Of a stretch of DNA of 33,442 bases, positions 1 to 33,442 are shown one piece after another. This stretch comes from Chloroflexota bacterium (GTDB lineage Bacteria; Chloroflexota; Limnocylindria; Limnocylindrales; CSP1-4). Under the pieces are notes generated by a model, which worked only from the letters and a program-made list of their open reading frames with translations, had not been told where the DNA came from and did no database searches. A program made the position numbers and the translations under genes. Position 1 is the stretch's first letter, and every line of letters starts with the position of its first letter. The stretch spans positions 19,234 through 52,675 of the forward strand of contig PMIP01000002.1 in the NCBI GenBank assembly GCA_003158295.1, given 5' to 3'.

Positions 1-782
1 AGCCTCGCGTACTCCTCGGGATCGGACTCCAGATAGTCCGAGTACGCGGCGAGCGTTGGCCGGGCTGTGGCCTTCATCCGGCCGCGCAACCGCCGCAGGA
101 TCGTGGCCGGCTTGTAGCTGCGAAAGTCGATGCCGCTTCGCGCGTGGATCCGGTCGAGAAGTCTGCCCAACTCATCGTGATCGGGCCCATCTGCCGGAGG
201 TTTACCGGCGGCCAGGAGATCGCACAGGATGGCTCCTATCGAGTCGAGATCGGCCGTCGCGTCGACCAGGGAAGGGGGAATCGAGCTCGGCATCGAGGGG
301 AACATCGCGGTCGCGGGGTTCTCGATAACGACCGCTCCGCCAGCCTTCTTCACGTGCCAGACTCCCGCCGAACCGTCGGAACCGCTGCCCGTGAGGATCA
401 CGGCGATGAGCCCCGGGCCGAAGACACTGGCGGCGCTCTCGAAGAGCACGTCGATGGAAGGTGCGACCGCGCCGGCCTTGGCCGCGTGAAGCCGGAGGTC
501 GCCGTGGCTGATCTCCACGAGCCTGTTCGAGGGGACGACGAAGATCACGCCGTTCTCCAGCGCCTCTCGCTCCTCGACCACTCGGACCGGCAGCGTGGCG
601 TGACGAGCGAGGATCTCGTGCAAATGGCTGGGGCGGCGGGGGTCGAGATGCTGCGCGATCACGATCGGCGCGGGGAAGTCGGCCGGCAGGCTCGCCACCA
701 CGCGGGAGAGCGCCTCGATGCCGCCCGCCGATGACCCGATCACGACGAGCTGAGATTCCACAGGGAACGCCGCTTTCGCCAC
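1..782 (-). CDS. CheB-CheR fusion protein (N-terminal part, cut by left edge)
   Basis: Reading the minus strand gives a frame open to the window edge. Residues about 12-190 are a CheB-type methylesterase domain. The active-site serine is in GSSAGG (about residue 18), the histidine in AQHLDP (about 45), and the aspartate in ILTGSGSDGS (about 140). After a short linker comes the helical N-terminal part of a CheR methyltransferase (GIDFRSYKPATILRRLRGRM). In the family, CheB removes and CheR adds methyl groups on chemoreceptor glutamates; CheB/CheR fusions often continue into PAS and kinase domains, which would lie outside the window. There is no receiver domain before CheB. I chose GTG 782 because a CATACT -10-like element lies about 10 bp upstream; GTG 761 is the alternative and neither start has a clear ribosome site. 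No receptor or flagellar gene is nearby, so a signalling role other than chemotaxis is possible. Confidence 0.85.
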   Translation of the reverse strand, partial: MAKAAFPVESQLVVIGSSAGGIEALSRVVASLPADFPAPIVIAQHLDPRRPSHLHEILARHATLPVRVVEEREALENGVIFVVPSNRLVEISHGDLRLHAAKAGAVAPSIDVLFESAASVFGPGLIAVILTGSGSDGSAGVWHVKKAGGAVVIENPATAMFPSMPSSIPPSLVDATADLDSIGAILCDLLAAGKPPADGPDHDELGRLLDRIHARSGIDFRSYKPATILRRLRGRMKATARPTLAAYSDYLESDPEEYAR

Positions 783-800
783 TATGCACACAGTATGGCG
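777..800 (-). promoter_or_regulatory. possible promoter and dyad of the CheB-CheR gene
   Basis: On the minus strand CATACT (798-793) lies 10 bp before the GTG at 782, close to the spacing expected for a leaderless transcript. The same stretch is bounded by an inverted repeat, CGCCA at 777-781 and TGGCG at 796-800. No convincing -35 element is seen. Confidence 0.3.
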
Positions 801-859
801 GGCAGCCGAACGAAATGGGGCCAGCGTCTCCGCCGACCCCCGGCGATGTCTCGGGTGCC

Positions 860-890
860 GGGTCTCCATCCTCGCAAAATGGGCGGTCAA
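860..890 (+). promoter_or_regulatory. CATCCTC box, copy 1 (upstream of 1022 gene)
   Basis: GGGTCTCCATCCTCGC at 860-875 matches the boxes at 1476, 2608 and 5906 (minus). GGTCAA follows at 885-890. The gap from the end of CATCCTC to GGTCAA is 11 bp, shorter than the 17-18 bp in the other copies, so this copy is the least certain as a promoter. It lies 132 bp before the ATG at 1022. Confidence 0.45.
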
Positions 891-1021
891 CTCCTACTTT
901 GGAGGGCCAGGGCGAGTCACATCGAGCCGCCGAGACGACGAAGCCCCGGGCCTGCTCGTGGGACTCATGAGCGCTGTGGTGGCTCTCGCCGTGACAGTCG
1001 GCGTGACGCGGAGGTTCTGAC

Positions 1022-1435
1022 ATGACGACGATTGAAGTCACGACGGAAACCCAGGACATCGAACCGGAGTCGTTCGAGGGCGCGCGAGCTGCCATCGATC
1101 AGGCCCGTATCGGGGTGTCCAACGCCATCGGGCACGTTCCGGATATCGCCGGCCTGGCTCGCGATCGCGCCGAGCAGGTCGCCGATCGGCTCCCGGGGGC
1201 GTTCGGCCGCGTGCAATCCGGCGCCGAGAAAGCCGTCACCAGGCTCCAGACGATGCCCGATTCGGCGCTGCGTCTGCTGGCGGCCGCATCGATCGGTCTG
1301 GGTGCCGGGCTCCGTCTTGCGGGTGCGCCGCGCCTGGTCACACTGGCGGGTTTCGCTCCCGCGTCGATCTTCGGTTTCGCAATCATGTCCCGCCCGCGCC
1401 GAATTCACCTGGCTTTGCACCCGACTCAGCCGTAG
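1022..1435 (+). CDS. hypothetical protein with C-terminal hydrophobic segment
   Basis: A 137-aa protein that I do not recognise. Residues 1-80 are polar and helix-prone (GARAAIDQARIGVSNAIG, DRAEQVADRLPGAFGRVQSG). Residues about 85-125 are hydrophobic and rich in Ala, Gly and Leu, compatible with one or two membrane helices, followed by a basic tail (SRPRRIH). The ATG has a GGAGG ribosome site 8 bp upstream. It is the first of a run of small envelope genes and has a CATCCTC box upstream, as the 1681 and 2733 genes do, which suggests shared stress control. A peripheral or membrane stress protein is the most I can infer. Confidence 0.75.
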   Translation: MTTIEVTTETQDIEPESFEGARAAIDQARIGVSNAIGHVPDIAGLARDRAEQVADRLPGAFGRVQSGAEKAVTRLQTMPDSALRLLAAASIGLGAGLRLAGAPRLVTLAGFAPASIFGFAIMSRPRRIHLALHPTQP

Positions 1436-1475
1436 GGCCGGCGCGGCAGCGCCTCGCAATCGATCCATTTCTACC

Positions 1476-1512
1476 GGGTTTTCATCCTCGCGTGACGCCG
1501 GCGGCCGGTCAA
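1476..1512 (+). promoter_or_regulatory. CATCCTC box, copy 2 (upstream of 1681 gene)
   Basis: GGGTTTTCATCCTCGCG at 1476-1492 is identical over 17 bases to copy 3 at 2608. After a 17-bp gap from CATCCTC comes GGTCAA at 1507-1512. The two-part layout with promoter-like spacing suggests -35 and -10 elements of an alternative sigma factor. The TTG start of the surface protein lies about 170 bp downstream. Confidence 0.55.
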
Positions 1513-1680
1513 GAATCGGACCTACGGTTCGGATTAGACAAAGGAAGCTATGACCAATGGGAAGGTCCACAGCTCTCGTTGCGTTGATACCCACGGTGGG
1601 ACACCGGTGAGCAACGACCCGACATAAGCGGAAGGGGCGCCACCGGCAACTCCCGATCCAACCTTTGAAAAGGAGTTTCC

Positions 1681-2484
1681 TTGGGCAGGTTCAGGTTCCT
1701 ATTCCGAGGCCTCATCGCCTTCGCTTTGCTGGCCCCGGTTTCCATGATCGCCACCGCACCTGTGTCCGCTGGGACGGCCGCCGCGACCACGACGTGTAGC
1801 AACGGTGTCGACAACACGCCCGGCCTCGGCCTGATTTGCCAGGTCACGATCGTCAACACCATCACGGGCAGTGGCGGATCCGCAAAAGTCACGATCCACG
1901 AGTGTCACGGCGCGGCGGGCGCGCCGACAGCCGCTTGCACGACGAAGACAACCACCCTGTCCGCGCCGGTGACCGTTGTCAATCAGTGCAACAACTCGAT
2001 CGGCGGCGGTGGCGGCACGCTCCGTTGCAGCGTCACGGTCACATCAAACTTCTACGGTGGCATCGGCCCGGGTGCGACGGCTGCAACGGTGAACCAGTGC
2101 GTCCGCTCAGGTGGCGGCATCACGACCGGCTGCGATCCCATCCCGGCCAACACAACCGGCGCCGCGATCACGCAGTGCAACGACTCGGCCAACGGCGGAA
2201 CCCTGGTCCAACTGACATGCACCGCGACCGGCACGATGTCCTCGGCCGTCGTGGTCACGATCAACCAGTGCAACGGCTCGGCCAATGGCGGCGGAGCCCT
2301 GGTCATATGCTCCGCCAGCCTGGCGAACAACGCGGTCAGCGGAACACCACCGCCCACCGGCACAGCCAGCCAGGGCTCGACGAGCGACAACTCGACACCG
2401 CTGCTGCCGCTGCTGGTCCTTCTGGCCTCGTGCGGGTTCGGTCTGGCAGTCGTCGCGGCCCGACGCCGGAGCATCTTCAGCTAA
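1681..2484 (+). CDS. secreted, membrane-anchored Cys-repeat surface protein
   Basis: A 267-aa protein with TTG start, supported by AAGGAG 6-7 bp upstream. Residues 1-30 form a signal peptide (basic start, LIAFALLAPV core, cleavage near PVSA-GT). The mature part holds about six imperfect units of 28-36 residues. The clearest contain an (N/T)QCNxS motif, glycine runs and a second Cys 10-14 residues later (NQCNNSIGGGGG, TQCNDSANGG, NQCNGSANGGG), alternating with Val/Thr-rich strands. One disulfide per unit and a beta-rich fold are likely. The C terminus is a hydrophobic helix (about 240-260) ending in RRR, a stop-transfer anchor; there is no LPxTG sorting motif. Function is unknown; an envelope surface layer or adhesin-like coat is possible. 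A strong hairpin follows the stop. Confidence 0.8.
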   Translation: MGRFRFLFRGLIAFALLAPVSMIATAPVSAGTAAATTTCSNGVDNTPGLGLICQVTIVNTITGSGGSAKVTIHECHGAAGAPTAACTTKTTTLSAPVTVVNQCNNSIGGGGGTLRCSVTVTSNFYGGIGPGATAATVNQCVRSGGGITTGCDPIPANTTGAAITQCNDSANGGTLVQLTCTATGTMSSAVVVTINQCNGSANGGGALVICSASLANNAVSGTPPPTGTASQGSTSDNSTPLLPLLVLLASCGFGLAVVAARRRSIFS

Positions 2485-2528
2485 GCCAACCCCGAGTCGC
2501 CTCGTGCGACTGCGAATGAGTCTTGCCT

Positions 2529-2560
2529 GATCGACGGGCCGCTCTCCCGGCCCGTCGATC
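2529..2560 (+). terminator. strong hairpin after surface protein gene
   Basis: A perfect 13-bp stem, arms GATCGACGGGCCG (2529-2541) and its complement (2548-2560), with a 6-nt loop, starting 45 bp after the stop of the surface protein gene. The following CCTATTCC is only weakly T-rich, so termination is inferred mainly from the stem. Confidence 0.7.
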
Positions 2561-2607
2561 CCTATTCCAGGCGGCGCTCCACCTCAACTCCGGCGCCACT
2601 TCGGCCG

Positions 2608-2645
2608 GGGTTTTCATCCTCGCGGAGCGGCCCCCCGCAGGTCCA
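2608..2645 (+). promoter_or_regulatory. CATCCTC box, copy 3 (upstream of YggT-like gene)
   Basis: GGGTTTTCATCCTCGCG at 2608-2624, then an 18-bp gap from CATCCTC to GGTCCA at 2640-2645. It lies 88 bp before the GTG start at 2733 and just after the hairpin at 2529-2560, so it is well placed as the promoter of the 2733-3507 pair. Confidence 0.6.
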
Positions 2646-2732
2646 CTATCGGATCACGACCACGGATCGAAGGCTCCACCGGCTTGATAGCCGGATGCAG
2701 GTTCATCGTCCGTCGTCGGGAAGAAGACCACC

Positions 2733-3146
2733 GTGACAGTTCAGGAACAGCGGAGCGTCACGACAGACGCGCCGACCACCACCGAGTCCGGTGGCCTTAG
2801 CAACCGGACCACCACCAGGCGCCAGCTCGACTTTCGGCCAAGCAACAACGAGACAACCCGCCGCATCGTCGTCCTCGTCTTCGGCCTGATCCAGATCGTC
2901 ATCGGCCTGCGGATCGTCCTGCTGCTGGTCGACGCCCGAACTGGCAATTTGCTCGTCTCAATCATCAACAACGTGGGCGGGCTGTTCACCGCGCCGTTCC
3001 AGGGGATCCTGCGCATCAGCGCCGTTTCCTCCGGCGGCTCCGTGCTCGACGTCGCCGCAGTCGTCGCCCTCGTGGGTTGGACGATCATCGAGCTGATCGT
3101 GATCTGGAGCCTCGCCATCTTCCGGCACGAGCCCGCCCTCGCCTGA
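2733..3146 (+). CDS. YggT-like small membrane protein
   Basis: A 137-aa protein with GTG start and a GGGAAG-type ribosome site. The first 43 residues are polar and rich in Thr, Ser and Arg, probably cytoplasmic. Two membrane regions follow: about 44-67 (VVLVFGLIQIVIGLRIVLLL) and about 105-128 (VAAVVALVGWTIIELIVIWS). Between them is a YggT-like loop with FTAPFQGIL. YggT proteins usually have two such halves and are linked to envelope or osmotic stress; this has one half plus an N-terminal extension. It sits 73 bp before the GlsB-like gene and carries an upstream CATCCTC box, in line with stress-induced expression. Confidence 0.7.
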   Translation: MTVQEQRSVTTDAPTTTESGGLSNRTTTRRQLDFRPSNNETTRRIVVLVFGLIQIVIGLRIVLLLVDARTGNLLVSIINNVGGLFTAPFQGILRISAVSSGGSVLDVAAVVALVGWTIIELIVIWSLAIFRHEPALA

Positions 3147-3219
3147 TCCAGTCGCTCCCCCAGCAGCCCTCGCCGACCGGCGTCGGGCTTGCGCTCACCA
3201 AGAAAGAAGAAGAACTTCC

Positions 3220-3507
3220 ATGCTAGACATTCCCAACATGACACTCCTTGCCTGGCTCGTCGTCGGCGCGATCGCCGGCTTCCTCGCCAGCATCATTACC
3301 GGATCCCGTGAAGGTCTCGTGATGATGGTCGTCCTCGGAATCGTGGGCGCCATCGTCGGCGGCTGGGTTGCCACCGATCTCCTCAAGATCGCCAACGTGA
3401 CCGGCATCAACACCACGAGCGTTATCGTCGCCGTGGTCGGGGCCCTCATCGTCATCTTCGTCGTTGGAAGCCTCGGCACCCGGCGTGGCGGGTACGGCTG
3501 GCGCTGA
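3220..3507 (+). CDS. GlsB/YeaQ/YmgE family stress-response membrane protein
   Basis: A 95-aa protein with three predicted membrane helices (about 8-27, 33-53 and 66-86). It has the family signature of glycines in the helices: LAWLVVGAIAGFLAS, GLVMMVVLGIVGAIVGGWV and SVIVAVVGALIVIFVVG. The family (transglycosylase-associated protein) is small, widespread and typically induced by general stress; its molecular role is not settled. The ATG follows a purine-rich stretch (AAGAAAGAAGAAG), a weak ribosome site. It lies 73 bp after the YggT-like gene without a clear terminator between them, so co-transcription from the box at 2608 is likely, ending at the hairpin at 3554. Confidence 0.85.
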   Translation: MLDIPNMTLLAWLVVGAIAGFLASIITGSREGLVMMVVLGIVGAIVGGWVATDLLKIANVTGINTTSVIVAVVGALIVIFVVGSLGTRRGGYGWR

Positions 3508-3553
3508 TGCGAGCACGCTTCTAGCGCGCCTGCCCTTGTTCTGACGGCACCAA

Positions 3554-3588
3554 GCAGGATCGGTCCCCGGACGAGGGGCCGATCCTGC
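3554..3588 (+). terminator. strong hairpin terminator after GlsB-like gene
   Basis: Arms GCAGGATCGG-T-CCCC (3554-3568) and GGGGCCGATCCTGC (3575-3588) pair along 14 bp with one bulged T and a 6-nt loop. The hairpin lies 46 bp after the stop and 29 bp before the next gene. The tail GCCTATTTG contains a short T tract. Confidence 0.75.
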
Positions 3589-3617
3589 GCCTATTTGCCA
3601 GCGTGATGGAGCCGGCC

Positions 3618-4820
3618 ATGGAACCCCGCTTCGCCTTTCTGTCAACCTATCCGCCGCGTCGCTGCGGCATCGCCACATTCACACGAGATCTGGCGGGTTC
3701 CGTGGGCAACCGGGAGATCGTGGCCATCCACTGGCCCGGCGATCGGATCCTGTACCCGCTCGAAGTCACCGGGCTCCTCCAGGGCGACAATCGCGCGGAC
3801 TATTCGCGGGCAGCCGATCAGGTCTCCGCGTCGGGTGTCTCGGTCGTCTCCATTCAGCACGAGTACGGCCTGTTCGGTGGCCGGGACGGCGACTTCATCC
3901 TCGACTTCCTCGACCGCATCCGGGTACCGGCCGTGGCGACCCTGCACACGGTGCTGCGCCAACCGAGCGCTTCACAGCGCCACGTCATGACGCGGCTCCT
4001 CGAGCGGACCGCCGCCGCCGTGGTCATGTCGCAGGCCGCGGCGAGATTGCTGCGGCGTGAATACGGCGCAGACAGCTCGCGGACGCGGGTGATCCCGCAC
4101 GGCGTACCCAACCTGCCGCTCGTCGACTCGGACCTGCGCAAGCCCGACTTCGGGCTCGAGGGTCGGTCGGTGATCCTGAGCTTCGGGCTCCTTGGGCCGG
4201 GCAAAGGGTACGAGCACGTGATCGAAGCCATGTCCCGCGTTCGGAGGGAACGCCCGGATGCGCTCTACGTGGTGCTCGGGGCAACGCACCCGAACCTCAT
4301 TCGCAGCGAGGGCGAGGCCTATCGAGATCGGCTGCGCAAGGCGGTGAACGACCTGGGCCTGCGCGGACACGTCCTCTTCGTCGATCGCTTCGTCGGCCAG
4401 GAAGAGCTGGGCCGGTGGCTCCAGGCCGCCGATGTCTTCGTCACGCCGTATCCCAACCTCGACCAGATCGTGTCCGGCACGCTTTCGTACGCGCTGGCCG
4501 CAGGCCGACCGGTCGTCTCCACGCCCTTCGCGTATGCATCCGAGGTGCTCTCCGGTGGTCGCGGCGTCATCGTCGAGCCCAACTCCCCGGAAGCCCTGGC
4601 GGACGGATTGAGCAGCCTTCTCGGCGATCGGGCCCGCCGAGGGAAGATTGGTCGAGCGGCCTACGCCTTCAGCCGCGGGAGGATCTGGCCCGAGGTCGGC
4701 GCCGCCTATCGCGCGTTGTTGACCCAGGTCGCGGCAGGCGCTCAGCTCGCGGGCAACTCCCAGGTCGCGCGCGGCGCCGAGATCTCGTACGAAGTCCCCG
4801 CCCTCGTGGCTCACGGCTGA
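3618..4820 (+). CDS. family 4 glycosyltransferase
   Basis: About 400 aa with a GT-B fold. The N-terminal half begins FAFLSTYPPRRCGIATFTRDL, with the glycine-rich acceptor-side loop common in GT4 enzymes. Around residue 185 the C-terminal nucleotide-sugar domain starts (ILSFGLLGPGKGYEHVIEA). The region around residues 285-310 (TPYPNLDQIVSGTLSYALAAGRPVVSTPF) corresponds to the donor-binding E-x7-E zone; its first acidic residue is replaced here by the DQIVSGT form often seen in this subgroup. ATG 3618 is preferred because GGAG lies 6-7 bp upstream; GTG 3603 and ATG 3606 are in frame. It would transfer a sugar to a lipid, glycan or small acceptor; the substrate cannot be read from sequence. It stands alone between a terminator and a convergent gene. 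Confidence 0.85.
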   Translation: MEPRFAFLSTYPPRRCGIATFTRDLAGSVGNREIVAIHWPGDRILYPLEVTGLLQGDNRADYSRAADQVSASGVSVVSIQHEYGLFGGRDGDFILDFLDRIRVPAVATLHTVLRQPSASQRHVMTRLLERTAAAVVMSQAAARLLRREYGADSSRTRVIPHGVPNLPLVDSDLRKPDFGLEGRSVILSFGLLGPGKGYEHVIEAMSRVRRERPDALYVVLGATHPNLIRSEGEAYRDRLRKAVNDLGLRGHVLFVDRFVGQEELGRWLQAADVFVTPYPNLDQIVSGTLSYALAAGRPVVSTPFAYASEVLSGGRGVIVEPNSPEALADGLSSLLGDRARRGKIGRAAYAFSRGRIWPEVGAAYRALLTQVAAGAQLAGNSQVARGAEISYEVPALVAHG

Positions 4821-4848
4821 GCGGGCACGCCTCGGGCGGGTCGCCGAC

Positions 4849-5586
4849 TCAGCGAACGGCGGTCCCAAGCAGCGCGCCTACGCCGTAGGTCACGGCGGCG
4901 GCGAGAAGGCCCAGCCCGGCCTGCCGAAGACCGGAGCGAAACGGATGGCGGTGGGTGAGCCGGCTGACGCCGAGCCCGACCAGGAACAGCGCGGTCAGCG
5001 TCGCGGCGATGCTCGTCGCGAGAGCTGTCGTTCCGGCGAATAGGACGAAAGGCACCAGGGGCACCGAGGCTCCGACCGCGAAGGCCAGCAACGAGCCCGC
5101 GGCGGCCGTCATTGGCAGGCCCATAGTCTTCGCGGAGAGACCGATCTCCTCGCGGACGAAGGTGGCAAGCGCCCGCTTTGGATTGGCCAGGAAGCGGTCG
5201 GCCACGAAGTTGGCGTCCGATCTCGAGAGGCCCCTCGACGTGTAGATCTCGACGAGAATCGCACGTTCCTGGTCGGGCGTCTGACGAAGTTGCCGGCGTT
5301 GGAGCTCGATCTGGTACTCGAGAAGCTCGTGCTGAGAACGGACCGAGACGTACTCGCCCACGGCCATGCTGAAGCTACCCGCCACGAGACCGGCAATGCC
5401 GGCCAGGACGACGGCATGGGGATCCTCGAACGACGCTCCGGCAACGCCCATGATCAGGCAGACGTTAGCCACGAGGCCGTCCGTGGCGCCGAACACAGTC
5501 GGGCGCAGGATGCTCGAGCCGCGCGTCTCGTGAGGGCTCGTCGGGGTCGCCAGCAGCGCTCGCAGGCCGGACCAGATGGCATTCAC
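4849..5586 (-). CDS. VIT1/CCC1 family iron/manganese transporter
   Basis: About 245 aa. After a cytosolic N terminus, ILRPTVFGATDGLVANVCLIMGVAGA marks the first helix of the VIT1/CCC1 (DUF125) family. It is followed by GLVAGSFSMAVGEYVSVRSQ, an acidic/helical loop of about 80 residues (ELQRRQLRQTPDQERAILVEIY, typical of the metal-binding cytosolic region) and three C-terminal helices. The family moves Fe2+ or Mn2+ out of the cytoplasm. GTG 5586 was chosen because longer forms would overlap the 54-aa gene ending at 5631; it lacks a good ribosome site, so translation may be coupled to that gene 44 bp upstream. Together with the NRAMP-like gene at 6001 it suggests a metal homeostasis theme. Confidence 0.85.
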   Translation of the reverse strand: MNAIWSGLRALLATPTSPHETRGSSILRPTVFGATDGLVANVCLIMGVAGASFEDPHAVVLAGIAGLVAGSFSMAVGEYVSVRSQHELLEYQIELQRRQLRQTPDQERAILVEIYTSRGLSRSDANFVADRFLANPKRALATFVREEIGLSAKTMGLPMTAAAGSLLAFAVGASVPLVPFVLFAGTTALATSIAATLTALFLVGLGVSRLTHRHPFRSGLRQAGLGLLAAAVTYGVGALLGTAVR

Positions 5587-5630
5587 CGCCGCGAACCAGG
5601 CGGTCGGATATCGGGCTCGCGCCCGATCGG

Positions 5631-5795
5631 TCAGACGATGAACGACAGGAAGCCGAAGAACAGGCCGAGGTCGGTCCAGCCGATCTTGTCGGTCGAGAAC
5701 AGGCCGGCAGTCTCGAGCACGGCGATCACGAAGCAGATGCAGGCTACGAGGACCAGCAGCGACCTGTTGCTGCTGAACATTCCTCTGCGATTCAT
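5631..5795 (-). CDS. 54-aa two-helix membrane protein
   Basis: A small protein, MNRRGMF start, supported by GGAG 7 bp before the ATG. It has two hydrophobic stretches: residues about 12-30 (RSLLVLVACICFVIAVLETA) and about 40-54 (TDLGLFFGFLSFIV). I do not recognise a family. It lies 44 bp upstream of the VIT1/CCC1 gene on the same strand, so the two are probably co-transcribed. A CATCCTC box is 75-110 bp upstream, linking it to the stress-type genes at 1022-3507. It could be a small stress membrane protein or an accessory to the transporter. Confidence 0.7.
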   Translation of the reverse strand: MNRRGMFSSNRSLLVLVACICFVIAVLETAGLFSTDKIGWTDLGLFFGFLSFIV

Positions 5796-5868
5796 GGAAG
5801 TCTCCTCGACTGGGCGCCCGGCCCGCTCGGCCGAAATGGACAAAGTCGGATTGGGCCCGCTTCGAGTC

Positions 5869-5906
5869 TGATCCTGTCCGACAGCCGCCCGTGAGGATGA
5901 AGACCC
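5869..5906 (-). promoter_or_regulatory. CATCCTC box, copy 4 (upstream of 54-aa gene)
   Basis: On the minus strand GGGTCTTCATCCTCACGG (5906-5889) is followed, 18 bp after CATCCTC, by GGATCA (5874-5869). The layout is the same as in copies 2 and 3 but on the opposite strand, pointing at the 54-aa protein and transporter genes; the ATG is 74 bp downstream. Confidence 0.5.
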
Positions 5907-6000
5907 TCCAGCGCGCCGAAGTCCGGGCACACAGGAGCCCGACCACGCCTGTCGGGCGAGGCAAGCTTCAAAGCGTGCCGGCGATACCGTGCTGCTCCCG

Positions 6001-7365
6001 TCAGCCGAAGATGGTCGTCAGGATCAAGGCGACGGCGGCCACTCCCATGACGATGGTGGTGAGCCACCCAACGACATTCAGAAGACGGCCATTCGTTCGC
6101 TCGCCCATCACCGCGCGATCGTTCGAGACGAGCATGACGAGGATCAGCAGTGGCGCGCCGACGAGGCCATTCAGCACCGCGCTCAGGACAAGAGCGGTGA
6201 TCGGATTGATCCCGAGATAATTGATGGCCATCCCGACCAGGGTCGCCGCGACGATGACCGCGTAGAACTGCGGCGCACGAGTCAGCTTGCGATCGAGCCC
6301 CGACGCCCAGCCGAACGCCTCCGAGACGCCGTACGCCGCGGATCCCGTCAGGACGGGGACCGCCAGCACTCCGGCTCCGATGAGCCCCACGGCGAGCAGG
6401 AGGGCGGACGCGTCGCCAGCCAGCGGACGTAGCGCCTGTGCCGCATCGGTGGCCGAGGCCACATCGTGCTTGCCCGCGACGAACAGAGTGGCACCGGTGG
6501 TGAGAATGATGAAGTAGGCCACGATTTCCGAGAAGACCATCCCGGCGATCGTGTCCCACAGTGCGTACTTGAGCTCAAACCGCGACGCCCCCTGCCGATC
6601 CCGGAGCTTGCGACGCCCCATGCTGATCTGCTCCTCGACTTCCTGGCTCGCCTGCCAGAAGAAGAGATACGGCGATATCGTCGTGCCAAGGAGTGCCACG
6701 ACGATGCCGATGTACGCGGGGTCGAGCCGGATCGTCGGGATCAGCGAGCCCGCCAGCACCTTCACGATATCGGGTCGCGCGAAGAGGGCCGCCCCGATGT
6801 AGGCAAGGAGGGCCAGGGCCAGCCATTTGAACACCTTCTCGATCAGGCGATAGCTGCCCAAGAGCTGGAGCGCGATGATCGCGAGGCTCACGGGCACGAT
6901 GAAGACGTACGCCTCGATCGGCACGAGAAGATTTATGGCCGCTGCTATGGCGCCGATGTCCGCGCCCGCGTTGAGAGTGTTAGCGATCACGAGGGCGATC
7001 ACGGCGGGGTACAGCGCGCGGCGGTAATGCTCTCGGAGAACACCCGCCAGGCCTTTGCCGGTTACCAGGCCGATCCTGGCGCAGATGTACTGGACGGCGG
7101 TCTGCATCGGCAGCATGGCGAGAGTCGTCCAGAGCGTGGCGAAGCCGTACTGCGCGCCGGCCTGGGCGTAGGTTCCGATCCCGGATGGATCGTCGTCCGA
7201 TGCGCCGGTTATGAGGCCCGGACCGAGGGCCTTAGCCAGGCGCGTCAACGGGTTCTTCGCGGCCCGCAGCTTGGCCGCCTTCGGATCGACGGGCCGCCCG
7301 GGGTCGACCCGCGGCTCGCCGGCCGTGGTCGACGCGTTCCGGCCGGGCGCGGCGTCAGCCCCCAT
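6001..7365 (-). CDS. NRAMP-related divalent metal transporter
   Basis: 454 aa with about 11 membrane helices after a polar 35-residue N terminus. The fold is clearly NRAMP (LGPGLITGA, AQAGAQYGFATLW, QYICARIGLVTGKGLAGVLREHY). The metal-site motifs differ from classic Mn/Fe transporters. Helix 1 reads D59-P-S-G62 where NRAMPs have DPGN, and helix 6 reads TTISPYLFF (about 228-236) where they have the AMPHN type. That resembles NRAMP-related proteins, some of which carry Mg2+, so the substrate should not be assumed to be Mn2+. Its ATG overlaps the stop of the upstream gene (ATGGGGGCTGA at 7365-7355), so translation is probably coupled. Confidence 0.85.
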   Translation of the reverse strand: MGADAAPGRNASTTAGEPRVDPGRPVDPKAAKLRAAKNPLTRLAKALGPGLITGASDDDPSGIGTYAQAGAQYGFATLWTTLAMLPMQTAVQYICARIGLVTGKGLAGVLREHYRRALYPAVIALVIANTLNAGADIGAIAAAINLLVPIEAYVFIVPVSLAIIALQLLGSYRLIEKVFKWLALALLAYIGAALFARPDIVKVLAGSLIPTIRLDPAYIGIVVALLGTTISPYLFFWQASQEVEEQISMGRRKLRDRQGASRFELKYALWDTIAGMVFSEIVAYFIILTTGATLFVAGKHDVASATDAAQALRPLAGDASALLLAVGLIGAGVLAVPVLTGSAAYGVSEAFGWASGLDRKLTRAPQFYAVIVAATLVGMAINYLGINPITALVLSAVLNGLVGAPLLILVMLVSNDRAVMGERTNGRLLNVVGWLTTIVMGVAAVALILTTIFG

Positions 7366-9415
7366 GCTCGTCTTGCAGTTGGGCCCGCCACGCCATCAAC
7401 TGGCGGTACACGGCCGGCGCCCCCAGGGGCGGATCTTCGGCCAGCTTCATGGCCGCCGGGCACAGGATGAACGGCTCACTCTGCCCTCCGCCCAGGCCGC
7501 CATGCGAGCCGATGAGCTCCTCGAAACCGGTGACCTCTCCTGAGGCGCGGTCTATGGCGCCCAGCAGGATCAGGTCGCCGGCATTCGGAAAGCTCTCGAG
7601 GTGCAGCAGGTTCTCGCCCGCCAGCGGACCGTAGTCGGCCATGGCGTCGCTGCGATCGGGCTGGCCCGCGGTCAAATCCAGCCGGCCATGCGGCCCCAGC
7701 ACGAGCACCTCGCCGGCGTCGGACCTGACTAGCAGCGCTCCTATCCCTGGATGACGCGCCAGCGCCTCGATCAGCCCCGGCCAGCGCAGCTCGATCGCCT
7801 CGCAAGTCGCCCGGCCCGACTCACCGGTGAAGTAGACGTGGGCCAGGCTGCCGGACGAACACACGACGACATCCGGAGGGGCGGCGGCGGCGTCAATTCT
7901 GGACCGCCCCAGGGCACGGCGCAGCCCACCTGCCAGCATCGGTCCCAGGCTGGAGCCTCGGCCGAACTCGGCCGCGATGCGCCGGCCGACACCCGCCGAT
8001 TCGACCGCGTCGGCGCTGCCCACGACGGTAGTCGCGCCGGGCAGCAGGGCGGCGATCGTCGCCTCGAGCGATTGGCCGTAGCGCTGATGGAACGTGGCCC
8101 CGAGGCACTGACCGTGGTCCGAGAGCACGACCAGCCGATAGGCCCGGCTGGTGTATCGAGCAGCCTTCAACAGCGAGCCGATGGCCCGATCGATGCCTTC
8201 GAGCGCATCGATCGCCTCCACACGCTCGGGGCCGCAGTGATGGGCGATGGCATCGTAGCCCGTGTAGTCCACGTAGATGGTCGGCGCCGAGCAATGCATC
8301 TCTTCGATCACGAGGGCCGTCGAGACGGTCCGTAGCGCGACGTTGGTAACGGCGCGTTCGACGGCGAAGGCCAGGTCTCGGTGCATGCGGGGCTCGACCG
8401 AATGGGCGCGCTGGCGCTCCGCCTGATACAGCTCCTTGGTCATTTCGCCGGCCATCAGCACCAGCAGGCGGATGTAGTCGACGGTGGTGACGAAGAGGCC
8501 GCGCAGGCGCCGTTCGTCGTCGGTCGACCCGCCCTGGGCGATCGTGGCCATGGTCAGGTAGCTGCGTGGCGCATCGCCCGTCACGAGGTTCCCGATGCTG
8601 GCTCCGCCGTCGGCGAGCAGTCCCGAGCCGTCGCTGATTCGGCGGACGATCTCGGCCGCGTCGTCCGGGTGGTTGGCCACGAACAACCTGGCGCTTTCCT
8701 TCTCGTACCAGCGAAAGCCGGGGATGCCGTCGTTGCGCCCGTGCAGGATGCCGGCCTGACTGGCGGGCGTCGTGGGCGGGAGCAAAGCGACCCAGGGGTG
8801 GAGCGTGGCCTCACCGTCGCGCAACAGTCGGGCGAGCACGGGAGCGCGCCCGGCCCGGACCACCTGGTCAAGGACGGGCAGGCTCAGGCCGTCGATCTGG
8901 ACCACCAGCAGACCCGGATTCGGATCCCTGGCGCGTCCGAAGTCGCGTGCCACCAACCGCCGGACGAGCACGCTGTAGTAGGAATCGTCGTCGCTCACCG
9001 CCACGATTTCGGCGAGGACCCCGTTGAGTGCGGTCAGCCACACGGTCGCCCAAATCGCCGTGCTGGGCCCGTCCACCTGGATGCCCGGCACGAAACGACC
9101 CAGGGCGAGGATGGCCGCGTACTGCGCGAGGAGTCCAACGCCATCGACCGCGAGCAGAGGAAGTCCCACCAGGAGCCAGTGCCCCAGGAGGCGCGACCCG
9201 GCATTCACGGCGGCCAGCAGGGCGCCTCCCAGAACGATTGCGGCGAGTCCCTGCACGTGGAACTCCGGGAGCACCAGGTCCACAGTGGCCAACGTCAGGC
9301 ACGCCACGAGGAACTGCAGGATCGTGCGCCGGACGATCGCAAGCCGAGTGGGCCGCCATTCCCACATCAAGCTCGCCTGGAGGCGGAGGTCGGCGACGAT
9401 GCCTGCGAGAGACAT
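7355..9415 (-). CDS. holin-like membrane domain fused to type I phosphodiesterase
   Basis: 686 aa. Residues about 25-140 contain four membrane helices that fit the PF04020-type 4-TM phage-holin-like domain of actinobacteria and relatives. Residues about 168-686 are an alkaline phosphatase superfamily phosphodiesterase/nucleotide pyrophosphatase domain. Visible metal-site elements are VVQIDGLS (Asp175), the nucleophile Thr in PPTTPASQAG (about 215), an Asp/His pair in VDYTGYDAIAHHCG, and SDHG. The catalytic part therefore looks intact and membrane-tethered; substrate unknown. The ATG at 9415 has no strong ribosome site; an internal ATG at residue 17 has AGGCGAG before it. It overlaps the NRAMP-like gene by 11 bp. 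Confidence 0.85.
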   Translation of the reverse strand: MSLAGIVADLRLQASLMWEWRPTRLAIVRRTILQFLVACLTLATVDLVLPEFHVQGLAAIVLGGALLAAVNAGSRLLGHWLLVGLPLLAVDGVGLLAQYAAILALGRFVPGIQVDGPSTAIWATVWLTALNGVLAEIVAVSDDDSYYSVLVRRLVARDFGRARDPNPGLLVVQIDGLSLPVLDQVVRAGRAPVLARLLRDGEATLHPWVALLPPTTPASQAGILHGRNDGIPGFRWYEKESARLFVANHPDDAAEIVRRISDGSGLLADGGASIGNLVTGDAPRSYLTMATIAQGGSTDDERRLRGLFVTTVDYIRLLVLMAGEMTKELYQAERQRAHSVEPRMHRDLAFAVERAVTNVALRTVSTALVIEEMHCSAPTIYVDYTGYDAIAHHCGPERVEAIDALEGIDRAIGSLLKAARYTSRAYRLVVLSDHGQCLGATFHQRYGQSLEATIAALLPGATTVVGSADAVESAGVGRRIAAEFGRGSSLGPMLAGGLRRALGRSRIDAAAAPPDVVVCSSGSLAHVYFTGESGRATCEAIELRWPGLIEALARHPGIGALLVRSDAGEVLVLGPHGRLDLTAGQPDRSDAMADYGPLAGENLLHLESFPNAGDLILLGAIDRASGEVTGFEELIGSHGGLGGGQSEPFILCPAAMKLAEDPPLGAPAVYRQLMAWRAQLQDEHGG

Positions 9416-9531
9416 GGGGTCAGCCGAGAAGGGTGGTGACGATGAGGGCGAGCGCAGCCACGGGACCGTCTTGTCGGGCTTCTGCGTTGTGTGAGCGAGT
9501 CGCAGGGTCGGCCCGCCCCGCGCCGCTCCCT

Positions 9532-10332
9532 CTACGCGGCCGCGACACGGCGGTCAGGCAGGTTGATCGAGTCTCCCGGGGCCAGCACGCAAACGCGGAC
9601 GGTCGGGGCGTACCGGGCCGCCGCCTGCGCGAACGCCGGGCCCGGCGCATCGAACTGCCGGCCGAAGAGCCGGTGCAGCCAGACTGGCGACAGTGTTCCC
9701 CAATGGATTGGCACCGCGATCGTAGGCTCGATCAGGGCGGCCGCCTCAGCCGCCCGGCGAGGGTCCAGGTGGCCGCGACCCAGGCGAGGCCCCCACCCCC
9801 CGACCGGCAGCAGGGCCACGTCAACTCGCCCCGCCATCGTTTCCATGGCCGGGAAGAGGTCGGTATCGCCGGCGAAGTAGACGGTCGAGCCCGCGGATAT
9901 CAGGCAGCCGATGGCGTCCGCCGCCGCCCAGGGCGATCGCCGGCCACCGTGTGCCGCCGGCACGATCTCCAGTTCCACGCCTGCCACGTGAAGTCGGTCG
10001 CCGACCCGCACCTCATGCACAGGTCCGAGATCCGCCCGTTGCAGGACGTGGCCTAGCCCTGCCGGCACGATCACCTGCGGTCGACCCGGGATGGCACGCA
10101 GGGACGGCAGGTCCAGGTGATCGAAGTGGCCGTGGCTAATGAAGATGGCATCCACGTCCGCGAGATGGGCGGCCGGCACAGCAGCCGCACGACGTCGAAG
10201 AGACCGCAGAACATGTCCCAGGACCGGGTCCGTGAGAAGCCGGGTCCCCGCCATCTCGACGAGTACGGTGGAGTGGCCCAGGAAGACCAGACGGCTGCCA
10301 ACCGGCCGGTCGCTGGGACTGGTAGCCGGCAT
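9532..10332 (-). CDS. UlaG-like MBL-fold metal-dependent hydrolase
   Basis: 266 aa. Metallo-beta-lactamase-fold elements in order: GHSTVLVEMAGTRLLTDPVL at the N terminus (as in UlaG/YtnP-like enzymes), the metal motif SHGHFDHLDLPSL (HxHxDH), VPAAHGGRRSPW (third His), YFAGDTDLF (bridging Asp) and IPIHWGTL near the end. The family hydrolyses lactones, phosphodiesters or amides with a dinuclear metal centre; the substrate is not predictable here. ATG 10332 has GAGGT about 9 bp upstream. The frame stays open far upstream, but that stretch crosses other genes and has no family similarity. It is divergent from lactate dehydrogenase. Confidence 0.85.
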   Translation of the reverse strand: MPATSPSDRPVGSRLVFLGHSTVLVEMAGTRLLTDPVLGHVLRSLRRRAAAVPAAHLADVDAIFISHGHFDHLDLPSLRAIPGRPQVIVPAGLGHVLQRADLGPVHEVRVGDRLHVAGVELEIVPAAHGGRRSPWAAADAIGCLISAGSTVYFAGDTDLFPAMETMAGRVDVALLPVGGWGPRLGRGHLDPRRAAEAAALIEPTIAVPIHWGTLSPVWLHRLFGRQFDAPGPAFAQAAARYAPTVRVCVLAPGDSINLPDRRVAAA

Positions 10333-10447
10333 GTGCGATCTACCTCGTACCGGGCCGGGCGAATGGCGCGGCCACCGGCCGACCGTCGCGGAAGGAGTAC
10401 CGGACCTCGCTTGGCCTGTCGCCTGCCGCGGGCGACTGCGTGGCCGG

Positions 10448-10453
10448 ATTGTA
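10448..10453 (-). promoter_or_regulatory. -10-like element for the MBL hydrolase gene
   Basis: TACAAT on the minus strand (5 of 6 to the sigma-70 consensus), about 115 bp before the ATG at 10332, in the divergent gap with ldh. No good -35 is visible at 16-18 bp. Confidence 0.35.
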
Positions 10454-10515
10454 GCCCCTCGCGCTCGCACCGGCCCCGACTGGCACAAGACATCTCGTCG
10501 TGTCACGATGGGCCC

Positions 10516-11583
10516 ATGAGCGCGACCGACTCCCCGCCCGCAGCAGCCGCCGGAGTACCCAGGAAGAGCACGGCCCACCGCAGTCGCCCCACCGGTGAGC
10601 CCTCGATGGCTCGCGAGCCGAACTACCAGACCGCCCGCCCCACCAAGGTCGCGATCGTGGGCGTGGGACTCGTCGGCTCGACCTTCGCCTACACGCTGCT
10701 GCTCTCCGGCATCGCGTCGGAGATCGTGCTGATCGACGTCAACCACGAGCGGGCCGAGGGCGAGGCGATGGACCTCAACCACGCCGTTCCGTTCGCTCAT
10801 CCCACCAAGATCTGCGCCGGCGACTACTCCGACTGCGAGGGCGCCGCGATCACCGTCATCGCCGCCGGCACCGGTCAGAAACCGGGCGAGACGCGCCTGG
10901 AGCTGGTCAAGCGGAATGCGGCGATCTTCGGCCAGATCGTGCCGAAGGTGGCGGCGGCCAATCCGGAAGGGATCATCGTGGTCGCCACGAACCCGGTCGA
11001 CGTGCTGACGTACGTGACCATGAAGCTGGCCGGGCTGCCTCCCAGGCGAGTCTTCGGGTCCGGCACGATCCTCGATACCGCGCGCTTCCGCTACATGCTG
11101 AGCGAACACCTGGGCGTGGACCCGCGCAGCGTCCACGCCTACATCATCGGCGAGCACGGCGACAGCGAAGTGCCGGTTTGGTCGCTGGCCAACGTGGCCG
11201 GGATGCGCCTGCCGACCTTCTGCGCGGAGAACGGGATCCCGCTTTCGGCGGACACGATGGAGCGGATCTTCCGCCAGACGCGCGACGCGGCCCAGGAGAT
11301 CATCACTCGCAAAGGCGCCACGTATTACGCGGTCGCCGCGGGCCTGATGCGCATCGCCGAAGCGATCCTGCGCGACCAGAACACGGTCCTCTCGATCTCG
11401 AGCCTGGTCGAGGACTACTACGGCATCGACGACGTCTGCTTGAGCCTGCCCACGGTGGTCAGCCGGCGCGGCATCGAGCGAGTCCTCCGCCTGGAGCTCA
11501 GCCCGCACGAGGCTCGCGGCGTGCGCAAGTCGGCCGACGTCCTGCGCCAGACGATCCAGTCGCTGGGAGCGTTCGCTAGCTAG
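10516..11583 (+). CDS. ldh: L-lactate dehydrogenase
   Basis: 355 aa from ATG 10516. NAD site VGVGLVGS (about 49-56), cofactor acid VLIDVN, and substrate loop GQKPGETR with Gln121 (the residue that favours lactate over malate) and Arg127. The active site is completed by GSGTILDTARFR (Asp187, Arg190) and IGEHGDSE with His214. It interconverts pyruvate and L-lactate with NADH in the cytoplasm. The first 30 residues are low complexity (Ala, Pro, Ser) and absent from typical 310-330-aa enzymes. Two starts are credible. ATG 10516 has a CACGAT -10-like element ending 6 bp upstream (leaderless style); ATG 10606 has GGTGAG upstream and gives 325 aa. The gene stands alone. Confidence 0.93.
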   Translation: MSATDSPPAAAAGVPRKSTAHRSRPTGEPSMAREPNYQTARPTKVAIVGVGLVGSTFAYTLLLSGIASEIVLIDVNHERAEGEAMDLNHAVPFAHPTKICAGDYSDCEGAAITVIAAGTGQKPGETRLELVKRNAAIFGQIVPKVAAANPEGIIVVATNPVDVLTYVTMKLAGLPPRRVFGSGTILDTARFRYMLSEHLGVDPRSVHAYIIGEHGDSEVPVWSLANVAGMRLPTFCAENGIPLSADTMERIFRQTRDAAQEIITRKGATYYAVAAGLMRIAEAILRDQNTVLSISSLVEDYYGIDDVCLSLPTVVSRRGIERVLRLELSPHEARGVRKSADVLRQTIQSLGAFAS

Positions 11584-11587
11584 CGAC

Positions 11588-11602
11588 CGCCGCATTGCGG
11601 CG
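11588..11602. terminator. short hairpin between convergent genes
   Basis: CGCCGC-ATT-GCGGCG, a 6-bp stem with a 3-nt loop, in the 44-bp gap between the stop of ldh and the stop of the convergent 122-aa gene. It could end transcription from either side; there is no T tract. Confidence 0.35.
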
Positions 11603-11627
11603 ACGGCGACGGCGAACGGGCGACCGA

Positions 11628-11996
11628 CTACCTCGGCAGGGCGTGCTCTTCGAGCGGCGTGTCCCAGTGAGACTCGACCAGCTCGAAGCGGCGCTGCTCC
11701 TCGCGCTTCAGCTTCTCCGCGTCGGGGTAGAGCCGAGCCAGGATCGCCGGATCCGTGTGCTCCTCCATCACGGACCAGTCCCTGTAGGTGATCGTCACCT
11801 CGAAGGTCCAGTCCTGGCGGCCATCGCCGTGGAAGCGGGGCTCGTAGGCCCGCACGTCGAGCATCCGGCCCGATTCGATCTGGGCCCGCAGCAGCGGCCA
11901 ATGGTTTCGCTCGAACAGCTCCACGAACTCGTCCTGGAAGCCCCAGCGGATCTTGTAGAAGTACTGGACCGTCACGGGCTTGCGGGCGTCGACCAT
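11628..11996 (-). CDS. small protein, probable dimeric alpha-beta barrel fold
   Basis: 122 aa with a strong AGGAGG ribosome site 8-9 bp before the ATG. It is rich in aromatic and charged residues: VQYFYKIRWGFQDEFVELFERNHWPLL, then a strand-rich middle (RAYEPRFHGDGRQDWTFEVTITYRDW) and a helical end. The strand-helix-strand-strand order and the opening (transport of a ferredoxin-like fold) suggest a dimeric alpha-beta barrel as in Dabb/EthD-like proteins. I cannot name a family. There are no signal or membrane segments, so it is cytoplasmic. The gene is 255 bp downstream of the SatD-partner membrane protein, with a long inverted repeat between, so it is probably a separate unit. Confidence 0.7.
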   Translation of the reverse strand: MVDARKPVTVQYFYKIRWGFQDEFVELFERNHWPLLRAQIESGRMLDVRAYEPRFHGDGRQDWTFEVTITYRDWSVMEEHTDPAILARLYPDAEKLKREEQRRFELVESHWDTPLEEHALPR

Positions 11997-12183
11997 CTCT
12001 TGCTCCTCCTAGCGGCCCAGCAGGCCGGACACCGACCCTGTTCGCCGCAGCGAGCTGGCTTGTCGGCGGCCCGGCCAGCCTACACGCTTCGGGCCCTTCC
12101 CGGTCGGACAAGGCCCCGTTGGCGCCGCCTCGACCGCCCTTCGGCACCGCGACTGGATGCCTGCCGGCACTCGGCCGGGGCTC

Positions 12184-12230
12184 GCCGCCGTACGCGCCCG
12201 CGCCAGTGCCGCGACCTGCCGTACGGCGGC
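12184..12230 (-). repeat. 11-bp perfect inverted repeat, likely terminator region
   Basis: GCCGCCGTACG at 12184-12194 and its exact complement at 12220-12230, separated by 25 nt, within the 255-bp gap after the 12252 gene. On the minus strand this could fold as a long-loop hairpin downstream of the SatD operon, or act as a binding site. No T tract follows. I see no gene in the rest of 11997-12251. Confidence 0.5.
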
Positions 12231-12251
12231 CCGCGCCGGCGACACGCCCGA

Positions 12252-12911
12252 CTAGAACGTCCGGTACCAGATCAGCTGCGCGGCCAGGGCACTGACCAAA
12301 GCGATCGTGACACTGGCGAGGGTCCCGAGCAGGTAGCGCTCGGCGAAATCCTTGTCCTTGTCGAGTTTCTTGAAGCGGGCGAGAGTCTTGGCCGCGACCA
12401 CGAAACCGATCGCAGCGGGACCGCCACTGACGGTGAGGATCACCACCAGGACGCGCTCCAGGACACCGATCGCGGCGCCCATCCGGTCTCGTTCCCGCTG
12501 GCTCTTCTTGAGTTCCTCGGGCAGGAGGGTCTCCACCAGCTGATTGGCGACGACCACGTTGACCACCAGCAGCGACCAACCGAGGATCGTCGCGATCGCC
12601 AGATGGCGAACGTCCGCGGAAGCCGTCGTCGAGGCGAATTGCACGAGGTTCGGGAGGCCGAGGTCGCGCACGGGCAGCCAGGCGAGGACGACGACGGCCG
12701 TAGCGGCAACGTAGGCGAGCGAAAGGACGGCAACCGGCCCGAGCGTCCACTCGGGTTTGCCGGTGGAGCGCGCCGGCACGATCCTTCCCCAGGTCGACCT
12801 GGCGGCGGCGGGGATATCGAAGCCGGTGCGACTGGCCACCACCGCAACAACGCAGGCGACTGCCAGATACGCGGCGATCAACCACCCGAGGAGTACCTCC
12901 GGATCGGTCAC
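12252..12911 (-). CDS. membrane protein, SatD partner
   Basis: 219 aa, GTG start with GGAGG 7 bp upstream. Predicted helices are near residues 8-27, 57-80, 103-122, 150-170 and 195-215. The last part (GVLERVLVVILTVSGGPAAIGFVVAAKTLARF ... AERYLLGTLASV) has the pattern I associate with membrane proteins encoded next to SatD genes in high-GC bacteria: an ER motif, a glycine-rich helix, AxKxxARF, then AERYLxGTLAS. The GTG overlaps the stop of satD (GTGA), so the two are translationally coupled and probably act together. Its function is unknown; a transport or envelope role under SatD control is an inference. Confidence 0.75.
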   Translation of the reverse strand: MTDPEVLLGWLIAAYLAVACVVAVVASRTGFDIPAAARSTWGRIVPARSTGKPEWTLGPVAVLSLAYVAATAVVVLAWLPVRDLGLPNLVQFASTTASADVRHLAIATILGWSLLVVNVVVANQLVETLLPEELKKSQRERDRMGAAIGVLERVLVVILTVSGGPAAIGFVVAAKTLARFKKLDKDKDFAERYLLGTLASVTIALVSALAAQLIWYRTF

Positions 12912-13591
12912 GATACGCCTCCCTCCCCTTCAACCTCGACGTTCCGAGTCGCCTGCGGCGTCGCGCAGTCGAGGGGACTCGCGCACACCCGCTTGATCGC
13001 TCCCGCCAGTCGAGCCAGGGGCAGAACTTTCGCTCGGGCGAATGAGACCGAGATTGTCGCTCGTCGGACCTTGAGCCGCTCGGCCACTTCGGACTGGCGT
13101 AGGCCGTCGATGAGGGCGAGGCGAGCCACGACCTTCTGCCTCCCGGTCAAGGCCTGGAGGAGCTCGGCCATGGCTGGCGTCATACCACCGAGCAACTCGT
13201 CGGCTTCGGTTCGCCCGATCCTGATCACGAGCCGCTCATGGCCGGTTCGTGCTGCCTCGATTGCCGAGCGCGCTGCCATGAAGGCGGGACCAGTGCGTTG
13301 CGTGGCCGGACCTTCCCCGGGATCGACCGCACCCCTGATGCATACCCATCGGATCGGCCGGGGCCCTTCGCGGAGAGCCGCGTGCAGAACAGCCAGCATG
13401 GGATCGGCCGTCGCGCAGAGTAGCCCCTGGACTTCATCGCCCTGGGTGAACCCGAAGGGCGCCAGCTTCTCGTGGCCGTAGACCTCGTCCAGCTCCCCGA
13501 CCAGGGAGCGGAGCCAGGCCGCGGCCTCGACGCGCGCTCGTCGCGACCCGACCACGTCGCCAAACAGCACCCATCCTTCGGACGCGTCCAT
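12908..13591 (-). CDS. satD: SatD family protein with C-terminal helix-turn-helix
   Basis: 227 aa. The N-terminal part (VLFGDVVGSRRAR, EKLAPFGFTQGDEVQGLL) and the centre (VDPGEGPATQRTGPAFMAAR) match SatD. Residues about 150-195 form a helix-turn-helix (LTGRQKVVARLALIDGLRQSEVAERLKVRRATISV), probably DNA-binding. SatD was first linked to acid tolerance; its mechanism is not established. ATG 13591 is preferred over TTG 13627. The promoter -10 ends 7 bp before this ATG and the TTG lies inside the -35/operator, so the message is likely leaderless. Three evenly spaced dyads upstream suggest autoregulation. It overlaps the following membrane gene by 4 bp. Confidence 0.85.
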   Translation of the reverse strand: MDASEGWVLFGDVVGSRRARVEAAAWLRSLVGELDEVYGHEKLAPFGFTQGDEVQGLLCATADPMLAVLHAALREGPRPIRWVCIRGAVDPGEGPATQRTGPAFMAARSAIEAARTGHERLVIRIGRTEADELLGGMTPAMAELLQALTGRQKVVARLALIDGLRQSEVAERLKVRRATISVSFARAKVLPLARLAGAIKRVCASPLDCATPQATRNVEVEGEGGVS

Positions 13592-13598
13592 CTCCCTC

Positions 13599-13627
13599 AG
13601 ACTAGCAGTGCACGTGATAGCCGTCAA
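13599..13627 (-). promoter_or_regulatory. satD promoter, leaderless arrangement
   Basis: On the minus strand: -35 TTGACG (13627-13622), 17-bp spacer, -10 TAGTCT (13604-13599), then 7 bp (GAGGGAG) to the ATG at 13591. The expected start of transcription is at or next to the A of the ATG. The -35 lies inside operator 1. Confidence 0.7.
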
Positions 13628-13692
13628 CGGCTATCTGTCGGGATATCAGCCGTATTTGGCTATCTAGCCCATCAATAGTCGATTACGGCTAC
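13616..13692 (-). promoter_or_regulatory. three tandem operators upstream of satD, 29-bp period
   Basis: Dyads on the core ATAGCCG-N4-CGGCTAT. Copy 1 at 13617-13634 is perfect and extends by one base pair each side. Copy 2 at 13646-13663 (TCAGCCG-TATT-TGGCTAT) has 3 mismatches in 14. Copy 3 at 13675-13692 (ATAGTCG-ATTA-CGGCTAC) has 2. Centres are at 13625.5, 13654.5 and 13683.5, exactly 29 bp apart. Copy 1 covers the satD -35, so bound protein should repress. The SatD helix-turn-helix is the nearest candidate binder. Confidence 0.7.
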
Positions 13693-13818
13693 CAGAGTGC
13701 CATTGACGCACGCCACGGCGCCGGTCGGGGGATCATGGGCACCGTACCGGCCGTCGCATCGCACGGGCAGAGCACGGCTCACAGGCCCGGCCGTCCGGCG
13801 AGCGGCTATCCTGAACCG

Positions 13819-14697
13819 GTGACGGCCGAAACACCCGCTCCGGGCCAGCCCGGCGCTTCTGCAAGCCCCTCGATCCCGCTCAACCCGGGACGCCGCGATC
13901 TGGGGATGCGGGCCACGCTCGTGTTCCCCACCCGAGAGATCGTCGAGCGCTACTACGTGCCTCTCATCTACACGGCCTGCCGCACGTGCTACTCGGAGCT
14001 GGCGCCGGACGACATCTTCGAGCGCGCGATAGACGGACGGATCTCACCTGCCAAGCAGCGCGAACTCATCGGCCGGGTAATCGAATCCGGACACGGCTCG
14101 ACGATCGAGCACGTCGTCTTCACCTTCGCCATCACCGGCGTCAGCCGGACGCTCAGCCACCAGCTGGTGCGCCACCGAGCAGGCGTGGCATTCGACCAGC
14201 AGAGCCAGCGCTATGTCTCGTACAAGAAAGGCGCCTCGACGATGCTGCCCGGCACGATAGCCGAGGCGGATCCGGAGCTGCTGGCTCGGTACGAGGAACA
14301 GGTCGAAGGCGCGCTCGAGCTGTACTCCGAGCTCGTGGACTCCGGCATCCCGGGCGAAGACGCGCGCTTCGTCTTCCCGAACGCGACACGCACGAACCTG
14401 GTCATGACCGCCAACCTGCGGGCGCTGATCCACATGTCCGGGCTCCGCCTTTGCACCATGGCCCAATGGGAGATCCGCCGGCTCTTCCAGCTGATCCGCC
14501 ACGAGGTATTCGCCGTCAGCCCGTTCCTCGGGAGCTTCCTGGCTCCCAAGTGCGTGCCCCTCGGCTACTGTGACGAGGCGGGCAACCGGGATGAGCACTG
14601 CCCCATAAGGCCGCACAAAGACAGAGTGCTGGAGGCCTGGGCCGAGCGAACGAAAGGGCTGTCGGGCCGACCGCCCAGAGCCGGCGCGCCCGAGTAG
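13819..14697 (+). CDS. thyX: flavin-dependent thymidylate synthase
   Basis: About 292 aa from GTG 13819. ThyX hallmarks: SGHGSTIEHVVFTFAITGVSRTLSHQLVRHR, then DQQSQRYV, and near the end TNLVMTANLRALIHMSGLRLCTMAQWEIR. It makes dTMP from dUMP using methylene-tetrahydrofolate, FAD and NADPH. The signature reads RHR-x8-S here instead of the usual RHR-x7-S. The first 29 residues are Pro/Ala/Ser-rich and not part of the fold; ATG 13906 would start at the conserved region, and ATG 13735 is also in frame. GTG 13819 is favoured by TATCCT ending 6 bp upstream, a leaderless pattern. No thyA is present in the window. Confidence 0.92.
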   Translation: MTAETPAPGQPGASASPSIPLNPGRRDLGMRATLVFPTREIVERYYVPLIYTACRTCYSELAPDDIFERAIDGRISPAKQRELIGRVIESGHGSTIEHVVFTFAITGVSRTLSHQLVRHRAGVAFDQQSQRYVSYKKGASTMLPGTIAEADPELLARYEEQVEGALELYSELVDSGIPGEDARFVFPNATRTNLVMTANLRALIHMSGLRLCTMAQWEIRRLFQLIRHEVFAVSPFLGSFLAPKCVPLGYCDEAGNRDEHCPIRPHKDRVLEAWAERTKGLSGRPPRAGAPE

Positions 14698-14760
14698 GGG
14701 TCTGCTCGGATTGCTCCGGCCGCGCCGGTGGGGTACCGAAGACGACGTGCCATAGTACGT

Positions 14761-14782
14761 TCGGCGCAGTGGCTTGCGCCGA
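14761..14782. repeat. 8-bp inverted repeat after thyX
   Basis: TCGGCGCA (14761-14768) and TGCGCCGA (14775-14782) with a 6-nt loop, in the 256-bp gap between thyX and the first coiled-coil gene. It may end thyX transcription or serve as a site near the TAGTAC element at 14755-14760. No T tract. No gene is seen in this gap. Confidence 0.45.
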
Positions 14783-14953
14783 TACGCGAGCCATGATCCG
14801 AATACCTGAGCCTCGCGCGGTTCGGCTCGGGGATCTGTGACCACGACATTGAGGTACACGGATCCTCGCAGCCACGCTCACAACGGACGATCGCGGGGCA
14901 ACGATGGTCTGGGGCGCCCATTGGCGTCCGGCCCCGGGCGCACGGAGACGAGC

Positions 14954-15508
14954 GTGAACAATACGGCCGCAGGTCGCCCCAAGCAGTTCCTGTTCGACCT
15001 GGCGCAAGCGATGCGCGTTACCGCCGAGGCGGAACGGCAGGCGACGATCAACCAGTGTCAGGAGAACGCGAAGGCCTACATCGAGCTTTTGCAGTCTCAG
15101 ACCAACGGCGGATCGGCCTCACTGCAGCAAGCCGCGGTGACGGACATCAGCACCCTTCGCAGCCGGTCCAAGGCAAGGATGGACAAGACCCGCCAGGAGA
15201 CCGAGCAGCGGATCGCGCAGCGCTACGAGCTCCTGGAGCAGGAGCTGGAGGAGTACGCCGCCGCCATCGAAGGCGAGATCGAGCGTATCCAGGACCGCGT
15301 TCAGGCTTTCGAGACAGCGCTCGCTCGTTCCTTCGGGGAGCTCATGGAGACCACGGACCCCAGCGAGTTCGCCTACCTGGCCGAGCACATGCCGGAACCC
15401 CCGCCGTTCGTAGAGCCCGACTCGGCCACTCTGGTACAGGAGTTCCGTCTCCGTCGTGAGCAGGCCACGCCCTCGCAGACCGAGGCCGAATCCGGTCCCG
15501 AGGAGTAG
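14954..15508 (+). CDS. coiled-coil protein, paralogue of the 15914 gene
   Basis: 184 aa with GTG start, supported by GGAG exactly 6 bp upstream; the same GGAG-N6-GTG layout precedes the paralogue. N terminus QFLFDLAQAMRVTAEAERQATINQCQENAKAYIELLQ, then a long heptad-rich region (about 60-140: RMDKTRQETEQRIAQRYELLEQELEEYAAAIEGEIERIQDRV) that should form an extended coiled coil, and a short acidic tail. It matches the first 185 residues of the 15914 protein throughout but lacks that protein's C-terminal domain. No signal or membrane segment. Likely a cytoplasmic scaffold working with the paralogue and the ATPase at 16877; function unknown. Confidence 0.78.
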   Translation: MNNTAAGRPKQFLFDLAQAMRVTAEAERQATINQCQENAKAYIELLQSQTNGGSASLQQAAVTDISTLRSRSKARMDKTRQETEQRIAQRYELLEQELEEYAAAIEGEIERIQDRVQAFETALARSFGELMETTDPSEFAYLAEHMPEPPPFVEPDSATLVQEFRLRREQATPSQTEAESGPEE

Positions 15509-15913
15509 AAGGCCCTTCCCGGACCGGTGGCACTCGGAATTCTCCGGCGACCCAGCCGAAGGAATCCGGACAGATGGGCCGATGGGGGCGCAGCGGCCAG
15601 AGATCGCGCCGAACGCGACCCTTCAAACCCCTGACAGACAAGACAGCACCCTGCTGCGACATCGCGCCGCAATCTGAAGCGGTACGGAAGGGCCGTTAGT
15701 CCTGGTACCTCCAGCGGGGTGCCCGGCCGCAACACGCGGCCCATGATCGGACCGACAAAAGCGGCTCTTGAGGCTGGCCTGGGACCGGCGATAATGGTGC
15801 GCACTCTCAGGCGCCGCGCAGTAGCCTAGTATGTCCATATCGGGTCGTTACCAAATCGGGACCTCTCCGGCGCCCGGCCGGGGCCCGGCGAACCTAACCA
15901 CTGGGAGATGAGC
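15509..15913 (+). other. 405-bp gap between coiled-coil paralogues
   Basis: No convincing gene on either strand. A TAGTAT hexamer at about 15829-15834 could be a -10 element for the 15914 gene, about 80 bp upstream; no matching -35 is clear. The last 60 bp before the start (ccggcgcccggccgggg then GGAG-N6-GTG) loosely resembles the corresponding region before 14954, fitting duplication of gene plus leader. Confidence 0.4.
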
Positions 15914-16834
15914 GTGAACGAGACGGCCGCGCGTCACCCGAACCGCTTCATGGCCGACCTCATCTTGACGATGCGTTCGACGGCCGAAAAGGCGCGGCAG
16001 GGGACGATCGAGCAGTGCCAGGCAGATGCCAAAGCGTACACAGAGCGACTCCATGCCCGGACGGACGACGAGGCCGCATCGCTGAGGAAGGCTGCTGAGG
16101 CCGACGTAAGCGCCATCCGGGATTGGTCCAAGGCCGAGATGGAGCGTATTCGCGTCGAGACCGAGCAGCGCATCTCGCGTCGCCGCGAACTCCTCGAGCA
16201 AGAGCTCCAGGAATACAACTCCGCCATCGAACTCGAGATCGAGCGCGTTCAGAAGCGCGTCGTGAGCTTCGAGCAGGAGGTTGCCCAGTTCTTCGAGCAG
16301 CTCCAGCAGGAAACCGATCCGACCGTCTTCGCGAGCATGGCGGCCCAGATGCCGGATCCGCCGGAGTTCTCCGAATCCGATCGCTCCAGCATTACCGAGG
16401 ACCTGCGTGCCCGCCGCGAACAGATCGTCAGGCCCGTGGTTGCCGATACTGGAGGCGGTACAGACGGAGCGCAGCCGGCCGAGGCCGAGCCAACGCCCGA
16501 ACTCACCGAAGAGGCCGCCGACGCCCGTCTGGCGGGCGGTCGCGGAGCCGCCGGCAAGCCGGCTGCGGTCGAGTCGACTCAGGTCGTCGTGGTCGGACTC
16601 GTCAGCGTCGCCAGCATCGCCACGTTCAAGCGCCAGGTCGGCCGTTTGCCGGGCGTGAAGAACGTCGGCGTTTCGTCCGGCCCGGACGGCGAGTTCATAT
16701 TCACCGTCGGTCACAGCGCGGATACGTCGCTGAGCCAGCTCATCCCAACCCTGCCCGCATTCCAGGCTCGCGTCGTCAGCGAGCGCGAGGGCGTGCTGAA
16801 CGTCTCCGCGCACGACCCGGAAGCGGAGGGTTAG
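15914..16834 (+). CDS. coiled-coil protein with C-terminal ferredoxin-like domain
   Basis: 306 aa. GTG 15914 is preferred to ATG 15908 because GGAG directly abuts the ATG but stands 6 bp from the GTG, as in the paralogue. Residues 1-160 repeat the coiled-coil module of the 14954 protein (FMADLILTMRSTAEKARQGTIEQCQADAKAY, then RIRVETEQRISRRRELLEQELQEY). Residues 160-220 are a disordered Ala/Glu/Pro linker. Residues about 223-300 (VVVVGLVSVASIATFKRQVGRLPGVKNVGV ... FIFTVGHSADTSLSQLIPTLP) show a beta-alpha-beta-beta-alpha-beta pattern like small ferredoxin-like or heavy-metal-associated folds, without a CxxC metal site. It ends 42 bp before the ATPase gene, so the two likely form an operon. A partner or adaptor for that ATPase is the best inference. 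Confidence 0.78.
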   Translation: MNETAARHPNRFMADLILTMRSTAEKARQGTIEQCQADAKAYTERLHARTDDEAASLRKAAEADVSAIRDWSKAEMERIRVETEQRISRRRELLEQELQEYNSAIELEIERVQKRVVSFEQEVAQFFEQLQQETDPTVFASMAAQMPDPPEFSESDRSSITEDLRARREQIVRPVVADTGGGTDGAQPAEAEPTPELTEEAADARLAGGRGAAGKPAAVESTQVVVVGLVSVASIATFKRQVGRLPGVKNVGVSSGPDGEFIFTVGHSADTSLSQLIPTLPAFQARVVSEREGVLNVSAHDPEAEG

Positions 16835-16876
16835 ACTCCACCGACCGTCTCTCGCGCTCCAGGAGACCTTTCACAA

Positions 16877-18130
16877 GTGCCTCGGCCAGCTGTCGCCATT
16901 GCTCTACCGCAATCTGAGCTAGTCGCAGTGAGCGCGCAGCTCGCTGAGGCTGGGTACGAGCCGATCGCCGTCGAGACCGCCGACGAGCTCGAGGAGCTCC
17001 TCAACAGGCGGCACGACATCGGGGTGGCCATCCTCGACGGCGAGAACGACTTCGATCGCACGCTCGAGATGTACGCGATGCTCCACGATGAGGATCGCAA
17101 CATCCCCGCCCTCATGGTCGTTGCGGCCCGTGCCCTGGACCGCATGAGTCTCGCCGGCCGAACGCGCGTCAACGATGAGTACTTCACCCGACCCTACTCC
17201 GCCGAGTCACTCCGGTGGCGGGTCGAGGCCATGCTCATCCGAGCCGAGATCCCGATAGACGACGCCGGGAGCGCCATCATCGAGGCGGACTCGCAGATCG
17301 AGACCGCTTCGGAGACCCGCCGCGGTCAGATCGTCATCGTCTTCAATCCCAAGGGTGGCGTAGGCAAGACGACTATCGCCGTCAACGTGGCCGCGCTGCT
17401 GCAGGTCCGCAAGCATCAGCGCGTGCTTCTCGTGGACTGCGACACCGTGACCGGCCACGTGGCCTCGTCGCTGGGCATGGAGAACGTTCGGACCGTGGCG
17501 GACGCTTGGACCGAGGACTTCGACAGCGGCGTCGCGGAGTCGTTCAGTGAGATCGCCTCTACTCATCAGAACGGCGTCGCCGTGCTGGTCATGGCGGAGT
17601 CGCCTCTTCACACGGAGATCCTCGAACCCAAGCGAGTTGCGGAGGCCATAACCACGGCCTGCCGCGTCTACGACTGGGTCATCGTCGACATGCACCCGGA
17701 CTACGGACCGCTCAACCAGGTCATCTTCGAGCGGGCCGACAAGATCATCGTTCCGGTCACCCCGGACGTGCCCGCGATCCGAGCCGCGGTCCAATTCCGC
17801 GAAGTGGCCGTGGAGCTGGAGATCCGCGAGCGCCTGGCCATGGTCGTCAATCGCGCCAACAGCGGCGTCTCCGTCGCGGACATGGAGCGAACGGTCGGGA
17901 TGCCGGCGCTGGCAGAGGTGCGGTCGGCCGGGATGCTCTTCGTTCGGGCGGCGAACGAGGGTCGCTCGGCCGTGGAGCGCTTCCCCAAAGAGAAGGTCAT
18001 CGAGGACATCGAGAACCTGTGCGATCGGATGATGGCGACGCGCGAGTCCGGCGCGGCCAAGTCCGGCAGCGGGTTCATGGGCATCTTCGGCGGGGGCCGG
18101 AACACGAACCCCTCCGTCCGCGCCTCCTAG
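16877..18130 (+). CDS. CpaE-like ATPase: receiver-like domain plus MinD/ParA ATPase
   Basis: 417 aa, GTG start with AGGAG 11 bp upstream. Residues 4-122 are a receiver-like domain. The phospho-acceptor position is kept (AILD54GE), but the conserved Lys is Arg (FTR105PYS) and the Ser/Thr switch residue is Ala, so phosphorylation is doubtful. Residues 150-400 are a MinD/ParA ATPase: FNPKGGVGKTT (deviant Walker A, about 157-166), LLVDCDTVTG, and Walker B VIVDMHPDYG, where DMHP replaces the usual DTPP. CpaE-type proteins place pilus machinery at the cell pole. No pilus genes are in view; the close partners are the two coiled-coil genes upstream. The C-terminal Gly-rich tail is unusual. Confidence 0.85.
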   Translation: MPRPAVAIALPQSELVAVSAQLAEAGYEPIAVETADELEELLNRRHDIGVAILDGENDFDRTLEMYAMLHDEDRNIPALMVVAARALDRMSLAGRTRVNDEYFTRPYSAESLRWRVEAMLIRAEIPIDDAGSAIIEADSQIETASETRRGQIVIVFNPKGGVGKTTIAVNVAALLQVRKHQRVLLVDCDTVTGHVASSLGMENVRTVADAWTEDFDSGVAESFSEIASTHQNGVAVLVMAESPLHTEILEPKRVAEAITTACRVYDWVIVDMHPDYGPLNQVIFERADKIIVPVTPDVPAIRAAVQFREVAVELEIRERLAMVVNRANSGVSVADMERTVGMPALAEVRSAGMLFVRAANEGRSAVERFPKEKVIEDIENLCDRMMATRESGAAKSGSGFMGIFGGGRNTNPSVRAS

Positions 18131-18163
18131 GCGTTACGGCCCCAACCCAGTCCCGCTCAACCC

Positions 18164-19129
18164 TCAGCCTTTGTTGACGTCGGCCCGATCCGGCGCCGGC
18201 GCCTGGTCGACACGCGGCGCCGCGTCATCGCGTCCGGGTTGAGTCAGCATCGCACGCTGAGGCTGCGGGATCTCGATTCCGCTTTCGGCGAAAGCGGCCA
18301 GCAGCCGCTTCCGAAGTTCTCCGTCCACGGCCCACTGCTCCGAGGCACGGACGGTGCCGACAACTTTCAGGGTCACACCCAGCTCGCCCAGAGCCGAGAC
18401 GCGTTCGACGGCGGGCGCCGTGAGGATGCGCGGGCCCCATTCTGGATCCGCGAGCAGCTGCTGGCCCACGCGATGGACGACGGCCGTGGCCTTCTCGATG
18501 TCCGTGCCGTAGACAACCTGGACCTCCTGGTTGACCCTGGCCCAGACCCGTGTCAGGTTCGAGGCAACCGTGATCTCCCCGTTGGGGACTGTGTGCACGG
18601 TCCCATCCTGGTCACGCAATGTGGTGCGCCTGAGCGTGAAGTCCTCGACCTTGCCCGAGACGCCGGCGATGCGGACGATGTCACCCTTGGCGTACTGGTT
18701 CTCGATGAGAATCAGCGCACCGTTCAAGTAGTCGCGGACGAGATTCTGAGTTCCCAGGCCGATGGCGATGCCGGCGATGCCGAGGCCGGCGATTGCCGGC
18801 CCGATGTCCAGGTTGAACCCGGCGTGGAGAATCATCAGGCCGGCGATCACCACGACGAAGAAGCGTATGACATTGACGCCGAGCGTCTCGATGGTATCCG
18901 TTCGCTTCGTCAGCTCGACGGCAGAGAGTTCCTGCGCCGTCCCCTCCAGGTTCTCCCTGTTCAGCAGGGCACGGGCGATACCGGCGACGAAGACGTGGGC
19001 CAGCCGGATCACGACGGCTGCCACGACCACGATGGCGAGAACCGCGGCCGCGGCGCTCAGGTACGGTGCAAGCTTGAGCTCCTCCCCGTTCCACGGCAGC
19101 GTCACGATCGGATCGAATTGGGTCGCCAT
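18164..19129 (-). CDS. MscS family mechanosensitive channel
   Basis: 321 aa. Three N-terminal helices (about 22-45, 85-103, 108-130), the last being the pore-lining TM3 with GLGIAGIAIGLGTQNLVRDYLNGALILIENQY. The beta domain follows (GDIVRIAGVSGKVEDFTLRRTTLRDQDGTVHTVPNGEI), then the alpha/beta C-terminal domain and a disordered charged tail of about 30 residues. It opens under membrane tension to release solutes on osmotic downshift. It is convergent with the CpaE-like gene (33 bp between stops), and separated from the IclR gene by a terminator hairpin. Confidence 0.92.
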   Translation of the reverse strand: MATQFDPIVTLPWNGEELKLAPYLSAAAAVLAIVVVAAVVIRLAHVFVAGIARALLNRENLEGTAQELSAVELTKRTDTIETLGVNVIRFFVVVIAGLMILHAGFNLDIGPAIAGLGIAGIAIGLGTQNLVRDYLNGALILIENQYAKGDIVRIAGVSGKVEDFTLRRTTLRDQDGTVHTVPNGEITVASNLTRVWARVNQEVQVVYGTDIEKATAVVHRVGQQLLADPEWGPRILTAPAVERVSALGELGVTLKVVGTVRASEQWAVDGELRKRLLAAFAESGIEIPQPQRAMLTQPGRDDAAPRVDQAPAPDRADVNKG

Positions 19130-19183
19130 GCCGATAGCGTAGCGCCCCTCGCCGCTTTGCGAGCCAATGGCGTCGCACGAAAG

Positions 19184-19216
19184 GCGGCCCCTCGGGAGGG
19201 GGGACCGAGGGGCCGC
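19184..19216 (-). terminator. terminator hairpin of the IclR gene
   Basis: A perfect 11-bp stem, GCGGCCCCTCG (19184-19194) with CGAGGGGCCGC (19206-19216), and an 11-nt loop, 46 bp after the IclR stop on the minus strand. It is followed on that strand by CCTTTCG, a short T tract. Confidence 0.75.
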
Positions 19217-19261
19217 AAAGGGTCAACTATGTGGTTGCCGGCCCGCCGGGCGGGCTCGGAC

Positions 19262-20029
19262 TCAGAGCGAGGCCACCACCCCGCCGATGCGGTCGGTGAT
19301 CACCGCCGCAACCTCGCGGGCGCGATCTACGAGCTCGGGCACGCGACTGGGCGTGATCCGGTTGCCCGAGGCGCGGACCTCGAGTGTGGCCACGACCGCC
19401 GCTCGCTGGTCGAAGACCGGCACCGCCACGGCGTTCACGGAAGGCTCATGCTCGCCGAAGGCGGTGGCGAAGCCACGCTTGCGGACCCGAGCGAGCTCTT
19501 CGAGTAGGAGATCCACCCGAACGATGGTATGAGATGTGTACGGCGTGAAGCCGATCTTCGAAAGGCGAATGACCTCGCGCTCCGGCTGGCTGGCCAGAAG
19601 CACCTTGCCCGGAGCCGTGGCGTGGAGCGGCGAGTTGCGGCCGGTCCGGTCGCGACCCATTCCGGAGGCATCCGAATAGGCGATCGTGAGGACGCTGTCG
19701 CCTTCGAGGACCTCGAGGGTCGTCGTTTCGTGGATGGACCTGGCGAGGGCCTCGAGCTCCGACATCGCGATCGACCGCAGATCCAGCGACTTCTCCGCGT
19801 GGCCCCCGAGCCGCACGACTGCCAGTCCTAGGCGGTACTTACCCGAGTCGTCGTCCTGTTCCACCAGGCCGCGCTTCTGGAGAGTGGCGAGCAACCGCGA
19901 CGCGGTCGACTTGTGGAGTCCGAGGCGGCGGGCCAACTCGGTGACTCCGGCCTCTCCTGGCATCTCCCCCAGCGCTATCAGGAGTGACGCCGCGCGGTCG
20001 ACTGACCGAACCGCATTCCCGTCGAGCAT
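19262..20029 (-). CDS. IclR family transcriptional regulator
   Basis: 255 aa, ATG with AGGAG 7-8 bp upstream. Residues 8-65 are the winged helix-turn-helix (SVDRAASLLIALGEMPGEAGVTELARRLGLHKSTASRLLATLQKRGLVEQ). Residues about 80-250 are the IclR ligand domain (NSPLHATAPGKVLLA, FGEHEPSVNAVAVPVFDQRAAVVATLEV). The family binds small metabolites and usually controls a nearby catabolic gene. The divergent neighbour at 20477 is a PLP enzyme of the cysteine desulfurase type; the 447-bp gap between them carries two palindromes, so control of both genes is plausible. The effector is unknown. Confidence 0.9.
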   Translation of the reverse strand: MLDGNAVRSVDRAASLLIALGEMPGEAGVTELARRLGLHKSTASRLLATLQKRGLVEQDDDSGKYRLGLAVVRLGGHAEKSLDLRSIAMSELEALARSIHETTTLEVLEGDSVLTIAYSDASGMGRDRTGRNSPLHATAPGKVLLASQPEREVIRLSKIGFTPYTSHTIVRVDLLLEELARVRKRGFATAFGEHEPSVNAVAVPVFDQRAAVVATLEVRASGNRITPSRVPELVDRAREVAAVITDRIGGVVASL

Positions 20030-20476
20030 TAGTCTCTCCTAGAGGGCTCCTATGTGCGAAGCCTGGTGGCTTCTCCGCAGCTTCAGCGCTGCAGTCACCC
20101 CGTGCCCAAACCGGCGTGACCATCCCAAATCTGTTGCGGCCCCCGGGCCGCCCGATGGCGCATAACCTTCGCGGCCTACCTGCCCGGGTCGGAGTTCCGG
20201 TGGGAACACCCGATTACGTCCCAGGAGGCGCAACGTCTGGTTGAATGTTGACATAGTTACTAAGGATTAGTCAATCCCTCTCGGGTGTCATGTTGGTGAC
20301 ACCCAAGTCTTTTCCCGGAGTCATCGCTACGGGATCAAGCTGGCGTCCCATACGCTGCAGTCTCATCACAGGTGATCGAGGCCTCGGGACTGGACAGCCG
20401 GCCCGTCGCTCGGCCGGTCGGCAGGTCGGTCGAGTCGTAACATCGTCTTCGTCAGCCGTCCGCAGCCCGAGCAGAC
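20030..20476. other. 447-bp divergent intergenic region
   Basis: No gene that I can support on either strand. It contains an AT-rich island at about 20240-20275, clearly unlike the surrounding GC-rich sequence, and two palindromes described separately (20258-20304). The rest shows only GC-rich sequence with short repeats of GGTCGG near 20420. Confidence 0.6.
20248..20304 (+). promoter_or_regulatory. promoter/operator island between IclR and desulfurase-like genes
   Basis: TTGACA at 20248-20253 is a full -35 match, with TCAATC at 20271-20276 as a poor -10 at 17 bp. Palindrome A is ACTAA-GGA-TTAGT at 20258-20270, and TTGAC/GTCAA flank it at 20248 and 20270. Palindrome B is GGGTGTCA-N6-TGACACCC at 20283-20304, perfect 8-bp arms. 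Either could bind the IclR protein. Confidence 0.5.
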
Positions 20477-21769
20477 ATGATTCCCAACGATCGCCTTTCA
20501 CAGGTTCGATCTCGGTTCCCTGCACTGTCACGCCTGCACGATGGCCGGCCGTATCTCTACCTTGACGGTCCCGGAGGCACGCAGGTACCGCGCCGGACGA
20601 TCGAGGCGATGACCGCCTACCTCGAGCGCAGCAACGCAAACCATGAGGGCGCCTTCCCCACCAGCGAGGAGAGCGACACCCTACTGGCGGAGGCCCACGT
20701 CGCCGCGGCTACCTTCCTCGGCGCACGGGACGCGGACGAGGTCGTGTTCGGTCAGAACATGACGACCCTCACCTTCGCCGTCAGCCGGGCCATCGGGCGG
20801 ACGCTGCGAGCGGGCGACGAGATCGTGGTCACTCGCCTGGACCATGACGCCAACGTGGCCCCGTGGCTGGCCCTGGAGGAGGAGCGCGGCGCGGTCGTTC
20901 ACTGGGTGGAGATCCGGCCCGACGACTGCACGCTCGACATGGACAGCCTGGAACGAGCCCTGGGCCCGCGTACCCGTGTCGTGGCGGTCGGGCTGGCGTC
21001 AAACGCTGTGGGAACCGTCAGCCCGGTGGCTCGGATCGTGGAGATGGCCCATGACGTTGGGGCCTGGACGTACGTGGACGCGGTTCACGCCGCGCCTCAC
21101 CTCGCCATCGACGCGGCCGCCCTCGGGACCGACTTCCTGGTTTGCTCGCCGTACAAGTTCTTCGGCCCGCACCTCGGCCTCCTTTACGGGAGGCGCGAGC
21201 TGCTCGACAGTCTGGCCGCCTACAAGGTCCGGCCGGCCTCCGGCGAGCCGCCCGGCAAGTGGGAGACGGGCACGCTCCCGGGTGAGTCGATCGCCGGGCT
21301 GCTCGGGACGTTCGACTACCTGGAGTGGCTCGGTCGGGAGTTCGGCGGCGCTGAGATCGGCGCCACTGACCGGCGGGCGGCTCTGGCCGCGGCGATGCTC
21401 GCAATCCGCGGTACGGAGCGCGAGCTGGCTCTCCAGGCTTTGAAGGCACTCGGGGAGGTGCCGGGATTGACCCTTCGCGGCATCACCGACCCGGCCCGGA
21501 TCGAAGACCGAGTTCCGACGTTCGCTTTCACGTTGGCCGGTCGCACGCCGCGCGAGGTTGCGGTCGAGCTCGGCCGGCGCGGCATCGCCGTCTGGGATGG
21601 AGATTACTATGCCTACGAGCTGATCCGGGCCCTGGGTCTGGGCGAGTCCGGCGGAATGGTCCGGGTCGGACTCGTTCACTACAACGAGCCCGCCGAGATA
21701 GAGCGCCTGGCCGAGGCGCTCCGGGAGATAGCCAGGCCGTCCGGGACGCCCGCGCCGACGAGACAGTGA
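20477..21769 (+). CDS. cysteine desulfurase-like PLP-dependent aminotransferase class V
   Basis: 430 aa. Class V fold: YLDGPGGTQVPRRTIEAM at the N terminus, TRLDHDANVAPWLALEEE, YVDAVHAAPHLAID (cofactor Asp and His), and CSPYKFFGPHLGLLYGR with the PLP lysine in SPYKFFG. This sequence style matches the cysteine desulfurase-like subgroup (TIGR01976 type) that lacks the SufS/IscS active-site cysteine loop, so desulfurase activity is unproven. ATG 20477 lacks a strong ribosome site. The ankyrin gene begins 11 bp after its stop, so they form an operon, possibly under the divergent IclR regulator. Confidence 0.85.
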   Translation: MIPNDRLSQVRSRFPALSRLHDGRPYLYLDGPGGTQVPRRTIEAMTAYLERSNANHEGAFPTSEESDTLLAEAHVAAATFLGARDADEVVFGQNMTTLTFAVSRAIGRTLRAGDEIVVTRLDHDANVAPWLALEEERGAVVHWVEIRPDDCTLDMDSLERALGPRTRVVAVGLASNAVGTVSPVARIVEMAHDVGAWTYVDAVHAAPHLAIDAAALGTDFLVCSPYKFFGPHLGLLYGRRELLDSLAAYKVRPASGEPPGKWETGTLPGESIAGLLGTFDYLEWLGREFGGAEIGATDRRAALAAAMLAIRGTERELALQALKALGEVPGLTLRGITDPARIEDRVPTFAFTLAGRTPREVAVELGRRGIAVWDGDYYAYELIRALGLGESGGMVRVGLVHYNEPAEIERLAEALREIARPSGTPAPTRQ

Positions 21770-21779
21770 GGGAGGAAAG

Positions 21780-22469
21780 ATGATCGATCGGGGCCGACCC
21801 GCCGCGGCGTTCTTCGAGATCGTGCGCCGAGGCGACAAGCAGGCGGTCGACGAGGCGCTCGCCGCGGATGAGGGCTTGCTCCGGGCCCGCGACGAAGCCG
21901 GGCTTTCACCGGTACTGGCGGCAGCCTATGCCGGTCACTCTCGTCTGGCCGAGGACCTGGCCGAGAGACTGGCCAAGGTGCCAGACGGCCTGACCATCTT
22001 CGACGCGGCGGCGGTGGGGAACGCGGCCGCGGTGCGGCAGCTCCTGGCGGGCGATCGCGCCTCCATCGACGAGGGCGGCAGCGACGGCTTCACCCCGCTG
22101 CACCTGGCGGCCTACTTCGACCGGCTGGAGGTGGCCCGGCTGCTGCTCGAGCGCGGCGCGGATCGCAATGCCGTCGCATTCAATGAGATGCGCGTGACGC
22201 CGCTCCACAGCGCCGTTTCGGCTCGGCACCGCGACATGGTTGGCCTGCTCCTGGCCCATGGTGCGTCGCCGAACGCCGTCCAGCACGGCGGCTGGACTCC
22301 GCTGCACGCCGCCGCCGGGGCCGGCGACGAGGCCGTTGTCGACATGCTGCTGCTGCGCGGAGCGGATCCGACGCGCAAGAGCGACGACGGCCGCACCGCC
22401 ATCGACATGGCCGACGAGGGCGGCCACGGCGCCATCGCGAAGATCCTGCGCAACTACGCCAAGCGCTGA
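21780..22469 (+). CDS. ankyrin-repeat protein
   Basis: 229 aa with GAGGAAAG just before the ATG. Ankyrin repeats run from about residue 40 to the end: AGLSPVLAAAYAGHSRLAEDL (degenerate), DGFTPLHLAAYFDRLEVARLLLERGAD, VTPLHSAVSARHRDMVGLLLAHGA, GWTPLHAAAGAGDEAVVDMLLLRGAD and DGRTAIDMADEGGHGAIAKIL. There is no signal peptide, so a cytoplasmic protein-binding role is expected. The gene follows the desulfurase-like gene by 11 bp; a partner for that enzyme is possible but unproven. Confidence 0.9.
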   Translation: MIDRGRPAAAFFEIVRRGDKQAVDEALAADEGLLRARDEAGLSPVLAAAYAGHSRLAEDLAERLAKVPDGLTIFDAAAVGNAAAVRQLLAGDRASIDEGGSDGFTPLHLAAYFDRLEVARLLLERGADRNAVAFNEMRVTPLHSAVSARHRDMVGLLLAHGASPNAVQHGGWTPLHAAAGAGDEAVVDMLLLRGADPTRKSDDGRTAIDMADEGGHGAIAKILRNYAKR

Positions 22470-22501
22470 ACTGTCCCCGGCTGGAGAGGCGTTCAGCGGC
22501 G

Positions 22502-22524
22502 CCGCGAGCTGCCGCCGCTCGCGG
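22502..22524. terminator. hairpin between convergent ankyrin and DUF885 genes
   Basis: CCGCGAG (22502-22508) and CTCGCGG (22518-22524), 9-nt loop, in the 120-bp convergent gap. A second small stem, GCCGC-TT-GCGGC followed by TTT, lies at about 22540. Either may terminate transcription of the ankyrin gene. Confidence 0.4.
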
Positions 22525-22589
22525 AGCGCTCTGGGCCGCTTGCGGCTTTGCGCGAAGCGAGGGCGGACAGTGAGAAGGCGCCGAGCTGG

Positions 22590-24290
22590 CTACCCAGCGG
22601 TGCCCAGCCAGCCGGGCAGCTCTTTGGCGAGCGTCGCCAGCGGGAGTGTGCCGTGGCCCAGGACCGCGTCGTGGAAAGCTCGCAGATCGAAGGCCGGCCC
22701 TAGACGTTCGGCTGCCTCGCGCCGGAGCCTCTCGATCTCGCGCTGGCCCACCTTGTAGGTGAGGGCCTGCGCCGGCAAGCAGATGTAGCGGTCCGTCTCG
22801 ATGATCGCGTCCGTCTCGGACTGGCCGGCTTCGAGGAGCTGCGCGATAGACCTGTCGCGGGTCCATCGGAACGCGTGGATGCCGGTGTCCACAACCAGCC
22901 GGGCGGCCCGGTGGGCCTGGCCGTCCAGCATCCCGAATCGCTCGGCCTGATTGAGGAAGAGGCCCATCTCATCGGCCAACCGCTCCGAGTAGAGGCCCCA
23001 GCCCTCGACGTAGGCCATCCCCGCCATCCGCGAGCCCATCCGCCGGAAGGCATTGAGGCTCGGATGCTCGCTCTGCAAAGCGATCTGGAAATGATGGCCG
23101 GGCACCGCCTCATGGAAGCTCATGCTGGCCAGGCCGACGTAGCTTCGGCTGGGCAGGTCGTAGGTGTTGACGTAGTAGACGCCGGGCCGGCTGTTGTCGA
23201 CTGCGGGCGGATAGTAATAGGCAGCGGGTGCGTCCTGCTCCTTGTACGGCTCGACCGGCCTGACCTCACAGGCCGCTTTCGGCAGCCGGCCGAAGTACGC
23301 GGGTGCCGCCGCGAGAGCTCGCTCGATCTGGCCGCGGGCGCGGTCGAGCAACTCGTCGATCGACTCCGGGATGGCGGCCGGGTTGCTCCGCAGGGCTGCC
23401 CTCGCCGCTTTCGTGTCGTCGCCGAACCCGAGGTCGCGGGCGATGGTCCGACGCTCTTCCTCGATGGCGGCGAGCTCCCCGAGCCCGATACGATGCAGCT
23501 CGCCAGCGTCGATGTCGAGCGACGTCCAGGCCCGGATCTGGGTCCGGTATATCTGCTCGCCGTTGGCCGCGGACCACAGGCCCGGATCTTCTCGAGACGC
23601 CTCGCGGTACTTCCCCAGCAACGCCTCGAGGAACGCTCGGTCAGCCGGTCGGACGTACTTGCCGATGGCGGCGACGAGCCGCTCTCGATCGGCTTCCGTC
23701 GGCAGCGTCAGGGTCGTGGCCACCGGCGACTGCTCGTCTGGTAGCGCCAGCAGCCGTTCCAGCTGGCTGATGACACGCTCGGTCACGATGCGGGCGGCCG
23801 TCAGCCCCCCGGCCAGGCCTTCTCGAGCCAGCTCCGCGTTGGCCGCCATGAAACGCGGGTAGTCGGCCAGGCGCGCCAGGAACAGGTCGAACTTCTCGGG
23901 CGTGTCGGTCTTCTGGAAGGCCGCCAGCAGCGGCAGGATTGTCTGCGGGCCATCCATCTGGTCGACGACCTTGAGTCGGTCGAACCTCTGGCCCTGCTGC
24001 TCCAGCTCGACCTCGCAGATCACCCTCAAGATGTCGAGCGTGATTCGCTCCTCGAGCGGCAGGCCCGACGGCTCGGCCGCCGCCGCTTCGATGGCGTCCG
24101 CCGAGGCCAGCGTATCGCGGTAGAGCGACCGCGCCTTCTCCCGGCCGGCCGGCCCTGGGTCGTCCAGCCTGTCGAGACCCTGCTCGTAGCCGAGCAACGT
24201 CGCGGTGATCGGAGAGAGATCCAGAATGCCGTTCCAGAATCGATCTGCCAGAGCGTTGACCGCGTCGGCGGCAATGCTGACCTCGCCCAC
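22590..24290 (-). CDS. DUF885 family metallopeptidase-like protein
   Basis: 566 aa, GTG start with GGAGG 6-7 bp upstream. DUF885 hallmarks: a long helical N-terminal half (DLSPITATLLGYEQGLDRLDD, LEERITLDILRVI) and, near residues 390-397, the motif HEAVPGHH, with YVEGWGLYSERLADEMG about 30 residues later supplying the third zinc ligand. YYYPPAVDNSRPGVYYVNTYD before the motif is also typical. The fold is that of M3/M32-like zinc peptidases; substrates are mostly unknown. There is no signal peptide, so it is likely cytoplasmic. It is preceded by the 971-aa gene on the same strand, 84 bp away. Confidence 0.9.
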   Translation of the reverse strand: MGEVSIAADAVNALADRFWNGILDLSPITATLLGYEQGLDRLDDPGPAGREKARSLYRDTLASADAIEAAAAEPSGLPLEERITLDILRVICEVELEQQGQRFDRLKVVDQMDGPQTILPLLAAFQKTDTPEKFDLFLARLADYPRFMAANAELAREGLAGGLTAARIVTERVISQLERLLALPDEQSPVATTLTLPTEADRERLVAAIGKYVRPADRAFLEALLGKYREASREDPGLWSAANGEQIYRTQIRAWTSLDIDAGELHRIGLGELAAIEEERRTIARDLGFGDDTKAARAALRSNPAAIPESIDELLDRARGQIERALAAAPAYFGRLPKAACEVRPVEPYKEQDAPAAYYYPPAVDNSRPGVYYVNTYDLPSRSYVGLASMSFHEAVPGHHFQIALQSEHPSLNAFRRMGSRMAGMAYVEGWGLYSERLADEMGLFLNQAERFGMLDGQAHRAARLVVDTGIHAFRWTRDRSIAQLLEAGQSETDAIIETDRYICLPAQALTYKVGQREIERLRREAAERLGPAFDLRAFHDAVLGHGTLPLATLAKELPGWLGTAG

Positions 24291-24374
24291 CGGAACCCTC
24301 CAGGTGACTCGGCAGCGGCCGGACGCAGCGCGTCGTCCGGCGAGAGCTGTTGGATCCAGGGTACCCGAATCGCG

Positions 24375-27290
24375 TCAGGAGCCGAAGAGCGGCAGCTGCT
24401 CCCCCATCGTGTCGGCGAGCGCCTCGAGTCCCAGGTACGGCTCCAGGTCGCCCAGCAACGGGTCGGTCCGTGCGGCAAAGGCCGCCAGGTGGTTCCACTT
24501 GAAGAAGTGCCAGTTACGCTCCTCGATAGCCCGCCGCAGGAGCGGCGAGCGAGCCATCTTGAACTCCACCAGCTCGGCCCGTTCCGGCGGCAGGACGAGG
24601 AACCGAACCACTTTGTCATCGATCGGATAGCGGGCGTGGTGGACCAGGACCGGCTCGGTCAGCATGGCCGTCCACTCCACCTCAAAGAGGAACGTCGCCT
24701 GGCGGCGCACGTACCAGGCGCAATCCACCCGGTCCAGCTCATCATCGGGGGCCCACGTGATGAGCGGCAGATGGACCGCACGCTCGGCGTCGTCCAGCCA
24801 GTCCGACAGCTGTCGGCCGGCGACTCGGTGGGTCTGCTGGCGCTTCCCGATCCAGACCCGCATCCCCAGCCGGTGGCCCAGATCGGCCAGCGTGGCGATC
24901 ACGGCGTCGTGGTCGGCCGTTCGCCTCTCCAACTGATCCGAGCCAACGACGGCCTCAGGCGTGCTCGTGGGGGCGATGTAGCTGCGCAGGCAGGCTTCGA
25001 TGAGGGCTCTGTCGGGCACATCCGGACTCCTGAACAGGGCCGTCACGCGCTCCATGGCGGCACGCTCGGTGAGACGGCTGCCGGAGGAGAGGAGCGAGAA
25101 GGCGGCCCACTCGGTTCGGTCCGCGATGGGCTGCGAAGCGGCCGAGCGATCCTCTTCCGAAGCGAGCCAGTACTGCCCCGGCTCGATCTGGCGGATGCGC
25201 CGGTTGTTGGGGCGATCGAGCTCGGCGCGGATCAGCTCCAGCAACTCGTCTACGATCCCGGGCGCCGCTGCGCCGGGTTCGAGGGACGCGGCCACGGCGC
25301 GTTCTGGCGCGGTGAGATCGGTGGCACGCTCGACGACCCGACCACGGGGCCCCGCGCCGCCGCGAACGCCGGCCGTGTCGCCGCCCACGGCCAGTCCGTC
25401 CGCCACGAAGCCGCCCACAGACGAATCGTCGATCCAGGCCGACCATCCGCCGTCGGCGTGCGCTGGGCGGAGCGAGCGAGCCAGGCGGGCGAGCTGGCCC
25501 GACCGATCGAGCCCGATCAGGAGGTCTCCGAGCAGGTGGTCGAAAGAGGCCGGCTCGCCGCGAGCCTTCAGCAATGTCACGGCCGTCTCGGTCACGGTCT
25601 GAGTCGCAACGCTGGCGCGAAACGGCCCGTCATCGAGCTTCTCCGGAGGGGCGAAGATGCCCCGACCCCGGATCGTTCCGGGATCTCCGGCCCCGCCGGC
25701 CACGGGCGGGAGGGGCCGGTTGGCGCGGGTCCGAGGACCCGGGGCCATCACACCCGTCGGCGGCACGCAGACGACGATGCCTGCGCTCGAGACGGCGCCC
25801 CGGTGAAGCCGAGCGGATTCGAGGCGGCAGCCGGCCGCCGCGACCCCGAGAGCAGCCGCGACCAGAGTGGCCGGCTGATCGTCGTCCAGCAGGGTCACGG
25901 CTCGGCCGTTGTGGGCGAGAGCCGGCGACGCGATGGCCAGGGAGCGGCCCAGGCTGCGAGCGAGTTCCTGCGCCTCCACCGCGGGTGAGGCCTTCGGCGC
26001 GGGCCGGAAGAGGGCATCGTAGGGCAGCAGCGAGACGGCACCCGCCCCGAATAGCCACCCCGTGCCGTGGTAGGAGACGGCGAGCCGTTCAGGCGTCATC
26101 CGAAGCGGCGCCTGGCCGAGTACCAGCCGCACCCGTGACGGCGAGCCGGAATGGGCCATCCGCTCGCCGTGGAGACCCAGCCGGCGCAGGGCAGCCGGAG
26201 TGGACTCGATCAGCGTCACGTTGGCAATGCCGCTCTCGAGGGCCGCAAAATCGGCTCCCAGCCGCGCCGCGGCCGCTCTCGGAGTCTCCGCTTCGAGCTT
26301 CCCGATGAAGGCCTTGACCAGCCTCAGCCCGTCCTCGAAGGCGAGCCAGGGATGGCGCTCGCGCCACTCGTGCGTGGTTGGGACCTTGACCGCACCGTTG
26401 GAAATCCGGATCGGCGCCGGCCTGCCGCGGGAAGCGTTGAGGCGACTGGCGAGGATCACGGCGTGCAGCAAGGCGAGCCGCAGAGTCGCGGTAAGCGCAC
26501 CCGCTCTCTCCTCGCCGTCGATCCGAGTCAGGATGGCGTGGAGCCCCGCCAGCTGACGAGGCGTGTGCAGGTCCATCAACTGGTCGACCAGTGGGTGTGT
26601 CGGTCGTGGCGCCGGGAAACGACGCCGCATGCTCTCGCGGATCTCGCCACTTGGCGAGATCGACCTGGCGAGCTTCAGGTCTCCGTGCGTAGGCTCGGCC
26701 ACCTGCAGCTCCGGACCGCCGAACTGTTCGTGGCACGTCGCGCATCTGTATTCGCGAGCCACGGCTCGCAGCGACTCCTCCGGCGTGATGGCCCAGGTGG
26801 GCAGTGATCCGGCGGCCGCCGGAGCCGGACTCGCTCCGCGGCCGGTCCTGGCCGCCGCGGCCGCTCCGGCAAGCGGCTCCCATACCATGGCGTCCAGGAC
26901 GATGGGACGGCCGCACCTGGGGCATTTGCTGGCATACATGGAATCGATCGTCCGCCGCACCAGCGACTCGGCTAGAGGGGCCGCAGCGATCGCCTGGGCG
27001 GCGGCATCGATCTGGCGAAGATCGGGTGGTCGAAGGACGACCTCGGCCAGCAGCCTGGTCAGAGGCCAGGTCTCGAAGTCGGCAACGCGACGCTGCTCCG
27101 CGATGGCAGCGCGTGCGACCCACCCACCCCGGCCGGCCAGATCCAGGACCACGTCGCCCGGATCCGTCCAGGCTTCGATCTCGGCCGTGAGATCACCTGT
27201 GGCTGCGGGTGCCGCGAGCCGCTCGAAGACGGGCAGAGACGGAACGGTATCCAGTCGTTGCTCGGGGTTGGTGGCTGCGCGCCCGACCAT
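24375..27290 (-). CDS. degenerate DNA-methyltransferase-like protein with zinc ribbon and nuclease-like C terminus
   Basis: 971 aa, no close family recognised. Residues 43-62 (DPGDVVLDLAGRGGWVARAA) resemble methyltransferase motif I, and 70-110 (DFETWPLTRLLAEVVLRPPDL) the following motif. C123-x2-C126 (CPRCG) and C183-x2-C186 (CATCH) form a zinc ribbon. Residues 240-450 follow the layout of DUF1156-type DNA methylases (HTPRQLAGLHAILTRI), but I find no NPPY/DPPY catalytic tetrapeptide. A region near 650-800 is helical (IEPGQYWLASEED, LIEACLRSYI). Residues 853-930 (DRVDCAWYV ... FLFEVEW ... VRFLVLPPERAELV) resemble a PD-(D/E)xK nuclease core. The ATG lacks a ribosome site and has CACAAT 6 bp upstream. 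No restriction or defence partner is adjacent. Confidence 0.7.
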   Translation of the reverse strand: MVGRAATNPEQRLDTVPSLPVFERLAAPAATGDLTAEIEAWTDPGDVVLDLAGRGGWVARAAIAEQRRVADFETWPLTRLLAEVVLRPPDLRQIDAAAQAIAAAPLAESLVRRTIDSMYASKCPRCGRPIVLDAMVWEPLAGAAAAARTGRGASPAPAAAGSLPTWAITPEESLRAVAREYRCATCHEQFGGPELQVAEPTHGDLKLARSISPSGEIRESMRRRFPAPRPTHPLVDQLMDLHTPRQLAGLHAILTRIDGEERAGALTATLRLALLHAVILASRLNASRGRPAPIRISNGAVKVPTTHEWRERHPWLAFEDGLRLVKAFIGKLEAETPRAAAARLGADFAALESGIANVTLIESTPAALRRLGLHGERMAHSGSPSRVRLVLGQAPLRMTPERLAVSYHGTGWLFGAGAVSLLPYDALFRPAPKASPAVEAQELARSLGRSLAIASPALAHNGRAVTLLDDDQPATLVAAALGVAAAGCRLESARLHRGAVSSAGIVVCVPPTGVMAPGPRTRANRPLPPVAGGAGDPGTIRGRGIFAPPEKLDDGPFRASVATQTVTETAVTLLKARGEPASFDHLLGDLLIGLDRSGQLARLARSLRPAHADGGWSAWIDDSSVGGFVADGLAVGGDTAGVRGGAGPRGRVVERATDLTAPERAVAASLEPGAAAPGIVDELLELIRAELDRPNNRRIRQIEPGQYWLASEEDRSAASQPIADRTEWAAFSLLSSGSRLTERAAMERVTALFRSPDVPDRALIEACLRSYIAPTSTPEAVVGSDQLERRTADHDAVIATLADLGHRLGMRVWIGKRQQTHRVAGRQLSDWLDDAERAVHLPLITWAPDDELDRVDCAWYVRRQATFLFEVEWTAMLTEPVLVHHARYPIDDKVVRFLVLPPERAELVEFKMARSPLLRRAIEERNWHFFKWNHLAAFAARTDPLLGDLEPYLGLEALADTMGEQLPLFGS

Positions 27291-27393
27291 GGGTCAATTG
27301 TGACAGACGGGCCCCGGGGCGGGGGCCGCCATGGCCGGGACGCCGACGCCACGCGAGCTAGTGGCCGCGGCCGCGGGTGGGGCCGGCGAAGAC

Positions 27394-28245
27394 CTACGGC
27401 TCCTCGAGCTCGTCTGTCTCGTCTTCGAAGGCTTCCTCGCCGGTGACCTCGGCCGGCAGGACTCGATCGAGATCCTCGATCTCGTCGTCCTCTTCGTCTT
27501 CCTCGAGATCCTCCTCGATGAGCTCCTCTTCGCGAAGAAGTGTGCCCTTGGTGTAGGGCCGCAGGTCGGAGGAGCGAGCGGCGGTCGGGAAGCTGACCTT
27601 GCCGTAGTTGCGCGGATCCTGGAAGACCTCGCGGATCACGATGCGGACGTCACGGTCTCCCAGCGAGGTGATCCCGGCCGAGTACTTGTTGCCGTCGGCA
27701 AGAAGCTTGAGCAAGCGGGCCGCCACGCGCGGCTCCACGATCCCGATGCGCGTCCCATTGGCCTCGGCGTAGAGCCGGCTCCCGTCCGGGATGAGTTCCA
27801 CTGCATCGCCGGGATTGACGTGGGCGAGAGTTCGCGGCGCCGCCAGGTCGGTCAGCATCGCGAAGCCGGTCTTCCCGGTCTCTTCCACGAAGATCGCCAC
27901 GGGTGCCTTGTCTGCCCTCTCTGCGGCCACGGTCTTCTCGCCGGCTTCGCTCATCAGGACGCGCAGCCGCTCTATGTTCCTCTCGGCGATGCGATTCGTA
28001 GGATCCAGGGCCAGCGCCACCTGGTAGTGCTCGCGCGCCTCACCCAGCTCGCCCTGCTCCCAGAACGCCTTGGCGAGGCGGTTCTCAGCCTCCGCGTCCG
28101 CGCCCATCTCCAGGATCTTGCGGTTGGTGTCGGCTGCGTCGACCCACAGTCCCTGGGCGGCATAGGCGATCGCCTGCTCCACCAGCTGGCGCTTGATCCG
28201 GACGGCGTTGCCGCCCGTGCTCTTTTCGATCTCGGGGAAGGCCAA
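27394..28245 (-). CDS. TPR protein with acidic C-terminal tail
   Basis: 283 aa from TTG 28245, chosen because AGGA lies about 9 bp upstream and the upstream part of the frame is arginine/proline-rich noise. Residues 15-95 contain two TPR-like helical pairs (LVEQAIAYAAQGLWVDAADTNRKILEMGAD, AENRLAKAFWEQGELGEAREHYQVALALDPTN). Residues 115-230 are a strand-rich domain (GFAMLTDLAAPRTLAHVNPGDAVELIPDG, GITSLGDRDVRIVIREVFQDP) of unknown type. The last 45 residues are strongly acidic (EEDLEEDEEDDEIEDLD). Cytoplasmic. It has a well-formed sigma-70 promoter. The acidic tail suggests binding to a basic partner or nucleic-acid-binding protein; function unknown. Confidence 0.75.
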   Translation of the reverse strand: MAFPEIEKSTGGNAVRIKRQLVEQAIAYAAQGLWVDAADTNRKILEMGADAEAENRLAKAFWEQGELGEAREHYQVALALDPTNRIAERNIERLRVLMSEAGEKTVAAERADKAPVAIFVEETGKTGFAMLTDLAAPRTLAHVNPGDAVELIPDGSRLYAEANGTRIGIVEPRVAARLLKLLADGNKYSAGITSLGDRDVRIVIREVFQDPRNYGKVSFPTAARSSDLRPYTKGTLLREEELIEEDLEEDEEDDEIEDLDRVLPAEVTGEEAFEDETDELEEP

Positions 28246-28361
28246 GGATCGGGTTCCTTTCGTTAGCTGAGCCAGACCGGCGCGGTGAGCGTCGAGACGG
28301 CGGCAATCGCCGGCCCGGGGAAGGCATGCGGATCCCACGGGGGACGCCGGCCCGGACAATG

Positions 28362-28390
28362 CTTTTAGCATCCACGGGCGGGACTGTCAA
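28362..28390 (-). promoter_or_regulatory. sigma-70 promoter of the TPR gene
   Basis: On the minus strand TTGACA (28390-28385), 17-bp spacer, TAAAAG (28367-28362). Transcription would start near 28355, leaving a leader of about 110 nt that holds two copies of GGGCCGGCG. This is the best consensus promoter in the window. Confidence 0.65.
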
Positions 28391-28526
28391 CGGAGACGGG
28401 GGTCTACCCTCGTCCGCTCTCACAGCGATGGGGCGTCATGGTGCCAGCCGGAGCGCGGCAGGGCGCACGGCATGGCGCGTCAGAGGCGACGGTCGGAACG
28501 CGCCGGGCGACCGTCGGAGCGGGCCG

Positions 28527-29453
28527 CTACCGGACCAGCAATCCCCACACCACGGCCAGGGCCCCGGCCAGACCCAGCACGACTGCCTCCTGCAGCAGGC
28601 GGCGGTTGTACAGGACCGGCTCCGGCGACTCGCGCACGACGGTCACCACGTAGGCCACGAGCGTGAGCAGCGCCGGACCGAAGAGCCGGGGAAGCGCCAG
28701 CGCGCGCAGCAAGGCACCGGCTACTCCGACCGGGAGAGCGTACTGACCTATGGCCAGCAGCCGCACGATCCGGTCGAACCGCGAGGTAGAAGTGATTGAC
28801 GCGATTCGGTAGCCCGCAAGGCTGCCGACGAGAATGTCCAGCGCGACAGTGGCGGCGAGCGTGGGCATGCTCAGCGGCTCGCCGGCCCCGGCCAGGCTGC
28901 CCGGAACGAGGCCTCCGATGGCGGCGAAGGCGGCGAACGCCAGGCCGAGCGAGGTCGCCCTCACGGCGACCGGTCGTGGGTGAGGCGGCAGCTCCGGGCC
29001 GATGTCTATCGGATCTGCGACTATCTGAGGCAGGTCGAACTCGGCTCGCCGCTTTGGTCGAAGACGAACCCTCCGGGACGAGGCCGCAGACGGAGCCGCG
29101 GACGAGAGCGCCGCGGCGGTGCCCTTGTCTGTCGCGGCCGGAGTCAGCTCCAGGCCGACGACCCAGGTCACCGCGGCCCAGCCGGCCACGAAGACAACGC
29201 CCAGCCATGGCCCCGACTCCACGAGGCGAGCGATCCCCACGACCGAGAACGCGGCGAGGGCCGGAAGAACGAGCGGGATGAGCGGCATCCGCCACGGCCG
29301 CGCTTCTCCCAGGAAGTTGCCCGTGCCGAGCGCCGCCACGGCGGCGACGAGGACCGTGGCACCGGCCGCCGGAGCGGAATCGACGAAGTGGACGAGGACG
29401 CCGAGCGCGGCGACGATCAACCCGAGCTCGGCGGATCTGCGGCGTTGGTGCAT
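28527..29453 (-). CDS. polytopic membrane protein of unknown function
   Basis: 308 aa from ATG 29453. Two hydrophobic blocks with about four and four to five helices: residues about 10-120 (LGLIVAALGVLVHFV, ATVLVAAVAALGTG, PLIPLVLPALAAFSVVG, WLGVVFVAGWAAVTWVVG) and about 165-305 (TSLGLAFAAFAAIGGLV, LARLFGPALLTLVAYVVTVV, LGLAGALAVVWGLLV). A basic cytosolic linker separates them (RRVRLRPKRRAEFDLPQ). I do not recognise the family. No ribosome site is clear at the ATG, and a TTG or GTG start nearby cannot be excluded. It lies between PolX and the TPR gene on the same strand. Confidence 0.65.
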   Translation of the reverse strand: MHQRRRSAELGLIVAALGVLVHFVDSAPAAGATVLVAAVAALGTGNFLGEARPWRMPLIPLVLPALAAFSVVGIARLVESGPWLGVVFVAGWAAVTWVVGLELTPAATDKGTAAALSSAAPSAASSRRVRLRPKRRAEFDLPQIVADPIDIGPELPPHPRPVAVRATSLGLAFAAFAAIGGLVPGSLAGAGEPLSMPTLAATVALDILVGSLAGYRIASITSTSRFDRIVRLLAIGQYALPVGVAGALLRALALPRLFGPALLTLVAYVVTVVRESPEPVLYNRRLLQEAVVLGLAGALAVVWGLLVR

Positions 29454-29521
29454 TCGGGCATGGTACGCAACCGAGCCCAATGACGGGCGGCCGGGGCTGA
29501 CGCCAGGCGTGGCGGCGTGGC

Positions 29522-31348
29522 TCAAACGCGTCCTGGCTTGCCCGCGGTCCAATCGATGAGCTCGGCCCGCGACCTGGTGTTCACGATCCGATCCGGCCCG
29601 AGCCAGGCCCGGCGAGCCATCGCCGTGCCCCACCTCAGGTTGTCCAGCTCCTCGGTTCGGTGGGCGTCCGAGTCGATCGCGAAGACGCAGCCAAGCTCCG
29701 CCGCGCGGCGCGCCCGTACGTCTGAGAGGTCCAGGCGCTCGTCCGAGCCGTTGAGCTCGAGGGCAGTGCCGGTCCGTGCGGCCTCTTCATACACGGTATC
29801 CCAGTCCAGGTCGAGATCCTCCCGGGATCCGATGTACCGGCCGGCGGGATGAGCGATGACGTCTACGTGAGGGCTTCGGATCGCCGCCAGCGTCCGGGCG
29901 GTCAGCTGCTCGCGGCTCTGACGCCGGGCCACGTGCACGGAGCCGACGACCAGGTCGTAGGTCGCCAGCAATTCGTCCGGATAGTCCAGAGTGGCGTCCG
30001 CCCGAACCTCCAGCTCGCAACCGTGCAGGAGCCGGAAACCCTCCGGCGCCGTCTCCGGTGGCGCGGTGCCGGCCGCCTCCTCACGAGCGAACCGCTCGTT
30101 AAGCGCGGCGACGATCCGCCGCTGCCGCTCCACCCGCTCGAGGTCAAGCCCTCTGGCGATGGCGAGGCTGACGGTGTGGTCCGTCAAGACCAGATAGGCA
30201 TACCCGCGGCGCCGGGCCGATTCGGCCATCTGCTCGATCGCGTGCACTCCGTCCGACCAGTCGGAGTGACTGTGGCAATCGCCTCGCAGGTCGGTCCGAG
30301 CCACGAGCCGCGGCAGCTGCCCAGCCACCGCCGCTTCGATCTCGCCACGGTCCTCGCGCAGCTCGGGCTCGATGAAGGGCAGGCCCAGGAAGCCGTAGGC
30401 CTCCGCTTCCGTCGGGAAGACTCGCAGGTCGGCCGCGTCTCCGGTGGCAGGCTCTCCATCGTCACCGAGCCGGAGGTACCCCTTCTCAGAGAGACTCCAG
30501 CCCCGGTCTCGCGCCATGCCGCGGAGCCGGACGTTGTGCTCCTTCGACCCCGTGAAGTGAATCAGGTACGTACCCGCCTCGTCCGGCGGCATGACCATCA
30601 GGTCGACCTGCGGCCCTCGCAGCAGCCGTACGGCCGCCTTGTGGGGCCCTCGCGCGATGATCGATTCGACCGTGGGCAGCCCGACGAACCGACCGACGAG
30701 CTCGAGTGGTCGATCCGTCTCGGCCAGCAGATCGAGGTCGCCGATCGTCTCGCGGCGCCGACGGAACGATCCGGCAGGTTGGATCGACCGCAACCCGGGC
30801 GTCTCCGCAAGCTCGGCCAGCAGGGTCTCCACGATCTCCTCGGCCTGGCCGAGGCGCATCCGGTCCTTGCGATTCTCCAAAGTCGCGATCCCGGCCAGGA
30901 CCTGCTCCTCGGTCTTCTCGGACATGCCCCGCAGACCACGCAGCGTTCCCGCCTCCGCCGCCCGCCGGAGATCGTCCAGGGTCTCGACGCCGAGCTCGTC
31001 GTGCAGCTGCTTGACGGTCCGGGGCCCAACGCCCGGGATCCCCAGCAGCGCCACCAGGCTGGGCGGGACTTCCTCGCGCAGGTGTTCGTAGAAGGCCAGG
31101 TGGCCGGTTCGGGCAAGCTCCTCGATCTTCCGGGCGATCGCTTCGCCGACGCCCGCGATGCGGGGAGGGTCGCCCGCTCGGTAGGCCCGTGCGACCTCAA
31201 CCGGGGAGTGAGCGATAGCATCGGCGGCCCGATGGTAGGCGACGGTCTTGAAGACGAGCTCGCCTTTGACCTCGAGCATGTCGCCGATCTCGTGGAAGAT
31301 GCGTGCCAACTCGCCGTTGGAGAGCGGAGGGGACTCGGGATCGTCCAT
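29522..31348 (-). CDS. polX: DNA polymerase X family protein with PHP domain
   Basis: 608 aa. Residues 5-100 are the helical N-terminal domain with a helix-hairpin-helix (RIAGVGEAIARKIEELARTG). A second HhH follows at about 115-135 (LGIPGVGPRTVKQLHDELG). The palm has GSFRRRRETIGDLDLL (first two catalytic Asp) and QVDLMVM (third). The C-terminal PHP domain carries GDCHSHSDWSDG, LTDHT, GCELEV, VIAHPAGR and IDSDAHR, so its metal-dependent 3'-exonuclease/AP-endonuclease site looks intact. It fills gaps and trims ends in base excision repair. ATG 31348 follows TAACAT by 7 bp, a leaderless pattern; GTG 31351 is adjacent. Confidence 0.93.
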   Translation of the reverse strand: MDDPESPPLSNGELARIFHEIGDMLEVKGELVFKTVAYHRAADAIAHSPVEVARAYRAGDPPRIAGVGEAIARKIEELARTGHLAFYEHLREEVPPSLVALLGIPGVGPRTVKQLHDELGVETLDDLRRAAEAGTLRGLRGMSEKTEEQVLAGIATLENRKDRMRLGQAEEIVETLLAELAETPGLRSIQPAGSFRRRRETIGDLDLLAETDRPLELVGRFVGLPTVESIIARGPHKAAVRLLRGPQVDLMVMPPDEAGTYLIHFTGSKEHNVRLRGMARDRGWSLSEKGYLRLGDDGEPATGDAADLRVFPTEAEAYGFLGLPFIEPELREDRGEIEAAVAGQLPRLVARTDLRGDCHSHSDWSDGVHAIEQMAESARRRGYAYLVLTDHTVSLAIARGLDLERVERQRRIVAALNERFAREEAAGTAPPETAPEGFRLLHGCELEVRADATLDYPDELLATYDLVVGSVHVARRQSREQLTARTLAAIRSPHVDVIAHPAGRYIGSREDLDLDWDTVYEEAARTGTALELNGSDERLDLSDVRARRAAELGCVFAIDSDAHRTEELDNLRWGTAMARRAWLGPDRIVNTRSRAELIDWTAGKPGRV

Positions 31349-31424
31349 CACCCGAATGTTAGCCGGGGCGCCCGCCGAATCGGGCGAAACCGGTTCTCGG
31401 TTGCGCGCGCCTGGGACTCTCGGG

Positions 31425-32831
31425 TTACCTCTCCACCTCCGATACCCAGGCTTCCACCACGCGGTCCCGGCCGGTCCGCTTGGCAGCGTAGAGAGCCTGG
31501 TCGGCCCGCTCCACAATGGCGTCTACCGTCTCGCCCTCGTTGTGCCCCAACGCCACGCCCACCGAGACGGTGACCCGGTCCGTCACGCCGGCCTCCGTCA
31601 GATCGAGGTCGTGAACGCTCTGCCTGATCCGCTCCCCGATCTCCAGGGCGACGCCGGCCGAAGGATTTCGAAGCAGGACCAAGAACTCCTCACCGCCGAA
31701 CCGGACGGGGACATCCTCCTCGCGCACGGAGACCTGGATGGCGTTGGCTATGGCCCGCAGGGCCACGTCCCCCACCTGGTGCCCATACAGGTCGTTGAGG
31801 CGTTTGAAATGGTCCACGTCCACGGCCAGGATCGCGATTCTGTCCGTGGATCGCCGGCGGCTGGCCAGGAGCTTGCAGTACTCGTCGAAGTAGCGGCGGT
31901 TCGGCAGCTGGGTGAGCTGGTCCGTCCTCGCCTCCGACTCGGCCGCCTGAAAGGAATACACACGTGCGAGGGCCGCCGAGGTCTCGAAGGCCGCGCTGTT
32001 GAGCAATCTGACTGCCGCGTCCGGCCACACCTCGCTGGTTCGGCGCGACAGCACGATCGCGCCCGCAACGGACTGGCCCGCCTGGAGCGGAACCGCAAGG
32101 GTGTTGCGCAGGCCGTATGCGTCGCGGAGCCGGTCGGCAATCCGATCGGCCACTTCTTGCGCCTCCCGCTCGTTCTGGACAAGCCCGGGAGCGCGCGATC
32201 GCGACCGGACGTTGCGGCGCAGGTCGTTTTCGACGCTCGCCGCTTGGGAGCCGTGGTCGTGGTCGTCGAGCCACACAGCCTTGGGCTCGCCGGCGAAGAT
32301 CCTGAGCGGCGCATCACTCGAGGGCGGGTGCGGGACTTCCCGCACAGTCCATGTCTCGGTCGGCTCGATCTGGCGCACAGGCATGACGGTGTTGGAGGTC
32401 GGAGCGCCCGGCAGCATCGAAACGAAGGTCACGTCAAGTACGCTGCCGCCGGGGCGAAGCCTGACCACGGCGACATGATCGGCCTCGGTGGCGGCACCGA
32501 GCTCGTGGACGATGGCCTCCACGACGGCGTCCGGCGAAACCGATCGAGACAGGGCGCGCACGATTCGGCTGAAGCTCTCCGCCTCCGAGTGGCGTCGCTC
32601 AACGAACATGCCGGCGGCCCGTGCGTTCATCACGGCCGAGGTGACAAGTGCCGAGATGGCCACGGCCAGGGCAACGTCGAGAGCGCCGGTTCGGCCGGCG
32701 ACGAACTCAACCGCCGACCGCCCGACCAGCAACACGACGGAGAAGCCGAGCAGCAGCCACGTCAGAAGAACACGCGGTTGCGTGCCGGCGGGCCGTCTTC
32801 CGGCCGAATCTGGCGGAAGGGGCGCGTTCAT
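31425..32831 (-). CDS. membrane-anchored GAF-GGDEF diguanylate cyclase
   Basis: 468 aa. Two N-terminal helices (about 20-42 and 50-72: VLLTWLLLGFSVVLLVG, DVALAVAISALVTSAVM), then a GAF-like sensor domain (about 85-300, SRIVRALSRSVSPDAVVEAIVHELGAATEADHVAVVRL ... LRNTLAVPLQAGQSVAGAIVLSRR) and a GGDEF domain (DQLTQLPNRRYFDEY, VDHFKRLND, VRFGGEEF). GGEEF is an active variant. An RxxD inhibitory site (REED) precedes it by five residues, so product feedback is expected. It makes c-di-GMP from GTP. ATG 32831 has no clear ribosome site. No c-di-GMP-degrading enzyme or riboswitch is seen in the window. Confidence 0.9.
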   Translation of the reverse strand: MNAPLPPDSAGRRPAGTQPRVLLTWLLLGFSVVLLVGRSAVEFVAGRTGALDVALAVAISALVTSAVMNARAAGMFVERRHSEAESFSRIVRALSRSVSPDAVVEAIVHELGAATEADHVAVVRLRPGGSVLDVTFVSMLPGAPTSNTVMPVRQIEPTETWTVREVPHPPSSDAPLRIFAGEPKAVWLDDHDHGSQAASVENDLRRNVRSRSRAPGLVQNEREAQEVADRIADRLRDAYGLRNTLAVPLQAGQSVAGAIVLSRRTSEVWPDAAVRLLNSAAFETSAALARVYSFQAAESEARTDQLTQLPNRRYFDEYCKLLASRRRSTDRIAILAVDVDHFKRLNDLYGHQVGDVALRAIANAIQVSVREEDVPVRFGGEEFLVLLRNPSAGVALEIGERIRQSVHDLDLTEAGVTDRVTVSVGVALGHNEGETVDAIVERADQALYAAKRTGRDRVVEAWVSEVER

Positions 32832-33196
32832 CGTGAATCGATGCGCCGGGGGCGCAGGTCGCCTCCGCCGTCGATCGCATACGTACCCAAATGAGACCCC
32901 ACTTCCAGATCGGAGCCTCCCGGCCACGGTGGGCCGGCATCGTTGACCCACCGGCTGGGCGCGGGCTAAACTCCGAACTGCTGCGAGGGTCAGTGTTCCC
33001 GCGCCCTCGATGATCGTCAAGTCCCGCTTTTGGAGGATCTCTCCCTCAGTGGAGCCCGGACCCAGTACCCCCGGCGCACCGTGCGCCAACATCCTCCCCG
33101 GGGTCCCCTCCGTCCCCTAAGCGGTCGCGCCATCCGGCGCGCGCCACCGACGGGCGGCCGGACCCCCGTCCCAGAGACGCGCTGTCGAGGTGGCAC
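32832..33196. other. 365-bp divergent gap before the PRC-barrel gene
   Basis: No gene is supported. A short palindrome GGCGCA-CCG-TGCGCC lies at 33073-33087, in a C-rich plus-strand stretch (runs of CCCC at 33068-33118). The minus strand reads GGGTACGTATGCGAT at about 32889-32875, which may include a -10 for the GGDEF gene. I looked for GEMM, M-box and yybP-ykoY signatures by eye and saw none. Confidence 0.45.
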
Positions 33197-33442
33197 ATGC
33201 TCTACCTGAGCCAGGCGATTGGCCGACCCGTGCGCGACCAGGCCGGAGAGCCGATCGGGACAGTAGCCGACCTGCTCGTCGCTATCGGCGATCGCTACCC
33301 GCCCGTGACCGGCATCGTGGTCAAGACCAACGGTCGCCAGATCTTCCTGCAGTGGAGTTCGGTGGCCTCCCTGGACGCCAGTGGCGCCGTTTTGGGCACG
33401 ACCGCGATCGACATCAGCAAGTTCCAGCAACGGCCCAACGAG
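33197..33442 (+). CDS. PRC-barrel protein, N-terminal part (cut by right edge)
   Basis: 82 residues visible, frame open to the window edge. Start ATG 33197 with GAGGTG about 5 bp upstream. The sequence (MLYLSQAIGRPVRDQAGEPIGTVADLLVA, PPVTGIVVKTNGRQIFLQWSSV, DISKFQQR) is a PRC-barrel-type beta domain of the kind found at the N terminus of MgtE-N-like proteins in Chloroflexota, often near NRAMP genes. Whether an MgtE-like region or CBS domains follow cannot be seen. A role in divalent metal control is plausible. Confidence 0.75.
   Translation, partial: MLYLSQAIGRPVRDQAGEPIGTVADLLVAIGDRYPPVTGIVVKTNGRQIFLQWSSVASLDASGAVLGTTAIDISKFQQRPNE

Follow-up and report, generated by a model that had tools for sequence, protein, structure and literature searches.

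The window analysed here, a stretch of 33,442 nucleotides from a Chloroflexota genome, carries four similar sequence boxes in front of small genes, which raises the question of what these boxes are and which protein reads them. The initial annotation took each box, together with a GGTC-type word downstream, for the -35 and -10 elements of one alternative sigma factor that defines a stress regulon. Inspection of the window sequence confirmed the places of all four boxes (Table 1), copy 3 being the same as copy 2 over 17 bases, and GGTC-type words were indeed present 11, 17, 18 and 18 bp after CATCCTC in copies 1 to 4. The distance to a start codon, given before as 74-170 bp, came out slightly different, at about 94-189 bp when measured from the end of the 17-bp box, and for copy 2 it varies with the choice of start codon.

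Table 1. Coordinates of boxes, -10 hexamers, genes and leader in and beside the window (G, C and L numbers are our handles for genomes, contigs and loci).
Feature	Position	Strand	Remarks
Box copy 1	860..876	+	GGGTCTCCATCCTCGCA; syntenic copies in G006 (L050) and G019 (L316)
Box copy 2	1476..1492	+	GGGTTTTCATCCTCGCG
Box copy 3	2608..2624	+	GGGTTTTCATCCTCGCG; kept before yggT in 13 species
Box copy 4	5890..5906	-	GGGTCTTCATCCTCACG; same box-gene pair in G019 and G008
-10 hexamer TACTTT of copy 1	895..900	+	23 bp after CATCC; predicted transcription start about 907
-10 hexamer AAGAAT of copy 2	1511..1516	+	23 bp after CATCC; predicted start about 1523
-10 hexamer CACTAT of copy 3	2644..2649	+	24 bp after CATCC; predicted start about 2656
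-10 hexamer CAGACT of copy 4	5865..5870	-	24 bp after CATCC; predicted start about 5858
137-aa protein gene, downstream of copy 1	1022..1435	+	C-terminal half hydrophobic; no Pfam hit
Cys-repeat surface protein gene, downstream of copy 2	1681..2484	+	Box-gene pair also in G030, another genus
yggT leader, about 77 nt	2656..2732	+	Sequence and length conserved in 13 species
YggT-like membrane protein gene	2733..3146	+	PF02325, below cut-off
GlsB / Transgly_assoc protein gene	3220..3507	+	Has its own box in other species
54-aa membrane protein gene	5631..5795	-	First gene after copy 4
VIT1-family transporter gene	4849..5631	-	Second gene after copy 4; directly after the box in G020
CheB-CheR-PAS-histidine kinase gene, 5' part (CheB domain)	1..782	-	Continues left of the window, C29:16808-19231
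NarL-type response regulator gene	C29:16197-16802	-	Follows the kinase gene

The genome of the window (2,718,830 bases, or 2.72 Mb, in an assembly that is 85% complete) was compared with 20 relatives of the same genus by means of a composite pattern, GGGTNNNCATCCT followed by 22-23 bp and NANNNT, which was fitted mostly on the relatives. Searched as GGGTNNNCATCCTN{22,23}NANNNT, it matched exactly four times in the 2,718,830 bases, at the four copies, and did not match at all in the reversed control. The strict motif is thus confined to one 5-kb cluster in this genome, and the wider regulon is visible in sister species, most genomes of the genus having 4-19 composite sites. The exact 13-mer GGGTTTTCATCCT gave 57 matches in 17 of the 21 genus genomes and none in the reversed control. 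A class-wide search of 177 genomes with a 15-mer returned matches only in the own genus and in one genome of another genus (G030), and a scan of 84,980 species genomes (257 Gb) with the long motif plus the -10 yielded 25 loci, of which 24 belong to Chloroflexi MAGs with fens as their main source, so that the motif is not widespread. Against the possibility that the motif is as common inside genes as upstream of them, 95 of 127 sites lay outside called ORFs, although the ORFs, which a simple script called, extend over 78% of the loci; of the other sites, many look like over-long ORF calls or coding coincidences. We are nearly certain that the four boxes are real promoter elements, placed before membrane and stress genes, of a genus of uncultured peat-soil Chloroflexota. 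No paper on such promoters came up in our literature searches.

The second element was examined in 60 exact boxes, nearly all of them collected without selection for a -10: GGTC-like words were found at only 11, whereas xANNNT stood 23-24 bp after CATCC at 59 (other gaps average 1.4). These counts do not support CATCCTC and GGTC as the -35/-10 pair of an alternative sigma factor, and GGTC was rejected as the -10 because a minority of sites carries it. Anchoring of 55 distinct exact boxes produced a sharp TANNNT peak 23-24 bp after CATCC and no GGTC peak of comparable size. When GGGT-N4-ATCC and TANNNT were searched with any gap of 18-29, 68 of 102 matches fell at gaps 23-24, and CATCCT was present in 64 of these 68 versus 7 of the 34 at other gaps. 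Among all distinct sites, some of which had been selected for the hexamer, 117 of 121 showed xANNNT at gap 22-25. The hexamers were mostly of the form (T/C)ANNNT (TAGCGT, CAGACT, CACTAT, CAGTAT, TAGAGT and similar). The element common to all four window copies is likewise a -10-like hexamer, not GGTC, and copy 1, an exception in the GGTC model with its 11-bp gap, fits the xANNNT model perfectly. In the window, CATCCTCN{15,20}GGWYMA had 3 matches versus 0.07 expected; the genome-wide scan with CATCCTC-N15/20-GGWYMA failed to extend this, giving 11 matches versus 2 in the reversed control, with 8 outside the cluster that were unlike the box.

xANNNT is the signature of primary-type sigma factors, and the -10 hexamer is very likely of the sigma A type. 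The conserved 17 bp lie mostly upstream of the -35 position. No TTGACA was found as a -35 at 17-18 bp upstream of the -10, where the sequence reads TCGCGG instead, so that an activator is to be expected. A conserved operator that overlaps the -35 region, at a fixed spacing of 23 or 24 to the -10, is the arrangement of a class II promoter. We propose that the four boxes would be operators of one class of activator-dependent promoters, in which the 17-bp box GGGTWYYCATCCTCGCG spans about -47 to -31, TTGACA is lacking, the primary sigma factor would read the -10 hexamer and the DNA-bound activator would hold RNA polymerase at a poor -35 region.

Across the genus, the families that recur downstream of the box are YggT, GlsB, a membrane protein family of about 200 aa, the copy-1 protein (homologues of which stand under the same box in other species, in a protein cluster of 8), lipoproteins and the Cys-repeat surface protein, and further YccF, IclR, CsbD, AI-2E-like permeases (a name given by inspection), DUF1269, DUF5661, DUF6582 and VIT1. 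The earlier view that the boxes are promoter elements of one regulon is supported; its assignment of the targets to a stress/envelope type agrees with the CsbD, GlsB/Transgly_assoc, YccF, DUF1269, DUF5661 and VIT1 families. Judged from these gene families, the regulon may be induced by stress. Conservation of one box-gene pair across genera follows from G030, where a box precedes the Cys-repeat surface protein as well; it is one of two boxes that stand back to back, 54 bp apart, at C59:3248-3383 (L319).

In 13 species, the box and its spacing are kept upstream of yggT, together with a conserved leader. The predicted fold of this leader consists of a closing stem and an inner hairpin, with compensatory change at only 2 pairs, and Rfam gave no match in the window and none for the leader at E<=1. 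We regard it as a candidate, and it is possibly a regulatory leader RNA.

The start of a kinase gene lies about 80 bp from copy 1, and this kinase is encoded directly upstream of a response regulator (Table 1). CheB, CheR, PAS, HisKA and HATPase_c domains are united in one protein, as in CheB/CheR-fusion kinases, and the regulator combines a receiver domain (PF00072, 7e-19), whose CDIRL aspartate is conserved within the genus, with a LuxR-type HTH (GerE, PF00196, 9e-13), as in the NarL/FixJ family. Just left of window position 1 (C29:19209-19233), there are ambiguous bases, around which the kinase gene falls into two frames. Related genomes have one intact 1093-aa protein, intact orthologues of 1093-1127 aa being present in G019, G030 and G119, and the split is probably an assembly flaw.

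Regulator (at least 81% identity) and kinase (at least 76%) were found in the same 15 genomes of the genus, with the regulator partial in two of them (G005 and G006), and these 15 have 4-19 composite sites. The six genomes that lack both contain 0 (G012 and G018), 1 (G009), 2 (G002), 3 (G014, two after discounting an overlapping duplicate) and 10 (G003) sites. Site numbers with and without the regulator differed at p 0.001 in a Mann-Whitney test that ignores relatedness. Of 13 genomes tested for a box near the kinase-regulator operon, 12 have one at a distance of no more than 170 bp, compared with 0.02-0.11 expected within 6 kb; the linkage is inherited within the genus, so that the 13 genomes are not independent. 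Two other genera, represented by G030 (g11) and G119 (g7), have a box about 26 bp after the regulator gene. That of G030 precedes a glucose-6-phosphate dehydrogenase-like gene (named by inspection), and a second box on the same contig precedes a glycine-zipper protein. That of G119 lies before a UlaG-like hydrolase gene (also named by inspection) and a two-domain gene, the product of the latter being encoded directly behind the box. The two domains are a holin-like membrane domain and a type I phosphodiesterase domain, and the window encodes a protein with both of them at 7355-9415 (minus strand). The recognition helix KTVES(Q/R)LRR is common to the regulators of g1, G030 and G119; among the more distant homologues, several have ESH or EGM instead.

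Collectively, box, -10, spacing, position before genes, conservation and linkage to the operon are established at the sequence level. A class II activator would fit the position of the box, a -10 like that of sigma A, the lack of a -35 and the NarL-type regulator encoded nearby, and co-occurrence and linkage indicate that the NarL-type response regulator is probably the activator of the box promoters. We infer that it binds the box and activates there, with sigma A as the sigma factor and a stress as the signal; the kinase encoded directly upstream would phosphorylate it, and the path would run from signal to kinase, regulator and box, and from there to membrane and stress proteins. Against the regulator speaks that many NarL-type sites are palindromic and the box is not a clean palindrome; the dyad GG-N8-CC might form a symmetric operator, but the 3' part TCGCG has no mirror on the left. 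A broader proposal, which we offer only tentatively, is that the CheB-CheR-PAS kinase and the NarL-type regulator might together be the master switch by which soil Limnocylindria control a general stress response. The work that sigma B, sigma F or EcfG do elsewhere would then fall to sigma A and one long asymmetric operator, and the methylation domains would tune the sensor without any chemotaxis receptor.

Not every genome obeys the pairing of regulator and box, and this bears on whether another genus-wide activator, such as a different response regulator or an IclR-type protein, reads the box with the primary sigma factor, the operon being a mere neighbour or a target. Four genomes keep boxes without the regulator. 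G003 has its composite sites without regulator, kinase or yggT cluster, the whole YggT-kinase region being missing from an assembly that is 88% complete, and G002 has its two in a 92% complete one; assembly gaps may explain some of these genomes, but hardly all. In G048, conversely, the kinase is present along with a regulator that is 67% identical and has the same helix, yet there is no box. An IclR-family regulator encoded in the window (19262-20026, minus strand) occurs in all genomes of the genus, and the gene of an IclR paralogue (71-82% identical) is preceded by a box in about six other species. The window protein itself was rejected as the regulator, since G012 and G018 have its orthologue but no box, and several genomes rich in boxes lack the paralogue that has one before its gene. 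Moreover, no other gene is known to track the box, and we consider a different activator unlikely.

An alternative sigma factor of the genus, reading the box as its -35 and the hexamer, in place of GGTC, as its -10, would account for two elements at a fixed spacing; mycobacterial SigK reads a CCATCC -35, and the genome holds 39 sigma-70 region-4-like hits, many in ECF-like proteins and some in LuxR-type regulators. The 17-bp box is nevertheless longer than a -35 element and its -10 is of the xANNNT type, as for primary sigma factors, and we judge this explanation to be distinctly improbable. The ECF gene nearest the cluster (C29:13055-13558) was discarded as the box reader, as the syntenic regions of G019 and G020 did not show it, and a sigma B-type promoter was dismissed, the sigma B motif not fitting the box. 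To the left of the window (C29:11544-13558), an ORF that has a putative Cys/His anti-sigma motif but no Pfam hit follows this ECF gene and overlaps it. That the boxes are a dispersed repeat or a chance similarity without regulatory function might be suggested by the identity of copies 2 and 3 and by the crowding of all four within 5 kb, but only box and -10 are shared while the flanks differ, orthologous copies stand before orthologous genes in 13 species, and the spacing to xANNNT is fixed; the comparative data refute this reading.

Among known systems, the proposed NarL-type activator resembles that of the DosR/DevR regulon of Mycobacterium tuberculosis, with a NarL-family response regulator, a site overlapping the -35 and a TANNNT-type -10, and the DevR structure 3c3w was among the sequence matches of the regulator. 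DosR sites are palindromic (GGGAC...GTCCC), whereas the box described here is asymmetric, and a CheB-CheR-PAS fusion kinase is unlike DosS/DosT. At SigA promoters with -10s of the TANNNT type, the primary DosR site overlaps the -35 region in a class II-like manner (PMC5360333). DesR, ChrA, NarL and VraR, the closest solved sequences, share receiver and GerE domains over the whole length, but have other partner kinases. The general stress systems under sigma B/sigma F in Firmicutes and Actinobacteria and under EcfG in Alphaproteobacteria have similar targets, e.g. CsbD and GlsB-type proteins. Their promoter motifs do not match the box promoters, however: sigma B reads GTTT-N14-GGGTA and EcfG reads GGAAC-N16-CGTT.

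What appeared as a local repeat has become a defined promoter class in which every site has a predicted transcription start. Its target genes can be listed and a regulator proposed, all in a lineage of class rank that is described as uncultivated, and the predictions can be tested without cultivation. In the literature that we searched, no described target genes of CheB/CheR-fusion kinases were found. If true, the link to the regulator would give these kinases an output.
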